Position numbers and translations under genes: made by a program. This document shows, piece after piece, positions 1-64,000 of a stretch of 64,000 nucleotides of DNA. Numbering within the stretch: position 1 is the stretch's first letter; the number at the start of each line of letters is the position of its first letter. This DNA is from Timaviella obliquedivisa GSE-PSE-MK23-08B (GTDB lineage Bacteria > Cyanobacteriota > Cyanobacteriia > Elainellales > Elainellaceae), in NCBI GenBank assembly GCA_019358855.1, contig JAHHII010000011.1, positions 62,001-126,000 of the forward strand. Reading direction: 5' to 3'. The notes beneath the pieces are model-generated. The model was not told the DNA's origin. It was given only the letters and a program-made list of their open reading frames with translations, and ran no database searches.

Positions 1-87
1 AGCGGGTAACGTGGCGATCGGTGGGGGTTGATCTGTTAATGGAGGGTTATTTGGGCGATCACTAGGTTTTCTCGTCACGTTGCTCAT
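1..87 (-). CDS. 5' end of an unidentified gene running off the left edge
   Basis: An open frame of 29 codons starts with ATG at 87-85 and runs leftward out of the window without a stop. A good ribosome binding site, GGAGG, lies about 6 nt upstream of this ATG. The visible N-terminus begins MSNVTRKPSDRPNNPP and is rich in proline and polar residues, which suggests a disordered leader before a folded or membrane domain. Nothing in these 29 residues identifies a family. The frame is short, so the call rests on the start codon, the ribosome binding site and the open frame. Confidence 0.5.
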   Translation of the reverse strand, partial: MSNVTRKPSDRPNNPPLTDQPPPIATLPA

Positions 88-182
88 TGGTCGCCTCCAT
101 CTAGCCAGATCTTGGTCTGACGATCGTTGAAGTTAACTTGATATCATCACTATTGGCAGAATTTTACGGAGAAGGCTAAATC

Positions 183-518
183 TCACAAATATTGCACCTG
201 CCCTATCATTTCATCAGGGGAAAGAACTTGATGCAGTAAAATCAGTTGCTCGACGATTTCACCCATTGAACGGGCATCTTTGCGGCAATAAGCAATTCCA
301 GAATGATCGTTACGGGTACTGGCAATTTTCGGAAAGTCATCATCGTGGGTAACAATGACCCGCGCTTCACGTTGAATGTAGGCTAACTGTGTCAAATCGC
401 TTTGTCCGATTAAGTTTGCTTCTGATATGGTTGACACCTCAATTTCAGATCGTCGTAAGGCGGCAGCAATCGCTGAACTAACATTTTCATCTAGATGGAA
501 GCGAATTCGATCAGCCAT
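183..518 (-). CDS. DUF5615 PIN-like toxin-type protein
   Basis: This 111-residue protein looks like the DUF5615 family, a PIN-like (Mut7-C-type) nuclease fold. The N-terminal FHLDENVS carries the acidic Asp-Glu pair typical of strand 1, and the central VIVTHDDDF carries the second acidic cluster. These acidic residues would bind metal in a ribonuclease centre. It follows the DUF433 gene by 10 bp on the same strand, the usual arrangement of DUF433/DUF5615 pairs, which are regarded as toxin-antitoxin-like modules. RNase activity and toxicity are inferred from the fold and context. Length is normal and the acidic motifs are intact. Confidence 0.8.
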   Translation of the reverse strand: MADRIRFHLDENVSSAIAAALRRSEIEVSTISEANLIGQSDLTQLAYIQREARVIVTHDDDFPKIASTRNDHSGIAYCRKDARSMGEIVEQLILLHQVLSPDEMIGQVQYL

Positions 519-528
519 GAAAATTCAT

Positions 529-825
529 CTATGCCAACTTCTTTTGAAGGGGAGACGGATGATTCTGGCGAAATTCTTCAGCAAAGGCTTCTGAGTCAGT
601 AATGCTCTGAGCGATTTCGACTTGATGATCGTAGTAGTAAGCCATTGCCGTATGAACAGCAGCTAAGGATAATTCATATTCTTGGGCAACAGTTTCGAGA
701 GGCTGTCCCATCCGAAGATAAAGGATTGCAATATCCGCTACTGTGATGCGACGACCTGCGATTCTAGGTTTTCCACCGCGCACACCGGGAGTTGTTTCAA
801 TGTGTTGATTGAGGGCACTGATCAT
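529..825 (-). CDS. DUF433 antitoxin-like protein
   Basis: A 98-residue DUF433 protein. The start of the domain reads GVRGGKPRIAGRRITV, the family hallmark, followed by a helix-turn-helix-like segment (VADIAILYLRMGQ and then a second helical stretch around residues 45-70). DUF433 proteins are small winged-helix or VapB-like proteins encoded immediately upstream of a PIN-like DUF5615 partner, as here. It probably neutralises the partner and represses the shared promoter; that is inference from family behaviour. The pair may be a stabilising element or a remnant of one. Confidence 0.82.
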   Translation of the reverse strand: MISALNQHIETTPGVRGGKPRIAGRRITVADIAILYLRMGQPLETVAQEYELSLAAVHTAMAYYYDHQVEIAQSITDSEAFAEEFRQNHPSPLQKKLA

Positions 826-877
826 GGCGATCGCATTGAGAAATGATGCTTCAAGTTTAGCGCTGAGGGGACAATGC

Positions 878-1366
878 CTATTTGGCTGAGAGAGATTTAA
901 CGTAGATGCGATCGCACCGATCGGTATCTATGCCAGTACTCGGCTCGTAACCATTGCGTTCGTAGAGTTGAACGGCTTCTTTCAAAACGCTGGCGGTTTG
1001 AATCCATATTTGGGTATAGCCCTGAAGGGCGATCGCCGCTTCCAAAGCCTGCAATAAATAGCGCCCCAGTCCTTGCCCTCGCACTTCTGGGCTTAAGTAC
1101 ATCTTGCGAATCTCTACAGCATTCTCGCCCCGCGCCACAGGATAATAACCTGCTGTGCCCACCAAACGCCCTTGGGTTTCAATTACCCAAAACTCTCCAC
1201 CCTTTGTCCAGTAGGAATCTTCTACAGTTAAAACATCCTGGTCGGCACCAACAGGTTCGTTAGAAAGACCATACTCCACTAGGATAGATTGGATGTGTTT
1301 GGCAGCAGATTGGCGATCGCTGGGTTGCCAATCGCGGATAAGAAAGTCGCGGTAAATAGCCTGCAT
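878..1366 (-). CDS. GNAT family N-acetyltransferase
   Basis: A GCN5-related N-acetyltransferase of about 162 residues. The acetyl-CoA-binding motif A is clear: a strand ending MYLSPEVRGQGLG followed by the helix RYLLQALEAA, where R-G-Q-G-L-G forms the pyrophosphate-binding loop. The C-terminal strand-helix with LYERNGYEP is the usual GNAT motif B. The acceptor substrate cannot be told from sequence. The start could be GTG at 1369 or ATG at 1366; ATG is preferred. The gene begins 2-5 nt after the miaE stop codon, so the two are probably co-transcribed. Confidence 0.85.
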   Translation of the reverse strand: MQAIYRDFLIRDWQPSDRQSAAKHIQSILVEYGLSNEPVGADQDVLTVEDSYWTKGGEFWVIETQGRLVGTAGYYPVARGENAVEIRKMYLSPEVRGQGLGRYLLQALEAAIALQGYTQIWIQTASVLKEAVQLYERNGYEPSTGIDTDRCDRIYVKSLSAK

Positions 1367-1371
1367 CACGT

Positions 1372-1971
1372 TTAGCTATGAATTCTGGGTTCTGGAAACA
1401 GGGTCGAAAGTAGCTCACTCTCCACGATCGCCAACTCTTCTAGCCGCTGATTAACAACTTCCCGATCATAGTAATAGGTTGCCAATGTCCAATAAACTCC
1501 GTAGTGTCGGGCTTCGGATGCCATCAAGCCTCGGTAAAACTTAGCCAGTTCGGGTTCGGGGCAATGGGTGCCTAACAAGCCTAATCGCTCGTGGCTGCGG
1601 GCTTCGATGAGGCTAGAAACCAAAAGGGAATCGAGCTTGCGGTGAGGCTCATTTTTACGCATTTCTGCCTTCAGTCCGGCAGCATAGGGCGGTGCGTTAA
1701 GGGGTGCTAAAGGAATGCCGCGCCGATCAAGCCATTGATTAACCTGCTCAAAATGCTCTAATTCTTCTTGGGCGATCGCCGTCAAAGCTCGTACCAGCTT
1801 ATCACTAGACAGATAGCGAAACATCATGTTCACCGCCGTTCCTGCGGCTTTGCGTTCGCAGTGGGAATGATCCAGCAAAATAATATCGAGGTTGGCGATC
1901 GCTTGTTCAATCCAAGCCTCCGAGGTCGGCTGCTTGAGAAACTTAATGGTAGGAAGCGTTGGAGTCATCAT
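1372..1971 (-). CDS. miaE: tRNA 2-methylthio-N6-isopentenyladenosine-37 hydroxylase MiaE
   Basis: MiaE hydroxylates the isopentenyl group of ms2i6A at position 37 of tRNAs reading codons that start with U. The 199-residue protein is a ferritin-like four-helix bundle with a di-iron site. Candidate ligands are visible: Glu39 in HCERKAAG, Glu70 and His73 in EELEHFEQV, Glu123 in LIEARSHERL, and Glu153 and His156 in SEARHYGVYW. Length matches the family. Two adjacent ATG codons (1971 and 1968) could start it. It is followed at once by the GNAT gene. The enzyme needs O2 and iron, which fits an oxygenic host. Confidence 0.93.
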   Translation of the reverse strand: MMTPTLPTIKFLKQPTSEAWIEQAIANLDIILLDHSHCERKAAGTAVNMMFRYLSSDKLVRALTAIAQEELEHFEQVNQWLDRRGIPLAPLNAPPYAAGLKAEMRKNEPHRKLDSLLVSSLIEARSHERLGLLGTHCPEPELAKFYRGLMASEARHYGVYWTLATYYYDREVVNQRLEELAIVESELLSTLFPEPRIHS

Positions 1972-1980
1972 GGGCTACAC

Positions 1981-2018
1981 AGTCTAATCCAGTTCAAACA
2001 GTCTAATCCAGTTCAAAC
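1981..2018. repeat. perfect 19-bp tandem duplication upstream of miaE
   Basis: A 19-bp unit beginning AGTCTAATCCAGTTC occurs twice head to tail (1981-1999 and 2000-2018), just upstream of the miaE start. It looks like a recent replication-slippage duplication. It lies in the leader or promoter region of miaE and could change spacing between regulatory elements. Confidence 0.85.
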
Positions 2019-2091
2019 GGAGAGGCATAAGCATTTATGCCCCTTTATTGTAAAGGTAGGGATATCAAGGACGAACCGCTGCAATTAGAAT

Positions 2092-2703
2092 TTAAGAAAT
2101 TTCGGGAACTGCCATACCCCGCTGAACGGCTGGACGTTGGGCGACCGCCTCCACCCAGCGCTTTAGATTAGGATGATTCTCAAGGGTCAACTCTTGGAAT
2201 TCATAGATCGCTACCCAGGGATAAATCGCCATATCAGCGATCGAATATTCTCCACAGATAAATTCATTTGTGGCAAGCTGCTGATCTAAAACGCTGTACA
2301 GCCTCAACGTCTCAGTTTCATAACGGTTGATTGCATAAGGAATGGATTCGGGCGCAAACTTACGAAAATGATTGAGTTGCCCAAACATCGGACCAATGCT
2401 ACCCATTTGCAACATCAACCATTCCAGTACTTGAAACCGAGCCTTCGTCTCAGTTGGCAAAAATCTTTCAGTCTTCTCCGCCAAGTAAATTAAAATTGCC
2501 CCCGACTCAAAAATCGACAAACCGCTCTCTTGATCCACGATCGCCGGAATTTTGCTATTGGGATTAATTGCCACAAATTCTGGCGTAAACTGATCTCCTT
2601 TGCGAATATCAATCACGTGTGGAGTGTAAGACAACCCCACTTCTTCCAGCATGATAGAAACTTTGCGTCCGTTAGGAGTGGTAAACGTGTAGAAATCAAT
2701 CAT
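2092..2703 (-). CDS. glutathione S-transferase family protein (Ure2p/YfcG-like)
   Basis: A 203-residue cytosolic glutathione transferase. The N-terminal thioredoxin-like domain (about residues 1-80) has FYTFTTPNGRKV at the start, the cis-proline loop SKIPAIVD, and FESGAILIYLAEK, which contacts the gamma-glutamyl part of glutathione. The C-terminal helical domain ends with the N-capping box region SIADMAIYPWV. This pattern resembles the Ure2p/YfcG (Nu-class) disulfide-bond oxidoreductases more than classical detoxifying GSTs. The open frame extends 7 codons further upstream, but the ATG at 2703 gives the family-typical N-terminus. Substrate unknown. Confidence 0.87.
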   Translation of the reverse strand: MIDFYTFTTPNGRKVSIMLEEVGLSYTPHVIDIRKGDQFTPEFVAINPNSKIPAIVDQESGLSIFESGAILIYLAEKTERFLPTETKARFQVLEWLMLQMGSIGPMFGQLNHFRKFAPESIPYAINRYETETLRLYSVLDQQLATNEFICGEYSIADMAIYPWVAIYEFQELTLENHPNLKRWVEAVAQRPAVQRGMAVPEIS

Positions 2704-2740
2704 GGTTTGGATGAAAAACATCACTTACCACTATAAGACG

Positions 2741-4384
2741 CTACGGATTTCTGGGCTGATTCGCCTGAATTAGCCCAGAAGCACCCACCGTTTGAACGGT
2801 TAAGACCTGAGGTGGAGTCGCATCCGGCGGATAGATTAACTGCACATCAACCCGCCTTTGTCCACCTTTAGGTAACCTTAATCTTACTAATGGTTCCCCT
2901 TCCTGCCCCCGCTGCTGAACCACATGAACATAACGGCTTTGGGGAATGCCAAAGTCATTGGTATAGCTGAGGCGGATGGTGCCTCTAAAAGAGACTTGAT
3001 CGATGGGCGGCAATCGAAACCGCAGTCCGTCTTCTAGCTGCTCATCCTGAAGTGGAGTTTGCAGCATAATATTAACGGTTTGCGTGGTGTCTGTATCGTT
3101 GTACAGCGGCAAAGAGATATTGTAAAGCACGCCATAGTTGCCGTTCGCCCGATAAGCCGTATCAGGGTAGCGCACTAACATGGGGGCGCTTTGGATCTGT
3201 TTAGTGCCGAATGTATTGTGCTCGACGGTGCTAATGACGTAGGAAAACTCTTGCCCCGGTTTAGGAATAGTTACATGATTAACAGTAGCGCTGTCGGTTG
3301 CCAGTGCCGTCCATTGCGAACCTTGAGACACTCCAGCCACTCGCCCGTAGAAAAACCGCAAATAGGCGCGAGCATCGGGTGCAGTAGGACGGCGATCGCG
3401 CGGACCCGACAAGCCACCAGACACCAGTAGATTGAGCCATTCTGCCAAGCTAGGAACCCGTTCAGTCCCACTTTCGTTTCGAGGCGCATACATACCGAGA
3501 CTAGCCACATGAACCTTGCCACTGCTCGACAGCCGCATTAAAGCCGATCGCCCATTAATAGCGAGAGGGCGATTGTCAAAAGCAGGTTCAGCGGGCAAAG
3601 AAGGCTCATTTGTCCGACTTAATGGCATTGCAGAATTACTAGCCACACGAACCGGTCGAGGCGCAACAGCGGTAGTTGGTCGAGGAATTAAGTACCCTGG
3701 CGGCAACGTTCCGTCAGTCGGCACTGTCAGCTGCCGTAAAGGAATGGGTAAATTCATCAACAGCTTAGCCTGCTTAGGCGGAATAGTAATTTCTTCAGGC
3801 CATTGAGATTGACGTTGCTCCCGCAAAACCTCGGTCGTAATGCGACTACCGGGCCCTGCAAAAATTGCACCAGCCGGATTAGCTACATAGGCAGGTAAGT
3901 CAGTAAACGGCGCATCTTGGCTCAGGTAGCTTACCCCCTGCAAAATTTTAATGGTGACAGGCTCAGTTCCGGGGTTATAGACTACAACACCCATAAACAG
4001 TGTGCGCCTATCATCAGGGTTAATACCCCGCGCGATGTGATGGGCAAACAGGTCAAAGCGACCTTCAAAGGGAAAGTTTAAGTGCGCAGAGGAGTGACGC
4101 ATCCCCTCAGGAGGAAACGTAGAGAGCAGAATACCTTCTGACTGAACCACTTCTGGACTATTGCTATTAAATACTGGAACGCTGTCAAGCTGTCCAGGCA
4201 AGGCTCTGACATCTTGAGGACGAATGACTTCTGCTTGACGTTGAGGAACAGCGACCCCTTGCGGGTATCTCGAAGAGGGCGCTGGCGGGGACAAAGCAGG
4301 TGCAACTAGGGGAGCAGCATTAGCTTGAACCGGAGCAACTATTTGGGCTAATGAGAGGAGAGACAGAACCGTTAACATGTGCAA
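2741..4384 (-). CDS. DUF3370 family secreted protein
   Basis: A 547-residue protein of the cyanobacterial DUF3370 family. The N-terminus is hydrophobic (LTVLSLLSLAQIVAPVQANA), consistent with a signal peptide cleaved near residue 23, and the rest lacks membrane segments, so it is probably periplasmic or exported. Residues about 40-60 hold a proline-rich linker; a segment with RPQDVRALPGQLD starts the conserved part. The family has no assigned function. A short dispersed repeat (4251-4282) lies inside the coding sequence and encodes part of the linker (SSRYPQGVA) without breaking the frame. The gene stands alone, followed by a 36-bp gap to the glutathione transferase. Confidence 0.85.
   Translation of the reverse strand: MHMLTVLSLLSLAQIVAPVQANAAPLVAPALSPPAPSSRYPQGVAVPQRQAEVIRPQDVRALPGQLDSVPVFNSNSPEVVQSEGILLSTFPPEGMRHSSAHLNFPFEGRFDLFAHHIARGINPDDRRTLFMGVVVYNPGTEPVTIKILQGVSYLSQDAPFTDLPAYVANPAGAIFAGPGSRITTEVLREQRQSQWPEEITIPPKQAKLLMNLPIPLRQLTVPTDGTLPPGYLIPRPTTAVAPRPVRVASNSAMPLSRTNEPSLPAEPAFDNRPLAINGRSALMRLSSSGKVHVASLGMYAPRNESGTERVPSLAEWLNLLVSGGLSGPRDRRPTAPDARAYLRFFYGRVAGVSQGSQWTALATDSATVNHVTIPKPGQEFSYVISTVEHNTFGTKQIQSAPMLVRYPDTAYRANGNYGVLYNISLPLYNDTDTTQTVNIMLQTPLQDEQLEDGLRFRLPPIDQVSFRGTIRLSYTNDFGIPQSRYVHVVQQRGQEGEPLVRLRLPKGGQRRVDVQLIYPPDATPPQVLTVQTVGASGLIQANQPRNP
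4251..4282. repeat. short dispersed repeat, copy 1 (inside DUF3370 gene)
   Basis: A 32-bp sequence starting GCGACCCCTTGCGGG and ending GAGGGCGC. It matches the copy at 22889-22920 at about 27 of 32 positions and more loosely the copies at 23985-24016 and 58439-58470. It sits in the linker-coding part of the DUF3370 gene. It resembles in size and behaviour the very small dispersed repeats described in Nostoc-type genomes. Confidence 0.6.
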
Positions 4385-5052
4385 AATTATCAGAAGCTAT
4401 TGTCAATGGACTCGTAACCATTATCTAAACTAACTTTTCCCATTCGATGCATTTAATCATCAGGAAATCTCGCCAATGCCGCAAAATAGCTTGACATTAA
4501 TGGGGAAGGTTAGCCTAATCAAGCAGAATGTACACCCAGAAGCCCTACTTCATTGACATCACCCCTAACCAGCACAATTCAATAGAGCCGCAGGTATTGA
4601 CCTAAACTCTCTTGACAAAAAGATATCGCATCACAACATACCATCAACTCTTGCAAGCACCTTGTAAAAATATCAAAAAGATTGTGTGAAGAAACTGTAG
4701 AGATTCAAAACCGTACACAATCAACACAGTAAAACAACGCTTTTATCAAAGATTACAAGAGTTGCTTTATCGCACGTATTTATTTAGAACAGTTTTATCT
4801 AGAACAGTTTTATGGGTGCATGACGGATAAACTTTCAAAACTTTCGATAGAACCAAACTGTAAGCGCGTTACTTGTCGGTTTTTCGCCTTGAGCAAGGGT
4901 CAAATCTCAATTTGCTATGGAGTTTGCTACAAAGTATTGGGCTCACCTGTTCAGAATCTATACAAAACTCAGTTCAATAAGCAAACCAAATAATAAGAAA
5001 TTCCGAAACTATGTTACGCTGAAGTGTGCTTAGGATTCTAGCGTCAAAGACT
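4385..5052. other. gene-free interval upstream of DUF3370 and tRNA-Gly
   Basis: About 670 bp with relatively high A+T and no convincing reading frame on either strand. It should hold the promoter of the DUF3370 gene at its left end and of the tRNA at its right end. No riboswitch, repeat or tRNA-like fold was recognised in it. Confidence 0.5.
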
Positions 5053-5123
5053 GCGGGTGTAGTTTAGTGGTAAAACCTTAGCCTTCCAAGCTAATGATAG
5101 GGTTTCGATTACCCTCACCCGCT
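5053..5123 (+). tRNA. tRNA-Gly (anticodon UCC)
   Basis: A 71-nt cloverleaf without encoded CCA. The acceptor arms GCGGGTG (5053-5059) and CACCCGC (5116-5122) pair perfectly and are followed by discriminator T5123. The D arm has TAGTTTAGTGGTAAAA. The anticodon stem TTAGC/GCTAA (5078-5082 and 5090-5094) closes the loop CTTCCAA, giving anticodon TCC at 5085-5087. The T arm reads AGGGTTTCGATTACCCT. Anticodon UCC decodes GGA and GGG glycine codons. There is no integrated element next to it. Confidence 0.96.
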
Positions 5124-5585
5124 TTAAAGTTGAGAGTTTTGAGGTCTGACGGTTTTATTTGCCTAGTTTGTTACAGACTAGGGGAACTTTTTGGGAAGCA
5201 ATATAAAAAATATTTGGACGAGTTTATGGAGATTGCAGCAGGACTCGTGACGAAAATGAGTGTTGCTGAATTATGGCATGAGAATCTGGCTCCCCCTGCC
5301 CTCGCAAGGAAGAGTCCAGTAGTTAGGTTTACTCGGTAACGCTGCGCGATCGACCTCTCCCTCAGCCCTTCTTCTGAAAGAAAAGAGCGCTGGTAGATTC
5401 ATCCTTTTATCCGGTAATGTCCAAAAAGGATTGCCAACGATAATGATTAATTTTTTCCTCCAGTAAACAAATGTTTATTTTTTGTAAAAACGAGGCATTT
5501 ATCTCGACAAATCAGGACAATTGTACTAATCTAAATCAGGCTGAGCGCTGATGCATTTGTCCCTGATCTAAAGAGGAATTTGATC
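5124..5585. other. gene-free interval between tRNA-Gly and the VOC gene
   Basis: About 460 bp without a credible gene. It contains one copy of a degenerate dispersed repeat (5288-5401, listed separately). The right end holds the VOC gene leader with GAGGAA just before the ATG. The only open frame here overlaps the tRNA and has no coding features. Confidence 0.5.
5288..5401. repeat. degenerate dispersed repeat, copy A
   Basis: About 114 bp running from GGCTCCCCCTGCCCTCGC through GACCTCTCCCTCAGCCC to TAGATTCAT. It aligns along its length with the copy at 13251-13361, and its right half aligns with 56520-56571. Pyrimidine-rich and purine-rich segments within it can pair (CCTCTCC with GGAGAGG in copy B), so it may fold as RNA. 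Such sequences are common between genes in cyanobacteria. Confidence 0.6.
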
Positions 5586-6074
5586 ATGAGCACCGTAAAA
5601 CCTATTCCAGATCACTACCCCACGGCAACGCCTTATTTAACGGTTAAGGATGCTGTCAAAGCGATCGAGTTTTATAAACAGGCATTTGGCGCAACAGAAT
5701 CGATGCGGCTGGTAACTCCTTCGGGAACAATTGGACATGCTGAGATTATCATTGGGACATCTCCGATTATGCTTTCTGATGAGTTTCCAGAGATGGGAAT
5801 GCACAGCCCACAAGCGTTAGGGAGTTCGCCCGTCAGTATTCATCTCTATGTTGAGGATGCTGATGCAACGTTCAATCAGGCGATCGCAGCAGGCGCAAAA
5901 GAAATGATGGCAATTGAAAATCAGTTCTATGGCGATCGCATGGGTACAATTATTGACCCTTTTGGACATACTTGGATGATTGCAACGCACCAAGAGGATG
6001 TGTTGCCAGAAGAATTACAACAGCGTTTTATCGCTCTGTATGGTGATGGCGGTTCTATTACATCGAGCCAGTAA
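5586..6074 (+). CDS. VOC family protein (glyoxalase/bleomycin-resistance fold, PhnB-like)
   Basis: A 162-residue vicinal-oxygen-chelate protein. The opening YPTATPYLTVKDAVKAIEFY and the downstream GHAEIIIGTSPIMLSDEF are typical of the PhnB-like/YcdG-type branch, and the end FGHTWMIATHQEDV supplies the last strand with a conserved His and the usual HxEDV. VOC proteins bind metal and catalyse varied reactions; the substrate here cannot be told. The start at ATG 5586 has GAGG about 8 nt upstream; the frame also opens at TTG 5580. It is a single gene, convergent with the ATPase gene at 6196. Confidence 0.85.
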   Translation: MSTVKPIPDHYPTATPYLTVKDAVKAIEFYKQAFGATESMRLVTPSGTIGHAEIIIGTSPIMLSDEFPEMGMHSPQALGSSPVSIHLYVEDADATFNQAIAAGAKEMMAIENQFYGDRMGTIIDPFGHTWMIATHQEDVLPEELQQRFIALYGDGGSITSSQ

Positions 6075-6099
6075 GCCGAGCGAATAGAAACCTATTTTG

Positions 6100-6129
6100 A
6101 CCTTCCTTTGAGTTAGCTTCAGGGAAGGT
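6100..6129. terminator. possible bidirectional terminator hairpin
   Basis: ACCTTCC (6100-6106) pairs with GGAAGGT (6123-6129) around a 16-nt loop, between two convergent genes. A second small hairpin CAGTTT/AAACTG follows on the plus strand. The U-run is weak, so terminator function is only suggested by position. Confidence 0.4.
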
Positions 6130-6195
6130 TGTCAGTTTTAAACTGGCAAGAATTCAGCCGGCTAGCGGCAAGTTCATCATCCAGTCAAAAATTTC

Positions 6196-7608
6196 TTAAG
6201 AACTGCGCTGTATAAATCCTGGAAGATCAACTTGAATGTGTTGAATCATTTTGATGAAATTGCTGATTTTAATAATTTGCTCACCAATGTTTTCATGCTC
6301 TCGCATAACTTCTTCAGGATTAAAAACGGTTTCTTCTAATTGAGAACGGTAGTTTTTGACTGCTGTTTGAATCTCGACCACACTATCGTTCAGTTTCAAA
6401 ATTAACTGGCTGATAATTCTCACCCCTCTAGCATTTACGTCTTCTGACACAAGGCGCAATGCTTGGATTTTTTCTAAGTCTGTTTGCAATGCATCAATAG
6501 ATTCCTTGAGTTGAGCCACTGTAGCTTTTAGATCTTGATAGCGCTGCTCAATAAGCGGTGGAAGCGGTAGGAGAACAGTTCGATCGCGACGGTTTGGCTT
6601 GTATTCCCAGGGTGGCGTGAAGCTGAGCATTTGAGTGGTCAGGCTTTCGTAGCTACGAGAAAGAGAAAGGCGATCGCCCTCTTTTTCTTTAAGTACTGCA
6701 ATTTCTTCACCGTAGGAATATCGGGGGAAATGCTGAATCTGAACTTCGTCAAAATAATTGCTGAGGTTGCACTGGGGCAAGTTATAAATTCTTTGAAAAA
6801 GCTGTTCAAATCCAAGTTGATAGCCTAAAAAGCTGTCTTGCCGAGTGCCAAATCGCCAGTGCTGCCGCAAAGTTGTTTCAGAGGCTTCTACCCGTGAGGG
6901 CAAAGGAAAAATGGTTAGAGGACGTAGGTCATCGGATTGTTTGCGATAGGCAGCAGCGTTGCTTGCTAGGTCTAAAACGCCTTCTAGGCTTTGGCGATTA
7001 GGGGTAAAAACCGTGACCAGCTTTTCCGGCATGAGAGCCGTACAAATGCCGCTGGTATCGGTGGCACCTGTACGAGAGTCGATCAACACGTACTGGTAGT
7101 TTTGTTTAAGACGTTCAGAAAAGAAGCGAAAGAAGGAGGGCGATCGCTCGTAAAACTCAATCCAATTGAAGGAATTGATCCGTTGTGAGTACTGTTCATC
7201 AAACCGTCCTGCCTTAAGTAGATAAACGTAGGAAACAGGGGTTTTAAGAATGTAAGGCTGCAAACTCAATTTGCGAACCGCAGCTTCCACGGATGCCTCA
7301 TCCTCAGAGTTAAATCGGGGTTGAGTCATTGCCTCAGAAATCGACAAAAATAAGTCAATTAATCCGGGTGCTTCCTTCAATCCTTGTTCGTACGCTCTAG
7401 CATCAACGGATTGCAGTTTTTCCCGGTCACGGAAATACCAGTGCAGCCCAGGCGCTTCGAGATCCCAATCGATCATGAGTACTTTTTTGCGCGATCGCTT
7501 TGCCAATAGGCACGCCACATTTGCCAGCGCCATCGATCGCCCCGTGCCGCCTTTATAGGAATAAAAAGTAATGATTTCTCCGGGCGGCTTTGTCAAATTT
7601 ATAGCCAT
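6196..7608 (-). CDS. ParA/MinD-like ATPase with KGGTGR variant P-loop
   Basis: A 470-residue cytosolic ATPase of the MinD/ParA (SIMIBI) class. The deviant Walker A reads KGGTGRSM (residues 19-26): the signature Lys19 is kept but the usual P-loop Lys is Arg24, as in the known KGGVGR-variant subfamily. Walker A' is DWDLEAPGL (from Asp47) and the Walker B-like stretch is YVLIDSRTG. After the ATPase core, residues about 345-465 look helical and coiled-coil forming. It is the last gene of a three-gene unit, 12 nt after the TIR gene. Family members are often encoded beside TIR or other conflict-type domains; a signalling or NTP-dependent switch role is inferred. It is unlikely to be a chromosome-partition ParA, since no ParB is nearby. 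Confidence 0.82.
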   Translation of the reverse strand: MAINLTKPPGEIITFYSYKGGTGRSMALANVACLLAKRSRKKVLMIDWDLEAPGLHWYFRDREKLQSVDARAYEQGLKEAPGLIDLFLSISEAMTQPRFNSEDEASVEAAVRKLSLQPYILKTPVSYVYLLKAGRFDEQYSQRINSFNWIEFYERSPSFFRFFSERLKQNYQYVLIDSRTGATDTSGICTALMPEKLVTVFTPNRQSLEGVLDLASNAAAYRKQSDDLRPLTIFPLPSRVEASETTLRQHWRFGTRQDSFLGYQLGFEQLFQRIYNLPQCNLSNYFDEVQIQHFPRYSYGEEIAVLKEKEGDRLSLSRSYESLTTQMLSFTPPWEYKPNRRDRTVLLPLPPLIEQRYQDLKATVAQLKESIDALQTDLEKIQALRLVSEDVNARGVRIISQLILKLNDSVVEIQTAVKNYRSQLEETVFNPEEVMREHENIGEQIIKISNFIKMIQHIQVDLPGFIQRSS

Positions 7609-7620
7609 TTTGCACCGCTT

Positions 7621-8301
7621 CTACAATCTGGGGAAGGAACTACTGCGAACACCCGTCACCTCCCTAATCCAGTCTAGAACTTCTGATTCATCTGGGAGGT
7701 TAAAATTATCACAATCAAGATAAGGATCGGTGGAAAGTGCCTCTAATTCTCGGCATCGATCGTAAATGTAAGCCGCAATTTCTTGAATTTTGGAGTTGAA
7801 GTTAGAGTTGCGAGACATTTCTCTTCCGCCCAATTGAAAACTTTGAAAGTCGTAGTATGCCCGTCGGTTTTTAATCTCGCTCGGTAAAAACTTTAGTCCT
7901 CGAAAAACAATGGGAATGATTAAGCCGTGCTTTAACTGAGCCTCCGAATCGACTAAGGGCAAGCGCTTACTTTCAAGCTTTTCCATTGCCTTATACTCGC
8001 GGGCACAAAAGGTTTTGTGCTCGTCAAAATAGGTCGGCACATAAACCACAACCATACAGGCGCTTTCACAAAGGGCTTTCGCAAGCGCCTGGTTATAGAA
8101 GTCACCTCCTTTGAGCCGCTCCCAATCGACGTAAACTTCCTTCGTTGTCAACGCTTCAAGTTCATTTGAAAGAGCAGTCTTGAGTTGACGAATGATCGTC
8201 TCTAGAAGGTTCTTATCAGTCGGTAAAGAGCGATCGCCATGACGAAAACTGATAAAGCAAGAATATTTTAGGGGCATCGAATTTAACTTCCCCATACCCA
8301 C
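7621..8301 (-). CDS. TIR domain protein
   Basis: A TIR-domain protein of up to 226 residues. Box 1 is CFISFRHGD (residues 15-23); strand B/loop is VYVDWERLKGGDFY; the alpha-C region VVVYVPTYFDEHKTFCAREY holds the conserved Cys99 and Glu102, the Glu used for NAD+ hydrolysis in enzymatic TIRs. There is no signal peptide or membrane segment, so it is cytosolic. GTG at 8301 abuts the stop codon of the upstream gene; ATG at 8277 (preceded by GGGGAAG) is the likelier start and gives the usual TIR N-terminus. Whether it cleaves NAD+ or only binds proteins is unknown. Tight coupling with the ATPase points to one joint function. Confidence 0.85.
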   Translation of the reverse strand: MGMGKLNSMPLKYSCFISFRHGDRSLPTDKNLLETIIRQLKTALSNELEALTTKEVYVDWERLKGGDFYNQALAKALCESACMVVVYVPTYFDEHKTFCAREYKAMEKLESKRLPLVDSEAQLKHGLIIPIVFRGLKFLPSEIKNRRAYYDFQSFQLGGREMSRNSNFNSKIQEIAAYIYDRCRELEALSTDPYLDCDNFNLPDESEVLDWIREVTGVRSSSFPRL

Positions 8302-9621
8302 TTACGGCTGATAAACCTTAGCTGGAACGCCTTGTTGTTGCAACTGTTGTGCCATTTGCTCGGCACTTGCAGAATCTCCAAAAGACCCCATCTGCACCTT
8401 TGCCCCATCGTCAAAGTTTCGCACATAAGCATCACTAATCGCTTGCCTGGCTTGAGAAAGGCTGGGGTCGCCTGTATATTCAGTGACCACGTAGTAGCGA
8501 GTAACTGGGGGAGGAGCCTGGGCGATCGGGGGGGCAGGGGCAGCAGGTGGCGCAGGTGCTGGTGCGGGTCGTCTAGCAGCAGGCTGAGGGGCAGGCGTAG
8601 CTATCTGTGGGGCAGGCGGCACATAGGCGGGTGCGGCTGCTTGGACAGGCGCTTGGGGTTCAGGAGGGAGTTCAGACTGACGAATCACAGGTCGAGAGGG
8701 AATAGTAACCGTTTGCAAGGGCTGCTGAGTGACCGCAGCAGAAAGCCTGGGTGCATTAGTTAGAGGGCTGGGTTCAGGGTCAGTTGAGCGAGGTGAATCG
8801 GTTGGCGAAAGCGTAGGTGCAGTAGTTTGTGGAACCGTGACTACTGTTGAGGGGCGATCGTTCTTGGGAAGCTGACTGAGTGTGTTGAGGTTAACATCCA
8901 TAAACTCGTCAGAGGCTAAGTTAGGGGATAAAGATTGATTCTCGCTGGGTGGAGTTGTAATGACTGAGTTTTTCTCGTCCTGGCGACCTAAAGCCGCCAG
9001 GAAGCCAAGACTAGAAGGATACAGGAGGACGTATCCTAAGCTAATGCTAGAGAGAAGGAGCAGTAGCATCGAGCCAACCCCTAGAGGCGTTAGGAGCGTG
9101 TCTAAAAGGGTGGACTTGCGATCGATAGACTGGGCTGTGGGGTGGGAAAAACTTTTGAGCAGTTCTTCTGAAGAAGCAAAGTAATCATGAGTCAGTTCGG
9201 GCTGCTGAGGGGCGGGCTGTTGAGAGGCGATCGAAGCCGCAAGAGGCAACCCTGGGGATGTCTGCGGAGCAGCGCGCATTTCCCGCACTACTCGCCGGGC
9301 ATCAAACTTAGAGAAATTAGACAGGGGAGAATGGGAAGAAGCTTCATCCCAAGCATCTAACTCCATGGGCTGGGGCGTGGCGTAATCTGGCGCATAATTT
9401 GGTAAGGGTGGCATGAGGGGAGCTTGACTTGCTTGCGGACTGTTGCGGAGAGCCGGAGCTAAGTTCTGCCCGCGCATCCTGCCCAATTGCCGATATCGTT
9501 GCTGACGGTAGCGAATTAGCTCATCTTCTAACTGCACGTCTAAATTGTCCAACGCCTTTTGCAGCATCAGATGTAAGGTGGAAGGCTCGGGGCTAAAAGG
9601 TTCAACAGAGGAAGGGCGCAT
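8302..9621 (-). CDS. membrane protein with proline-rich linker and SPOR-like C-terminus
   Basis: A 439-residue protein from ATG 9621 (AGGAG upstream); the open frame extends to 9690 without a ribosome binding site. The N-terminal part is predicted cytoplasmic with a helical segment (LMLQKALDNLDVQLEDELIRY region). A single transmembrane segment, SMLLLLLSSISLGYVLLYP, lies near the middle. Then comes a Pro/Ala-rich linker over 100 residues long, and the last 70 residues read like a SPOR domain (KVQMGSFGDSASAEQM, QQQGVPAKVY). SPOR domains bind denuded peptidoglycan at division sites, so the C-terminus should be periplasmic. Its stop codon directly touches the TIR gene, which makes co-transcription likely, although a functional link between wall binding and TIR signalling is not established. 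Confidence 0.72.
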   Translation of the reverse strand: MRPSSVEPFSPEPSTLHLMLQKALDNLDVQLEDELIRYRQQRYRQLGRMRGQNLAPALRNSPQASQAPLMPPLPNYAPDYATPQPMELDAWDEASSHSPLSNFSKFDARRVVREMRAAPQTSPGLPLAASIASQQPAPQQPELTHDYFASSEELLKSFSHPTAQSIDRKSTLLDTLLTPLGVGSMLLLLLSSISLGYVLLYPSSLGFLAALGRQDEKNSVITTPPSENQSLSPNLASDEFMDVNLNTLSQLPKNDRPSTVVTVPQTTAPTLSPTDSPRSTDPEPSPLTNAPRLSAAVTQQPLQTVTIPSRPVIRQSELPPEPQAPVQAAAPAYVPPAPQIATPAPQPAARRPAPAPAPPAAPAPPIAQAPPPVTRYYVVTEYTGDPSLSQARQAISDAYVRNFDDGAKVQMGSFGDSASAEQMAQQLQQQGVPAKVYQP

Positions 9622-9885
9622 TCTTTGATTTACTCCTGCCGGGTGGTCACTAGGTAAACATTTATAAATTAATGGAGGGCAGAGGGACATTTAGAGTGAA
9701 ACGCACTTAAAAAAGAGGGAGCAAATCTGAGGTAAAAGTGCTAAACCTAGCGCCAGACAACTATCGAGATCAGTCAAGATCAGTTGAACACGCTATTGAC
9801 AGAATTTAAAGTGATTCTGCGATCTCAATGGCTAATGATATCTAATTTTTAGAAAAATGCTTTCGAGACATAAGTAGTCTGCACC

Positions 9886-10458
9886 ATGGTCGAACCAATT
9901 CAATCTCTTAGTCAAATTTTAGGGGGTCTAGAAAGTCAGGACAGTTGGAAAGGCAGACAGCAGCTTCAGCAAGTTTTGTCTCGGTGGTCAACTGTGGTAG
10001 GCGAGGCGGTGGCGGCACAAACTCGCCCGACTGGCATCCAACGACGGGTGCTGCTAGTTGCGGCTTCTAGCTCGGCTTGGGCGCAAAACTTGGGTTTTGA
10101 ACGCATCCGAATTTTAGAGAAGCTCAATGCCTTGACGACTTTCAATCTGACCGATATTCGGTTTTCTACGGCGCAATGGCGATCGGAATACAGTTTGATT
10201 GCTGCAAATATTTCAGAATCCGCTATCCTTTGGCGAGACCATCCTAGTCGGTTGGCAGATCTCTCTTTGCTTCCAGCCAGTGCGACTCCAGTTGCTCCTG
10301 ATTCTCAGTCTGCTTTTCGTAATTGGGCAAGAGTGATGCGATCGCGGGCGCAGCATCTGCCTTTGTGTCCGGCTTGCCAATGTCCGGCACCGCCAGGAGA
10401 ATTGAGCCGATGGCAGGTTTGTTCGCTTTGTGCGGCTCAACGGTTTGGACGAGAATAA
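9886..10458 (+). CDS. DUF721/DciA-like protein with C-terminal zinc ribbon
   Basis: A 190-residue protein. The N-terminal 90 residues fit DUF721, the DciA-type KH-like domain that loads the DnaB replicative helicase in many bacteria (LQQVLSRWSTVVGEAVA, then VLLVAASSSAWAQNLGF). The C-terminus has two CxxC pairs (LCPACQCP and VCSLCAAQRF), typical of a zinc ribbon seen in cyanobacterial members. Helicase loading is inferred from the family. It is followed 48 bp later by the MBOAT gene on the same strand and diverges from the SPOR/TIR/ATPase unit. Confidence 0.8.
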   Translation: MVEPIQSLSQILGGLESQDSWKGRQQLQQVLSRWSTVVGEAVAAQTRPTGIQRRVLLVAASSSAWAQNLGFERIRILEKLNALTTFNLTDIRFSTAQWRSEYSLIAANISESAILWRDHPSRLADLSLLPASATPVAPDSQSAFRNWARVMRSRAQHLPLCPACQCPAPPGELSRWQVCSLCAAQRFGRE

Positions 10459-10506
10459 TATACGGCGAGAGTAATGTGCAGCCACCCTTTTATCCCCTCT
10501 TGATCC

Positions 10507-11994
10507 ATGACCTTTCTTTCCATCACCTATGCGATTTTTTTGCTCAGCACCCTAGGCATTTACTGGGCAGTTGAAGGGCGATCGCTCCGCCTTTTCGTTT
10601 TATTAATGGCAAGTCTGGTCTTTTACTGCTCTTTGCAAATTGAGTTTGTACTGTTGCTATTGGGCATCACGCTCATTACCTTTCTAATAGGCAAGGCGCT
10701 GGGGGCACCCTTAGACTGGCGAATTGGCAACAAAGAGTGGGAATTTGCCCAGCAGGATTGGAACCGTCGGCGCTTGAAATTGCTGTGGGTGGGGATTGGG
10801 CTAAACTTATTGCTGCTATTGGGGTTTAAGTACATCCCGTTTTTGCTAGAAAGCTTAGGCGCGATCGCCCCTAGCGCTGCTGCCAATACCGACTGGTTTC
10901 GGCAATATTTTTCGGTTTTAGGCATCAGCTTTTTTAGCTTTGAATGCATTGCTTATTTAGTAGACATTTATCGGGGCGCGATCGCCAGCCAAAGTTTTTT
11001 AGAATTTGCGGCTTACAAACTATTTTTCCCAAAGCTCATTTCAGGACCCATCACGCGCTTTCATCCCTTCATTGCCCAACTGCAAAATATTCACTTCCCA
11101 GTGCCCAGCCAAATATCAGAGGGGCTTTGGCTCATCGCCTGTGGAGCCATTAAAAAGCTGTTACTTGCTGATCATTTAGCAACCTTGGTAAACCTGACCT
11201 TTAATAACTTAGAACGAGCAGGCAGCGGTGATATTTGGTTAGGAACTTTTGCTTACGGGCTTCAGCTTTACCTAGACTTTAGTGGATATGTGGATGTAGC
11301 AAGGGGAACAGCGATTTTGCTGGGGTTTGAACTGCCCCCCAACTTCGACTTCCCGTACTTTTGCACCAGCATTGCCGATTTTTGGCGACGTTGGCACATG
11401 ACGCTGGGCGACTGGCTACGCAACTATCTCTATTTTCCTCTAGGCGGTTCGCGTCAGGGTTTATTTCGTACTTGTCTAAACTTGCTAGTGGTCATGCTCC
11501 TGGCTGGCATTTGGCACGGCGATAATTGGGGCTTTATTGTGTGGGGCGGACTGCATGGCTTGGCGCTGATCATGCATCGCCTGACCGACTCCATTTCTAA
11601 GGATTTGCCTTGGCTCCAACGCTGGTGGCAAACTATTCCTGGAGCGATCGCGGGTTGGCTCATGACGCAAATTATGGTGTTCACGACTTGGCTGTTCTTC
11701 CGTTTGCCCAACCTGAAAGATTCGGGCTTGGCAGTCAGTCGCCTGTGGGGACATCCAGCCGATATTCAGTTTGCACCAAAGGTCTATGTTGAAACGTTAC
11801 AAAGCGATCGCTTGCACATCACACTCATGCTTTTCCTGTTAGTTGCAGGCATGGGCATTGCCTACGCAGTCACCCGTAGCTTAAAACTTCAACTCAGTTG
11901 GGCAGCCAAACTTCTGTTGGTTCCCCTTTGCTTCTACCTGGCGTGGCTATTGGCACCCAACGAAAGCGCACCTTATATCTACTTTGACTTTTAA
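10507..11994 (+). CDS. MBOAT family O-acyltransferase (AlgI-like)
   Basis: A 495-residue polytopic inner-membrane protein with about 10 or more hydrophobic segments. It carries the MBOAT signature in two parts: FWRRWHMTLGDWLRNY with the invariant FWRRWH, and the catalytic His in LLAGIWHGDNWGF. YFPLGGSR is also typical of AlgI/PatA/DltB-type proteins. AlgI moves acetyl groups across the membrane to decorate exopolysaccharide or wall polymer. The partner acetyl-transferring SGNH/AlgX-like protein usually found next door is absent here, so the acceptor is unknown. A hairpin (12030-12055) follows the gene. Confidence 0.9.
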   Translation: MTFLSITYAIFLLSTLGIYWAVEGRSLRLFVLLMASLVFYCSLQIEFVLLLLGITLITFLIGKALGAPLDWRIGNKEWEFAQQDWNRRRLKLLWVGIGLNLLLLLGFKYIPFLLESLGAIAPSAAANTDWFRQYFSVLGISFFSFECIAYLVDIYRGAIASQSFLEFAAYKLFFPKLISGPITRFHPFIAQLQNIHFPVPSQISEGLWLIACGAIKKLLLADHLATLVNLTFNNLERAGSGDIWLGTFAYGLQLYLDFSGYVDVARGTAILLGFELPPNFDFPYFCTSIADFWRRWHMTLGDWLRNYLYFPLGGSRQGLFRTCLNLLVVMLLAGIWHGDNWGFIVWGGLHGLALIMHRLTDSISKDLPWLQRWWQTIPGAIAGWLMTQIMVFTTWLFFRLPNLKDSGLAVSRLWGHPADIQFAPKVYVETLQSDRLHITLMLFLLVAGMGIAYAVTRSLKLQLSWAAKLLLVPLCFYLAWLLAPNESAPYIYFDF

Positions 11995-12029
11995 TTGCGA
12001 GGAATGCGATCGGGAGTGCCCTTCAAAGG

Positions 12030-12055
12030 CGTTCCCAGGTTTTAGCCTGGGAACG
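12030..12055. terminator. perfect 10-bp hairpin between convergent genes
   Basis: CGTTCCCAGG (12030-12039), a 6-nt loop TTTTAG and CCTGGGAACG (12046-12055) form a perfect stem between the convergent MBOAT and NTF2-like genes. No long T-run follows. The sequence resembles a common cyanobacterial intergenic palindrome, so it may be a repeat that acts as a bidirectional terminator. Confidence 0.6.
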
Positions 12056-12081
12056 AGGTGGACGAGGCTAGGCTTTTAGCC

Positions 12082-12642
12082 TTAGTTCGCCGCAGGTAAT
12101 CCAGCAGGTGCCGTGGGAATTCCGGAGGAATGATGCTCCACGATCATCCATTTGCCATTGATTTTGCGATACACGAATGTGTAACGGGCAGGTACCTCTA
12201 CAACAGCGCCGGGTTCAGATTTGAACATGAACGTGTAGTAGCCGCTGTTGATGGCAACATCGTCATAAACGCGAATAGTGGGAATGTAATCTTTGGCAGA
12301 GAGATTAGGCAATGCTGTAAAGAATTTAAAATAGTCGCGCAATTCGTCTTTTGTATCTCGAATTTGTTCAGACACCGTAGCAAGTAAGATGGCATCCTCG
12401 GCGTACAGTGCTAACACATCCTCAACAACGGTTGGATTCCCTGATGTGACTGTAGCAATCCACTCACGGGTGACAGCATCAATGGGGGCGGCTTCGTTGC
12501 TCAGGGCTGTTGTGGCGGGAGCACTAATGGGAAGCACTGGGGTATCCGCTTGTCCGGGTTGGGAAACGACCATGCTTGCTAGCAGTACCGTTAGGCAGAG
12601 AAAGTACGATCGCTGAACCGAAGCGCCTTTAAAAAGAGTCAT
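12082..12642 (-). CDS. secreted NTF2-like (SnoaL/SgcJ-type) protein
   Basis: A 186-residue protein from ATG 12642, which has GGGAG 8 nt upstream; the longer frame to 12732 lacks a ribosome binding site. The N-terminus has a basic start and hydrophobic core (SYFLCLTVLLASMVVS) ending near ADT, a signal peptide. The mature part is an NTF2-like cone domain of the SgcJ/EcaC type: WIATVTSGNPTVVEDVLALY, DAILLATVS, and the final strands YTFVYRKINGKWMIVEHHSS. Members include ketosteroid-isomerase-like enzymes and plain ligand binders. No function can be assigned; a periplasmic binding or association role is inferred. Confidence 0.8.
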   Translation of the reverse strand: MTLFKGASVQRSYFLCLTVLLASMVVSQPGQADTPVLPISAPATTALSNEAAPIDAVTREWIATVTSGNPTVVEDVLALYAEDAILLATVSEQIRDTKDELRDYFKFFTALPNLSAKDYIPTIRVYDDVAINSGYYTFMFKSEPGAVVEVPARYTFVYRKINGKWMIVEHHSSGIPTAPAGLPAAN

Positions 12643-12875
12643 TAGATATCTCCCATGAATTAAATACAGGTGCATGACCAGATTCGGCTCGCTAGGTGGT
12701 AAGCCATCTGGATACGGTGTGTTTATATCCACCGCTAATTTTTTATGATTAAACCACGTCTTATAGACTTTTGTCTATCGAAGACGAGTTCATCAAAGAT
12801 AAATATTGATGTATGGATCTATAAGTGAATGTAAGCCTAGACGGCAGAATCTTAGAATTTCTGGCGATCTGCCCT

Positions 12876-13130
12876 CTAAGTATTCACTTCCTTTTGCAAC
12901 CACTCATCAACTGGCTGACCATCCCGCCGCTTCAATTCCACCTCAATGACCATCACTGAAGCTGAGCCGGGAGGAGTCATGCGCTGATGAAACAAAATCT
13001 CGTAATCATTAGGGTCTTGCTGCTTTTCTTTAAGCCAGTCCTGCACCTTAGTTAATGCAAAAAAAGACTGCCCATCCTGAAACATTCGAGTCAGTTGAAG
13101 CTGGATGCTGTAAGGGTTGAAGCGAGCCAT
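12876..13130 (-). CDS. small conserved-looking hypothetical protein
   Basis: An 84-residue soluble protein starting MARFNPYSIQLQLTR. It has a mixed alpha/beta look, with an amphipathic N-terminal half, a central loop (QQDPNDYEILFHQRM), a strand SVMVIEVELKRR and a charged C-terminus. No family was recognised. The codon use and HIP1-compatible sequence are like the neighbours, and the start is clean, so it is likely a real gene. It has no nearby partner: the next genes are 233 bp upstream and 283 bp downstream. Confidence 0.6.
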   Translation of the reverse strand: MARFNPYSIQLQLTRMFQDGQSFFALTKVQDWLKEKQQDPNDYEILFHQRMTPPGSASVMVIEVELKRRDGQPVDEWLQKEVNT

Positions 13131-13250
13131 AGTTGTGTGAAGGTAAGTTTCACCTCTGATCTTATTCGTTGAGACTCTGAGTGAAAAAATATGTGACCCC
13201 TTTCAGTCCATAGTACAAGTGGCGTTGTTGAATGAAAGTATTGAAAATTC

Positions 13251-13361
13251 GGTTCCCCTGCCCTCGCGAGGAAGGGCTAGGGGGTAAGTTGCTGATGACG
13301 CAGCATGAGTGACCTCTCCCCAACCCCTTTTCTTGAGGAGAGGGGCTTTGAGCAGATTCAT
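13251..13361. repeat. degenerate dispersed repeat, copy B
   Basis: About 111 bp, from GGTTCCCCTGCCCTCGCGAG to AGCAGATTCAT. It aligns with copy A (5288-5401) and in its right half with copy C (56520-56571). It contains complementary blocks (GACCTCTCCCC and GAGGAGAGG) that could form a hairpin. It lies in the promoter region of the broken ltrA gene, between it and the divergent gene at 12876. Confidence 0.65.
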
Positions 13362-13413
13362 ATTTCTATTCAGCAATATTGTATAAATAATAAAAATAGT
13401 GGAGGCTACCCAC

Positions 13414-14393
13414 GTGATCTGGTTTCAACCACCCCAACTCCGAGTAGGTGAAGGCATTGAGGAAAGTTCTCGACGGGCAAATTGGCTAGAGCTTTTTTTT
13501 GATTTGGTCTTTGTGGTTGCTATTGCTCAACTTGCCAATAATCTGCACAAAGACACCACGATCGCTGGGTTCATGGGCTTTGTAATTTTATTTATTTCGG
13601 TGTGGTGGGCTTGGATTGGGGCAACGTTTTACGCTAAACCTGGTACGCTGTTGGTTTTGCGATCGCGGCTTCCTTTTGGTTTATTTCTGTTTTCATACCC
13701 TTGCCCTATCGGTTGTTTTTTTGGATGGCAAGCATTGTCATTGATTTTGTCACACCGATATCAGCGATCCATCTTCAAACCCAGCTTTTGCCAAACTTCG
13801 AGCATTTGCCTGAGCGTTTCGGTTTGTTTGTCATCATCGTATTGGGTGAAGCGATCGTTGCAGTTGTCAATGGCGTTGCCGAAACGCAGTGGCAGTTGAT
13901 GTCAGTCACGTTCGCAGTCTTAGGTTTTTGTATTGCCTTTAGCCTCTGGTGGATTTACTTCGAGAATGTTGGAGGGACGGCATTACAGATGGCGGGGACA
14001 ACCGGACAAGTTAAGGTCTTACAAATTTGGCTATATACGCATTTGCCTTTAGTTTTAGGCATTGCCGTTGCTGGGGTTAGGGTAAAACATTTAATTCTTA
14101 GCAATCCGATGACAGGCTTAGCAGATAGCGATCGCTGGCTGCTGTGCGGCTCTTTGGCGCTTTGTTTTACAGCGTTGGCAGTACTACATCGAACTGGAGT
14201 TATTTTTCGATGCACCGCACGGACGAATCACCGCACGGTGGCAGCGGTTGCTTTACTAATTTTGGCGATCGGAGGCAGTGGATTACCACCTTTGGCGATC
14301 GTTGGGCTGTCGGCAGGAATCTCTGTATTTCAAGTCGCCCAGGATCTATATCAGGGACATCCAAAAGAGTGGGATGCCACAAGTGGCATTTAG
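13414..14393 (+). pseudogene. ltrA: low temperature requirement protein A (LtrA), internally deleted and frameshifted
   Basis: Two overlapping frames encode the two ends of an LtrA-type polytopic membrane protein. The first (from GTG 13414, GGAGG upstream) gives RRANWLELFFDLVFVVA through WWAWIGATFYA. The second, shifted frame is open from about 13641 and reads WYAVGFAIAASFWFISVF and on to SIVIDFVTP, IIVLGEAIVAVV and the C-terminus at 14393. The switch near 13636-13641 lacks the residues that normally follow ATFYA in this family (roughly 70-80 residues, two or so membrane helices), so there was a deletion that also changed frame. Both halves keep family-typical sequence, suggesting a recent event. 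LtrA's role is poorly known. Confidence 0.8.
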
Positions 14394-15001
14394 AAGACCG
14401 TTAAAACAGCCTGAAATGGTTGGAGTAGAATGCCCAAAATTTTGTCAACTTCATTGATAAAGTATTCAGTCGAGTCAATGTGAACTAAGCTGTCACTCAA
14501 GGTTAGAAAACGCCAGTTTGTACCGCTGGTAACTGCACCATAAATCACATCAAGCCCATTACCTGCGTTTTGGTTAAAAGTTTGAGCCGCCAGCATAAAA
14601 GCAATGCACTGTCCTAAGCCGCCTTTAAGACTTTCGTTTTTTGCCTCCACAATGGTTACCACTGGAGCCGTAATATCAAACTGTTCAGTCGATCGGCTTA
14701 AAATGTAATCGCAGAAACCTTGGAGTCCACGATCGGGATCAACATTAAACTCTGTGCCTGAAAAGAAGCTCATTTGACTTTTAAGCTGTCGGCGAATTTC
14801 TGTCAATACAGGTGTAATTAAAAGTTCAGAGCGCGCTTTCTTAGTATTGATGGCAGTCGCTAAGGGTAAATATTCTCTTAACGTTAGTGCCAAAAAATCA
14901 GAGGGCTGAACTGGGTCTACTTGAGCAAACAAACGTTGTGACTCGTTCAGGGTTAGCCCTAATTGCTTCACCTTAATTAACGTAAAGTCGCTGTAAGCCA
15001 T
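14390..15001 (-). CDS. hypothetical protein with PD-(D/E)XK nuclease-like motif
   Basis: A 203-residue cyanobacterial-type hypothetical protein. Motifs fit the PD-(D/E)XK fold: Glu in the helix around LLITPVLTEIRRQ, Asp in LQGFCDYILS, and the E-x-K in TIVEAKNES (about residues 118-126), followed by a helix with Gln (GLGQCIAFMLAAQ). Such proteins form a large family of uncharacterised restriction-like nucleases in cyanobacteria. No methylase or helicase partner lies nearby. Its 3' end overlaps the dead ltrA gene by 4 nt on the opposite strand. Nuclease activity is a motif-based inference. Confidence 0.68.
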   Translation of the reverse strand: MAYSDFTLIKVKQLGLTLNESQRLFAQVDPVQPSDFLALTLREYLPLATAINTKKARSELLITPVLTEIRRQLKSQMSFFSGTEFNVDPDRGLQGFCDYILSRSTEQFDITAPVVTIVEAKNESLKGGLGQCIAFMLAAQTFNQNAGNGLDVIYGAVTSGTNWRFLTLSDSLVHIDSTEYFINEVDKILGILLQPFQAVLTVF

Positions 15002-15141
15002 CTAAGTTTCCTTAGGTTGAAAAATCTATTCTCTAATCTGTCCATTCTCTAATTCATTATCAACGCCTTCTTTCATCAATAAGCAGTGCGATACCATAAG
15101 AAGTAACTGAAACTCCATTCAAGCATAGCTAGGATTTCGTC

Positions 15142-15876
15142 ATGGGACTTTTTGACCGTATTGGGCGCGTAGTTCGAGCCAACGTTAACAGTTTGATTAG
15201 CGGTGCTGAAGACCCAGAACGGATTCTGGAGCAAGCGGTTGTAGAGATGCAGCATGACTTAATTCAACTCCGGCAAGCTGTGGCACAGGCGATCGCCACT
15301 CAGAAACGCACCGAACGCCAAGCTGGACAATCTCAAGCAACTGCCGAAGAATGGTACCGACGGGCACAGCTTGCTTTACAAAAGGGAGAAGATACTTTAG
15401 CAAGAGAGGCTTTAACCCGACGCAAATCTTATCAAGATACTGCCTCGGCGCTAACCGAACAAATTCAACAGCAAAGCGGCATTGTGTCGCAGCTTAAGCA
15501 AAACTTGGCAAAGCTAGAAAGCAAGCTGTCGGATGCTAGAACCAAAAAAGATATGTATATCGCCCGTGCCCGTTCGGCAAAAGCTTCTGAAAAGCTGAAC
15601 GAAATGATGGGACGAATTGGTACAGGCAGCGCTTTATCGGCGTTTGAAAAGATGGAAGAAAAGGTATTGCAGATGGAGGCCAGATCAGAAGCGATCGCCG
15701 AACTCAACAGCGGCGATGCGATCGAGCAGCAGTTTAAAGAATTAGAAAGTGGCGATCGCGGCATTGACAAAGAATTAGCCGCGATGAAAGCCCAGTTTGC
15801 GGCAGGCAGTTCTCCCAGCCTATCCAGCGCCGATCCTGAACTCGAACAACTCCGTGCCAAGTTAGAAGGACGATAA
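15142..15876 (+). CDS. vipp1: PspA/IM30 (VIPP1) family membrane-remodelling protein
   Basis: A 244-residue coiled-coil ESCRT-III-like protein. The amphipathic helix 0 starts MGLFDRIGRVVRANVNSLI, followed by EDPERILEQAV and long alpha-helical hairpins with many Gln, Lys and Glu residues. In cyanobacteria the paralogues are VIPP1/IM30, needed for thylakoid biogenesis and membrane protection, and a plain PspA. A tail of about 30 residues after LAAMKAQF, ending in ELEQLRAKLEGR, favours VIPP1, but the two cannot be separated firmly here. Single gene with an ATG start; regulation not apparent. Confidence 0.88.
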   Translation: MGLFDRIGRVVRANVNSLISGAEDPERILEQAVVEMQHDLIQLRQAVAQAIATQKRTERQAGQSQATAEEWYRRAQLALQKGEDTLAREALTRRKSYQDTASALTEQIQQQSGIVSQLKQNLAKLESKLSDARTKKDMYIARARSAKASEKLNEMMGRIGTGSALSAFEKMEEKVLQMEARSEAIAELNSGDAIEQQFKELESGDRGIDKELAAMKAQFAAGSSPSLSSADPELEQLRAKLEGR

Positions 15877-15921
15877 AACTTGCCTAAACTTAGTGGTTGT
15901 AGGGTTTGGTGGCTCTATCTA

Positions 15922-17124
15922 CTAATTTTCAAGCAGGCGGATAAAATCAAACAAACGATGTGCCATTTCTAACTTGCCGCAAGGTGCAATCGACACTTGT
16001 TTGCCTTGACGATCTAAAAAAATTGCCTGATTGCGATCGCTGCCAAAACCACTGTTTGGTTGGTCAATAGGATTAGCCACGATCGCATCTAATCCTTTAC
16101 GGTGAAGCTTGTCTAATGCAGGCGCTAAAATATCGCCCGTTTGCGCCGCAAAGCCAATTAGCCTCTGATGAGGCTGCTTTAAACTGCTCAGTTCTGCCAC
16201 AATGTCTGGCACGGGGGCGAGGTCTAGCTGTGAGGGGAGCGATCGTTTCGCTAGCTTGATCGGGCTGTAGGTTGCCGGACGCACATCAGCCACCGCCGCT
16301 GCCATCACAATCCAATCGGCTTCTGAGAAATGAGCCATCATGGCTTTCTGCATTTCTGCCGCACCTTCCACTGGCACCCAGCGCACACCTTGGGGCAAAT
16401 CTGCCATGGGCGCATGAACCAGCGTTACCTCTGCGCCACGATGCAATGCCGCCCGCGCCAAAGCAATTCCCATTTTGCCCGTTGAAGGATTACCGATAAA
16501 TCGAACAGGATCAAGGTATTCACGAGTTCCCCCTGCACTGATTAACACGCGCTGACCTGTCAAATCTCGCTGGGGACTCTGTAACAAAGATTCCAGGTGC
16601 GCCAAAATTTCATGGGGCTCCGCCATTCGTCCTGTCCCCACGCGATCGCACGCCAACAGACCGCTACCCGGAGCCAGAGCATGATAGCGAAGATCTGCCT
16701 GCACCAACTGCCAGTTGCGCTGAACTGCCTGCTGTTCCCACATATCAGTATTCATTGCTGGAGCCAGCAAGATTGGGCAAACCGAAGCCAAAACCGTATT
16801 GGTTAATAAATTATCCGCCAATCCATATGCCAGTTTTCCCAACGTATTTGCTGTCAACGGCGCAATCAAAAAAACTTCTGCCCATTCTCCTAGCTCAATG
16901 TGTAAGGGACGAGGATGGGTGGGTTGCCAGAAGTTTTCGTCGGTGTAGGCTGGATGACGGCTCAGCGTCGCAAATGTTAGCGGCATGACAAACTGTTGGG
17001 CACTAGCGGTTAAAATAACGCGCACCTCTGCCCCCATTTTTGCCAGGGTAGAAACCACTTCACAAACTTTATAGGCAGCAATGCCGCCGCCAATTCCAAT
17101 TAAAATGCGCTTGCCCTGAAGCAT
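15922..17124 (-). CDS. coaBC: bifunctional phosphopantothenoylcysteine decarboxylase/phosphopantothenate-cysteine ligase CoaBC
   Basis: A 400-residue fusion of two coenzyme A biosynthesis steps. The N-terminal CoaC domain (to about 180) binds [18 protein letters not shown], the ITLPA-like [14 protein letters not shown], and the PAMNTDMW loop. The C-terminal CoaB domain (about 190-400) starts [20 protein letters not shown] and contains the nucleotide-binding GKMGIALA segment. The linker [12 protein letters not shown] carries the active-site Cys region of the decarboxylase. Length is normal. The DUF2555 gene lies 19 bp upstream on the same strand. Confidence 0.95.
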
Positions 17125-17143
17125 GATGACGCTTTACTTGCAT

Positions 17144-17356
17144 CTAGGCTTCGTCATAGGCTTCCATATCTAACAAAAACAGATAAGGCTCGACCATTTC
17201 AGGGCGGCGAAAGGCGATCGCCCGCAGTAAGTGCCAATCCTCCAGCCCCTCAAACGCCGTTTTGTAATCGTCTTGCTCTAGTCGCTTTGCCAAATTAGCA
17301 ACCTCAACATCCGTCATCCGATCAACATCTTGCTCTGTAAAATTTAAGGTTTTCAT
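17144..17356 (-). CDS. DUF2555 family protein
   Basis: A 70-residue soluble protein of the cyanobacterial DUF2555 family, starting MKTLNFTEQDVDRMTDVEVA and ending FLLDMEAYDEA. The ATG at 17356 is preceded by AAGGGGGA, an excellent ribosome binding site, so the longer frame to 17407 is not the real start. The sequence is acidic and helical. Function is unknown. It lies just upstream of coaBC on the same strand and may be co-transcribed. Confidence 0.88.
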   Translation of the reverse strand: MKTLNFTEQDVDRMTDVEVANLAKRLEQDDYKTAFEGLEDWHLLRAIAFRRPEMVEPYLFLLDMEAYDEA

Positions 17357-17438
17357 CTGTTCCCCCTTCATGACGACCCAAAAACACTGATTCAACCTCA
17401 GCTTCACCCATCCTACTGCTGTTTTCTCATTCAGCAGC

Positions 17439-18080
17439 CTATAACAGCGTTTCTGCGATAAAACTTTTCATCAACTTCAGCACAGAAAGTTGAATTTCGT
17501 GCCCCATATCCAGCACTTCGTATTTCACAGATACTCCCATTGTCTGCAATTGTTCTCGCGCTTGTACCGCCGCCGCCAACGGCACAACGGTATCCTGCCG
17601 ACCATGCACCATTAAAACGGGCGGGGCAGTCAAAGGGCGAGGGGCGATCGGGGCATGGAGATAGCCACTGAGAACAATCAGGGCTTTTAGCGGCAGGTGC
17701 AAGCCTACGTCTAACGTCATTGCGCCCCCTTGGGAAAAGCCTGCCAAGACGGTTTGTTCCAGGGCAACGCCCGTGGTGGATTCGAGCGATCGCAGCCATT
17801 CCACCAACTGCCGCCGACTTTCCTTCAACTGGGGCTGATTTCCAAAATCAGTGCTGCTCTGAAAGCTGTAAGCTTCGGGAAAGTTGTACCACGCTCGCCC
17901 ATCCTCGGAATAGGGATGGGGAAACGGTGCGCTAGGAAATGCCATGTCATAGTCAGGAAGCGCCATATAAGGAGCAAAAGATGCAACATCTTGAGCATTT
18001 GCGCCCCAGCCGTGGAGAACGACTAGCAAGCCTTTAGCAGGTTTTGTTTGAGAAGGAATAGATAAAGATTGGAGAGGCAC
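17439..18080 (-). CDS. alpha/beta hydrolase, carboxylesterase/lysophospholipase type
   Basis: A 213-residue esterase of the acyl-protein-thioesterase/carboxylesterase family. The oxyanion-hole region is VVLHGWGANAQD; the nucleophile elbow is AGFSQGGAM (Ser of GFSQGG); the Asp is in VHGRQDTVVP and the His in DMGHEI near the C-terminus. All triad residues are present. There is no signal peptide, so it is cytoplasmic. Substrates of relatives are short-chain esters, lysophospholipids and acylated proteins; none can be chosen here. Confidence 0.9.
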   Translation of the reverse strand: MPLQSLSIPSQTKPAKGLLVVLHGWGANAQDVASFAPYMALPDYDMAFPSAPFPHPYSEDGRAWYNFPEAYSFQSSTDFGNQPQLKESRRQLVEWLRSLESTTGVALEQTVLAGFSQGGAMTLDVGLHLPLKALIVLSGYLHAPIAPRPLTAPPVLMVHGRQDTVVPLAAAVQAREQLQTMGVSVKYEVLDMGHEIQLSVLKLMKSFIAETLL

Positions 18081-18246
18081 GTTTTTAGCTTTGAGTTCGC
18101 CTTCAGTATATTAAGCAAGATTTCTGTAAAGTTGTTTAAATAGAGGAGTTGCACAAGGGCGCGATCGCTGATCTGTGGGCACCTGAGTTTGACTGAAGCG
18201 CAATCTACTCTATTCTGAATAGATTGCATGAAAGAGGGTTGTGAGT

Positions 18247-19800
18247 ATGGCACGTTTGGCGTTACTAAGTACCTCTGACAAAACTGGATTAGTAGAATTA
18301 GCGCGTACCCTGGTTGAAGAATTTGGGTTTGACATTGTGAGTAGCGGCGGCACGGCTCAAACGCTGAAGCAGGCGGGCATTCCGGTTACTAAAGTTTCAG
18401 ATTACACTGGGTCGCCCGAAATTTTAGGCGGACGGGTCAAAACGCTCCATCCCAAAATTCATGGCGGCATTTTGGCACGGCAAAGCCTCCCCGAAGATTT
18501 AGCAGAGCTAGAAGCTAACCAGATTCGCCCGATCGCCCTTGTCGTTGTTAACCTCTACCCGTTTGAGCAAACCATCGCTAAGCCTGATGTGTCCTTAGAA
18601 GAGGCGATCGAGCAAATTGATATTGGTGGCCCAGCCATGCTGCGAGCAGCAGCAAAGAATTTTTCCCATCTCACAGTTCTCTGCAACCCCCATCAGTACG
18701 ACGAATACCTCTCAGAATTGAGGCAGCATGGAGACACAGCCCTAGCCTTTCGGCAAGCCTGCGCTCTGTTGGCGTTTGAGCATACTGCTAGCTACGATCG
18801 GGCGATCGCCACCTACCTGATTCAGCACTCTGTCGGCTCCCTCGATCCCAACCACATTCCCCACCAGTTCAGTCTTTCCGGCACACAAATTCAGTCCCTC
18901 CGCTACGGTGAAAACCCTCATCAGCCTGCTGCTTGGTATCAAACAGGGACATCCGCTACAGGCTGGACATCTGCCCAAAAGCTTCAAGGCAAAGAACTCA
19001 GCTATAACAATTTGATTGATCTAGAAGCCGCTCGGCAAATTGTTACTGAGTTCCCCAACCAACAGGCTGCGGCAGTCATTATCAAGCACACCAATCCCTG
19101 CGGCGTGGCATTGGGCAGTCGCTTAGTAGAAGCCTACGAAAAAGCTTTCAATGCTGACTCAACCTCAGCCTTTGGCGGCATCGTTGCCCTCAACCGCCCG
19201 ATCGATGCTGCCACCGCAACTGCCTTGACTAAAACTTTTTTAGAATGCGTTGTGGCTCCTGGCTGCGATCCTGAGGCTGCTCAGATCCTTAGCGCCAAAG
19301 CTAACTTAAGGATTTTGGTTCTCCCCGATTTGGTAACGGGCACTCGACAAATGGTCAAGCAGATTGCAGGCGGTTTCTTGGTGCAAAGGGTAGATGATGC
19401 CGCTGCTGATGCAACGCAATGGCAAATTGTCACCGATCGCCAGCCGACTCCGGCGCAACTAGAAGAACTGCTGTTTGCCTGGAGAGTGTGTCGGCATGTG
19501 AAGTCCAACGCCATTGTTGTCACCCGCGATCGCGCCACCTTGGGTGTTGGTGCCGGACAAATGAATCGAGTCGGCTCGGCAAAAATTGCCCTAGAGCAAG
19601 CAGGCGAAAAAGCGAAGGGCGCTACCCTAGCCAGCGATGGGTTTTTTCCCTTTGATGATTCGGTTAAAACAGCAGCAGCAGCCGGAATTGAGGCGATCGT
19701 TCAGCCTGGGGGAAGCTTGCGAGATCAAGATTCCATCAAAGCTGCCAATGAGTTAGGGCTGGTTATGGTTTTAACAGGAGTGCGCCATTTCTTGCACTAG
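18247..19800 (+). CDS. purH: bifunctional AICAR formyltransferase/IMP cyclohydrolase PurH
   Basis: Catalyses the last two steps of de novo IMP synthesis. The 517-residue protein has an N-terminal MGS-like cyclohydrolase domain (ALLSTSDKTGLVELA, VSSGGTAQTLKQAG, GGRVKTLHPKIHGG) and a C-terminal transformylase domain with the catalytic KHTNPCGVA motif and the RYGENPHQ segment. ATG 18247 is taken as start; GTG 18241 is in frame two codons earlier. The stop codon lies inside a 15-bp tandem repeat. It diverges from the esterase gene across about 165 bp. Confidence 0.96.
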   Translation: MARLALLSTSDKTGLVELARTLVEEFGFDIVSSGGTAQTLKQAGIPVTKVSDYTGSPEILGGRVKTLHPKIHGGILARQSLPEDLAELEANQIRPIALVVVNLYPFEQTIAKPDVSLEEAIEQIDIGGPAMLRAAAKNFSHLTVLCNPHQYDEYLSELRQHGDTALAFRQACALLAFEHTASYDRAIATYLIQHSVGSLDPNHIPHQFSLSGTQIQSLRYGENPHQPAAWYQTGTSATGWTSAQKLQGKELSYNNLIDLEAARQIVTEFPNQQAAAVIIKHTNPCGVALGSRLVEAYEKAFNADSTSAFGGIVALNRPIDAATATALTKTFLECVVAPGCDPEAAQILSAKANLRILVLPDLVTGTRQMVKQIAGGFLVQRVDDAAADATQWQIVTDRQPTPAQLEELLFAWRVCRHVKSNAIVVTRDRATLGVGAGQMNRVGSAKIALEQAGEKAKGATLASDGFFPFDDSVKTAAAAGIEAIVQPGGSLRDQDSIKAANELGLVMVLTGVRHFLH

Positions 19801-19850
19801 CAGGCTGTGAACTAGCAAGCTGTGAACTAGCACACTGTGAACTAGCAGAC
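19796..19850. repeat. 15-bp tandem repeat at the purH stop codon
   Basis: The unit ACTAGCAGGCTGTGA is repeated three times with small changes (19796-19810, 19811-19825, 19826-19840), plus a 10-bp partial fourth unit. The first unit contains the purH stop codon TAG. Because 15 is a multiple of three, each further unit repeats a TAG in the same frame. It looks like slippage expansion in the 3' region. Confidence 0.85.
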
Positions 19851-19967
19851 AAAAGAATTTCATCAAGGGACAATAGGGGAAAGCACAAAATTTCGCTGTC
19901 CTCAAAACCGTTCTACATACAATTTTTTACCGCGATCGCCCCGTTCTTCCTTCCCCTGTTACTGCCC

Positions 19968-20570
19968 ATGCCATCGCCCCTTTGGAACTCTGTTAGCCCT
20001 GGTATTCCCGATCATTTATTTGAGGAATTACCAGGAATCCCCCTGAGTAAACGAGAAATTCGGTTGCTGATTCTCTCCCATTTACGTCTTCAGCCTCAAT
20101 CGGTGCTATGGGATATTGGAGCAGGCACCGGGACAATTAGTGTAGAGGCTGGGTTGCTCTGTCCCCAAGGACGCATTGTTGCTGTTGAACGAGATGAAGA
20201 AGTCGCGAGTTTGATTCGGCGGAACTGCGATCGCTTTCAAGTCACAAACGTAGAGATTATCGAAGGTATTGCCCCTGAATGCCTGGAGCAGTTGCAAGGA
20301 TCTCCCGACTGCGTTTGTATTGAAGGAGGGCGATCGCTCAAAGTGATTTTGCAAGCCGCTTGGCAACGGCTGCAACCCGGTGGGCGCATTGTAGCAACCG
20401 CAATGAATTTTGAAAATCTGTACGCTATTTCCGAAGGGTTGGCGACATTGCAAGCTCGAAATATTGAAGTTGTACAGTCTGCCGTCAACCGTCTGGAAAC
20501 TCGAGGGAATCACCAAGTTTTTGCTGCCGTTGATCCTACTTTTGTGCTCAGTGGAGAAAAAGTGATCTAA
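19968..20570 (+). CDS. cbiT: precorrin-6B C5,15-methyltransferase subunit CbiT
   Basis: A 200-residue class I SAM methyltransferase that matches CbiT (the C-terminal half of CobL): GIPDHLFEELPGIPLSKRE at the start, SAM motif I DIGAGTGTISVEA, IVAVERDEE for motif II, and IEGGRSLK and LQPGGRIVATAMN later. CbiT methylates C15 and decarboxylates the acetate side chain during cobalamin (or pseudocobalamin) synthesis. The start at ATG 19968 is reasonable. No other cobalamin gene is in the window, consistent with scattered cob/cbi genes in cyanobacteria. Confidence 0.92.
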   Translation: MPSPLWNSVSPGIPDHLFEELPGIPLSKREIRLLILSHLRLQPQSVLWDIGAGTGTISVEAGLLCPQGRIVAVERDEEVASLIRRNCDRFQVTNVEIIEGIAPECLEQLQGSPDCVCIEGGRSLKVILQAAWQRLQPGGRIVATAMNFENLYAISEGLATLQARNIEVVQSAVNRLETRGNHQVFAAVDPTFVLSGEKVI

Positions 20571-20724
20571 GCCTCTCTCCTCCTTAAGACAAAACTTCTG
20601 AACCTCGTTACGATAAAAGCGTCAAGATATGCCAAAGTTATTCTTAATCTGGGCTTAAGGTCTCTGGGCTTGAAAGTAAATTGCATTGCAATCCCTAGAT
20701 CCAAATTGCCCACACCTGAACATT

Positions 20725-21591
20725 ATGCCCTTGCCTCGTATCCTCAGTGCCGTTGTTGCGATCGCCCTTGCTCTGGGGATGATTCTCCTGGGTGGCTGGT
20801 ATTTCACGCTTTGTTTTGCAGTTATTGTCTACCTAGGGCAACTTGAGTATTTTCAGCTTGTCCGAGCCAAGGGCATGGTTCCTGCTGGAAAAACAACTCT
20901 AGTCGTCAGCCAAGCTCTACTCGTCATTTCGACGCTTTCTCCCACCTTGGCAGATGCCGTTATGCCAGTTGCAGGCACTTTTATTTGCTTCTATCTTCTG
21001 TTTCAACCCAAGTTTGCCAGTATTGCTGATATTTCTGCCTCTATTCTGGGGTTGTTCTATGGCGGTTATTTACCAAGCTATTGGGTCAGGCTGCGATCGC
21101 TGGGCGCGTTTGGCAATTTGCCGCTGGGCGGGTATCTTCCTCCCTTTCCACTCCCTACCCTCCAAGAGCTACCCCAAGGATTAACCATCACCCTACTGGC
21201 ATTCTTTTGCATTTGGGCAGCCGATATTGGCGCTTATGTCTTTGGCAAATTATTTGGTCGTACCCGTCTCACAGACATTAGCCCGAAGAAAACTGTAGAG
21301 GGAGCCGTATTTGGGGTCATGGGAAGCGTTGTTGTTGCCACCATTGGAGCTTGGCAACTAGGGTGGGCAGGTGCTCCACTTAGCGGCATGGCATTAGGAC
21401 TATTAATTGGTATCGCTAGCTTATTGGGCGATTTGACTGAATCAATGATGAAACGCGATGCTGGAGTTAAAGACTCTGGGCAACTCATCCCCGGTCATGG
21501 AGGCATTCTAGACCGGGCAGACAGCTATGTGTTTACTGCACCCTTGGTCTACTATTTTGTAACCTTGCTACTACCGCTGCTGCCGAACTAG
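20725..21591 (+). CDS. cdsA: phosphatidate cytidylyltransferase CdsA
   Basis: Makes CDP-diacylglycerol from phosphatidate and CTP at the membrane, the branch point to phosphatidylglycerol, which thylakoids require. The 288-residue protein has about 7-8 hydrophobic segments and the CdsA signature near the C-terminus (KDSGQLIPGHGGILDRADS), plus IWAADIGAYVFGKLFG and the KKTVEG segment. ATG 20725 is chosen over an upstream in-frame TTG at 20686. It is convergent with hemH. Confidence 0.94.
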   Translation: MPLPRILSAVVAIALALGMILLGGWYFTLCFAVIVYLGQLEYFQLVRAKGMVPAGKTTLVVSQALLVISTLSPTLADAVMPVAGTFICFYLLFQPKFASIADISASILGLFYGGYLPSYWVRLRSLGAFGNLPLGGYLPPFPLPTLQELPQGLTITLLAFFCIWAADIGAYVFGKLFGRTRLTDISPKKTVEGAVFGVMGSVVVATIGAWQLGWAGAPLSGMALGLLIGIASLLGDLTESMMKRDAGVKDSGQLIPGHGGILDRADSYVFTAPLVYYFVTLLLPLLPN

Positions 21592-21607
21592 AAGTCAGGG
21601 CAGAAAC

Positions 21608-22786
21608 CTACAGTAGCCCAATCGAGTGTAAGGGCCCATGCCCACTCACCAACTCAACAATTAGGGCGATAAAGCCCAACATTGCTAGTCGTCCATTCCA
21701 AACTTCGGCGACCGTGGTCATGCCCCATCCTGACGATCGCTCTTGGGGATACATCTTGACTTGTTTCATCATCTGCGGCACTTCATCTAGCTTGAGGCTG
21801 GGTGTGTTAATAGCACTGACAACCATATCTGCCAAATCATTAATAAAAATGGGATGTGTGTTCAATGCCGGAACCCGCTTAAAGTTATGAATACCAGCCT
21901 GTTCTGCTACTTCTCGATACTCCATATCAATTTCCTGAAGCGTTTCAATATGCTCGGAAACAAAGCTGACGGGCACAACCAGCAAGTTATTAACGCCCTG
22001 CTCGGCTAAGGCTTCGATTGACTCTTCAGTATAAGGCTTCAACCATTCCACAGGCCCTACCCGACTTTGATAAGCCAGGGTATGAGGATTGGGGCGATCG
22101 AGCGCTTGCATAATCAGATCAGTGCAATCTTCAATCTCTTTTTGATACGGATCGCCTGCTTCTTCAACATAGCTAAGCGGCACGCCATGAGCACTGAAAA
22201 AGATATGTACCTGATCAGGCTCAGAAAATTGATCTAGCTGCTGTGAAATTAAGTCTGCCATGGCTCTCAGATAACCAGGGCGCTTATACCAGGAGGGAAT
22301 AACCGTATAGTCAACCTGTTGTTGTAAAGCCGAATCTTCTTGCCAAATCTTTGCTAATAAACGAAAGCTTGAACCACTTGTACTGATAGAAAACTGCGGA
22401 TAGAGGGGCAAAATGACTAGCCGAGTGACCTTATCGCGCTTGATGCGGGCGATCGCCTCCTCAGTAAATGGGTGCCAGTAGCGCATCCCCACATAAATCT
22501 GGGCATCTTGTCCCTTCTGCTGTAACGAAGCCTGGAGCGCTTGCCCTTGCTCTTGAGTGATCCGCAGTAAGGGCGAACCGCCGCCAATCAGCTTGTAGTT
22601 CTCTTGCGACTTTTTTGCCCGACTGCTCGAAATTAGCCAAGCTAAGGGCTTTTGCAGCCAGGTGAAGGGCAACCGAATGATTTCTGGGTCAGAAAACAAG
22701 TTGAACAGGAAAGGACGGACATCCTCTAGCTGCTCCGGTCCGCCCAGATTAAGTAGTAAGACTCCGACTCGCCCCATTGTGGTCAC
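21608..22786 (-). CDS. hemH: ferrochelatase HemH with C-terminal chlorophyll-a/b-binding (CAB) helix
   Basis: Inserts Fe2+ into protoporphyrin IX. The 392-residue protein has the catalytic core ([12 protein letters not shown] at the N-terminus; FSAHGVP with the catalytic His; the Glu-rich FVSEHIETL). After residue about 340 comes a linker and a CAB-type transmembrane helix, [20 protein letters not shown], with the chlorophyll-binding ExxNxR pattern. This extension is typical of cyanobacterial and plant type II ferrochelatases and is thought to link heme and chlorophyll supply. GTG 22786 has AAGGA upstream; ATG 22777 is an alternative. Confidence 0.96.
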
Positions 22787-22888
22787 CGTTTCCTTTAATA
22801 TATGTAACTGATTTTAACAATAACGGCATCTTATTTTCGCTAGCCTGGTAGCACTTACGCTGAAAAGCCTAGAGAAAGTCTATAAAAG

Positions 22889-22920
22889 GCGACCCCTTGC
22901 GGTTATGTCGTAGAGTTCGC
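22889..22920. repeat. short dispersed repeat, copy 2 (upstream of hemH)
   Basis: A 32-bp sequence starting GCGACCCCTTGCGGT and ending GAGTTCGC, matching copy 1 at 4251-4282 at about 27 of 32 positions. It lies between hemH and the decayed integrase region. Confidence 0.6.
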
Positions 22921-23080
22921 CCCAGTTCTTACTAGATTAAAGACTGAGCGCCGCCCTGTCTACCGTCAGTTGCCAAAGCCAGATGAAATGCTGAATCAAC
23001 CGCTAAAAGCTGCAATCAATAACGTCTCTCAGAACACTGTCATTGATAACCCTATAATTTAGGTTAATCAACGGCTAAAG

Positions 23081-23416
23081 ATGGCGCAAATGGGCTTTCA
23101 AATCGAACGAGGGCAAAAGCTAAGCATTAGGGGGATCTTGCCGCCTCGTTCGGACAGCCTTAGACTACGATCGCACCAACAGCGCCTGAGCCTCAACTTT
23201 CCGGCAACCCCGGTGGGGCTAAAGCAAGCCGAACAGGAAGTCAAAATTGCTGTTCAACTCATCCAAAATGCCTTTGACTGACGACAATATTTGCCTGTAG
23301 CAGGCGGTGGACAATTGAGCCAAATGGAATTGGCTGAAACAATAGCAGCATTTAAGCATCACTTTTTTGAGTTAAAACGAAGAGGTCTGCTAAAGAGAGA
23401 AGGTTACAGCGCACCC
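23081..23416 (+). pseudogene. N-terminal fragment of a cyanobacterial tyrosine integrase
   Basis: An open frame from 23081 reads QIERGQKLSIRGILPPR, RLSLNFPAT and AVQLIQNAFD, resembling the arm-binding N-terminal part of cyanobacterial site-specific integrases. It stops at TGA (23279-23281), but the same frame then continues RQYLPVAGGGQLSQMELAE and AAFKHHFFELKRRG, also integrase-like, so the TGA probably replaces a TGG (Trp) codon. The catalytic domain with its Arg, His and Tyr residues is absent: the sequence runs directly into the start of the methyltransferase gene at 23417. It is a dead remnant of a mobile element. The family call rests on partial similarity. Confidence 0.55.
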
Positions 23417-24073
23417 ATGGCAACAATTCTTAGAGACTGGAGCTACCGCTACCAATAGCTATACGATGGGATCAGCCGCCTTGCCGCCCTTACAGTTGGC
23501 GGTGAAGCAAACTTCCGCCAGCTTGCGCTCCAAGATATTCTCATTACACCTAACATGCAGGTTCTCGACCTTTGCTGCGGGAGTGGTCAAGCAACTGCAT
23601 ATCTGGTCGATCGCTTCTCCCATGTCACAGGTTTGGATGCCTCCCCTCGCTCCATTCAACGAGCGCAGCACAACGTACCAAGCGCCACCTATGTAGAAGG
23701 CTGGGCTGAGGCAATGCCCTTTTCAGACAAGCAATTCGACCTGGTTCATACGAGTGCTGCCCTCCATGAGATGAAGCCCGATCAGCTTCGGCAAATTTTA
23801 CAAGAAGTGCATCGGGTGCTAAAGCCAGGGGGAACATTTACCTTTGTAGATTTCCATGCTCCTACCAATCCCTTATTCGTTCCGGGGCTTTATCTATTTC
23901 TGTTACTGTTTGAAACTGAAACTTCCTGGCAGTTGCTGCGAACCAATCTCCTTGAGCTTTTGCATCAGACAGGTTTCGTAGGGAGCCACCCTAGCGGTAT
24001 CTGCGAAGCAGTGCGCACGCTTTACGCAGGGGGCAGTCTTCAAGCCGTTCAAGTCAAAAAACCACTGAGCTAA
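23417..24073 (+). pseudogene. SAM-dependent methyltransferase with in-frame amber codon
   Basis: Reading from ATG 23417 gives MATILRDWSYRYQ, then TAG at 23456-23458, then LYDGISRLAALTVGGEA and a complete class I methyltransferase: motif I VLDLCCGSGQAT, GLDASPRSIQ, AMPFSDKQFDLVHTSAALHEM and LKPGGTFTFVDFH. The family normally has Trp after YRYQ, so the amber codon probably replaces TGG. No good start codon exists after the TAG until ATG 23555, which would remove the N-terminus up to motif I. Near the 3' end the frame carries a short dispersed repeat (23985-24016) adding about 11 residues (SHPSGICEAVR). The gene is probably inactive, unless the stop is read through or a sequencing error. Confidence 0.7.
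23985..24016. repeat. short dispersed repeat, copy 3 (inside methyltransferase gene)
   Basis: GCCACCCTAGCGGTATCTG followed by CGAAGCAGTGCGC, 32 bp, closely matching copy 4 at 58439-58470 (shared core GCGGTATCTGCGAAGCAG) and related to copies 1 and 2. It falls between the conserved QTGFV and TLYAGGSLQ segments of the methyltransferase, where relatives have no such residues, and keeps the frame. Confidence 0.6.
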
Positions 24074-24076
24074 GCC

Positions 24077-24232
24077 ATGCCCTTCATCTTCATCGCCTGT
24101 CTCTTCCTTAGCCTCTGGTTAGCCCAAGTCTCGATCATCCTCCCCCTACACCTATGGAGTTCCTTCCATTTACCCTTTTGGCTCAGCTTGATCTTAGGCA
24201 GCATCGTTTTTTCCTGGCTATTTGGGGAATGA
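24077..24232 (+). CDS. 51-residue hydrophobic small protein
   Basis: An ATG at 24077, 4 bp after the methyltransferase stop codon, opens a 51-codon frame ending TGA at 24230-24232. The product is almost entirely hydrophobic: FIFIACLFLSLWLAQVSIIL, a short HLWSSFHLP turn, and FWLSLILGSIVFSWLFG, so it probably forms two short membrane helices. No family was recognised. The tight spacing to the methyltransferase suggests they were one transcription unit. Real translation is likely from its length, composition and position but not proven. Confidence 0.55.
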   Translation: MPFIFIACLFLSLWLAQVSIILPLHLWSSFHLPFWLSLILGSIVFSWLFGE

Positions 24233-24277
24233 TTAAGGATGTGTCAATGACGAAGCTAAGTCTACTTTGACAAGGTT

Positions 24278-24748
24278 TCAAGCTTGAGGCGGATAATTTC
24301 TAATAATTAGCAAGCAATTCCGATGATCAGCAGTCCGAGTGTAGCTAAACACATCAGAAGTTTTTTCGATAATCTTTAGCCCTCGTCCGCCCTCTGCCAG
24401 CAAATCCATAAATGCGGGCACAGCATTGAGGGAACGTTCCAAATCAAAGCCCGAACCCTGATCCCAAATCCGAATTTCGATCGCCTGACTGCGAGTACTG
24501 ACCTCAATCTCAATCGGCACCTCTAGGGGTTTACCCTGATGCGCATGGCGCACCGCATTAGTGAATCCTTCTGCCAGAGCTAATTGACACTGTAACCAGA
24601 CAGTGTGGGGTAAAGTAGGGTGTTTAAATTGATCAAACCAATCCAAAACTTGAGCCAATAGGCTCAGATCAGTCCGAACTAGAATTTTTACTCTTTTTGG
24701 GGGGTCTAAGGGGCAGAAGTCTGCCGAAATTACATTTCGCAATTTCAT
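24278..24748 (-). CDS. RsbW-like anti-sigma/serine kinase ATP-binding protein
   Basis: A 156-residue GHKL-fold ATPase. The N box is LALAEGFTNAVRHAHQG, the G1 box IRIWDQGSGFD and the G2 box AEGGRGLKIIEKTSD. This is the arrangement of RsbW/SpoIIAB-type kinases, which phosphorylate a STAS protein and in many systems bind a sigma factor. Together with the REC-PP2C phosphatase at 24928 and the STAS protein at 26064 it completes a partner-switching module. In cyanobacteria the output target need not be a sigma factor. It is divergent from the phosphatase gene, about 180 bp apart. Confidence 0.88.
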   Translation of the reverse strand: MKLRNVISADFCPLDPPKRVKILVRTDLSLLAQVLDWFDQFKHPTLPHTVWLQCQLALAEGFTNAVRHAHQGKPLEVPIEIEVSTRSQAIEIRIWDQGSGFDLERSLNAVPAFMDLLAEGGRGLKIIEKTSDVFSYTRTADHRNCLLIIRNYPPQA

Positions 24749-24927
24749 TTTAAGCTTCCAAATGAATTAAAGGAATTAATAATTTTCTACAAAGGATTCA
24801 TGGATAAGAAGCATCCGCATCTTTACCTATTTAAAAATATCCAAAATTGCTGCGTTCCATCTTTCATACTAACCTATCTATTTCACCTATATAAACGTTA
24901 AAAACTAGTTAAAGTAAATCATTTTTT

Positions 24928-26058
24928 ATGTCAAAGATTTTGGTTATTGATGATGACTCCGTAATTCGACTTTTAATTAAGAAAGCGTTACAAAATCAGG
25001 GGCACGAAGTAGTTCTAGCAATCAATGGACAGGAAGGCATTGAGCATGCTCAACGTCTCCAGCCTGCCATGATCATTTGTGATTGGATTATGCCCATTGT
25101 TGATGGCTTAGAAGTCTGTCGCCAAGTTAGAGCTAATCCTGACTTGTCTACGACGTTCTTTATTTTGCTAACAGCGCGTGGAGGCGTTGCCGATCGCATT
25201 CAAGGGTTAGATACAGGCGCAGATGATTTTCTTTCCAAGCCTATTAATATTGGAGAGTTGCAGGCACGAGTTCGGGCAGGATTACGGTTGCAGCAGTTAA
25301 GCCAAGACTTACAAAGTCAAAAGCAATTGTTAGAAGCAGAGCTAACCGAGGCAGCCACCTATATGCGATCGCTCCTCCCCAAGCCTTTGCAAGGTTCAGT
25401 TAGCATCGACGCTCGATTTATTCCTTCACGCCAACTGGGCGGCGATTGCTTCGATTATTTTTGGCTTGATCCAGATTACTTAGTCATGTATCTACTAGAT
25501 GTTTCGGGACATGGCTTAGGCGCGGCGCTGCCCTCTAGCTTAATTCTCAATATTTTGAGGTTACAGTCTTTACCCGATGTGAATTTTTATCAACCTCATG
25601 ATGTTTTAAGGGCATTGAATGAATCATTTCAAATGAGCCAACAAAACGATAAATATTTTACGATTTGGTATGGCGTTTACAACCAAATCAAGCGTCAGCT
25701 GACCTATGCGAGTGCTGGACATCCACCTGCTATTTTGAGATTTCAAACCTCTGACGGGCTGATGGAGGTTGATCAACTCAAAACGCCCAACTTTCCTATT
25801 GGGATGTTAACTGAGGCAACATTTGTTAGCGATCGTCAAACTATTCCCAAAAACAGCACACTCTATATTTTTAGTGATGGCGTTTATGATATTAGCCAAC
25901 CGAAGCATCAGTCTTGGGGACTGAAGGAGTTTACTAAAACATTAGTTGAGCTAGAAACAACCGTCAACTTGGACGAAATTCTGACAACCATCCAACAAAT
26001 GAGTGGCATTGAGACATTCGACGACGATTTGTCTCTACTGCGGGTCAACTTTAATTAA
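24928..26058 (+). CDS. response regulator with PP2C-type (SpoIIE/RsbU) serine phosphatase output
   Basis: A 376-residue protein. Residues 1-120 form a receiver domain: VIDDDSVIRLLIKK, phospho-acceptor Asp in IICDWIMPIVDG, and the Lys in DFLSKPINIGEL. A short coiled-coil linker (about 125-145) joins it to a PP2C-like SpoIIE domain with FIPSRQLGGDCFDYFWLD, LLDVSGHGLGAALPS and the late ASAGHPPAIL, IFSDGVYD and FDDDLSLLRV motifs that hold the metal-binding Asp residues. Phosphorylation of the receiver by an unknown histidine kinase should control dephosphorylation of the STAS partner. All catalytic acids appear present. Confidence 0.93.
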   Translation: MSKILVIDDDSVIRLLIKKALQNQGHEVVLAINGQEGIEHAQRLQPAMIICDWIMPIVDGLEVCRQVRANPDLSTTFFILLTARGGVADRIQGLDTGADDFLSKPINIGELQARVRAGLRLQQLSQDLQSQKQLLEAELTEAATYMRSLLPKPLQGSVSIDARFIPSRQLGGDCFDYFWLDPDYLVMYLLDVSGHGLGAALPSSLILNILRLQSLPDVNFYQPHDVLRALNESFQMSQQNDKYFTIWYGVYNQIKRQLTYASAGHPPAILRFQTSDGLMEVDQLKTPNFPIGMLTEATFVSDRQTIPKNSTLYIFSDGVYDISQPKHQSWGLKEFTKTLVELETTVNLDEILTTIQQMSGIETFDDDLSLLRVNFN

Positions 26059-26063
26059 TCCGC

Positions 26064-26390
26064 TTATACTTCTGAAGTGAGCGTTTTGATAAAGTGTTCC
26101 TGGTCTGCAAAAATTTCAAAGACCCGATCCATGCTAGTCAGTTCAAATAGCATCCTGACCTGTTGATTGACTGAGCAAACACAAAGCTTACCACCAGCAG
26201 AACGAACGGTCTTAAAAGCAGTCACTAATGCCGCCAGCCCAGAACTGTCCATAAACGTGACGTTGGTCAGATCTACCAAGATTAGCCTTGCCCCAGTCCC
26301 AACCACGTCGTTCAGTTCTCCTCGAAGTTGATGAGTCTGGTTTCCATCTAGTACACCAGCGGGTTGAATGACTTTGATATTCGTATCCAT
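26064..26390 (-). CDS. STAS domain anti-anti-sigma-like protein (RsbV/SpoIIAA type)
   Basis: A 108-residue single STAS domain. The segment LVDLTNVTFMDSSGLAALV contains the conserved Asp-Ser-Ser-Gly loop with the phosphorylatable serine. It begins MDTNIKVIQPAGVLDGNQT. It would be phosphorylated by the RsbW-like kinase (24278) and dephosphorylated by the REC-PP2C protein (24928), whose gene ends 5 bp away on the opposite strand. Convergent layout with the phosphatase gene means they are not co-transcribed. Confidence 0.92.
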   Translation of the reverse strand: MDTNIKVIQPAGVLDGNQTHQLRGELNDVVGTGARLILVDLTNVTFMDSSGLAALVTAFKTVRSAGGKLCVCSVNQQVRMLFELTSMDRVFEIFADQEHFIKTLTSEV

Positions 26391-26699
26391 AGGGAGGTTT
26401 CGAGGAGCACAGCCGATTATTTCTGTCCTATTCTCCCCTATCGCGACGCTTTAACGATCTAATTCATTAGCGCAATCTGTTCTTATACAGATTTGATAAA
26501 GATATTGTGGAGTATCAAACTGAATGGACGAACCCGCTAATGTTAGGAAGTCTAGTGGTAGGAAGTTTATCCAAGACTCATAGCCAGGGACAACGCGTTA
26601 GGTTAAGAGCATTGAATGCAGGCGTTTTTGTGGGAAACCTATCAGCATCACAACGTTAGAGTATTTGTTAAGCCTCAGAGATGTGTCAGGGTATTGTGC
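26391..26699. other. intergenic region before mrdA
   Basis: About 310 bp between the STAS gene and mrdA, which diverge. It should hold both promoters. Its right part (26616-26699) is open in the mrdA frame but has no ribosome binding site and looks unlike PBP2, so it is treated as leader. A short TAGGAAGT motif occurs twice (around 26542 and 26558). Confidence 0.45.
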
Positions 26700-28511
26700 A
26701 TGGCTAGTAGTCTTCCTCGTTTTTCTAACAAGCGTTTCACTACATCTCTTGTCAAACGATCGCGGGGTCGAGAGAGTATTGTCTGGCGATCGGCATTTCT
26801 TATGGGGGGCATCACACTCTTCATGGGAGTTTGTGTCTTTCGGCTGGGGCAACTTCAGCTTATTCAAGGCAAAAGCAACGCTCAACTTGCCGAACAAAAT
26901 CGCATTCGCCCCATGCCTCTCCCTGCCGACCGGGGCAACATCCGCGATCGCAATGGCAAACTCTTAGCCAGCAACCGGATTTCCCATGGGGTCTATCTCT
27001 GGCCCCGGCAACAAAGTCCTGAACAGTGGCAGCAAAGCGCAGTTAAACTCAGCCCGATTTTAGGCATTTCAGCGAAAGAAATTATTGAGCATATCCAAGA
27101 GCAGAAAGGCGGCTACAACTCTGTTTTGCCCGTTCGCATCAGTCAGCAAATTAGCCCAACGGCGATCGTTTCTTTGGCAGAGCAAGAGGAGCAGCTTCCC
27201 GGAGTAGAAGTTTTTGTGGGTTCAACCCGTTCTTACACCAATGGCGGATTGGCAGCCCATGTTTTAGGCTACATCGGCGAAGCATCGGAAGCCGATATAA
27301 AAGCCCACCCTAGCTATCCTAACGGGATGATCGTGGGGCAAATGGGAGTCGAGCGTTTAGCCAATGCCGAGTTGGAGGGTAAATGGGGCAAACGGATGGT
27401 CGAGGTTGATGCCCGCGACAAAGAAACCAGGTTACTGGGCATTGAACCTGCGGTGGGCGGTCGCGATGTGAAGCTCACCCTGAATATGGACATGCAGCAG
27501 GCAGCCGAAAAGGCGCTCAACGGCAGACGAGGAGCCGTAGTGGCGATGGATGTTAATACGGGTGAAGTTTTGGTCATGGCGAGTGCACCAACTTTTGATC
27601 CGGGTGCATTTACGCGACGGGTTTCCGATCGAGATTGGCAGCGTCTCCAGTCTGGCGATCAGCCGTTTCTCAATCGTGCTCTTCAAGGGTATCCACCTGG
27701 AAGCACCTTTAAGATTGTCACGGCAGCAGCGGGCATGGAATCGGGAAACTTCTCCCCTGACTCAACTCTCATGACTTCTGCCTTCATTAGCATGGGTGAT
27801 ACTAAGTTTTGGGAACATAGTAATTCGGGCTATGGCGTGATTGGCTTCCTAGATGCCTTTGCGTTTAGCAGTAATACCTTTTTCTATCAAGTAGGGTTGA
27901 AAACGGGTCCTGAAGCCATCTCAAAATGGGGCAAAAAGCTAGGCATTGGCTCAACCCACCTGGGGTTAGAAGGAGAGACACGCGGCAGCCTTCCCACTCC
28001 TGCCACTAAAGAAAAGATCTACGGTGAACCCTGGTATGGCGGCGATACAGTCAGCATGTCAATTGGGCAGGGATTGGCGCAAGCAACGCCCCTAGAATTG
28101 GCAGTGATGACGGCAGCGATCGCTAATCAGGGTTGGCTGGTTCAACCTCATTTATTAATGAGTAAAAATAAATCTGCTATCAACCAGCGAGTGGCTACAG
28201 GTCTATCTCCTGGCACCCTTAAAGCGATTCAACAAGGCTTGCTTGCTGTGGTGCAGAAAGGTACAGGACAAAGCCTCAACGATGGCTCTATTCCTTTGAC
28301 AGCCGGTAAAACAGGCACATCTGAGGTTGGGACTGGACGCGAACCGAACGCCATGTATGTAGGATACGCCCCCTATGACAAGCCTCAGATGGCGATCGCC
28401 GTTGTTGTCGAAAATGGCGGATACGGTGGCGTGGCAGCGATCCCCATTGCTCACGAAGTCTACAAGGTTTTCTTTCAACAAGCTAAACCTAGCAAGCCAG
28501 CTAAGCCGTAG
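26700..28511 (+). CDS. mrdA: penicillin-binding protein 2 (elongasome transpeptidase)
   Basis: A 603-residue class B PBP. One N-terminal transmembrane helix (FLMGGITLFMGVCVFRLGQL) is followed by the pedestal domain with RPMPLPADRGNIRDRNGK and the transpeptidase domain. Active-site motifs: SxxK in YPPGSTFKIVT, SxN in FAFSSNTFFYQ, and KTG in LTAGKTGTSEVG. The length and the MADRG-like RGNIRDRNG segment fit PBP2/MrdA, the elongation-specific enzyme working with RodA and MreBCD, which are encoded 8 kb away. Start at ATG 26700; the frame extends further upstream but without coding character. Confidence 0.92.
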   Translation: MASSLPRFSNKRFTTSLVKRSRGRESIVWRSAFLMGGITLFMGVCVFRLGQLQLIQGKSNAQLAEQNRIRPMPLPADRGNIRDRNGKLLASNRISHGVYLWPRQQSPEQWQQSAVKLSPILGISAKEIIEHIQEQKGGYNSVLPVRISQQISPTAIVSLAEQEEQLPGVEVFVGSTRSYTNGGLAAHVLGYIGEASEADIKAHPSYPNGMIVGQMGVERLANAELEGKWGKRMVEVDARDKETRLLGIEPAVGGRDVKLTLNMDMQQAAEKALNGRRGAVVAMDVNTGEVLVMASAPTFDPGAFTRRVSDRDWQRLQSGDQPFLNRALQGYPPGSTFKIVTAAAGMESGNFSPDSTLMTSAFISMGDTKFWEHSNSGYGVIGFLDAFAFSSNTFFYQVGLKTGPEAISKWGKKLGIGSTHLGLEGETRGSLPTPATKEKIYGEPWYGGDTVSMSIGQGLAQATPLELAVMTAAIANQGWLVQPHLLMSKNKSAINQRVATGLSPGTLKAIQQGLLAVVQKGTGQSLNDGSIPLTAGKTGTSEVGTGREPNAMYVGYAPYDKPQMAIAVVVENGGYGGVAAIPIAHEVYKVFFQQAKPSKPAKP

Positions 28512-28538
28512 CCAGCCAGCATAGGAGTATCCTACATT

Positions 28539-31349
28539 CTAGGTTTGAATCTCAGTAAACTTTACCATTGACATCCGAGAGTTTAGGGGAATGACAAGGG
28601 TACTCAGACTACGATTGTCTTCCATCGTAGATAGGTTGAATTCACCGCCAATCCGCTGCATTAAACCCTGGCAGATAGTAAGGTGCAATCCTGGCAGCTG
28701 ATCCAACAAAGAGGGCAACAGCAAATCGGTTGAACGTCCAGCTTGCAATGCCTCTAATAACTGGGGTTCTAATCGACCTTGGTCAGTCACAGACAAATCT
28801 AGAAAATTTGCATCCTTCTGACGACACCAAATGTCTAAGCGCCCGCCCACTGGAGAACGCGCACAGGCAAGAACTAAGATTTCGTGAAAAATGAATTCAA
28901 TTTTGGCGATGTCGCCATTGAGGTTAAGATTTGCCTCGTTATGGACTTGTAGCCAAAGCTGACGCTGCTTAAAGAGGACATCAACTCTCTCTAGCGCTTG
29001 CTTTAACAGACTGGCTAGAGAAATTGATGCATCATGCTCGTGGAACTGCCACTGCTCATGCTTTAGCAACGGAGCCATAGCTGAAAGCGTGCTGCCAAGG
29101 TAGCGGAGGATTTGGGGGTAGCGCAGATTTGAGGCTGTATCTGGCTGGCTGGGCAGTTCGTTCAGCCGCCGGATGCCCATGCCGAGAATACGGTAAACCT
29201 CTTCTAGGCGGCGTTGTTTGTACCAGTTAAGCTGTTCTAGGGTTTCTTTTTGAACCACTAGACTTGAGGTCAAGCCTAGGTTACGCCGACACCATGCCAA
29301 CTGGCTTGCCAAAATGCCTAGGACATTCATCTGATTGTCTGTCCAAGTGCGGTTCTGGCGATCGCCTACCAGAATTATTCCAGTTGGCTCATGGTCAGGG
29401 TCAGTCCGGAGCGCCAGCGCTAAAACCTGACCAATTTCAGAACCGCTCAACCAATAGCGAGTTTCGGGTGAAATTTCATCATGACCCAGCGATATCAGCC
29501 CGTCGGCTTGTAGCGCAGCTTGGATCAAGCTATCTGTTTGGGTCGGAATCAAAAGATCGGCGATTAAACCAAACTGTTGCTGCTGATTAACGACAGGCGC
29601 AACGACGCGAGCCGAAGTTCGACCGGGTTGCCAAGTTAAAAGCGCAACCAATGGGGCTTGCAGAATTTTAGCAATTTGCTGAGTCGCAACTTGCTCTAGA
29701 CGCTCCAAATCCTGAGTTTGCCGTAGGGTCGTGAGTCCCCATTGGACGGCTTGATAATTTTTTTGCAGTTGATCGGTTTGTCGTTGAAGCTGAATTTGAT
29801 GGGTTAATAAACCCACTTGTTGGCTAACAGTTTGGAATAGCTCCCGCTCAACATGGCTCCAACTCCGCGTTGCATCATCTCCAATGACAATCAATCCCTC
29901 TGGGGGTTTACCCACTGATGTATTACAAACGAGCAACGATCGCATTCCCAGGTCTAAAAACGTTTTGCGCCATGCTACTAGCTTTAGATCATCATCTAAG
30001 TTCTCAATGGCGATCGCCTCTAAACTTCGCTCCAACATTTGCCAATCGACCGGAGCAAGCCTCTCTAAAACAGTGGGCAAGGGGCGACGTTTGCCAGGAA
30101 GTTGGTTTTGATAAACAATCTCAAACTTTTTTAGGTCTTTGTTGTAAAGCAATACCAAAAACCGTTCTATCTTAAATCTCTGGCAGAGTTGTTCTGTGCA
30201 TTTTTTGAGGCTACTTTGCCAGTCTTCCTCACTGTGAAGCGCGCGTGACACTTCAGTCGTCAAGCCTTGGTCGAGCTTTACTTGTTGAATTGCCTTTTCT
30301 GTTTGATCTAACGGGGCAGTCAGTCCAACCAAATGAGCAGCCCCTCGCACAAAGTTTTTTTCTTCCTCTGTCCAAGTTTGGACTTTATTACCTTCCACCG
30401 ACAAAAAGCCTAGCAGTTCTCCTTGGTAGATGATGGGAGCCGCAATGAGCGATCGCGCCTGAATCATCTGCGTCAGTCGTCCTGTCTGATTTGCCTGCAA
30501 TAAATTCGCTGCATCTTCTATCGAGACTAATTGATCAGCGCCCATTGCATAGTAAAAGCTAGTGACTTCCTGGACTGAAATCTCTTCTGACGGCTTTCCT
30601 TCTCTCGCCATAAAGCCAATGCCTCGATTGCCCAATCGCTTCCAAAAATAGCGTCCTTTAGGTTCGTACCAGTAAATGCTGGTGCGATGAGGCATCATGA
30701 AGCGATGGGTTTCATCCACAATGGCTTCAAGCTGTCTTTGAAGATTGGGAAGCGATCGCAGTTTAGGCAAAAGGTTAAGTAATGGTTCGTCAAGGCGCTT
30801 AAGTTGTTGCCGCTGCTGGTCTGCCTCTAATAAATAAAGTGACTTTGCCAACTCTCCCAAAATCATCGATAGGCGAGTTTTTTCCTCAGCATGGGGAGAA
30901 GTGCCCCACAGCGCCGAACCTAGCAAAACTATCCCAAGACAAGTGTTTTTATAACGAATTGGGAAAAACACCGTTCCTTGAATATTGAACTTGCGAGCCG
31001 CAATACTCCACTCGCCGCCTCTGGATTCTTCTTGTAAGTTAGGAATTCCTAGGGGGTGTTGCTGTGCAAGCACTTGCTCTAGTAAGTTGCCTGGCGCTAC
31101 TGTAAATCGTTGTTTAAAGAAGCTTGGATCTCCTCCGGTTGAACAATTGCCACCTTTGCCCACCAACTGATGACTGCTGCGATCGTACCGACCGAGCCAA
31201 GCCACAGCATATTGTAGATCTGATTTGAGATACTCTAAAGTAACTCGAATCAATCCCTCTTCAGTCTCCTCTTCCCTTAGATCTTGAAGCGCAAGTTCTA
31301 AGGCGACGAGTTGTTTGTTATAGCTTACTGATTCTCTTTGCGAACCCAT
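28539..31349 (-). CDS. multi-GAF sensor protein with degenerate kinase-like C-terminus
   Basis: A 936-residue soluble protein. Four GAF-like domains can be discerned (about residues 25-180, 205-350, 385-530 and 555-690), each with the typical LLGFLSVEGN- or GLIVIGD-type strands. Residues 700-936 resemble the dimerisation and ATPase parts of a histidine kinase (GDIAKIEFIFHEILV, SVTDQGRLEP), but no phospho-accepting His in an H box is visible and the ATP-lid motifs are weak. It may bind a small ligand, bilin or cyclic nucleotide; no conserved chromophore Cys could be placed. It is convergent with mrdA. A regulatory protein of unknown output. Confidence 0.78.
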   Translation of the reverse strand: MGSQRESVSYNKQLVALELALQDLREEETEEGLIRVTLEYLKSDLQYAVAWLGRYDRSSHQLVGKGGNCSTGGDPSFFKQRFTVAPGNLLEQVLAQQHPLGIPNLQEESRGGEWSIAARKFNIQGTVFFPIRYKNTCLGIVLLGSALWGTSPHAEEKTRLSMILGELAKSLYLLEADQQRQQLKRLDEPLLNLLPKLRSLPNLQRQLEAIVDETHRFMMPHRTSIYWYEPKGRYFWKRLGNRGIGFMAREGKPSEEISVQEVTSFYYAMGADQLVSIEDAANLLQANQTGRLTQMIQARSLIAAPIIYQGELLGFLSVEGNKVQTWTEEEKNFVRGAAHLVGLTAPLDQTEKAIQQVKLDQGLTTEVSRALHSEEDWQSSLKKCTEQLCQRFKIERFLVLLYNKDLKKFEIVYQNQLPGKRRPLPTVLERLAPVDWQMLERSLEAIAIENLDDDLKLVAWRKTFLDLGMRSLLVCNTSVGKPPEGLIVIGDDATRSWSHVERELFQTVSQQVGLLTHQIQLQRQTDQLQKNYQAVQWGLTTLRQTQDLERLEQVATQQIAKILQAPLVALLTWQPGRTSARVVAPVVNQQQQFGLIADLLIPTQTDSLIQAALQADGLISLGHDEISPETRYWLSGSEIGQVLALALRTDPDHEPTGIILVGDRQNRTWTDNQMNVLGILASQLAWCRRNLGLTSSLVVQKETLEQLNWYKQRRLEEVYRILGMGIRRLNELPSQPDTASNLRYPQILRYLGSTLSAMAPLLKHEQWQFHEHDASISLASLLKQALERVDVLFKQRQLWLQVHNEANLNLNGDIAKIEFIFHEILVLACARSPVGGRLDIWCRQKDANFLDLSVTDQGRLEPQLLEALQAGRSTDLLLPSLLDQLPGLHLTICQGLMQRIGGEFNLSTMEDNRSLSTLVIPLNSRMSMVKFTEIQT

Positions 31350-31497
31350 GCCAACCTATCAGAATTTCCTGTGCTAATGCTGAAAAAATGCTTCTCTTAA
31401 GAAGCTTGAAACTCGAACTTTTGTCGTAGCGCCCCTTGGTTTTCCTAGAGTGCCCTTGGAAGGGAGAGTGCTATCTTTTAAGCTGTAAGCCCTTGGG

Positions 31498-32673
31498 GTG
31501 AGTGCATTGGATATTTATAAATCTGGGGTTCGTCCGCTTTTATTTCAAGGTTTGAAGATAGACCCTGAGCAAGCTCATCATCAAAGCCTTCAGTTTTTGG
31601 GCTGGCTTGATCAATACCGCGATCGCCCCCCGCTGAACCTTTTACGCCAACAAATTAAACGAACCTGCTGCTTTGAGCATCCGAGCCTAGAGCAATCTCA
31701 ATGGGGGATCAAGTTCCCTAACCCTCTTGGCATTGCGGCAGGGTTTGATAAGGACGGAGTTGCCGCCAATGTTTGGCAAGACTTCGGCTTTGGTTTTGCC
31801 GAACTCGGCACAGTCACCTTCCACGCGCAGCCTGGTAATTCTAAGCCTCGGATGTTCCGGTTACCGTTAGATGAAGCGGCTTTGAACCGGATGGGGTTTA
31901 ATAATTTGGGGGCGGCGGCTTTAGCAGAGCGGTTAGAAAGTTTGGCAGAGCGATTAAAAAGTAAGGGGGCGATCGCTCACCCGATTAGCATTCCAATTGG
32001 CATTAATTTAGGAAAGTCTAAAGTAACTGCCCTAGAGGATTCAGCGGCAGACTACTTAGGCAGCTTTCAACTGCTAAAGAACTTAGGTGATTATTTTGTA
32101 GTGAACGTGTCTTCTCCTAATACGCCAGGGTTGCGATCGCTCCAATCGACAGAGCAGCTTGAACCGATTTTGTCGACGCTTCAGCAAGAAAACTCTGCCC
32201 AAAAGCCCTTGTTTGTGAAAATAGCGCCTGATTTGGAGTGGGAGGCGATCGCCGCTGTCATTGAATTGGCACAAAGTCATCGACTCGCAGGTATCATTGC
32301 CACCAACACAACGATCCGCCGAGATCATCTTAAAACGCAGATCATTACGACGACTGGCAATCGAGTCAGCGAAGAAGCAGGCGGCATCAGCGGCGCACCC
32401 TTACGAGAGCGATCGACGGAGGTAATTCGGTTCATCTACCAGCAAACCAGAGGCACCCTACCGATTATTGGAGTGGGCGGCATTTTTACAGCGGATGATG
32501 CTTGGGAAAAGATTACGGCTGGAGCCAGTTTATTACAGGTTTATACAGGCTGGATTTACGAAGGGCCAGGAATGGTACAGCGAGTTTTGAAAGGGTTAGT
32601 TCAAAAGATAGAAGAACAGGGGTTAGAAAATATTGGCGAGGCGATCGGGCTGGGACACGATAGTAAACTTTAG
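31498..32673 (+). CDS. pyrD: quinone-dependent dihydroorotate dehydrogenase PyrD
   Basis: Fourth step of pyrimidine synthesis, membrane-associated and quinone-linked (class 2). The 391-residue protein has the N-terminal helical extension (about residues 1-45), [13 protein letters not shown], the catalytic serine region [16 protein letters not shown], and the FMN-binding ends [37 protein letters not shown] and [13 protein letters not shown]. It starts at GTG 31498. Length is slightly above the family average because of an inserted loop around residues 140-165. Confidence 0.94.
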
Positions 32674-32798
32674 GGCAATAGTTTTAAGTTATATAAATTC
32701 TCCGTCTCGCATGATACGATTCGGGCGAGAACGAACTATAGGTTAATTTGTGGGAAAGCTCACCTCATGAAAGCCTGATAGCTTATGAAGTCGCTGCA

Positions 32799-33626
32799 AT
32801 GATTTACGCTTATGCCGGAATCGCTCTCATCCTCTTTTTAATGTCCTTCAAAATTTGCAATGAGTGGGATCGCCATGTTGTCTTTACGCTGGGTCGGTTT
32901 ACAAAAGTAACTAGACCAGGCTTGTATCTCTTAGTGCCGTTTTTGCAGAGTGTGAAACGTGTGGTTGATACGCGCATCATCACTTATACGGTGCCCCTGC
33001 AAAAAGGGTTGACAAAAGATAATATTCCAGTGGAAGTGGATGCGATCGTGTTTTACAAGGTCAATGATGTCAAAGCCTCGGTTTTGAACGTTGATGATTA
33101 CCACCGGGCGACTCAACTCTCTGTTCGGTCTGCCATCCGCGACATGGTTGGAAAATCACAGCTAGACGAACTTTTATCAGAGCGCGATAAAATTGGTGAC
33201 ATTGTTAGGGAACATACCTCGGAACTGGTTACGCAGTGGGGTTTGTTGATTGTTACGGTGGAAATTAAAGACGTGATTGTGTCAAAAGAACTGGAAGATG
33301 CGATCGCTAGAGAACCCGCAGCAGAAAGGGAAAAAAGAGCCAGATTGCTTCTGGCACAGGCAGAGGAACTGGCGGCAGATGCGATCGTTCGAGCTTCTCA
33401 CAAATATGCCAATGACCCAGTAGCGTTGCAGCTTCGATCGATGAATATGCTTTACGAAATGTGTATGGAAGGTAAATCAACGATGGTATTTGTGCCCACT
33501 ACAAATACTGGGAATGGGATGCCCAGCATCATTGGCATGGAGAGCGTGAAGGGGATGATCGAGCAACATCAACCGCGTGAGTTAAAGATAGAGACGCAGC
33601 CCGAACCGCTAGAGTTTCCAAACTGA
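32799..33626 (+). CDS. slipin/stomatin-like SPFH-domain membrane protein
   Basis: A 275-residue slipin. An N-terminal membrane segment (YAYAGIALILFLMSF) is followed by the SPFH/band 7 domain: EWDRHVVFTLGRFTKVTRPGL, RIITYTVPLQKGLTKDN, and SVRSAIRDMVGKSQLDELLSE. The end is a helical region REPAAEREKRARLLLAQAEELA. Slipins form oligomeric membrane microdomain scaffolds, often paired with an NfeD protease, which is not next to it here. ATG 32799 is preferred over GTG 32748. Single gene. Confidence 0.88.
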   Translation: MIYAYAGIALILFLMSFKICNEWDRHVVFTLGRFTKVTRPGLYLLVPFLQSVKRVVDTRIITYTVPLQKGLTKDNIPVEVDAIVFYKVNDVKASVLNVDDYHRATQLSVRSAIRDMVGKSQLDELLSERDKIGDIVREHTSELVTQWGLLIVTVEIKDVIVSKELEDAIAREPAAEREKRARLLLAQAEELAADAIVRASHKYANDPVALQLRSMNMLYEMCMEGKSTMVFVPTTNTGNGMPSIIGMESVKGMIEQHQPRELKIETQPEPLEFPN

Positions 33627-33750
33627 ACTGCTGTTTGCTGGACGTGGCGATCGCCCGATCGGGCAGTGGGGTTAGCGCAGATAGATACGCAAAGTATAGA
33701 TACAATGATGCGAATAAGCGATCGTTGATACCTCACCTAAAGCCTTCGAC

Positions 33751-34218
33751 ATGCAAGTACAATTCCGCGAATGTGATTTTTTTGACCTGTGGATTTGGTT
33801 AGAGTTCAGTACTGTGCCCTCGGAGATGGAACGTCAGTACGTTGAAGAGGTGTTTAACTCTCTGTTTCTATTAGGAAAGCTGGGCGGGTTTAATGCCGAG
33901 AACCTGCAAGTTCAAGACACTGGCATGGAAATTAGTTACATGGATTACGACCAAGATGCATCCAGCAATAGCTTCATGGCATTGATGCATAACCTTGGAG
34001 AATTTGAGTACAACGGCACTTGGGCACGGTGTTGGTTTGATATGGGCACCTCCGATGCGATCGCCCTTGATGTTCTAATCAATGCCCTGGAGCAACTTAA
34101 TAAAGATTACGTGACCATTGAGCGCTTAATTATTGGCGGAGAAAATGAAGATTGGACTATTCCTCAGAACAGGCGGCAAGACTTCGCAGATCTTCGCGAC
34201 GATGAAGACAATAACTAA
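33751..34218 (+). CDS. DUF3531 family protein
   Basis: A 155-residue acidic soluble protein of the DUF3531 family, found in cyanobacteria and plastids. Typical segments are QFRECDFFDLWIWLEFS, ISYMDYDQDASSNSFMA and NGTWARCWFDMGTSDAIALD. No function is established. The C-terminal tail is acidic (DLRDDEDNN). A factor-independent terminator follows. Confidence 0.9.
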   Translation: MQVQFRECDFFDLWIWLEFSTVPSEMERQYVEEVFNSLFLLGKLGGFNAENLQVQDTGMEISYMDYDQDASSNSFMALMHNLGEFEYNGTWARCWFDMGTSDAIALDVLINALEQLNKDYVTIERLIIGGENEDWTIPQNRRQDFADLRDDEDNN

Positions 34219-34247
34219 GCCTGAGAAACTAAGCTCAAGAAACTAAG

Positions 34248-34294
34248 CCTGAGAGAAGTAACTAGACAATCCTCTCAGGTGTCTTTTGTCTTTT
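34248..34294 (+). terminator. rho-independent terminator after the DUF3531 gene
   Basis: CCTGAGAG (34248-34255) pairs with CTCTCAGG (34272-34279) around a 16-nt loop and is followed by a T-rich stretch TGTCTTTTGTCTTTT to 34294. It lies between two convergent genes (DUF3531 and ssb), so it mainly serves the plus-strand gene. Confidence 0.7.
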
Positions 34295-34299
34295 ACACG

Positions 34300-34665
34300 T
34301 TAAAACTCATCATTTCCATAACTACTGCTTCCACCCGCCTCATTGTCGCGTTTAGAACCCAGTAGATCCAGGCGATCGACGCGAATCAACGGCTTAGAGC
34401 GACTAACGCCCGTACTCTTATCTTGCCAATAGTCAAACTTTAATGCGCCTGAAACCCCAATCAAGCTACCTTTGCGAACATAGTCAGCAGCAATTTGGGC
34501 GGGTTGTCCCCATACTTCTAACTCAAACCAATCTGGCTCATCGCTGTCTTTCCTGCGTCGTTTGACCGCAAGCGTAAATCGGCAAACCACACTACCCGAT
34601 TCAAAATACTTCACTTCAGGTTCTCTTCCGACCCGCCCAACCAAAGTTACCGAATTAAGACTCAT
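34300..34665 (-). CDS. ssb: single-stranded DNA-binding protein
   Basis: A 121-residue OB-fold protein starting MSLNSVTLVGRVGREPEVKY at ATG 34665, as SSB proteins do. Other typical segments are VVCRFTLAVKRR, WFELEVWGQPAQIAADYVRKG and LIGVSGALKFDYW. The C-terminus is short and ends YGNDEF; compared with the classical DDDIPF tip it keeps acidic residues and the final Phe. It could be the main Ssb or a shorter paralogue, since cyanobacteria often have two. The upstream part of the open frame is leader. Confidence 0.9.
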   Translation of the reverse strand: MSLNSVTLVGRVGREPEVKYFESGSVVCRFTLAVKRRRKDSDEPDWFELEVWGQPAQIAADYVRKGSLIGVSGALKFDYWQDKSTGVSRSKPLIRVDRLDLLGSKRDNEAGGSSSYGNDEF

Positions 34666-35027
34666 AATTATCCTCTTGCAGACCCATGGGATTTTGATAG
34701 TACAAAAGTACGAAATCCTGCATTTAGCTATTGTAATCAAACTGTTGATAAAGCGATCGCAAATTGCGCCTACAGTTATCTACAGAAGGATTAGAGTAAA
34801 ACGACTCAAATTTTTTCTGGTAAATATCTGCGCTAGGCAGATGAAGTGCACAAAATCGCCAAAACTGTCTGAATTGTTCTTCATTTTACAGTCATTTCAT
34901 TCAGGAGCCGTCAAGCTTTGGATGAAATGACTAGACTATGAGTGAAAAACGTAATAAGATCCACCATGGTATTTGGCGATCGTGCAATCTCCAATCAACC
35001 GTCTAGTTCTGGGAGCTTAGAAAGTTA
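34666..35027. other. divergent promoter region between ssb and mreB
   Basis: About 360 bp between the divergent ssb and mreB genes, with no coding frame of its own. It contains the 11-bp perfect inverted repeat listed at 34890-34932 and HIP1-like sites. Promoters of both genes must lie here. Confidence 0.5.
34890..34932. promoter_or_regulatory. 11-bp perfect inverted repeat upstream of mreB
   Basis: AGTCATTTCAT (34890-34900) and ATGAAATGACT (34922-34932) are perfect complements separated by 21 nt. They lie about 95 bp upstream of the mreB start. They could be an operator for a dimeric regulator (two half-sites about three helical turns apart centre to centre) or form a hairpin in the leader. 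The role is inferred only from symmetry and position. Confidence 0.5.
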
Positions 35028-36074
35028 GTGGGTTTCTTAAATCGCTTCTCATTATCGCGTGACATGGGTATCGATCTCGGTACTGCAAACACGCTCGTTT
35101 ATGTATCTGGCAAAGGCATTGTGCTTCAGGAGCCTTCCGTAGTCGCTATCGACCAGGAAACAAAGGAACCCCTGGCTGTTGGAGAAGATGCCAAGAAAAT
35201 GTTGGGACGAACACCGGGGAATGTCATTGCCCTACGTCCTCTCCGAGATGGAGTCATCGCAGACTTTGACACCGCCGAATTAATGCTCAAGCATTTTATT
35301 CAACGCGTACACGAAGGTCGGGCTTTAGTTTCACCTCGTATTGTCATCGGAATTCCAAGCGGCGTAACTGGCGTTGAGCGTCGGGCCGTTATGGAAGCAG
35401 CTTCTCAAGCTGGGGCAAGAGACGTTTTTTTAATTGATGAACCTGTCGCCGCTGCCATTGGTGCAGGCTTACCGGTTGCTGAGCCGACCGGAAACATGAT
35501 TATTGATATTGGAGGCGGTACGACTGAAGTTGCCGTGCTGAGCTTGCAGGGAACGGTGCTGAGTGAGTCGGTGCGGGTCGCTGGCGATGAGTTGAGCGAG
35601 GCGATCGTCCATTACATGAAAAAGGTTCATAACCTGGTCATTGGAGAACGGACTTCTGAAGAAATTAAAATTTTCGTTGGCTCTGCCTATCCTCTCGACG
35701 ACGACGACGAACTGGTGATGGACGTGAGAGGTTTGCACCTGTTGTCTGGCTTGCCTCGTACCGTGTCTGTGAAGGCTCCTGAAATTCGTGAAGCGATGGC
35801 TGAGCCGCTCTCAGTCATTATTGAAGCCGTAAAGCGGACTTTGGAGCGGACTCCCCCTGAATTGGCTGCCGATATTATCGATCGCGGTATCATGCTGGCA
35901 GGTGGCGGAGCTTTGCTGAAAGGTCTTGATACCCTAATTAGTCATGAAACGGGTATTGTAGTTCACGTTGCGGCAGACCCCTTAAGTTGTGTTGTGCTAG
36001 GGACAGGGCGAGTTCTTGAAAACTTCAAGCAGCTAGAGCGGGTCTTTAGCGGACGTTCTTCTCGCTTTCATTAA
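35028..36074 (+). CDS. mreB: rod shape-determining protein MreB
   Basis: Bacterial actin that guides lateral-wall synthesis. The 348-residue protein has MGIDLGTANTLVYV (phosphate 1), GGIGTT-like IIDIGGGTTEVAVLSL (phosphate 2) and LAGGGALLKGLDTLI (adenosine), in the expected order and spacing. It begins with GTG at 35028, giving MGFLNRFSLSRDMGIDLG, where the N-terminal stretch is amphipathic and probably membrane binding. mreC and mreD follow on the same strand. Confidence 0.97.
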   Translation: MGFLNRFSLSRDMGIDLGTANTLVYVSGKGIVLQEPSVVAIDQETKEPLAVGEDAKKMLGRTPGNVIALRPLRDGVIADFDTAELMLKHFIQRVHEGRALVSPRIVIGIPSGVTGVERRAVMEAASQAGARDVFLIDEPVAAAIGAGLPVAEPTGNMIIDIGGGTTEVAVLSLQGTVLSESVRVAGDELSEAIVHYMKKVHNLVIGERTSEEIKIFVGSAYPLDDDDELVMDVRGLHLLSGLPRTVSVKAPEIREAMAEPLSVIIEAVKRTLERTPPELAADIIDRGIMLAGGGALLKGLDTLISHETGIVVHVAADPLSCVVLGTGRVLENFKQLERVFSGRSSRFH

Positions 36075-36241
36075 GCGATCGGGCACAGAACGAGGCGACT
36101 GACCACTGCTCTACAGCCGATTATTCCTGATCTATCAGCGCCTGACCTAACAGTGCCTGGTTTAACAGCGAATGTTCGGCTAGCTGAGGGCGAAAAGAGC
36201 TTTAATAACTTGGGGCCATATTCAGTCTTTACAGAGTTCGG

Positions 36242-37360
36242 ATGTACGCATTACGTCGTTGGTGGGATCGCAATGGAGTTAAGCTAGGACTGATTAGCCT
36301 AGCAATAGGGAGCGCTTTGCTGATGCGACAAACTCAGGGGGCGCTTGTTTTTGAAACCTACCGTTGGCTGACACAGCCGTTTGTTCGTAATTCGGCGCAA
36401 GTTACTCAGGCAGGAACGCCGAGAGAACGAGAGCTAGAACAACGGTTGGTAGAGCTAGAGAGCCAAAACCGAGAATTGCAAAAGCTGCTTAAATACGTTG
36501 ATAAGCGATCGGATAAAGGCGTTACTGCCCCTGTGATCGGGCGTAGTTCGGATCATTGGTGGCAAGAGATTATTCTGAGTCGGGGCAGCGATGATGGCAT
36601 TCAGCCCGGATTCATCGTTTCAGGTATTGGTGGAATTGTGGGACGAGTTGTAGGAGTAACGCCTCACACCAGCCGAGTTCTGCTTATTAGTGATCCCAGT
36701 AGCAAGGTCGGCGTAACTGTGAGTCGATCGCGTAATATGGGCTACATTCGAGGACAATCGGCAAATCGAGTCATCATGGTCTTTGTTGACAAAGTCCCTG
36801 ATGTTCGCAAAGGCGACGTGATCACGACTTCTGCTCTAAGCCGCTTGTTTCCCTCAGGGTTGCCTGTGGGGATTGTAGAGTCGATTAGCTTTAACAAAAG
36901 TCCAGCACCCGAAGCTGTAATCGAGCTTTCTGCACCAATTAGTCATTTAGAATGGGTTATTGTTAGCCCTAATCCTAAAGTGGCTGAGGCTAGAGCCGTA
37001 GAGGAAGAGGCGACGCAACCACCTGAAAAACCCAGCGGTTTTGAGGAAGATTCGGGTGCCCCTCAAACTCAATTGACCGAATATAACCTTCCTCAAGAAA
37101 GCATCCAACAGTTTCAAAATCGACCCGAAGCCGAGTTGCCTGCGATCGCTCCGCCAGAACCCTCTATATCCCCACAGCCTCCTCCAGAGGCAGAAATTGA
37201 GGCTAGTCCTCCGATGGTGCCAGAAGCAAGTTCGCCTGCCCCAATCGAGGCTTCCCCAATCGAAGAAATGGCTCCCGTAGAAACAATCCCTGTTTTACCT
37301 GCACCCATTGAGGATATCCCGCCCTCTTCAGACACTTTGGAAGGAAGTGATAGTCCTTGA
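36242..37360 (+). CDS. mreC: rod shape-determining protein MreC
   Basis: A 372-residue bitopic protein: one N-terminal membrane segment (LGLISLAIGSALLM), a periplasmic coiled coil (ERELEQRLVELESQNRELQK), and the two beta-barrel domains with APVIGRSSDHWWQ, GGIVGRVVGVTPHTSRVLLI and VITTSALSRLFPSGLPVG. The last 120 residues are a Pro/Glu-rich low-complexity tail, longer than in most MreC proteins and probably disordered in the periplasm. It overlaps the mreD start by 4 nt, so translation is probably coupled. Confidence 0.95.
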   Translation: MYALRRWWDRNGVKLGLISLAIGSALLMRQTQGALVFETYRWLTQPFVRNSAQVTQAGTPRERELEQRLVELESQNRELQKLLKYVDKRSDKGVTAPVIGRSSDHWWQEIILSRGSDDGIQPGFIVSGIGGIVGRVVGVTPHTSRVLLISDPSSKVGVTVSRSRNMGYIRGQSANRVIMVFVDKVPDVRKGDVITTSALSRLFPSGLPVGIVESISFNKSPAPEAVIELSAPISHLEWVIVSPNPKVAEARAVEEEATQPPEKPSGFEEDSGAPQTQLTEYNLPQESIQQFQNRPEAELPAIAPPEPSISPQPPPEAEIEASPPMVPEASSPAPIEASPIEEMAPVETIPVLPAPIEDIPPSSDTLEGSDSP

Positions 37361-37959
37361 TTAATAATTTTACGAAGTTGGAACCCCGGACGCTTCAAAC
37401 CATCAACTGGGCAGTAACGGTAGGTTCAGTCTTTATTTGTTTGCTCATCTTGCCTATGCGACTTCCTGGAATGGAGCTACTATCAGTCAGCCCTAATTGG
37501 TTGCTGATCTGGGTAGTAGCCTGGAGCGTTAAACGGACAGGCTTTGAAGGAGCGATCGCTGGACTGGTTCTAGGTTTAATTCAAGATGGTATGACTTACC
37601 CTAATCCAACTCATGCCGTCAGCTTGGCAGCGGTAGGGTTTTTGACTGCCCGGTTGCAAAAGCAGCGCTATGTCAGAGAAGATTTTATCTCGATCTCCCT
37701 CATTGTCTTCGGCATGGCAATTTTAGCTGCCACTATCACAGCGATTCAGTTTAGCTGGCATAGCCCTGCTGCTTCGACGGAAATGGTGAATCGAACATTA
37801 GGAGAGATTTGGACAAACCACCAACGAATTGCCTTAAGCTCTGCAATTTTAAGCAGTTTGTGGGCACCCGCAGTTTACTACCCGCTTAACCGCTGGTGGG
37901 AAATGGTGGAGACTGTTGTACAGCCGCAGCAAAATAAACTTAAGAACCAAAGCTTTTAA
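37357..37959 (+). CDS. mreD: rod shape-determining protein MreD
   Basis: A 200-residue polytopic membrane protein with about five hydrophobic segments: VGSVFICLLILPMRL, NWLLIWVVAWSV, the GAIAGLVLGLIQDGMT segment characteristic of MreD, LIVFGMAILAATITAIQ, and a last one near the C-terminus. The start is TTG at 37357 inside the mreC stop region (TTGATT), an unusual start typical of translationally coupled genes. It completes mreBCD. Confidence 0.92.
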   Translation: MINNFTKLEPRTLQTINWAVTVGSVFICLLILPMRLPGMELLSVSPNWLLIWVVAWSVKRTGFEGAIAGLVLGLIQDGMTYPNPTHAVSLAAVGFLTARLQKQRYVREDFISISLIVFGMAILAATITAIQFSWHSPAASTEMVNRTLGEIWTNHQRIALSSAILSSLWAPAVYYPLNRWWEMVETVVQPQQNKLKNQSF

Positions 37960-37987
37960 CGTCTACAGGGCATCCAATATTGACCGT

Positions 37988-38812
37988 TTACTTAGAATCC
38001 ACAAGATGGTGGACGGCTGAGAGGAGGTCAGTGTGAATGCACGTGGGCTGAAGTTTTTGTAAATAATTGTGGCTACGAATACCGCAACTGACGGCGATGG
38101 TGGGAATGCTCATCGCTTTACCTGCCAGAACATCAGCTTCAGTGTCGCCCAGCATCCAAGCATGAGCAGGTGAATGATTTGTCCAAGAGAGATGGGCGAT
38201 CGCTTTTCCTAACAATTGAGTTTTGTGATCAGACTGATTACTGTAAGCTGCATTTGAGTCTTGCGTACCCCAAATTTCGCTAAAAATATGAGCTAAGCCA
38301 TAACTTTGCAGCATTTGAGTCGCTTGGACTTGACAGCGCAGAGTAACAAGAACCAAGCGAACGCCTTGTGCCTGGAGAAGTGCCAAAGCCCATCTTACGC
38401 CAGGTTGGAGTTGGTCTTGGTGCAGCAAAGTTGGCTGGTTAACAATTTGGGTTACCCGTTGCAAAAAATGATCAATCTCTTGACCTTGCAGCCCAGAGCG
38501 CATAGCAATTTCTACATCCGGTGTGCGCTCTTGCTTCATTTGCCAAAATTGCTCTTTACTAAGAATGCGAATCGGTAAAGAGATCCCAGCAGTTTGATAG
38601 AAGCTTTGAATTTCAGCGAGTCCAAGTTGATAGGTACTGTAGTAGCGGTCTGAAACATCAACAATAGGGCCGTCGAAGTCGCAGAAAAGTGTTACAGGTG
38701 AAGAGGATCGGTAATCATGGGAGGGAGCAGATGCATGACTCCTGACAAATACCTCAGAGCGATCGCCACACAAGGCAGAACTATCTGATTCAAAAGCGAT
38801 AACACAAGTCAT
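37988..38812 (-). CDS. HAD superfamily hydrolase
   Basis: A 274-residue HAD-type phosphatase. Motif I is LFCDFDGPIVDVSD (nucleophile Asp and second Asp), motif II is the VLVTLRCQ strand, and motif IV is AWMLGDTEADVLAG with the Mg-binding Asp residues. A helical cap lies between motifs I and II. The first 40 residues before motif I are unusual for the family and polar; the true start may lie at an internal codon. No substrate can be named. It is convergent with mreD. Confidence 0.85.
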   Translation of the reverse strand: MTCVIAFESDSSALCGDRSEVFVRSHASAPSHDYRSSSPVTLFCDFDGPIVDVSDRYYSTYQLGLAEIQSFYQTAGISLPIRILSKEQFWQMKQERTPDVEIAMRSGLQGQEIDHFLQRVTQIVNQPTLLHQDQLQPGVRWALALLQAQGVRLVLVTLRCQVQATQMLQSYGLAHIFSEIWGTQDSNAAYSNQSDHKTQLLGKAIAHLSWTNHSPAHAWMLGDTEADVLAGKAMSIPTIAVSCGIRSHNYLQKLQPTCIHTDLLSAVHHLVDSK

Positions 38813-38934
38813 AGATTAGTAGGCTGCGTCAATATATTGCGAAATGTTTACTAACACTAACAGTTATTTATATAAGTCGTCAAGAAGAGAAATATTTTTT
38901 ATATTAGCAATTCTTATGAGATTATTACCCAAAC

Positions 38935-38984
38935 AACCCGCTCTAAAGTGCCCAGCATCTCTGGCATATCCTCTAGAGCAGGTT
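38935..38984 (-). terminator. long hairpin downstream of the COG0523 GTPase gene
   Basis: On the minus strand AACCTGCTCTAGAG pairs with CTTTAGAGCGGGTT (38971-38984 with 38935-38948), with an inner stem TGCCAG/CTGGGCA. It lies just past the stop codon of the COG0523 gene, so it is probably a terminator or 3'-end stabiliser, although the T-run after it is poor. Confidence 0.5.
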
Positions 38985-39008
38985 AGTTTAAATCGTTAGC
39001 CGTTACCT

Positions 39009-40190
39009 TTATTTGCCGAAACCACGCCCTCGATGGGTTGAGGGCAGGCAAATACAGTCATTTAGCTGAGCTTTGATCTGCTCATGATTTAGTTCTTGCC
39101 CAATCAAAACTAGTTGATTTTTGGGCGTACTCGTCCACTCGGTATCATCCAGCGAGAATCGTTTACCGCTAAGGTGAAAGACATGACGTTTGGGGCTTTC
39201 GTCAAACCAAAGAATGCCTTTGGCACGAAAGACCGTAGCTGGAAGTTGGTGGTCTAGGAATTGTTGGAATTTTTTAATAGAGAGAGGGCGATCGCTCTGA
39301 AATGACAAAGACGTGAATCCATCTACTTCTAAATGATTGGAGTGATGGTGCTGCTCGTGGTCGTGGTCATGCTCACAATGTCCATGATCATGATCGAACG
39401 CTGCATGGTCGTGCTCATCAGGCTTCTCAGTAGGGTGGTCATGATGATCATGGGCGTGATCATCATGGGCGTGATCATCATGATCATCATGACCCTTTTC
39501 CTCGGAAGTATAGTACTTATCCGATTCAAACAATCCCACGCTCAGAACCAAAGGCAGCGGCACTTTAGACTGCGTAGTACGAAGAATTCTTGCCCCTTCC
39601 TTAATATCTCTGATCTTGAGTTCAAGAGAGTCTAAATCAGCCTCATCCACCAAATCAGTCTTATTGAGCAGAATAATATCGCCGTAGAGGATTTGATTGT
39701 ATGCAGCTTCACTGTTAAACAAATCAACGCTGTAATTTTCGGCATCGACTAGCGTGACAATGGAATCGAGGCGAGTTAAATCTCGGAGTTCGGTTCCCAA
39801 GAAAGTCAGCGCGACAGGCAGAGGATCAGCCAAGCCCGTGGTTTCTACTACCAAGTAATCAATCTTGTCCGATCGCTCCAACACTCGATACACGGCTTCC
39901 ATAAGGTCATTATTAATGGTGCAACAAATGCAGCCATTGCTGAGTTCCACCATATTCTCGTCGCTGTTCTCGGTCGTAATTAGCAGTTCATTGTCAATAC
40001 CAATTTCGCCAAACTCGTTGACCAAAACTGCGGTTTTGATGCCGTCTTGGTTACTCAGAATATGATTGAGGAGAGTGGTTTTTCCACTGCCTAGGAAGCC
40101 TGTAATGATAGTGACGGGCAGCCCTTTTTTAGCGTCGTCCATGGGGCTGGGGGTTGGGGTAGAACGGTTGGGGGTAACTGCTGATGTCAT
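39009..40190 (-). CDS. COG0523 (CobW/Zng-type) GTPase metallochaperone with His-rich insert
   Basis: A 393-residue G3E GTPase. Walker A is GFLGSGKT (31-38), the metal-binding CxCC motif is GCICC (86-90), and the guanine motif is NKTD (176-179). A striking insert at 234-286 holds 21 His with Asp, in runs such as HDDHDDHAHDDH and HDHHDH, which should bind several metal ions. The CobW C-terminal domain follows (FRAKGILWFDESPKRHVFHL). Relatives deliver zinc, cobalt or iron to client enzymes; the His-rich insert suits zinc or nickel buffering. ATG 40190 is preferred over 40235. No Zur or cobalamin box was recognised upstream. Confidence 0.92.
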   Translation of the reverse strand: MTSAVTPNRSTPTPSPMDDAKKGLPVTIITGFLGSGKTTLLNHILSNQDGIKTAVLVNEFGEIGIDNELLITTENSDENMVELSNGCICCTINNDLMEAVYRVLERSDKIDYLVVETTGLADPLPVALTFLGTELRDLTRLDSIVTLVDAENYSVDLFNSEAAYNQILYGDIILLNKTDLVDEADLDSLELKIRDIKEGARILRTTQSKVPLPLVLSVGLFESDKYYTSEEKGHDDHDDHAHDDHAHDHHDHPTEKPDEHDHAAFDHDHGHCEHDHDHEQHHHSNHLEVDGFTSLSFQSDRPLSIKKFQQFLDHQLPATVFRAKGILWFDESPKRHVFHLSGKRFSLDDTEWTSTPKNQLVLIGQELNHEQIKAQLNDCICLPSTHRGRGFGK

Positions 40191-40342
40191 GGTGCGCAGT
40201 GGGTAGGGTTCAGGATATATAGTTAAAGATTGCAATTAAGCAGCAATGTCTAGATTCAAGTCTAGATTGCTTATTGTAGCGTTTGAGATTGATTCCTATG
40301 ATCACTTAAGTTTTTCAAGTCGTTGTGCTTGCCTTTATTGCC

Positions 40343-41833
40343 ATGACCCTATCGCTTTACAACACGCTAACCCGCCGCAAGGAACCTTTCGAGCCTTTAG
40401 AACCAGGCAAAGTGAAGATGTATTATTGCGGAGTAACGGTGTATGACTATTGCCATTTGGGTCATGCCAGAGCCTGCATTATTTGGGATGTGGCACGGCG
40501 ATATTTGCGCTGGCGGGGCTACGAGGTTAGGTATGTACAGAACTTTACAGATATTGATGACAAGATTCTGAACCGCGCTAAGAAAGAAGGCTCTTCTATG
40601 GAAGCAGTGGCAGAGCACTACATTCAGGCATATTTTGAGGATATGGCGCGGCTGAATGTGATGGAGGCAGATGAGTACCCGCGCGCGACCCATACGCTAG
40701 ACGGCATTAAGCGGTTAATTCATGAGCTAGAGCAGAAGGGATATGCTTACCCAGCGGCGGGAGACGTTTATTACTCAGTGCGATCGTTTGCGGAGTATGG
40801 CAAGTTGTCGGGGCGGAAGCTGGACGATATGCAGGCAGGCGCGAGTGGACGCTTAGATGGGGAAGACCCAGAAGTGAGCCGGAAGCGTGACCCGTTTGAC
40901 TTTGCGCTGTGGAAAGGGTCTAAGCCAGGAGAGCCTGCCTGGGATTCACCCTGGGGAGCGGGTCGTCCGGGGTGGCATATTGAGTGTTCGGCAATGGTGC
41001 GCGATCGCCTGGGCGATACGATCGACATTCATGCAGGTGGCACGGATCTAGTCTTTCCTCACCACGAAAATGAAATTGCCCAATCAGAAGCGGTCACAGA
41101 GAAACCATTGGCGCGGTACTGGATGCATAACGGCATGGTGAATGTAAACGGTGAAAAAATGTCTAAATCCTTGGGCAACTTCACGACCATTCGCCGACTT
41201 TTAGATTCTGGGTCAGACCCAATGGCGCTCAGGCTATTTATTTTGCAAGCCCAGTACCGCAAGCCCCTGGACTTTACCGAAGCCGCGATCGCTTCTGCCC
41301 AAAATAGCTGGAGCACCCTTAAAGAAGGACTGCTTTTTGGCTATCAACAGGGTCAAAAACTGGATTGGACAGACACGCAAGATCTTTCGTTTGGCGATCC
41401 TGCTGCTATGAGAATTGCCATGGACAGTGAATTGGTTCAGCGCTTCCAGACAGCAATGGATAACGACTTGAACACGCCTGGCGGGGTAGCAGTTTTATTT
41501 GAATTGGCAAAAGATTTGCAACGAGAAGGCAATATTCTGACTCATGGAGGCAAGACGGCGACTGAGCCCCAGGCGTTGAGGCAGCAGTGGCAGATGCTAG
41601 TCTGCTTGGCGCAAGTTTTAGGGCTGGAAGCGAAACCTGAGGCAGAGGAGCAGTCTGGCGATCGCTCAGGTGCGCTGTCGGATGCAGAAATTGACGCAAA
41701 GATTCAGGCGCGGAATCACGCGAAGCAGACAAAGAATTTTGTCGAAGCCGATCGCATTCGGGACGAGCTAAAAGACAATGGGGTAACGCTCATCGACAAA
41801 CCAGGGAGCGTAACGGATTGGCATCGCAGCTAG
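40343..41833 (+). CDS. cysS: cysteinyl-tRNA synthetase CysS
   Basis: Charges tRNA-Cys. The 496-residue class I synthetase has the HIGH motif in [15 protein letters not shown] and KMSKS in [11 protein letters not shown], the zinc-binding Cys in [10 protein letters not shown] with further ligands CSAMVR and PHHENE, and the DALR/anticodon-binding end. The start is ATG 40343, not the upstream TTG. It is followed 12 bp later by the channel gene. Confidence 0.97.
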
Positions 41834-41845
41834 GCTGGCTCCATC

Positions 41846-44287
41846 ATGACTCCAACAAACCTGTTAGAACTGTGCCGAAATGGCGATCCTAGCGCGATCG
41901 CCACGCTCCTCAATAGAGGACTTCAAGGCAAAAATGCCACTGCTAGTGCCGACTGGCAAGGAGATCAACTCAACGTTCGCCTCAAAGCTGATACGCTACC
42001 GAGTCAAACCGGACTCTTAGCTCTTGTGCATCGCACCCTGAAAACCCTGCAAGTTGAAGCAGTAGAAACTTTGCGGGTCTATGCCTACGAAGCCAACAAT
42101 CCAGTTCCCGTCTGGATGTATCAGATGGATCTGAGAGAAAGTATTGAGCAAGACAGTGAAGAAGGGGATCCGTTAAGCGATCTGTCTGCCTCGCCAACTT
42201 CATCCACTGCTTCTAAAGCCTCGCTCGATCGCTTCCTCGTCTGCGGTTTAGGAGGACTAGGGCAATACTGCGTCTACAGCCTCAAACGATTTGCATTGCG
42301 GGAGTTTGAAATTCGGGTGACGGCGATCGAGAAGTTTGCCACCCAGGAGTGGGAAGTTCAGGACTTGCCCAGTTTGCTTGATGAACCTGCCATTATTGGC
42401 GACTGCCGGGATGATCAGGTGCTGCTGAGGGCAGGCATACAGGACTGTCGGGCAGTGTTGCTGGTCACCAACGACGAGAGCGTCAACATTGAAGCAGCGA
42501 TCGCCGCCCGTCGGCTCAACCCTAAAGTCCGTCTGATTGTTCGTTCCGCTCGCCAAAGCTTAAACCAACTTTTGAAACAGCAATTGGGCGATTTTTTGAC
42601 GTTTGAGCCAACTGAGCTACCTGCAAATGCTTTTACGCTGGCGGGGTTAGGAGCCGGAATTCTAGGCTTTTTTGACATTGGCGATCGCCGATTACAAGTC
42701 GTAGAGCAACGAGTCGAACCCCACGATCGTCGCTTCGATGGGTTTTCAGCAAATTCATTGCTGCATGAACAGAAGTATCGTTTGCTCAGTCATATTCCTG
42801 CCAACCTGACAGTTACGAATCGCACCTCATCAAACCGTGCTTTTTATAAATGGCGAGCAGGCACTCAGGTTAGAGCCGGCGATACGGTGACTTATATTGA
42901 ACTCATTGATCAAAGCAAATCACCGATTGAATTGACGGTGCCAGAAAATAATTGGCGATCGCTCTGGCAAAAAATTCAGGAAACAGGAGGTTTGGGGGGC
43001 AGCCTTGCTTTGCTCTGGCGCTGGATACAGGCAAAACAGACTCGCCTAGTAGTAGGAGTAGGGCTGACCACCTCGCTGCTTTTATGGATCTTGGGCACCG
43101 TTATTCTTAAAAGCAACATTCCAGGAATGACCTGGGAAAGAGCAATTTCGTCAGGAGCCATTTTGCTACTCGGAGGCTACGGCGATTTATTTGGAGGGCT
43201 GACAGAAGAAGTGGCAGTTCCAAGCTGGGTGCCGTTGGTTTGCCTGCTCATCACTGCTATTAGCCTCCTATTTATTTTGGGAGTATTTGGTTTAATCACT
43301 GATACCTTAATCAGTTCTCGCTTCAGTTTCCTCAGAAAACGTCCGCCCATTCCAAAGCGAAACCACATTGTTTTAGTTGGCTTTGGCAGAGTGGGACAAC
43401 GCATTGCAGCAGTGCTGAAGGAGTTTAAGCAGCCGTTTGTGGCGATCGCAGAGCAACTAGACGACCCTCACCTACAAACCCAAATGCCGCTCCTGGTGGG
43501 CAATCCTCTCACCGAACTTGCCCGCACCAACTTTGCCACCGCCAAAAGTGTCATTGTGGTCACCGAAGACCAAATGCTGAACCTAGAAGTTGCTTTGTTA
43601 GCCCGCAATGCTGCTCAGCAGATTCATCGCAACATTGGCTTAGTAGTTCGCACCTACGAGCAACGCTTCAGCAATAACCTAAGCGACCTGCTGCCCGATG
43701 CCAAAACACTCACTGCCTACGCCCTTTCCGCAGAAGCCTTTGCCAGTGCAGCATTTGGCGAAAATATTCTGGGGTTATTTCGGCTCAATCATCAGACAAT
43801 TTTGGTCACAGAATATCGGGTAGGAACAGCAGATACGCTAGTGAACAAAACTCTGGCTCAAGTCGCGTATGGCTACGGCGTTGTGCCTGTCTACCATCAA
43901 ACAGTCCAAGTCACACCTCCCACCGCGTATGACCCCGATAAGTTTTTGCTGCCGCCGGATGAGCGGTTGTTGACGGAGGGCGATCGCCTGGTCATTCTCT
44001 CTTCTATCAATGGATTGCGCCGCATTGAGCATGGAGACATGCTGCCATCCCAACGCTGGCGGTTAGCCATAGCGCGCGCGCTTAAGCCTGGAGATGTTTT
44101 TGATTGCAGCAGCCTATTGTTTAGGCTTTCAAGCTGCACTTTAGAACAGGCAAGAAGTTTTATGGCGAATCTTCCCGGCTCGATGGAACTGGATCTTTAT
44201 TCTCATCAGGCGTACCGACTTGAAGAAGAGCTAGGGAGACAGGTACCCGTCCAGTTAGAGGCGATCGCTCAAGAACAAAGCACCTAA
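41846..44287 (+). CDS. potassium-channel-like protein with NAD-binding RCK domains on both sides of a 2-TM pore
   Basis: An 813-residue protein. An N-terminal RCK/TrkA-N-like domain starts at LVCGLGGLGQYCVYSL (134-140 for GLGGLGQ). Next is TM1 (LVVGVGLTTSLLLWILGTVIL), a pore loop with the K+ selectivity-filter sequence GGYGD at 443-447, and TM2 (LVCLLITAISLLFILGVFGL). A second RCK domain starts at HIVLVGFGRVGQRIA, and a TrkA-C-like segment and C-terminal helical region follow. This resembles bacterial two-TM K+ channels gated by RCK domains, but having one RCK before the pore and one after is less usual. Conductance and ligand are unproven. It overlaps the convergent ABC ATPase gene by 4 nt. 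Confidence 0.85.
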   Translation: MTPTNLLELCRNGDPSAIATLLNRGLQGKNATASADWQGDQLNVRLKADTLPSQTGLLALVHRTLKTLQVEAVETLRVYAYEANNPVPVWMYQMDLRESIEQDSEEGDPLSDLSASPTSSTASKASLDRFLVCGLGGLGQYCVYSLKRFALREFEIRVTAIEKFATQEWEVQDLPSLLDEPAIIGDCRDDQVLLRAGIQDCRAVLLVTNDESVNIEAAIAARRLNPKVRLIVRSARQSLNQLLKQQLGDFLTFEPTELPANAFTLAGLGAGILGFFDIGDRRLQVVEQRVEPHDRRFDGFSANSLLHEQKYRLLSHIPANLTVTNRTSSNRAFYKWRAGTQVRAGDTVTYIELIDQSKSPIELTVPENNWRSLWQKIQETGGLGGSLALLWRWIQAKQTRLVVGVGLTTSLLLWILGTVILKSNIPGMTWERAISSGAILLLGGYGDLFGGLTEEVAVPSWVPLVCLLITAISLLFILGVFGLITDTLISSRFSFLRKRPPIPKRNHIVLVGFGRVGQRIAAVLKEFKQPFVAIAEQLDDPHLQTQMPLLVGNPLTELARTNFATAKSVIVVTEDQMLNLEVALLARNAAQQIHRNIGLVVRTYEQRFSNNLSDLLPDAKTLTAYALSAEAFASAAFGENILGLFRLNHQTILVTEYRVGTADTLVNKTLAQVAYGYGVVPVYHQTVQVTPPTAYDPDKFLLPPDERLLTEGDRLVILSSINGLRRIEHGDMLPSQRWRLAIARALKPGDVFDCSSLLFRLSSCTLEQARSFMANLPGSMELDLYSHQAYRLEEELGRQVPVQLEAIAQEQST

Positions 44288-45534
44288 TGCGCCGTTCTAC
44301 CCAAGAGCGGTGAAGCGATCGCCTCGCCTGTCTCGACATCAAATAAATGTATTTTCTCTGGAGATACCGATAGCCAAAGCGTTTCTCCAATCGACACGAC
44401 CCGATCAGACTCTGTTCGCACTTGAATCAGGGGCGCATCAGGATCATTTTCTGCCTCTATTAAACTTGCCGTCAGATAGGTTTCGCTGCCTAATGCCTCG
44501 ACGCGCTCGACGCGGATGGGAATATTTTTGGGAGCCGGAACACTGACGTGGAGATGCTCTGGGCGAATGCCTAATAACAAAGAGCGATCGACATAGTGCC
44601 TCAAGTCCATTTCCCAAATGCCAGGGAGTGTTAGCCGAAACTGAGGATGTTGGAGGGTCGCTGGAGCTTTGACCTGCACCGGCAAAAAGTTCATCGGTGG
44701 AGAACCAATAAATTCTGCTACAAAGCGATTTGCTGGCTGATTGTATAGCTCTAGCGGTCGGGCGATTTGCTGAATCTGTCCGGCGTTCATCACCGCAATG
44801 CGATCGCCCATGGTCATCGCCTCAGTCTGGTCATGGGTCACATAAATCGTCGTCGTTCCTAGCTTGCGCTGCAAATTGACGATCTGAGTTCGGGTTTCGG
44901 TGCGCAGCTTGGCATCTAAATTCGACAGCGGCTCATCCATCAAAAAAACTTGGGGATCGCGCGCCATCGCCCGCCCTAGTGCCACCCGCTGCTTTTGTCC
45001 TCCCGATAACTGCTTTGGTAAGCGATCAAGCAGCATCTCGATTTGCAACATTTCGGCGATCGCTTGAACTCGCTGAGCGATCGCCCGTTCATCTGCGGTT
45101 TCGTAGCGCCAACGCCGAGGCAAAGTGTGGCTCGCCTGAGCCAATACCCGCTGAGCCAGACCTGTCGAATGATTTCTACCCGCTCGTCGCAACCCAAACG
45201 CCAGGTTATCGTATACCGTCATGTGCGGGTAAAGGGCGTAGCTTTGGAACACCATGGCGATATCCCGCTCTTTGGGAGGCAGATGATTGACCTGGCGATC
45301 GCCCACCCAAATATTGCCACCCGTCAGCGTTTCTAACCCCGCAATCAGTCTTAGCAACGTACTTTTTCCGCAGCCCGAAGGCCCCACCAGCACCATAAAT
45401 TCGCCGTCTTCTACATTGAGATTAATGCGTCGAAGAATGGCGACAGAATCCGCCTCAGCCGTCGCCTCAGAAACTCTGCCGCTCTGACGACTGGGAAAGC
45501 TTTTGTAAACGTTTTCTAAAACAACTTGCGCCAC
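44284..45534 (-). CDS. UgpC/MalK-type ABC transporter ATP-binding protein
   Basis: A 416-residue ATPase subunit for sugar or glycerol-3-phosphate-type importers. Walker A is GPSGCGKST, the Q loop FQSYALYP, the signature LSGGQKQRV, Walker B VFLMDEPLSNLD and the H loop THDQTEA. The C-terminal regulatory OB/TOBE-type domain (from about residue 270) contains LGIRPEHL. Between the Q loop and the signature there is an insertion of about 35 residues (GRNHSTGLAQRVLAQASHTL) not typical of MalK. No permease or binding protein is adjacent, so it is an orphan subunit, probably shared by several importers as in many cyanobacteria. Confidence 0.9.
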   Translation of the reverse strand: MAQVVLENVYKSFPSRQSGRVSEATAEADSVAILRRINLNVEDGEFMVLVGPSGCGKSTLLRLIAGLETLTGGNIWVGDRQVNHLPPKERDIAMVFQSYALYPHMTVYDNLAFGLRRAGRNHSTGLAQRVLAQASHTLPRRWRYETADERAIAQRVQAIAEMLQIEMLLDRLPKQLSGGQKQRVALGRAMARDPQVFLMDEPLSNLDAKLRTETRTQIVNLQRKLGTTTIYVTHDQTEAMTMGDRIAVMNAGQIQQIARPLELYNQPANRFVAEFIGSPPMNFLPVQVKAPATLQHPQFRLTLPGIWEMDLRHYVDRSLLLGIRPEHLHVSVPAPKNIPIRVERVEALGSETYLTASLIEAENDPDAPLIQVRTESDRVVSIGETLWLSVSPEKIHLFDVETGEAIASPLLGRTAH

Positions 45535-45635
45535 GGTAATTAATGTTTCCTAGTTTTTGATCATTCTCCGTCATCGCTCCGAAGTTTACCTACAACTTTC
45601 TAAAAGAGGGTCGGTAGAAAACAGACGCGATCGTC

Positions 45636-46253
45636 TTAATCAACATACCCAAGCCCCCAGATCATTAGGGTTAAAGCCATCCAAGTCACTCCAAACACGA
45701 CTAATCCAATAGCAGAATAGAGCGTTCCTTTTGAGAAGTTCAGCCAACCGAAGAGAAAAGTCAGGACACCTGCTGCGATCGCAATTCCTGTGGCTAGCCC
45801 CAACAACCTATCTTCTCCCACTGAGTGTAAAAAGAAATTGCGCTGCGGATATTGTTCTCTCAAACTTGCCATTTGCTCAGCATTCAATCCCAAATTGCTC
45901 TCGGTTGAAACCACAGGCTGCCAACCTCCGATAATCAGCCCATGAAAATATCCATTGCAGCCCGCTGTTTGACCCGCATAGGACATTTGGCACTGCTTTA
46001 CCTCACTGGATGTTGATGTCATCGTGAGTTCGAGAGGACGATTCAACAGCGAAATCTGGCACTGATGCTGCTGTCCAGCTTGGGTACAAGAAAGCGATCG
46101 CCCTGGAATGAAGACAGATTGAATTTGTAGCCCTGCGACTTGTCCACCTACAGGCATAGGGGCGGAAATAATCAACTGAACTGTCAGCGTACTAACTAAC
46201 ACGAAGAAAAGCGCGATCGTGCTATTCAAAACAAAGCGAGCGGTTCGACGCAT
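45636..46253 (-). CDS. membrane protein of unknown function
   Basis: A 205-residue protein from ATG 46253 (MRRTARFVLNSTIALFFV), with one N-terminal membrane segment and two C-terminal ones (LATGIAIAAGVLTFLFGWL and AIGLVVFGVTWMALTLMIWG). The roughly 110-residue region between has paired cysteines (SLSCTQAGQQHQCQI, QCQMSYAGQTAGCN), which suggests disulfides in the periplasm or lumen. No family was recognised. It is a single gene between the ABC ATPase and a MITE-like element. The longer frame to 46310 is not supported by a better start. Confidence 0.65.
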   Translation of the reverse strand: MRRTARFVLNSTIALFFVLVSTLTVQLIISAPMPVGGQVAGLQIQSVFIPGRSLSCTQAGQQHQCQISLLNRPLELTMTSTSSEVKQCQMSYAGQTAGCNGYFHGLIIGGWQPVVSTESNLGLNAEQMASLREQYPQRNFFLHSVGEDRLLGLATGIAIAAGVLTFLFGWLNFSKGTLYSAIGLVVFGVTWMALTLMIWGLGYVD

Positions 46254-46368
46254 AGGAATTTCCTGAAAGTGATGAGCTTTCAGATCGATATTCCTCAGGA
46301 AGGGTTCCACACCTCGATCGAACTACACAAGATTTTTTCAGACAGTTTGTGACTTCGGCAGCCCTATT

Positions 46369-46521
46369 AGAGGTTGTCTGAGAAGTCTAGGTTGCTATCC
46401 AATCCGCCCCCTAAATCCCCCATTTTGGGGGACTTTGAAGAAGGAGTGGCTCGGAAGTCCCCCAAAATGGGGGATTTAGGGGGCGAGTGTAAGAATCTTT
46501 GATACTTCTCAGACATCCTCT
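46369..46521. mobile_element. MITE-like element, copy 1 (153 bp)
   Basis: The ends AGAGGTTGTCTGAGAAGT and ACTTCTCAGACATCCTCT are imperfect inverted repeats (17 of 18 match). The interior contains a second inverted repeat, CCCCCTAAATCCCCCATT against its complement GGGGGATTTAGGGGG, so the element could fold on itself almost throughout. It encodes no protein. A near-identical copy in the opposite orientation lies at 60310-60461. The form is that of a non-autonomous transposon moved by a transposase elsewhere in the genome. Flanking sequences do not show a clear target duplication. Confidence 0.85.
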
Positions 46522-46660
46522 TAAAAGAACGATGCCTCAAGGTAATCACAGCTTTGCAAAAAATCTCAACCTCATATTGGAGAGCAGTTGTTTGGTTGCT
46601 TGACTAAACGGTAAGATGTGGGGAGTTTAGTCTACTCCATAGTTATTCATTGCTAAAACT

Positions 46661-46879
46661 ATGCCCCTTCCTATTGTTCCTCTGGCTTACCTCCTACTGG
46701 CAGGAGCATACCTTCTTGTTCTGCCTCTAGCCACCATTTTTTACCTCAAAGCTCGTTGGTATATCGCTAGCTCCATTGAGCGAGTCCTCATGTACTTTCT
46801 AGTATTTTTCCTTTTCCCAGGGCTACTGCTCATCAGTCCTTTCCTCAATTTCCGTCCTTTGCCTCGGCAGATGGGTTAG
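46661..46879 (+). CDS. ndhL: NAD(P)H-quinone oxidoreductase subunit L
   Basis: A 72-residue membrane subunit of the NDH-1 complex that is specific to oxygenic phototrophs. It has two membrane helices: [21 protein letters not shown] and [19 protein letters not shown], and the sequence KARWYIASS between. NdhL anchors or stabilises NDH-1, used for cyclic electron flow and CO2 uptake. It is followed 6 bp later by DUF3007 and then trpA, a gene order conserved in cyanobacteria. Confidence 0.94.
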
Positions 46880-46885
46880 GACAAT

Positions 46886-47212
46886 ATGCGACGAATTGAC
46901 GCGATCGCCATTGCTGTTGGTTTTTTTGCCGCAGGGGGCGCTATTTATCTAATCCTCCAACAAGTGGGTCTAGACAACATCAATGCAGGCATTTGGAGTC
47001 AAGTTATTTTGGTGGGTGGGCTAATCGGCTGGATTATTACCTATGTCACGCGGGCGCTAACTCAAAATATGACCTACAACCAGCAGCTTAAAGACTACGA
47101 GAATGCGGTGCTGCAAAAACGCCTCGAAGAAATGAGTCCAGAAGAACTGGAAAAATTGCAAGCCGATGTAGAAGCTGAAAAAGCTCAACAGCAACCTCCC
47201 ACAAATCAGTAG
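46886..47212 (+). CDS. DUF3007 family membrane protein
   Basis: A 108-residue protein with two membrane helices (AIAVGFFAAGGAIYLILQQ and WSQVILVGGLIGWIITYV) and a charged helical tail (DYENAVLQKRLEEMSPEELE). The cyanobacterial and plastid family DUF3007 sits next to ndhL in most cyanobacteria, so a role near NDH-1 is possible but unproven. It begins 6 bp after ndhL and is followed by trpA. Confidence 0.92.
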   Translation: MRRIDAIAIAVGFFAAGGAIYLILQQVGLDNINAGIWSQVILVGGLIGWIITYVTRALTQNMTYNQQLKDYENAVLQKRLEEMSPEELEKLQADVEAEKAQQQPPTNQ

Positions 47213-47275
47213 AAATAGCGCCCTGTGTTTACCCAAGCAAGATAAAATGGGGAGCGTTTTATTTTAGGTTTCGGC

Positions 47276-48073
47276 ATGGTTTCAGTTTCTAGCTGCATGA
47301 ATTCACTGCGCGATCGCGGACAATGTGCCCTCATCCCGTTCATCACAGCCGGTGATCCCAATTTAGAAACCACCGCCGCCGCCCTTCAAATTCTCGATCG
47401 CAGCGGTGCAGATATCATCGAACTCGGCGTTCCCTACTCCGATCCGCTTGCCGATGGCCCCATCATTCAGGCTGCCGCCACGCGCGCTCTGCAACAAGGA
47501 ACAAAGCTAGACAATGTGCTGGAGATGCTAAAAATCGTCAGCCCCAAATTGCGATCGCCCATCGTCCTTTTCACTTACTACAACCCTGTTCTCAATCGCG
47601 GCATCGAAGCCTTTTTTCAAGACATTGCAGCAGCAGGAGCCAGCGGCATTGTCATCCCCGATCTGCCTTTAGAAGAAGTCGAAAAACTATTGCCTGCCGC
47701 CGCCGCTGCCAGCGTTGAAATTATTCTGTTAGTCGCCCCTACCACACCCAAAGAACGGCTAGAAGCGATCGCCGCCCAATCTCAGGGCTTTATCTACTTG
47801 GTCAGCGTCACAGGTGTGACTGGAATGCGGATTAAAGTCGAAAGCCGAGTGCAAGAACTCATCACAGAACTAAAAGGCGTTACCGACAAAGCGATCGGCG
47901 TTGGCTTCGGCATTTCTCAGCCTGCACAAGCCAAGCAAATGATGGAATGGGGTGCGGATGCTGTCATTGTGGGCAGTGCATTTGTTAAGCGCCTGGCAGA
48001 AGGTTCACCCGATCAAGGGCTACAAGCGATCGAAACCCTCTGTCGCAGTTTGAAGGCGGCGATCGCTGAGTAA
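47276..48073 (+). CDS. trpA: tryptophan synthase alpha subunit
   Basis: Cleaves indole-3-glycerol phosphate to indole and glyceraldehyde-3-phosphate. The 265-residue TIM barrel has the catalytic Glu in [17 protein letters not shown] and Asp in the same loop, then [29 protein letters not shown] and [13 protein letters not shown]. Length is normal. It is transcribed with ndhL and DUF3007. trpB is not in the window. Confidence 0.97.
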
Positions 48074-48082
48074 GCTCTCAGG

Positions 48083-49615
48083 CTAGGTGGAAATATCCTT
48101 AGACTTAGCACGACGTTTTCTATCTGTCGCTTTGGGTTGCTTTGCCTTTGCCTTACTCTTGTTTAGAGCAGATTTTGGAGGTTTTAAGGTTTTTCCTTTT
48201 TGACCCAGAACGTGCAAAATATGCTCCATTATGAGCTTGGGCGCATTAGTTGCAGCTGCATACAAAATGGCTTCATGGGCGATCGCCCCAATTTCTCCGC
48301 CGTTCAGCTTTACTGTTGCTAACCCATCCCAATCCATCTCGTCTCGGGGCACCGATGGACAAAATGCCTGTTGCCACAGCCGACGGCGATCGTCTACCCC
48401 TGACATTGGAAACACTAGAACCCGATCGACCTGACGCTGCCACGATATCTGCATTGAGGCAGATCGAGATTCAGCCAGCAACGTCACGCCCGGTAGACTT
48501 CGCCGCTGGGCTAAAAATTGGTGAAGGATAGCGGTCGAGAGTGCGGGCGATCGCCCGAGCCAATGCCGAGCCGATTGCACCAGCAACACTGTTGGATCTT
48601 GGGTCTGAATTTCTTCGAGTAGACGCAAATAGTCCGATGGCTCAATCTGATTCAAATCAACGGTGTAAAGGGGCGTGTCGAGGGCATGGGCGATCGCGCT
48701 TGCCGCCAAAGACTTACCCGTTCCAGGCATTCCCACCAGTAGGGCGATCGCGCCGGGTGGGTAGAGCGAGGCGTTAGAACCGTCAAAACCCCAGGTTTCT
48801 TCAGCTTGGGCATAGCCATCTACTCGCTGCACCAGATATTGCAGCGAAGTCAGTAAAGGCTGAGACAGAACCAATCTTGACCACTCAACCGAATCAACAT
48901 TCTGATGGAGCAAAGGAGGACGAGCAATCCTTGCTAACGGGCGCAGCAATAATTCCAAACCCTGGTCTGTCGGTTGCTCTGCCAGCAGGTAGTGAACCAA
49001 AGACTCAGTCAGTTGCACCGGACGATTGAGAAAAGTATCGACCGAGCCTGCCAAATGGAGCAGATCATACCGCACCAAAGGAGAGACAGCCGTTAATTTT
49101 GCCCGAGCAGTCCGCCACTCGCTGTCATTACGACACAGGAGCCGCAGCACCAGGTCTACTGTGGGTAAGTCTGTCTGATGGGCTGCCTCTTCTCCTTGCA
49201 AATAGCGGTAAAGACGCGCGTAGCGACGGTTCATTTCAGGAGCCAAACTCATCAGCACCACATTTTTTTCAAAGAGGGATAAACTGAGGCGATCGCGCAA
49301 CTGAGGCAACGCCAACGTAATGCCCCGATCCTGGCTCGACTGAATCCGGCTCTCCAACTGCTGTTGATAGCTCACCTTCGTAACAGCACTGGGTTGTCGA
49401 TGCTCGTCATAAGCCACTTCTCCTTCCAAGGAAACTAACCCTTTCCACCAATGACTCGTCACCCGATCTGCCCGCGATTGAGCCACCCGCCCCACGTCAT
49501 GGCTTTCTTTACGCTGCCTTGTCACTGCCATCATTAAAACTTGGTCAAGCCAGCGTAGCTCGGTTTTAAGATAGTCCCAGTTATTAGCGAAACCTTCGGG
49601 TTGCTCGATCGGCAT
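48083..49615 (-). CDS. AAA+ ATPase with N-terminal helical/winged-helix region and Lys-rich tail
   Basis: A 510-residue protein from ATG 49615 (MPIEQPEGFANNWDYLK); the frame upstream to 49774 looks non-coding. The N-terminal 290 residues are helical with a winged-helix-like middle. The AAA+ module is near the middle: Walker A VGMPGTGKSLAAS, Walker B-like region TVLLVQSARHWL (the usual acidic pair is replaced by VQSA), and a sensor-like RQVDRVLVFPM segment. The last about 35 residues are Lys-rich and disordered. This layout resembles the AAA ATPases that accompany extracellular contractile injection systems, but no such genes are near. Function unknown. Confidence 0.72.
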   Translation of the reverse strand: MPIEQPEGFANNWDYLKTELRWLDQVLMMAVTRQRKESHDVGRVAQSRADRVTSHWWKGLVSLEGEVAYDEHRQPSAVTKVSYQQQLESRIQSSQDRGITLALPQLRDRLSLSLFEKNVVLMSLAPEMNRRYARLYRYLQGEEAAHQTDLPTVDLVLRLLCRNDSEWRTARAKLTAVSPLVRYDLLHLAGSVDTFLNRPVQLTESLVHYLLAEQPTDQGLELLLRPLARIARPPLLHQNVDSVEWSRLVLSQPLLTSLQYLVQRVDGYAQAEETWGFDGSNASLYPPGAIALLVGMPGTGKSLAASAIAHALDTPLYTVDLNQIEPSDYLRLLEEIQTQDPTVLLVQSARHWLGRSPALSTAILHQFLAQRRSLPGVTLLAESRSASMQISWQRQVDRVLVFPMSGVDDRRRLWQQAFCPSVPRDEMDWDGLATVKLNGGEIGAIAHEAILYAAATNAPKLIMEHILHVLGQKGKTLKPPKSALNKSKAKAKQPKATDRKRRAKSKDIST

Positions 49616-49785
49616 TGAGATTCTATGAGGTCTTAAGATTGAAAAGATTATTCTATTGTGGCGACAGTTCCTCAAAATGGAGTGATCTGGATTTTGAAGA
49701 ATTAAGCAATAATAGATCTGCTTTGGCTCAAATGAGACCAAGCCATTTAGAACGCAGCAGCAAGAATAAAGCAAGGAACGAGTGA

Positions 49786-50908
49786 ATGTTAGAAACCTCA
49801 GACATTAAACGCGACATCGAACAGATCAATAGCCGCCTGAGTAAAACTCAGGAGTATCTTTGACGTACCCGCACTCACGGCAAAAATTCAAGACCTAGAG
49901 CAGGTCGCAGCACAACCCGACTTTTGGAATAACCAAGACTCTGCACAAAATTCTCTACAGGAATTGAATGACCTCAAATCTCACCTGCAACAGTTAGAAC
50001 AGTGGCAGGCGAAACTTGAGGATGCACAAGCCATCCTGGAGTTGCTGGAGTTAGAATCCGATGAAGCGCTCCTCCAGGAGGCTGAAACTAACCTTACCCA
50101 TCTCAGCCGAGAACTCGATCAGTGGGAGTTACAGCAGCTTTTATCGGCTCCCTATGACCAATATGGGGCGATATTAACGATCAATGCGGGTGCAGGGGGA
50201 ACCGATGCTCAGGATTGGGCTGAGATGCTGCTGCGGATGTACACCCGTTGGGCAGAAGACCATCGCTACAAGGTGCATCTGCTAGAAAGCTCAGAAGGCG
50301 ATGAGGCAGGAATTAAATCTGCCACGCTCGAAATTGATGGGAAATATGCCTACGGCTACCTCAAGGTGGAGAAAGGAACGCATCGACTAGTGCGAATTTC
50401 GCCGTTTAACGCCAATGACAAGCGTCAAACCAGCTTTGCGGGCGTTGAGGTGATGCCAATGCTTGACTATACGGTGACCCTGGATATTCCAGATAAGGAT
50501 CTCGAAATTACGACTTCGCGGGCAGGGGGAAAGGGGGGTCAAAACGTCAACAAGGTAGAGACAGCGGTGCGGGTGGTTCACTTGCCAACGGGGTTGGCAG
50601 TGCGCTGTACCGAGGAGCGATCGCAGCTTCTCAATAAAGAAAAAGCCTTAGCCCTGCTCAAGTCCAGGCTGCTGGTGATCGCTCAAGAGCAACGCGCTAA
50701 AGAGATCGCCGACATTCGGGGAGATATTGTCGAGGCGGCTTGGGGTAACCAAATTCGTAATTATGTTTTTCATCCTTATCAACTGGTCAAAGATTTGCGC
50801 ACTGGCATGGAAACCACAGCGATCGGCGATGTAATGGATGGAGAACTTGACCCTTTTATCGAAACTTGTCTGCGTCACAGCAACCAAATGGTCGAAAATG
50901 TTGTGTAA
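49786..50908 (+). CDS. prfB: peptide chain release factor 2 with programmed +1 frameshift
   Basis: RF2 recognises UAA and UGA. The gene starts with ATG 49786 and reads 25 codons to an in-frame TGA at 49861-49863, embedded in CTTTGAC. A +1 shift from CTT to the frame GAC at 49862 joins the rest (373 residues in total). A Shine-Dalgarno-like AGGAG lies 3 nt before CTT, matching the known E. coli signal (AGG followed by TATCTTTGAC). The product has the codon-recognition SPF motif (ISPFNAND) and the catalytic GGQ motif ([15 protein letters not shown]). Frameshifting autoregulates RF2 because low RF2 raises the chance of shifting. Confidence 0.97.
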
Positions 50909-50985
50909 CCTTAGAAAAGATCATTACAAGATTTTTACACTTGCCATCAAATTATTTTGATTCTGATTTTTCTAGGATAATCTCT

Positions 50986-51210
50986 ATGAACCAGCCTTCT
51001 ACTGAACCTTCTCCTGCAATCGATCGCGCCCCTACTGTCTCACCGGAATCAGGCGAGCCAACACCTGCTGCGACCGATCGCCCTCCTAGCTACGTCAAAC
51101 TGGCAATGCGAAACATGGTGCGTAAAGGCGGCACGTCTCTCTATCACTTTGCCCTCTCGGCGATCGGGTTATTTGCCCTCCTGGTTGGGCTTGCCTATTT
51201 AACCCGTTAA
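50986..51210 (+). CDS. DUF3285 family small membrane protein
   Basis: A 74-residue protein of the cyanobacterial DUF3285 family. It has a 40-residue Pro/Ser/Thr-rich N-terminus and then the family core SYVKLAMRNMVRKGGTSLYH with one membrane helix (FALSAIGLFALLVGLAYL). ATG 50986 has AGGATA upstream; the longer frame from 50866 is in the wrong place, overlapping prfB. Its function is unknown. ybeY follows about 35 bp later, as often in cyanobacteria. Confidence 0.9.
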   Translation: MNQPSTEPSPAIDRAPTVSPESGEPTPAATDRPPSYVKLAMRNMVRKGGTSLYHFALSAIGLFALLVGLAYLTR

Positions 51211-51245
51211 CCAATCAACTTGCTAAACGATCGCCTCCAGCAAAG

Positions 51246-51824
51246 ATGGGGTTAACCAAATTGCTAGAAAATCTTTCACCTACTTCATCAGAAATGTTAC
51301 CCATACGGGTTGAAGTGGTCATTCAGGACTGCTTTTTCCTGAGTACAAGTGCAGAAGAAAACCAGGATGGGAATAATACTACTGCTTCACCTATTTCTCC
51401 CGAAACCTGGGAGTTTTGGTTTAGCTATTGGTTAGAGAGCTTGCATCTCGATCTTTCTCCCATTCAAGCTTACGAGCTTAGCCTGCGCTTGACGAATGAT
51501 TCTGAAATTCAGGCACTTAATACCCAATTTCGGCAGAAAGATCAGCCCACCGATGTACTCGCGTTTGCTGCGCTTGAGGTAAGTTCTCCTACATTAGAGG
51601 CGATCGATGAACCACTTTATTTGGGAGATATCGTGATCTCAGTTGAAACGGCTCAGGTGCAGGCACAAGGTCATACTCTTGAGCAAGAGCTAGCTTGGTT
51701 AGCTGCCCATGCTCTTCTCCATCTTGTGGGCTGGGATCACCCTACCGAAGAACAATTGCTAGCCATGCTACAGAAACAATCATGGCTTTTGCAGCAAGTT
51801 GGAGTCATACCACCCATTTACTGA
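51246..51824 (+). CDS. ybeY: endoribonuclease YbeY (rRNA maturation)
   Basis: A 192-residue metal-dependent RNase for 16S rRNA 3'-end maturation and ribosome quality control. The zinc-binding signature AAHALLHLVGWDH is intact near the C-terminus, and LRLTNDSEIQALNTQFR and TDVLAFA are typical. Residues about 30-50 include a Ser/Asn/Thr-rich insert common in cyanobacterial YbeY. The start may be ATG 51246 or the internal ATG 51294. dgkA follows. Confidence 0.93.
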   Translation: MGLTKLLENLSPTSSEMLPIRVEVVIQDCFFLSTSAEENQDGNNTTASPISPETWEFWFSYWLESLHLDLSPIQAYELSLRLTNDSEIQALNTQFRQKDQPTDVLAFAALEVSSPTLEAIDEPLYLGDIVISVETAQVQAQGHTLEQELAWLAAHALLHLVGWDHPTEEQLLAMLQKQSWLLQQVGVIPPIY

Positions 51825-52034
51825 GGAAAGAATTCGCTGAAGAAAGGACTTCTAATACGGAGGCTTGTCATGTATCATTATTTTTTCATGAAATCTTCGC
51901 GAATTATTGCTCAGTTTTCACCAACAATAGGGTGGGTCTCACTTCTTAAAAGTGGGTTTGATCATCTAAGACCTTTAACGTATTGAATGTTTGATGTTCA
52001 GTCCGCAATCCCTAAAGCTGTCGCCATAGTATTC

Positions 52035-52520
52035 ATGACCCAAGAACTTTCAACGAAACCCCAATCCTTAGAAGCTCAACTGCTCCCGGCTCCGGCAGCG
52101 GGCAGCCGTACTCTATCTTGGCGAGTTGCATCTAGCTTATTCACGAGCTTTGGGTATGCGTGGGCTGGGCTAACCTATGCATTTCAAACTCAACGAAACT
52201 TTCGGATTCACTTATTCGTAGGGTCAATGGCGATCGCCCTCAGCATTTTCCTCCAGCTTACCCCCGTTGAAATCGCTATTATTACCCTTACTTGTGGCTC
52301 CGTCCTGACGATGGAACTCCTCAACACCGCCCTCGAATCTGTTGTCGATTTAACAGTTCGCCAGACTTACCACGAACTCGCTAAAATAGCCAAAGACTGT
52401 GCTGCTGGAGCCGTCCTGCTCTCGGCAATGTTTGCCGTCTTGGTCGGAGCTACTCTCATGCTGCCTCCTCTTCTAGCGCTGATTCAAACCAACTTTCCCC
52501 TCTGGTTCGCCGCTTTATGA
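52035..52520 (+). CDS. dgkA: diacylglycerol kinase DgkA
   Basis: A 161-residue small integral-membrane kinase that phosphorylates diacylglycerol (or undecaprenol). The family core is ASSLFTSFGYAWAGLTYAFQ, FRIHLFVGSMAIALSIFLQ, and the catalytic LLNTALESVVDLTVRQ near the C-terminus. The first 40 residues form a polar extension. ATG 52035 is chosen over an upstream start at 51987. It ends ATGA overlapping the next gene, so the two are translationally coupled. Confidence 0.92.
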   Translation: MTQELSTKPQSLEAQLLPAPAAGSRTLSWRVASSLFTSFGYAWAGLTYAFQTQRNFRIHLFVGSMAIALSIFLQLTPVEIAIITLTCGSVLTMELLNTALESVVDLTVRQTYHELAKIAKDCAAGAVLLSAMFAVLVGATLMLPPLLALIQTNFPLWFAAL

Positions 52521-53125
52521 TTCTCGTCATCGACAACTACGACAGCTTTACCTATAACCTCGTCCAGTACCTTGGAGAGTTAGGCGCAGAGCTATCAGTT
52601 GCAGCCGAGATTCGGGTTTATCGCAATGACCAAATCACCCTCGAACAAGTTCAAGCCCTACAGCCCGATGGCATTGTTATTTCGCCAGGGCCCGGTCGCC
52701 CCAATGATGCGGGTATCTCTTTGCAACTGATTGAGTCTTTAGGAGCAACGATTCCTGTCCTCGGCGTTTGCTTGGGGCACCAAAGTATTGGTCAGGTTTT
52801 TGGTGGCACGATTACCACTGCACCCGAATTAATGCATGGCAAAACCTCTCAGGTGCATCACACAGGAGTCGGCGTATTTGCAGGGCTAGAAAATCCACTG
52901 ACGGCGACTCGCTACCATAGCCTCGTGATTGAACAGCAAACCTGCCCCAATATTTTAGAAATTACGGCTTGGGTGGATGACGGCACCATTATGGGAGTAC
53001 GTCACCGGGACTTTCCCCACATCCAAGGCGTTCAGTTCCATCCAGAAAGCGTACTGACGACATCGGGCAAGAAGATTTTGCAGAACTTTTTGGAAGCGAT
53101 TCGGCAACCTGCGATCGCCATTTAG
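52517..53125 (+). CDS. trpG: anthranilate/para-aminobenzoate synthase glutamine amidotransferase subunit
   Basis: A 202-residue class I glutamine amidotransferase supplying ammonia to anthranilate synthase (TrpE) or aminodeoxychorismate synthase (PabB). It starts ILVIDNYDSFTYNLVQYLG; the catalytic Cys is in LGVCLGHQSIGQ, and His/Glu in VQFHPESVLT. TrpG and PabA cannot be told apart by sequence and may be shared in cyanobacteria. The start overlaps the dgkA stop codon (ATGA). No trpE or pabB is nearby. Confidence 0.93.
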   Translation: MILVIDNYDSFTYNLVQYLGELGAELSVAAEIRVYRNDQITLEQVQALQPDGIVISPGPGRPNDAGISLQLIESLGATIPVLGVCLGHQSIGQVFGGTITTAPELMHGKTSQVHHTGVGVFAGLENPLTATRYHSLVIEQQTCPNILEITAWVDDGTIMGVRHRDFPHIQGVQFHPESVLTTSGKKILQNFLEAIRQPAIAI

Positions 53126-53270
53126 CAAGAAGGGCGTTAGCAAGGCTCTCCGAGGAATTGCTATTCAGTTCACGGATCCGATCGCTCCTACTCTTAGTCT
53201 GGGAAGCGATCGAGTTCAGTATGATCAATTCAAAGAAGTATAATCTGTGAAACTTCTATCAGGAGGAGCG

Positions 53271-53555
53271 ATGCAAGCCTACAAACTCAAAGGAACGATC
53301 GATCAATCAGGTCATTTAAATATTACGGAGCCGATCAATTTATCTCCTGGTGAGGTGGAAGTCATCGTCTTACAATCCTCTTTCACAGATGATAAGGTTG
53401 CCTCTTCTAAGGAGACACAAACAACACCTCCTAAAAAGAGAAAGACAATTGTAAAAGCGTTCCAAGATTTATTTGAAAACACTGAGCCTGCACCTCCAGA
53501 CTTTGACCCAGATCAAGCTAGATGGGAAGCGTTGAAAGAGAAATACGACCTGTGA
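53271..53555 (+). CDS. antitoxin-like protein (partner of PIN toxin)
   Basis: A 94-residue protein from ATG 53271 (AGGAG upstream). The N-terminal half has the look of a short antitoxin in cyanobacteria (YKLKGTIDQSGHLNI, then LSPGEVEVIVL); the middle is a low-complexity basic linker (PPKKRKT), and the C-terminus is acidic and Trp-containing. No DNA-binding motif was recognised for certain. Its stop codon overlaps the PIN gene start (GTGA), the classic antitoxin-toxin coupling. Function inferred from context. Confidence 0.65.
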   Translation: MQAYKLKGTIDQSGHLNITEPINLSPGEVEVIVLQSSFTDDKVASSKETQTTPPKKRKTIVKAFQDLFENTEPAPPDFDPDQARWEALKEKYDL

Positions 53556-53965
53556 AAGTTCTACTCGACACAAACATTATTTTAGATTATGCACTTGAAC
53601 GACCTCCTTTCTGGCAAGTAAGTGAACAAATTTTTCTCTTGCTCGAACAATTTCAGGGTTATGTCTCTGCTTCAACTTTTAGCGATCTGTATTACATCAT
53701 TCGCAAACAACGGGGACACAACTGGACACTCACTTTCCTGAATCGGTTGGTGAGCGTTTGCCAAATTGCACTGGTGGATCAGACGGTAATCTTAATGGCG
53801 CTAACCGTAAATTTTAGAGACTTTGAAGATGCAATCCAATACAGTACTGCTGTGATCAATCACTTGGATGCCATTGTCACCCGCAATGCCCAAGATTTTG
53901 CTGAAGCAGCATTGCCAATTATGACTCCTGATAGCCTGATTCAAGAAATAACCCATTCTGCTTGA
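53552..53965 (+). CDS. PIN-domain toxin-type ribonuclease (VapC-like)
   Basis: A 137-residue PIN protein from GTG 53552. The first acidic motif is LLDTNIILDYAL; the second is in TFSDLYYIIRKQ; the third, FRDFEDAIQYSTAVI, gives the conserved Asp/Glu; and VTRNAQDF supplies the last. These acids bind Mg2+ for RNase activity. The overlap with the upstream antitoxin gene and the small size make a type II toxin likely. The plus-strand pair is unrelated in sequence to the DUF433/DUF5615 pair at the left edge. Confidence 0.85.
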   Translation: MKVLLDTNIILDYALERPPFWQVSEQIFLLLEQFQGYVSASTFSDLYYIIRKQRGHNWTLTFLNRLVSVCQIALVDQTVILMALTVNFRDFEDAIQYSTAVINHLDAIVTRNAQDFAEAALPIMTPDSLIQEITHSA

Positions 53966-54493
53966 GCCAACTTAGCCTACGACTTCCGATCGGCTGAATG
54001 GTACGGAATTATTAACTGCTCAGTCTACAAGATTGCTCAACTTTTGTTCATCGATAGTAGGGCGATCGAGGCTGCGATCGCAGTTAGGTAACTTCATACC
54101 AGCAATTTTCTCGTCTCAACTTGGCAGGAACAAGCATCTGACACCAACAGTCATGTTCCAAATGAGGCAATTCCTTTAGAGAGCTTCGCTAACGCCATTT
54201 CAAACCACACCATTGCATCTTAGAACTCAAAACATCAGCCTTTTTGCTCAAAACTCTTACTTTTAATTTCCGATCATCAGCCTTTTTACTCCAAAGGCGA
54301 GGCTCAGAACCTGAAACCTTGAGCAAATTGCTCCATCATCCCAGTTCAGGGCTTCACCGATCACCTTTTAGACTCTTTAAGACGACAAGTGCTTGGGTTA
54401 ATTGACACCCGTGATCCCTGACAGCGTAAAATTGCCTTTTATACCCACCGCTTTTTAAAGCCTGGGTGACTTTCCAAAAATGTGAGGAGCCTC
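53966..54493. other. gene-free interval after the PIN gene
   Basis: About 530 bp with no credible gene. A direct repeat built around ATCAGCCTTTTT occurs twice (near 54234 and 54284), and several stop codons interrupt all frames. It may be decayed coding sequence. The right end carries the leader of the MBL gene with GAGG before its ATG. Confidence 0.45.
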
Positions 54494-55270
54494 ATGAAGC
54501 GACGACAGTTTGTTCAATATACAGGAGCCAGTGTATTGACTACGTTAGGCATCGGCATGATCGATCGATCGCAATCTGCCCAAGCCCAAACCCAAACTAG
54601 CTCCGTGACGATTCAATCTTTGGGTCACACCTGTTTTCTGTTTACCGGAGACGGTCGCCGCATTTTAGTAAATCCCTTCCGTCCTATTGGTTGCACTAAG
54701 GGCTATCGATCGCCCCAAGTCGCCTCAGATTTGGTGATGATTAGCAGTCGGTTGTTTGATGAGGGCGTGACAGAAGGATTACCAGGCAGTCCTAGGGTTT
54801 TGGCTGAATCGGGGGCGTATCAGTTCACGGGAATGCAGGTGCAGGGCATTCAGACTGACCATGATGATATTGGCGGCAAGCGTTTTGGTATGAATGTGGT
54901 GTGGCGCTGGAATCAGGGTGGGTTGAATATTTTGCACATGGGCGGGGCAGCGGCTCCGGTCACGGTAGAGCAGCAGATTCTCATGGGTCGCCCAGATGTG
55001 TTGCTGTTGCCTGTGGGCAATGGTGCCAAGGCTTTTACGCCTGATGAAGCGAAGGCAGCGATCGCCACTCTTAGTCCCAAGATAGTTATTCCAACCCAAT
55101 ATCGTACCGATGCCGCCGATCAAACTGCTTGCGATATTTTGCCCCTTGATGATTTTCTCAAGGTAATGGAAGGCACGCCAATACAGCGGGTGGGTGGCGA
55201 TACGATTTCTCTGGGTAAAGGTGATCTGCCCTCCGAAACTCAGATCCGTGTTTTGAGCTACCGGGCTTAA
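54494..55270 (+). CDS. MBL-fold metallo-hydrolase with twin-arginine-like signal
   Basis: A 258-residue protein from ATG 54494 (GAGG upstream). The N-terminus MKRRQFVQYTGASVLTTLGI is twin-arginine-like (KRRQF), so it is probably exported folded. The rest resembles the UlaG/YjbQ-type MBL fold: SLGHTCFLFTGDGRRILVNPF, TDHDDIGGKRFG, LNILHMGG and KIVIPTQYR. The HxHxDH zinc motif typical of active MBL hydrolases is not complete (only scattered His/Asp), so catalytic activity is uncertain. No function assigned. Confidence 0.75.
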   Translation: MKRRQFVQYTGASVLTTLGIGMIDRSQSAQAQTQTSSVTIQSLGHTCFLFTGDGRRILVNPFRPIGCTKGYRSPQVASDLVMISSRLFDEGVTEGLPGSPRVLAESGAYQFTGMQVQGIQTDHDDIGGKRFGMNVVWRWNQGGLNILHMGGAAAPVTVEQQILMGRPDVLLLPVGNGAKAFTPDEAKAAIATLSPKIVIPTQYRTDAADQTACDILPLDDFLKVMEGTPIQRVGGDTISLGKGDLPSETQIRVLSYRA

Positions 55271-55405
55271 AAATTTAGTCGCGTTTAGATGGAAAGTCCT
55301 TCATCCAACTTTCCAATCAGAATTTAGATGAAGGGCTAATCTTGCCATCGGGATATTCCGTTAACATTACAGCTAACATTGCGATAGATTTTCCCCTGGT
55401 CTTCT

Positions 55406-56479
55406 ATGTCAATCAAAAAAATCTTTTCCATTGGGCTACTGATTTTTGTGCCCCTATCGATCGCGGCTGAACAGTTGGAGTGGGGAGTAATGCCTGTTTT
55501 TGTCATGTCGGCATTAGCAATTATTCCCCTGGCAATTTGGCTCAGTACAGCGACTGAAGAAATTGCCGTGGTGACAGGGCCTTCGGTGGGCGGATTGCTG
55601 AATGCAGTGTTTGGCAACGCAACAGAGTTAATTATTGCCTTGGTTGCACTCAGAGCAGGGCTACTGGATATTGTAAAAGCCAGCATTACGGGCAGCATTA
55701 TGAGTAATTTGCTGTTAGCAATGGGGCTATCTATGTTTTTGGGCGGATTGCGTTACAAAGAGCAGGAGTTCAAACCCATTGTGGCGCGGGTGAATGGCTC
55801 GTCAATGACGTTAGCGGCGATCGCCATCATTCTACCTTCCATGGCATTTTATGCGTCGGGGCAAGTAGAAACGGCGGCTGTTGAAAAGCTCTCAATTGTG
55901 GTGGCGATCGTGCTGATTAGCGTTTATGCCATGACGCTGTTTTTCTCCCTAAAAACCCACAACTACCTATACGAAGTCGGAATTGTTGAACTAGAAGGAG
56001 AACATAGCGACCACAAGCCCAACCTTTGGCTCTGGATTGGAGTTTTAACAATCTCGACGCTTGCCGTCGCCTATGAGTCGGAGATTTTTGTCGGCGTGGT
56101 TGAAGAAGCGACCAAAGGACTAGGATTAACTCCTTTGTTTACGGGCGTGATCTTGTTACCCATGGTAGGCGGCGCAGCAGAATATGTGACAGCGGTAGGT
56201 GTGGCACTTAAAAATAATATGGATCTTTCCGTCTCGGTTGCCATGGGATCAAGCTTGCTAGTAGCGCTGTTGATTGGTCCAGTACTGGTGCTAGTCGGGC
56301 AAGCCATGGGATATCCAATGGACTTAAACTTTAATCCGTTTGAAATTGTGGCGGTCGTGGTTGCAGTCGTAGTTGCTAACTTAATTAGTTTAGATGGCAA
56401 GTCTAACTGGTTGGAAGGCGTACTACTGTTAGCAACTTACGTGATTTTGGGCGCAGCGTTTTACTTCCAACCTGGTTAG
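55406..56479 (+). CDS. calcium/proton exchanger (CAX family)
   Basis: A 357-residue antiporter with about 11 membrane segments. Both alpha repeats are intact: FGNATELIIALVAL and GGAAEYVTAVGVALKNN, carrying the Glu residues that bind Ca2+. The order and spacing are those of bacterial CaxA, which exports Ca2+ in exchange for H+. An acidic loop (VELEGEHSDHKP) lies between helices 5 and 6. A repeat (56520-56571) follows before the convergent receiver gene. Confidence 0.93.
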   Translation: MSIKKIFSIGLLIFVPLSIAAEQLEWGVMPVFVMSALAIIPLAIWLSTATEEIAVVTGPSVGGLLNAVFGNATELIIALVALRAGLLDIVKASITGSIMSNLLLAMGLSMFLGGLRYKEQEFKPIVARVNGSSMTLAAIAIILPSMAFYASGQVETAAVEKLSIVVAIVLISVYAMTLFFSLKTHNYLYEVGIVELEGEHSDHKPNLWLWIGVLTISTLAVAYESEIFVGVVEEATKGLGLTPLFTGVILLPMVGGAAEYVTAVGVALKNNMDLSVSVAMGSSLLVALLIGPVLVLVGQAMGYPMDLNFNPFEIVAVVVAVVVANLISLDGKSNWLEGVLLLATYVILGAAFYFQPG

Positions 56480-56519
56480 AAATTAGGCGTTTAGGTTTAT
56501 TCGGCTACGCAGTTTGATA

Positions 56520-56571
56520 GACCTCTCCCCAACCCCTCTCCTAAAGGAAAGGGGCTTTGATTTAGATTCAT
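56520..56571. repeat. degenerate dispersed repeat, copy C (right half)
   Basis: GACCTCTCCCCAACCCCTCT through TTTAGATTCAT matches the right half of copy B (13251-13361). It lies between the convergent caxA-type and receiver genes and can fold as a hairpin (CCTCTCC with GGAAAGGGG-like complement), so it may act in termination. Confidence 0.6.
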
Positions 56572-56577
56572 CAAGAC

Positions 56578-56946
56578 TTACCATCCTAAACTTTCTGCCA
56601 TATCAGTGGCTAAAGTTGCAGGCTCGTAGGGCGTATAAGTCAGTCCTCTAACGCCCAGTTGGGCAAACTGTGCTCGAATTTGAGTGTGCAGTGCCGTTGT
56701 CAGCAGCAACACAGGAATGGGTTGAGTAGTGGGGTGAGATTGAAGTTGATGAAACATCCCCACCCCATCCGTTTTTGAGTTGCGGACATCCAGAACGATC
56801 GCATCAGGCTTTTCAGTTTGAGCAGTGCCCATGCCTTCACGTCCAGAATGAGCCGTCATGACATCCCAGCCGCCAAACGTTTCTAAATAAGGCTTTGCAG
56901 AATAGCCCTGTTCATCATTAATTAACAAAATTCGTTTGTTTGTCAT
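56578..56946 (-). CDS. single-domain receiver (REC) protein, conserved Lys missing
   Basis: A 122-residue stand-alone receiver from ATG 56946 (MTNKRILLINDEQGY). The acidic pair in INDE and phospho-acceptor Asp53 (AIVLDVRNS) are present, as is Thr83 or Thr84 (LLLTTAL). The conserved Lys that normally reads K-P is replaced: the sequence is LTYTPYEP with Thr105 before Pro. Loss of this Lys usually weakens phosphorylation-driven switching. It lies just after pfkA on the same strand. No partner kinase is adjacent. Confidence 0.82.
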   Translation of the reverse strand: MTNKRILLINDEQGYSAKPYLETFGGWDVMTAHSGREGMGTAQTEKPDAIVLDVRNSKTDGVGMFHQLQSHPTTQPIPVLLLTTALHTQIRAQFAQLGVRGLTYTPYEPATLATDMAESLGW

Positions 56947-57014
56947 GTTTGGTGTCGCTACGTGTCTAATGTCCACTTCATAAAAAGGGACGGGTATTTC
57001 GTACTGAATGTGCC

Positions 57015-58097
57015 CTAATCTCCTAAACAAATGCCAATTTGTCGGGCAGTTTTAACCAGTGCATCATTAGGATCAACGGTGCGATATTGGGCGATCGCCT
57101 CTTGAATAGGCACACTGACAATTTCTCGATTTTGCCAGGTGACCATGCGATTATATTGCTCCTTGGCAATTAACTCAACCGCTGCTACTCCAAACGCAGT
57201 TCCCAGGAGGCGATCGAGAGGAGAAGGCGTACCGCCTCGCTGCAAATGCCCTAAAACAGTCACGCGAGTTTCGGCACCGCTACAGGCAAAAATGCGATCG
57301 GCAAGATATTGACCGATGCCACCCAGAAGATTTTGCCCCATCGCGTTTTTGTTAATGACGGGTTCTCCAGCTTCAGTCCGAACTGCTTCAGCCACAATGA
57401 CTAAGGAGTAGGTTTTGCCAGCGGCTTGGCGATCGCTAATCTTTTTGCAAATATTTTCGATCGTGTAAGGAATTTCAGGAATGAGAATAATATCTGCTCC
57501 CCCAGCAATCCCAGCATTCAGCGCAATATGCCCCGCGTCTCGTCCCATGACTTCTAAAATAATGACGCGGCTATGACTGGCGGCTGTAAAATGAAGGCGA
57601 TCGAGGGCATCAGTTGCAACGTTCACAGCAGTGTCAAAACCAATAGAACGCTCTGTTACACCTACATCATTATCGATGGTTTTAGGAATGGCTACGAGGT
57701 TCCAGTTTCCCTGTTGCGCCAATCTTCGCAGAATAGCGGTACTTCCATCGCCACCAATGCCAATAATGGCATCTAACCCCAGTTGATAATAGCCAGAAAT
57801 AATATCCTCAGAGCGATCGCGCAAAGTACCATCGGGCATGGGATAGGCAAATGGATTACCTTTGTTTGTCGTTCCTAAAATCGTTCCGCCTGCGGTTAAT
57901 AAAGCATCTACATCACCGACATTCATGGGTGTAAATTTCGGTGGCGATGTCATTAACCCCATCGTTGCCTGATGAATTCCTAACACTTCCCAATTGTAAA
58001 CGCCTACTGCACAATGAACGACGGCTCGAATCACTGGGTTTAGTCCAGCACAGTCTCCGCCGCTGGTTAGAATTCCAATGCGCTTTTTTGCTCCCAT
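57015..58097 (-). CDS. pfkA: 6-phosphofructokinase (group with GGDGS and PKTIDND)
   Basis: Phosphorylates fructose-6-phosphate. The 360-residue enzyme has the ATP-type GGDGS (115-119), where pyrophosphate enzymes have GGDDS, but PKTIDND (138-144), whose Lys is typical of the PPi side; this combination marks the mixed group III PFKs, usually annotated ATP-dependent. The N-terminal ILTSGGDCAGLNPVIR and active-site MGRDAGHIALNAG are intact. The receiver gene follows about 70 bp later. Confidence 0.92.
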   Translation of the reverse strand: MGAKKRIGILTSGGDCAGLNPVIRAVVHCAVGVYNWEVLGIHQATMGLMTSPPKFTPMNVGDVDALLTAGGTILGTTNKGNPFAYPMPDGTLRDRSEDIISGYYQLGLDAIIGIGGDGSTAILRRLAQQGNWNLVAIPKTIDNDVGVTERSIGFDTAVNVATDALDRLHFTAASHSRVIILEVMGRDAGHIALNAGIAGGADIILIPEIPYTIENICKKISDRQAAGKTYSLVIVAEAVRTEAGEPVINKNAMGQNLLGGIGQYLADRIFACSGAETRVTVLGHLQRGGTPSPLDRLLGTAFGVAAVELIAKEQYNRMVTWQNREIVSVPIQEAIAQYRTVDPNDALVKTARQIGICLGD

Positions 58098-58181
58098 ACG
58101 TCCCTGCTTAATTATTCCGGATACGGGAATTTTAAGGGAGGCTTGTCTTTCTCATTCCAACCTAGAATAAATATTCACTTT

Positions 58182-58860
58182 TCAAGCCAAAATCTGCGCT
58201 TCTAATTCTTCTAGTGCCTGCAAATTGCCAACCTGCCAGGCTCGCTCTACCGCAGCCGGAACGAGTTGGGCGATCGCCAAATCAGGAAACAGAGGACTCG
58301 TTTGGGAAACTTCATATTTTCCGCTCTCTAAACCGTAGACCGTGAGCTTGCCGCTATCAAAAATCCACAGTTCAGGAACGGCGATCGCCTCGTAAGCATC
58401 TAACTTCGTTTTAGAGGGTTTTAGAGGTAACATCAGCTTCGACCCTTGCGGTATCTGCGAAGCAGCACGCCAAATCGGGTGGCGGATCGTCTGGTTGCAG
58501 CCGTCGCCGACCAATCATGCGCTAGTAATTCTGAATGTAAAAACAAGCATCTGGCTCTACCCCTGCCGAGTTTTCTCGTTTAAAAGTGGTTGAGCCGAAG
58601 GGCTGAAAGCGCTGGTTTGTGGCTTTTAGTAAAACCTTGACAATATCTGATATCAAATCCCTAGGAATTTCATGTTCAGGTAGGGGAAACATAATTTCCA
58701 ATATTTGATTGCTGTAGGCAATTCTTGAGCGCCGCTTCCCGCCCAATTCCTGCAAAATCGCCTCAAATTCTTGCCAACTCACATTCACCAATGTGGCAAC
58801 ACTGCCAGGAGCTAAATTGATTTGACTAATAGGTTTAGCCACAAGTGGAATTGTCGTCAT
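58182..58860 (-). pseudogene. Uma2 family endonuclease gene with three inactivating changes
   Basis: The first half reads normally from ATG 58860 to PDACFYIQNY, then TAG, after which the frame continues RMIGRRRLQPDD as in relatives, so the stop replaces a Gln codon. Further on, DPPPDLA is followed by a 24-bp in-frame insertion (58444-58467) that matches the core of the short dispersed repeat. Just after EADVTSKT the sequence CCTCTAAAAC is duplicated in tandem, a 10-bp gain that shifts frame, and the C-terminal half (LDAYEAIAVPELWIFDSG and on) continues in another frame to 58182. Uma2 proteins are PD-(D/E)XK nucleases very common in cyanobacteria. This copy is dead. Confidence 0.85.
58439..58470. 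repeat. short dispersed repeat, copy 4 (inside Uma2 pseudogene)
   Basis: TCGACCCTTGCGGTATCTGC followed by GAAGCAGCACGC. It shares the core GCGGTATCTGCGAAGCAG with copy 3 and the CGACCC-TTGCGG start with copies 1 and 2. Comparison with the expected Uma2 protein shows a clean 24-bp gain here (58444-58467), which indicates insertion rather than chance similarity. Confidence 0.65.
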
Positions 58861-58985
58861 GGCACATTGACACTACTAAACTACGACACTCATACCCCTT
58901 TAATCATGATCTTTATTTTCCTCACTCCTAGCGATCGCCTCAGAACGGGTATTATAGCGATCGCTATGAACGAGAAAGCCCTGTA

Positions 58986-60221
58986 TTAGGTCATAAACTT
59001 CTCCGTGATCCGTTTCATGGCTTCATTCACATTGTCGCGGCTATTGAATGCCGAAATCCTGAAATAACCTTCTCCCGCAGCGCCAAATCCAGAACCAGGA
59101 GTACCGACAACGTTGCAGGTTTGCAGCAGCTTATCAAAAAAGTCCCAGCTTGATAAGCCATTAGGCGTTTGCACCCAAACGTAGGGCGCATTTACGCCGC
59201 CATAGACCTTAATTCCTGCGGCGATCAGTTGTTCACGGATAATTTGGGCATTCTCCATGTAGAAGTTAACCAGACCTTTGACCTGTTGCTGTCCTTCAGT
59301 TGAATAAACCGCTTCAGCCCCCCGTTGAACAATGTAGGAGACTCCATTGAATTTAGTAGACTGCCGACGGTTCCAAAGCTTCCAAATCTCCACTTCTAAG
59401 CCATCGGCGGCTTTGCCCTTCAGGGTTTTAGGCACAACGGTTAAAGCACAGCGCGTCCCCGTAAATCCTGCATTTTTAGAGAACGATCGAAACTCGATCG
59501 CGCAATCCCTGGCTCCTTCAATTTCGTAAATAGAGTGGGGTAAGGTTGGATCGGTGATGAACGCCTCGTAAGCCGCATCAAAGAAAATAATTGAGTCGTT
59601 GGCTTTAGCGTAGTTAACCCAGGCTTGTAAGTGTGCCTTCGTAGCAGTTGCGCCTGTCGGGTTATTGGGAAAACAGAGGTAGATCAGGTCTACTTTTTGG
59701 GTAGGAATCTGGGCGGTAAAGTTGTTATCAGCAGAGATGGGTAGATAGACAAGTCCACCGTATTCGCCTTTATCGTTGGCATCTCCAGTATGTCCTGCCA
59801 TGACGTTAGTATCGACATAAACGGGATAAACCGGATCGGTAACGGCGATCGCATTATTGCTGCCAAAAATATCTAAAATATTGCCGCAGTCGCACTTAGA
59901 GCCATCAGAAATAAAAATTTCCGAGGCATCCACCTCACAGCCCCGCGCCTGAAAATCGTGAGCGGCAATTTTTTCTCGCAGCCAAGCAAAGCCCTGTTCA
60001 GGGCCGTAGCCCTGGAACGTAGCGCGATCGCCCATATCTTCTACAGCCTTAATCATGGCAGTCCGGCAGGCTTCCGGCAAAGGCTCGGTGACATCGCCAA
60101 TGCCCAGCCGAATAATTTTTGCGTCAGGGGTTGCCTCTGCAAAAGCGTTGACCCGTCGAGCAATTTCGGGAAATAGGTAGCCTGCTTTAAGCTTAAGATA
60201 GTGATCGTTAATAGTAGCCAT
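58986..60221 (-). CDS. dapL: LL-diaminopimelate aminotransferase
   Basis: Converts tetrahydrodipicolinate to LL-diaminopimelate in one step, the lysine and peptidoglycan precursor route used by cyanobacteria and plants. The 411-residue fold-type I aminotransferase has the PLP lysine in [12 protein letters not shown] (Lys249), FPNNPTGA, the FFDAAYEAF strand with the cofactor-binding Asp and Tyr, and the expected N-terminus ([13 protein letters not shown]). Length is normal. Confidence 0.96.
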
Positions 60222-60309
60222 GTCACATTAATGCAAACGCCATCACCAGCTTACTGGGAACTGCGGTGAATAATACTTGGGTGCATGACCAAACTTTAAG
60301 AGAATACTA

Positions 60310-60461
60310 AGAGGATGTCTGAGAAGTATCAAAGATTCTTACACTCGCCCCCCACCCCCCCATTCTGGGGGACTTCCGAACCAATGCTCCTTCAAAGTCC
60401 CCCAGAATGGGGGATTTAGGGGGCGGATCGGATAGCAATCTAGACTTCTCAGACATCCTCT
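60310..60461. mobile_element. MITE-like element, copy 2 (152 bp, inverted relative to copy 1)
   Basis: Terminal repeats AGAGGATGTCTGAGAAGT and ACTTCTCAGACATCCTCT are perfect complements. The interior is the reverse complement of copy 1 (46369-46521) with about 10 differences. No coding sequence. It sits between dapL and the AAA-CHASE2 gene, where it would lie in the latter's upstream region. Confidence 0.87.
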
Positions 60462-60624
60462 AAAGATATCTAGCAACAAACGAGTCTAGTGTTGGCAGTC
60501 ACATCTCAGTATGCAAAAGGTTTGGTAACTTCAGCGAATATAAGTATGCCGGAAAAAGCGATCGCCAAGAATCCTGTTCGGTGTAACGTAGTACACAATT
60601 CCTTTACGTGTCGGTTCAAACTCA

Positions 60625-63378
60625 ATGCACTACGAATATCAGGTTGGGGGCAGTCTCAAACTAAACTCTCCTAGCTATGTAACTCGCCGGGCTGACACTG
60701 AACTGTACAACGCCATTGTTGCAGGTGAGTTTTGCTACGTTTTTAATGCACGCCAAATGGGTAAGTCTAGCTTGCGCGTCAGGACACAGCACCAACTAAA
60801 ACAGGTAGGCATTCGTTCTGCATCGTTAGATATGACCAGTATTGGCAGCCAAGATCTAACGCCTCAGCAGTGGTATAAAACCTTAGCAGCCGACTTGTTA
60901 CGGAGCCTTAACTTGTGGCATCAGGTGAACCTGAAACTCTGGTGGCAAGAGCACAGTAGTATTTCTCCGCTACGGCAGTTAAATCTATTAATAGAGGAAA
61001 TTATTGAGGTTCATTATCCCCATGAGCATCTGGTGATTTTTGTCGATGAGGTGGATAGTGCTTTGAGTTTGAACTTTCCAGTCGATGACTTTTTTGCACT
61101 AATTCGCTATTGCTACAATCAACGCGCCGACCAACCCACCTACAACCGTCTGACTTGGGCTTTGTTTGGAGTCACAATTCCTTCTGATTTAATGCGCGAT
61201 CGCCATCGCACACCCTTCAATATTGGTCGAGCGATCGAGCTACAGGGTTTTCAAGAAGACGAGGCCGTTCCTCTGGTGGCAGGCTTAACGACCAGGGTTA
61301 ACAATGCTCAGGGCGTACTGCGAGAAATTTTGCACTGGACAAAAGGGCAGCCTTTTTTAACCCAAAAGCTCTGTCGGTTAGTGGTCGAGACTTGCGATAC
61401 TGTCAGCCGATGCCCCGTCATCATTCCGACAGGAACCGAAGGCTATTGGGTCGAACAGGTCGTCCAGTCTCAAATTATTGCTAACTGGACAACGCAAGAT
61501 CAGCCTGAGCATTTGCGCACCATCCGCGATCGTCTCCTATACAACGAAGCTATGGCAGGTCGTCTGCTCGGCATCTATCAGCGGATTTTGGCGGGCGAGG
61601 GAATTTCTAACGACGATAGTCCCGAACACATTGAGCTATTGCTGTCAGGACTCGTCGTTTCTCAACATGGCATTTTACAGGTTAAAAACGCCATCTATCA
61701 GAAGGTTTTCAACCCGTTGTGGGTGACCGAGCAACTCGAAAACCTACGTCCCTACACACCCAAATTCAACGCCTGGTTGGGGTCGCAGCAGCAAAACGAG
61801 TCCTACTTATTACAAGGGGCAGAGTTGCAAAAAGCCATGGTTTGGAAGACCAATCGAATGCTGAGCGACCTGGATTATCGTTTCATTAGTGCTAGCCAAG
61901 ACTTTGCCAAGCGATCGGTTGAAACCGACCTGGCAGTAGAAAAGTTAGAGCGCGAAAAAGCACAGTTTGCTCTCAAAGCCGCTCAAGATGCTCGCCAAAT
62001 TTTGTTAAATGCTCACCAATCTGCTCGCAACAGCACTAAAAATTTAAGGCTCGGGCGACGGTGGATTGCTGGAATTGCTGCGGGTGTAACGGGCATTATC
62101 TTTGTTCTACGATTAACGGGCGTGTTGCAGGGCGTAGAGTGGATGGCTCTCGATCGCTTTTTTCAACTTCGCCCTCCAGCAGCGATCGATGCGCGGATTA
62201 CCTTGGTCGAGATCGCGGAGGCGGACTTACAACAAATTGGACAATATCCTATGTCCGATCGCGTCCTCGCAACATCGCTAAAAAATCTTCAGCAATACCA
62301 GCCACAGTCCATTGGGTTAGATATTTATCGAGATTTATCAACTGCGCCCGGTCAAACTGAGCTTAATCAAATATTTCAAAATTCTGACAATATTATTGGG
62401 ATTCATAAAATTACTGGCGAACGAGTGGGACAGTCGCCAATTTTGATGGAGCGTCAGCAAGTAGGATTTGCTGACCAAGTTTTAGATGGTGACGGTAAAG
62501 TCCGCCGTGCTTTACTTTCAGTCCGCGCTGAAGGAAAGGTGCAGTTTAGTTTAGGGCTACGGTTGGCGATCGATTATCTTAAAACTAAGGGGATCGTTCC
62601 TCAACCCCGCTCCCATCACTCCCGTCAAATGCAATTGGGGAAGGCAATCTTGATACCCTTTCGCTCGGACGATGGCGGCTACGTGCGCACAGATGCAGCA
62701 GGATACCAAATTTTGATGAATTTTCGAGGGACACGGCAGCAATTTGTGACGCTGTCGATGACAGATGTATTAGCAAATCGTATTCCTGCTGAAAGCGTGC
62801 GCGATCGCATTGTGCTGATTGGCTATACTGCCGAAAGCGTTAACGACTTGTTCCAAACTTCCTATAGCAATCGAATTGTTGGAGTTCCGACTCAAATGTC
62901 GGGCGTTGTTCTCCATGCTAATGCAATCAGTCAGTTAATAGATGCGGCTTTAGGGGAACGTCCGCTTCTAAAAGTCTTAGATGAGCCTATAGAGTGGCTA
63001 TGGATTTTCCTGAGCGCGACGGTGGGCGCGGCTTTGGCTTGGCAGATCAAAACATCCAGAGTAATCGCCATTGCAGGAGTAATGGCGATCGTCGGAATAG
63101 TGGGCGGAGCTTATTTGGCATTTCTGCAAGGGTGGTGGCTGCCCATGATACCCGCAAGCCTCGGCTTGGCGATCGCGGCAGTTGTTTTACCCAACATTGC
63201 CACCCAACAATTAGAAAAAATTCAACTCCGCCAAACCGTTCGTTTACTGGTTTCTGCAACTCATCAACATTCTACTGCCGGGCGAATTGCGATTGAATAT
63301 CTCAAACAATCGGAAAGCAAAGAGAACCAAAAACTCATTGAAGAATTCTTAGTGCGCGAATTTTATCAACAGATTTAA
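60625..63378 (+). CDS. AAA-like ATPase domain fused to CHASE2 sensor domain, membrane protein
   Basis: A 917-residue protein. Residues 1-380 are an AAA-like (AAA_35-type) NTPase: YVTRRADTELYNAIV, P-loop-like FNARQMGKSSLRVR (GKS), and FVDEVDSAL for Walker B. A coiled coil follows (about 430-470: VEKLEREKAQFALKAAQDA), then a membrane helix (WIAGIAAGVTGIIFVLRL) and a periplasmic CHASE2 domain (about 505-780: LVEIAEADLQQIGQYP, QSIGLDIYRDL, VLIGYTAESVNDLF, VLHANAISQLI). Three more membrane helices close it. Such fusions are common in cyanobacteria and probably signal an unknown extracellular cue to the ATPase. Ligand unknown. Confidence 0.9.
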   Translation: MHYEYQVGGSLKLNSPSYVTRRADTELYNAIVAGEFCYVFNARQMGKSSLRVRTQHQLKQVGIRSASLDMTSIGSQDLTPQQWYKTLAADLLRSLNLWHQVNLKLWWQEHSSISPLRQLNLLIEEIIEVHYPHEHLVIFVDEVDSALSLNFPVDDFFALIRYCYNQRADQPTYNRLTWALFGVTIPSDLMRDRHRTPFNIGRAIELQGFQEDEAVPLVAGLTTRVNNAQGVLREILHWTKGQPFLTQKLCRLVVETCDTVSRCPVIIPTGTEGYWVEQVVQSQIIANWTTQDQPEHLRTIRDRLLYNEAMAGRLLGIYQRILAGEGISNDDSPEHIELLLSGLVVSQHGILQVKNAIYQKVFNPLWVTEQLENLRPYTPKFNAWLGSQQQNESYLLQGAELQKAMVWKTNRMLSDLDYRFISASQDFAKRSVETDLAVEKLEREKAQFALKAAQDARQILLNAHQSARNSTKNLRLGRRWIAGIAAGVTGIIFVLRLTGVLQGVEWMALDRFFQLRPPAAIDARITLVEIAEADLQQIGQYPMSDRVLATSLKNLQQYQPQSIGLDIYRDLSTAPGQTELNQIFQNSDNIIGIHKITGERVGQSPILMERQQVGFADQVLDGDGKVRRALLSVRAEGKVQFSLGLRLAIDYLKTKGIVPQPRSHHSRQMQLGKAILIPFRSDDGGYVRTDAAGYQILMNFRGTRQQFVTLSMTDVLANRIPAESVRDRIVLIGYTAESVNDLFQTSYSNRIVGVPTQMSGVVLHANAISQLIDAALGERPLLKVLDEPIEWLWIFLSATVGAALAWQIKTSRVIAIAGVMAIVGIVGGAYLAFLQGWWLPMIPASLGLAIAAVVLPNIATQQLEKIQLRQTVRLLVSATHQHSTAGRIAIEYLKQSESKENQKLIEEFLVREFYQQI

Positions 63379-63380
63379 TC

Positions 63381-63620
63381 CTACAGTTTAGGAAAGCTTG
63401 GCTTGTAAACAATGCCTCGAGAACCCGCGCCTCGAGTGCCCTTAGGAACTGGATCACCGGGCGGGTCAAAATTGTGTGGACTCACATTGGTAGGTAAGGA
63501 AAGCTGATTGAAATGAGGTAGCTGAAAAGCTTGTGCCGATAAAATAGGCAATCCTAATCCAAGAAGAATACTAAGTAAAAGAATAAGCCGAGCAGAACAG
63601 GGAAACCAGGGTAAGAACAT
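63381..63620 (-). CDS. small secreted protein of unknown function
   Basis: A 79-residue protein. Its N-terminus is basic then hydrophobic (SARLILLLSILLGLGLPILS) and ends with AQA, a clear signal peptide cleaved near residue 30. The mature 49 residues are Pro/Gly-rich, with FDPPGDPVPKGTRGAGSRG. That short motif recalls the start of DUF928 proteins, which are often encoded next to CHASE2 proteins, but this one is too short for the family. It is convergent with the AAA-CHASE2 gene, 2 bp apart. Confidence 0.6.
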   Translation of the reverse strand: MFLPWFPCSARLILLLSILLGLGLPILSAQAFQLPHFNQLSLPTNVSPHNFDPPGDPVPKGTRGAGSRGIVYKPSFPKL

Positions 63621-64000
63621 AGGATTAGCCGTAAAAGGGTTCTTTTGTCCGAATACACACTAATTTACGCGCTAGTTCTGGCTACTCAGCACAGTTCATG
63701 ATCTTTTTACGACGCTCGAAGCTGTTTTTTGCATCAATTAAACTTATAGTGACACTGAAGGGGCGATCGCCCTTCCCTATCATTCTGCTAAACCTCAACA
63801 GAGTCAGACTTCTTGTTTTTACTTCACTGCCTAAAGTGGGTTTAGTTTGGACATAGTAAGGTGACTTATTGACAAGGTGGGTTTATCGGAATCTTTAAAC
63901 TTATTCGGTTTCCTGGGAACGGTTTGGGCGGTGTAAGAACACGATTAATCTATCGGTTTTTGCGACCAGACATTTCTCAGCCTATCCATCATGATGAGAG
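63621..64000. other. right-end interval without recognisable gene
   Basis: The last 380 bp contain stops in all frames and no RNA fold that I recognise. An ATG at 63991 is too close to the window end to judge. Confidence 0.4.

Follow-up and report, generated by a model that had tools for sequence, protein, structure and literature searches.

A TIR gene and a KGGVGR-type ATPase gene as a recurrent pair and candidate conflict module beside a core SPOR-like gene in Timaviella obliquedivisa

ATPases of the MinD/ParA type are known for their roles in cell division and DNA partition. In the cyanobacterium Timaviella obliquedivisa, a gene for such an ATPase follows genes for a TIR protein and a SPOR-like membrane protein, within the 64,000-nucleotide stretch of DNA analyzed here, which we call the window. 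A first-pass annotation had taken the three as one unit, in which a periplasmic sensor passes an envelope-stress signal to a TIR effector under an ATPase switch. The locus raises the question of which of these genes belong together and what they might do. If the reading favored below is true, a MinD/ParA-type ATPase would be the switch that activates an immune effector of the TIR kind; to our knowledge, no activity is known for any member of this pair family.

Layout of the locus

Three minus-strand genes, as first annotated, were borne out by open reading frames at 6196-7608, 7621-8301 and 8302-9690, and so was the 12-nt gap between the TIR and ATPase genes. The 0-nt stop-start junction claimed for the SPOR and TIR genes stands only with the GTG start at 8301, and ATG 8277 is the likelier one. 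In loci L105-L108 the open TIR frame has its first start codon where a conserved Cys falls at residue 7 to 9; the frames of L109 and L122 are longer, yet carry a Met at that same place. The matching start in the window is ATG 8277, with GGGGAAG 9 nt before it, so the gap between the SPOR and TIR genes is likely 24 nt. The features are as follows.

6196..7608, minus strand: ParA/MinD-like ATPase of 470 aa with a KGG(T/V)GR P-loop and a predicted C-terminal coiled coil (NF047398 AAA_KGGVGR, 1e-38, 133.6 bits against a curated cut-off of 90)
7534..7554, minus strand: P-loop KGGTGRS, residues 19-25 (K19, G20, G21, G23 and R24 invariant in seven aligned ATPases)
7066..7080, minus strand: Walker B/switch-type motif DSRTG, residues 177-181 (invariant in 7/7 rows)
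6202..6558, minus strand: putative helical/coiled-coil C-terminal part of the ATPase, about residues 351-469 (low-confidence model helices, weak coiled-coil profile matches)
7621..8277, minus strand: TIR protein, probably starting at ATG 8277, with the open frame from GTG 8301 (PF13676, fold, relatives' starts)
7996..8007, minus strand: C-A-R-E motif, Cys99 to Glu102 numbered from the GTG
7621..7704, minus strand: conserved C-terminal tail of the TIR protein, a possible docking site (residue conservation)
8302..9690, minus strand: SPOR-like single-pass membrane protein, a neighbor outside the system
9886..10458, plus strand: DciA, divergent conserved neighbor of the SPOR gene, outside the system (PF05258, 72.3 bits)

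A promoter and terminator scan returned two promoter-like sites, both on the plus strand, and two terminator-like sites, fewer than in shuffled sequence. By eye, the neighborhood looks like one of housekeeping genes and not a defense island. No sign of recent horizontal transfer of the pair is visible in composition: GC3 is 0.435 and 0.463 in the two genes against 0.418-0.544 in five neighbors, and HIP1 sites (4 in the 2.1-kb pair, 105 in the 64 kb) occur at the density of the host.

The SPOR-like gene and its neighbors

The SPOR-like identity of the third protein was upheld by PF05036 (22.4 bits, cut-off 21), though the match is confined to 29 residues, at positions 6-34 of the 76 in the profile. 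The idea that its gene travels with the TIR and ATPase genes failed in both directions when gene neighborhoods were surveyed. Among 36 genomes of the order, the SPOR gene was present in 34, a window-type TIR in one and the ATPase in two, the second being distant; 33 of the 34 SPOR-bearing genomes had no window-type TIR match. Around the six other loci of the pair, with 3.6 to 19 kb of DNA per locus, no SPOR match was found. The constant partner of the SPOR gene is DciA, divergent from it in 19 of 20 fetched regions. On this survey of the order and the fetched regions the three-gene unit was rejected, and the SPOR-like gene is a core gene, an ordinary neighbor outside the TIR-ATPase system.

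Because the SPOR gene is common without the pair and the pair recurs without the SPOR gene, the envelope-stress scheme has no support. Same-strand adjacency in this genome and the likely 24-nt gap, which permits co-transcription, speak for a SPOR protein that would act as envelope-stress sensor and drive the TIR via the ATPase; as a conserved unit this arrangement is already refuted, and we give it scarcely any chance. Setting the SPOR gene aside prevents a wrong envelope-stress hypothesis.

The SPOR gene has no fixed partner on its downstream side, where no family among 50 open reading frames within 3 kb occurred in more than four of 20 regions. The widest downstream family, found in four of the 20 regions, is a protein of 364-367 aa, 66-75% identical and by eye a HAMP-type sensor kinase, which in three of four cases starts 2-48 nt after the SPOR gene. 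In a second genome of the genus (G033), the SPOR contig stops within the SPOR gene, and another contig, which carries the DUF3370 gene and tRNA-Gly, apparently stops about 14 nt past the tRNA match. That G033 lacks the pair is therefore only weakly established, as the assembly gap could hold it.

Recurrence and conservation of the TIR-ATPase pair

The link between the TIR and ATPase genes held at all seven loci with a window-type TIR. At each of the six others the ATPase gene lies directly downstream on the same strand, and the record titles name Proteobacteria, Terriglobia, Bryobacterales, Verrucomicrobia and Methanoperedens; five of the six are MAG records. Across loci, the identities of the TIRs track those of the ATPases (r 0.69, Mantel p 0.0085; seven loci, one partial). 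The two genes are a recurrent pair in distant lineages, in bacteria and an archaeon. The pair is also rare. Four phylum draws, samples with differing E-value limits, gave 1/386 (by the TIR profile, in the phylum of the window), 2/396, 1/375 and 1/318 genomes, each draw counting its own seed genome; these counts are lower bounds, since only part of the first-look candidates was scored (4/13 in G000, for example). The contig search, which gave six loci, reaches close relatives only. Phages and viral contigs gave no match to the TIR, nor did plasmids at either 1e-8 or 0.1. For the ATPase, phages likewise gave none, and seven plasmid matches lay at 30-36%.

The TIR domain was recognized by PF13676 (29.1 bits, cut-off 28). 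Its predicted fold is nearest to NADase-type TIRs, with Z 13.0 for AbTir and RUN1 and 12.9 for the SPARTA TIR (for 7uxu_A, Z 13.0, rmsd 3.0 over 130 aligned residues); receptor-type TIRs without enzyme activity match almost as well. Cys99 and Glu102, noted earlier, are present in the window, and both residues are kept in 7/7 TIRs of the pair at 29-64% identity. In a weak profile match, the Glu aligned with that of the plant TIR WCxxE motif. The protein keeps a catalytic-type Glu and an NADase-type fold, and we predict from these that it is an NADase. In its tail, L202, P203, E207, W211 and F223 are invariant in 6/6 sequences, while L122 keeps, of this tail, just the Pro and the FPG at its end. 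PADLOC profiles matched the window TIR weakly (best 0.0014), and no ThsB_TIR match was listed for it in the profile search.

The SPARTA TIR depletes NAD+, whereas AbTir and RUN1 make signals, and the tie in fold between them would also suit a TIR that makes a diffusible signal nucleotide and does not deplete NAD+, its target being an effector elsewhere or the ATPase itself. Against this, no common third gene was seen downstream by eye and size at the five of seven loci where this DNA is visible, some neighbors having been profiled or compared (the L105 and L109 sequences stop inside the ATPase gene). We consider such signaling improbable.

The P-loop KGGTGRSM of the ATPase is present as annotated. 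It is no deviant feature of this locus, being the usual P-loop of the group (KGGTGR at six of seven pair loci, KGGVGR at one). Its Lys19 and the DSRTG motif are the same in all seven ATPases aligned, from the window and L105-L110; the Arg where a Lys is expected counts against an active switch. Similarity to relatives stops near residue 347, beyond which the C-terminal part differs from locus to locus: TPR_12 in L122, SEFIR, TIR and AAA_35 in L108, the start of a second TIR in L105 and a PDC-S65 C-terminal domain (3.3e-49) in L106. Judged by its motifs and profile matches, the ATPase retains nucleotide-binding motifs and carries an interchangeable C-terminal part, a predicted coiled coil in the window.

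By Foldseek, the ATPase model (mean confidence 63, used for fold class alone) is nearest to Soj, FlhG and MinD, with McdA also among the matches. Such matches, with the close fit of receptor-type TIRs, would allow a pair without enzymatic or conflict role, a TIR scaffold with a positioning protein of the MinD or McdA kind. The Cys and Glu kept across divergent TIRs, the patchy distribution and the conflict-type C-termini argue against this, and we hold it to be very unlikely.

Candidate roles and known relatives

With these features, the TIR-ATPase cassette is best seen as a probable immune or suicide module. We assign an even chance to the specific proposal of a conflict module made up of the TIR and KGGVGR-ATPase genes, which lies immediately downstream of a core gene unrelated to it; its TIR effector would be controlled by a ParA/MinD-type switch whose sensor can be swapped, and would act by abortive infection. 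The C-terminal part of the ATPase, the coiled coil in the window, would sense damage or an invader, and the ParA/MinD-like core, on binding nucleotide, would dimerize or cluster the ATPase. This would gather the TIR proteins bound to it, perhaps by way of their conserved tail, into composite NAD+-cleaving sites, and the loss of NAD+ would halt the cell. In favor of this reading stand the recurrent pairing with its co-varying identities, the Cys and Glu of the TIRs and their NADase-type fold, the invariant Lys19 and DSRTG, the swapped C-termini, the rarity of the pair and the conflict-type neighbors of ATPases on rhizobial plasmids. Against it weigh the Arg in the P-loop, the inactivity ascribed to related MinD/ParA domains, the negative searches of phages, viral contigs and plasmids with the TIR and of phages with the ATPase, the housekeeping look of the surroundings, the weak PADLOC matches of the TIR, the host-like composition, the close fit of receptor-type TIRs and the MAG origin of five of the six other loci. 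Conservation of the pair and of the Glu, together with C-terminal domains that can be swapped, makes the reading directly testable.

More distant ATPases stand beside other partners. Those of rhizobial plasmids lie next to genes for TIR, SIR2, FRG and nucleoside deoxyribosyltransferase proteins; the gene upstream encodes a TIR in L111, an HTH protein in L112 and unnamed proteins in L113 and L114. Others lie behind HEPN-like, HigA-like or EAD1 genes. Our table of upstream neighbors comprises 21 ATPase loci picked by similarity to the window ATPase, apart from the window itself, L122 and the plasmid-borne L111-L114, and its first-start-codon gene calling exaggerates some overlaps. In eight related ATPases the gene in front belongs to a HEPN-like family, with PF05168 at up to 0.01 in four of the eight and below cut-off in both of the scores read. 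Four others come after HTH genes of the HigA-like kind, recognized by profile in one case and by blastp in three, and these HTH genes are preceded by a HigB-like Gp49 gene in 2/2 checked.

These neighbors favor a toxin-antitoxin reading, in which the TIR is a toxin silenced by the ATPase as antitoxin (or by it as a kinase) and serves addiction or stress dormancy, not phage sensing. It follows a proposal in the excerpts of Anantharaman et al. (2013, PMC3710099) available to us, where the ATPase of a HEPN (MAE_18760)-ParA/Soj dyad is a postulated antitoxin. That dyad likewise joins a small effector-like gene to a ParA/Soj-type ATPase, as far as those excerpts describe it, and differs in that the window partner is a TIR and not a HEPN protein and that the C-termini of the pair ATPases are larger and variable. 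Large swappable C-termini of the TPR, SEFIR/TIR/AAA_35 and PDC-S65 type resemble sensors or adaptors, beyond what a simple antitoxin needs, and we rate the toxin-antitoxin reading as rather unlikely. A broader proposal is that KGGVGR ATPases constitute a third class of immune switch, next to the STAND/NLR and the AAA+ proteins, with a ParA/MinD core, swappable upstream effectors (TIR, HEPN-like, HigA/HigB-like, EAD1) and C-terminal sensors (coiled coil, TPR, PDC-S65 domain, SEFIR/TIR/AAA_35), the TIR pair being one cassette shared by bacteria and an archaeon; we advance this tentatively, as somewhat doubtful.

Among known systems, the pair is best read as a standalone relative of FxsC/FxSxx-TPR proteins. 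All seven TIRs match FxsC_Nterm (34.1 to 44.2 bits), and the L122 ATPase passes FxSxx_TPR (NF040586; 311 against 300 bits), partly via its TPRs, since the best stretch, residues 435-737, is the TPR half and repeats inflate such scores. Full membership in the FxSxx-COOH systems was rejected: all seven TIRs fall far under the 130-bit cut-off of FxsC (NF040588), the window TIR at 37.1; no NF040586 match appears among those listed at E up to 1 for the window ATPase; and no CxxxCxxC open reading frame of at least 150 aa (radical SAM type) was found in the 64-kb window or around six pair loci, in a search run with no positive control. One 36-aa reading frame ending in FxSxx lies in the window, inside the SPOR gene in another frame.

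The VMAP/AP-ATPase conflict systems (Kaur et al. 2020, PMC7159879) also combine TIR and MinD/ParA-type domains and are predicted to be immune. In the excerpts available to us of that paper, the nearest published description, the related MinD/ParA domains are called inactive, whereas the window has a two-gene operon with conserved nucleotide motifs; no vWA-MoxR or AP-ATPase gene was recognized by eye beside the pair. PMC8195603 contains no occurrence of MinD or ParA. Within the open-access literature, where absence is weak evidence, no paper was found for a TIR with a MinD-like ATPase, defense system and phage, for a TIR with a ParA-like ATPase and abortive infection, or for KGGVGR. The PADLOC candidates PDC-M28B and PDC-S65 are related through the ATPase core, which matches PDC-M28B at 2.8e-18, and through the C-terminus of L106; the window ATPase had no PDC-S65 match listed at E up to 1.

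SPARTA and Thoeris share the TIR fold, and in both the TIR is activated through, or acts on, a partner protein, a likeness to the role proposed for the pair. The adjacent partner here differs, being a ParA-like ATPase and not an Argonaute or a SIR2/SLOG/macro protein of the ThsA type; the genes on either side of the TIR gene are those of the ATPase and the SPOR-like protein.

Gene order and the SPOR-like neighbour

Three open reading frames lie on the minus strand of the window, and the first-pass annotation had joined them into one proposed unit for wall- or envelope-stress signalling. Profile searches gave the following matches:

6196..7608, minus strand: 470-aa ParA/MinD-like ATPase; AAA_KGGVGR, 133.6 bits (cut-off 90)
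7621..8277 (likely start), minus strand: TIR protein; TIR_2, 29.1 bits (cut-off 28)
8302..9690, minus strand: SPOR-like protein; SPOR, 22.4 bits (cut-off 21), over 29 residues

Cys99 and Glu102 of the TIR protein and KGGTGRSM of the ATPase are present as described, and the 12-nt gap between these two genes was confirmed. The 0-nt junction described between the SPOR-like and TIR genes is probably 24 nt. The TIR gene probably starts at ATG 8277 rather than GTG 8301, because the frames of four related loci (L105 to L108) permit no longer start, a Met stands at the matching position in the TIRs of two others (L109 and L122), and GGGGAAG lies 9 nt ahead of this ATG.

A unit of two genes is supported and a unit of three is not. 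A search of 36 genomes from the order, including the strain's own, matched the SPOR protein in 34, the ATPase in two and the window-type TIR in one. The second ATPase is a distant relative (33-35% identity) with its own, different TIR gene upstream, and its genome is one of the two lacking a SPOR match. In 19/20 fetched regions (all but L047), as in the window, the SPOR gene and DciA (9886..10458, plus strand, in the window) point away from each other. The genes downstream of the SPOR gene vary, with no family within 3 kb common to more than four of the 20. No TIR or ATPase match was found in these regions, nor any SPOR match in the 3.6 to 19 kb of DNA surrounding each of six other window-type TIR loci. 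The SPOR gene does not belong with the TIR-ATPase pair. A caution comes from G033, the sole genome of the same genus in the search: its two flanking contigs end at the pair site, so that a pair could hide in the gap. Since the surrounding genes were read by eye as housekeeping and the composition of the pair is host-like, the pair lies on no visible mobile element and in no visible defence island.

Distribution of the pair and of related ATPases

The TIR-ATPase pair is real and travels without the SPOR gene. Genome contigs scanned with the window ATPase yielded six loci, five of which have a window-type TIR gene directly upstream of the ATPase gene on the same strand; at the sixth (L110, Adonisia turfae) a different TIR protein occupies this position.

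Table. Identity to the window proteins at the five loci
Locus; record; TIR; ATPase
L105; titled Proteobacteria; 47%; 56%
L106; titled Terriglobia; 48%; 53%
L107; titled Bryobacterales; 42%; 52%
L108; titled Verrucomicrobia; 41%; 49%
L109; archaeal, Candidatus Methanoperedens; 39%; 58% across the available partial ATPase

A TIR profile built from the window and these loci was run on four phylum draws, where window-type TIRs occurred in at least 1/386, 2/396, 1/375 and 1/318 genomes, the seed genome counted in each. The profile search found one further pair (L122; ATPase 45%, TIR 33%), from the same phylum as the Terriglobia genome. All seven window-type TIRs found precede the ATPase, and TIR and ATPase identities correlate across the seven loci (r 0.69, Mantel p 0.0085; L109 partial). 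No published description of the pair was found in the open-access literature.

A search of 386 genomes of the phylum with the ATPase protein gave matches at 1e-12 in 15, the strain's own included. Twenty-one ATPase loci were tabulated outside the window (14 from the phylum search, one from the order search and six from the contig scan), and all except L099 have a same-strand gene overlapping or at most 21 nt upstream. This gene encodes a TIR protein at seven loci, a HEPN-like family at eight (PF05168 at up to 0.01 in four, no match in the other four), a HigA-like HTH protein at four (L091 by profile, the others by blastp) and EAD1 at one. Relatives on rhizobial plasmids adjoin TIR, SIR2, FRG and deoxyribosyltransferase genes; on a Rhizobium beringeri plasmid (L111, 4998-7283) a KGGTGR ATPase and an FGE-sulfatase domain form one fusion protein, and the gene directly upstream encodes a TIR protein.

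The main rival to a switch-controlled effector is a toxin-antitoxin pair. A 2013 paper (PMC3710099) describes a HEPN-ParA/Soj dyad with the ATPase as postulated antitoxin, so the principle of pairing an effector with an ATPase is not new. In cyanobacteria, at L091 (5742-8339) and L094 (reverse), a HigB-like Gp49 gene precedes the HigA-like gene and these genes overlap a KGGVGR-type ATPase, in what looks like a three-part toxin-antitoxin-ATPase module; the same arrangement is likely at L092 and L096.

Anatomy and proposed working of the pair

The pair is best read as a TIR effector controlled by a ParA/MinD-type switch. The Cys and Glu of the C..E motif are kept in 7/7 pair TIRs, at pairwise identities of 29 to 64%, and the motif aligns weakly with the WC..E of the plant TIR RPV1 (E-values 0.065 and up, profile search of solved structures). 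By Foldseek, RUN1 structures, the NAD-bound E100A mutant among them, are closest to the TIR structure model (pLDDT 79.6, pTM 0.81). Subsequent structural comparison tied AbTir (Z 13.0, rmsd 3.0, 130 aligned), RUN1 (Z 13.0, rmsd 2.9, 143 aligned) and the SPARTA TIR (Z 12.9, rmsd 2.8, 133 aligned) as best matches. Because animal receptor and adaptor TIRs are nearly as close (Hydra TRR-2, Z 12.9; MyD88, 12.3), the fold alone is no proof of catalysis. The domain is followed by a tail of about 30 residues, with L, P, E, W and F invariant in 6/6 aligned TIRs and mostly changed in L122, which is possibly a docking site. TIR proteins are abundant in the strain: TIR_2 matched its genome at 10 places, of which nine lie in larger open frames of 447 to 1129 aa.

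The ATPase sequence argues for retained nucleotide binding: K19, GG, G23, R24 and DSRTG are invariant in all seven aligned proteins (window and L105 to L110), although Kaur et al. (PMC7159879) call related MinD/ParA domains inactive. The P-loop had been described as deviant; KGGTGR is instead the norm of the group, as six of seven pair loci carry it (KGGVGR in L109).

The C-terminal part of the ATPase is interchangeable. The core is followed in the window by a coiled coil, in L122 by TPR_12, in L108 by SEFIR, TIR and AAA_35, in L105 by the beginning of a TIR at the contig end, and in L106 by a 300-aa domain matching the C-terminus of the phage-defence candidate PDC-S65 (3.3e-49), which the L107 C-terminus resembles by alignment; the L109 sequence stops ahead of this part. 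In a switch-controlled effector the C-terminal part would sense, the nucleotide-bound ATPase would cluster, and the TIRs would assemble and cleave NAD+, after which the cell would stop; the putative role is immunity. Of this scheme, the analysis shows the pairing, the motifs, the folds and the exchange of domains, and the other steps are inferred. In the Verrucomicrobia locus (L108, 5517-9281), an AAA_35-WD40 protein gene overlaps the end of the pair ATPase and is perhaps a third component there.

Other features were seen in the window:

60625-63378: AAA_35-CHASE2 protein; the pair ATPase of L108 also ends in AAA_35
53522-53965: PIN-domain (VapC-like) protein
5262-5429: repeat of about 150 bp, dispersed in the own genome (at least 32 more matches, 70-77% identity), with no match in G033 among the 40 candidates scored in each genome; no Rfam family at gathering score
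4235-4285: short stretch with 6 further occurrences in the own genome and 11 in G033 (about 27 to 43 bp, 88-97% identity)
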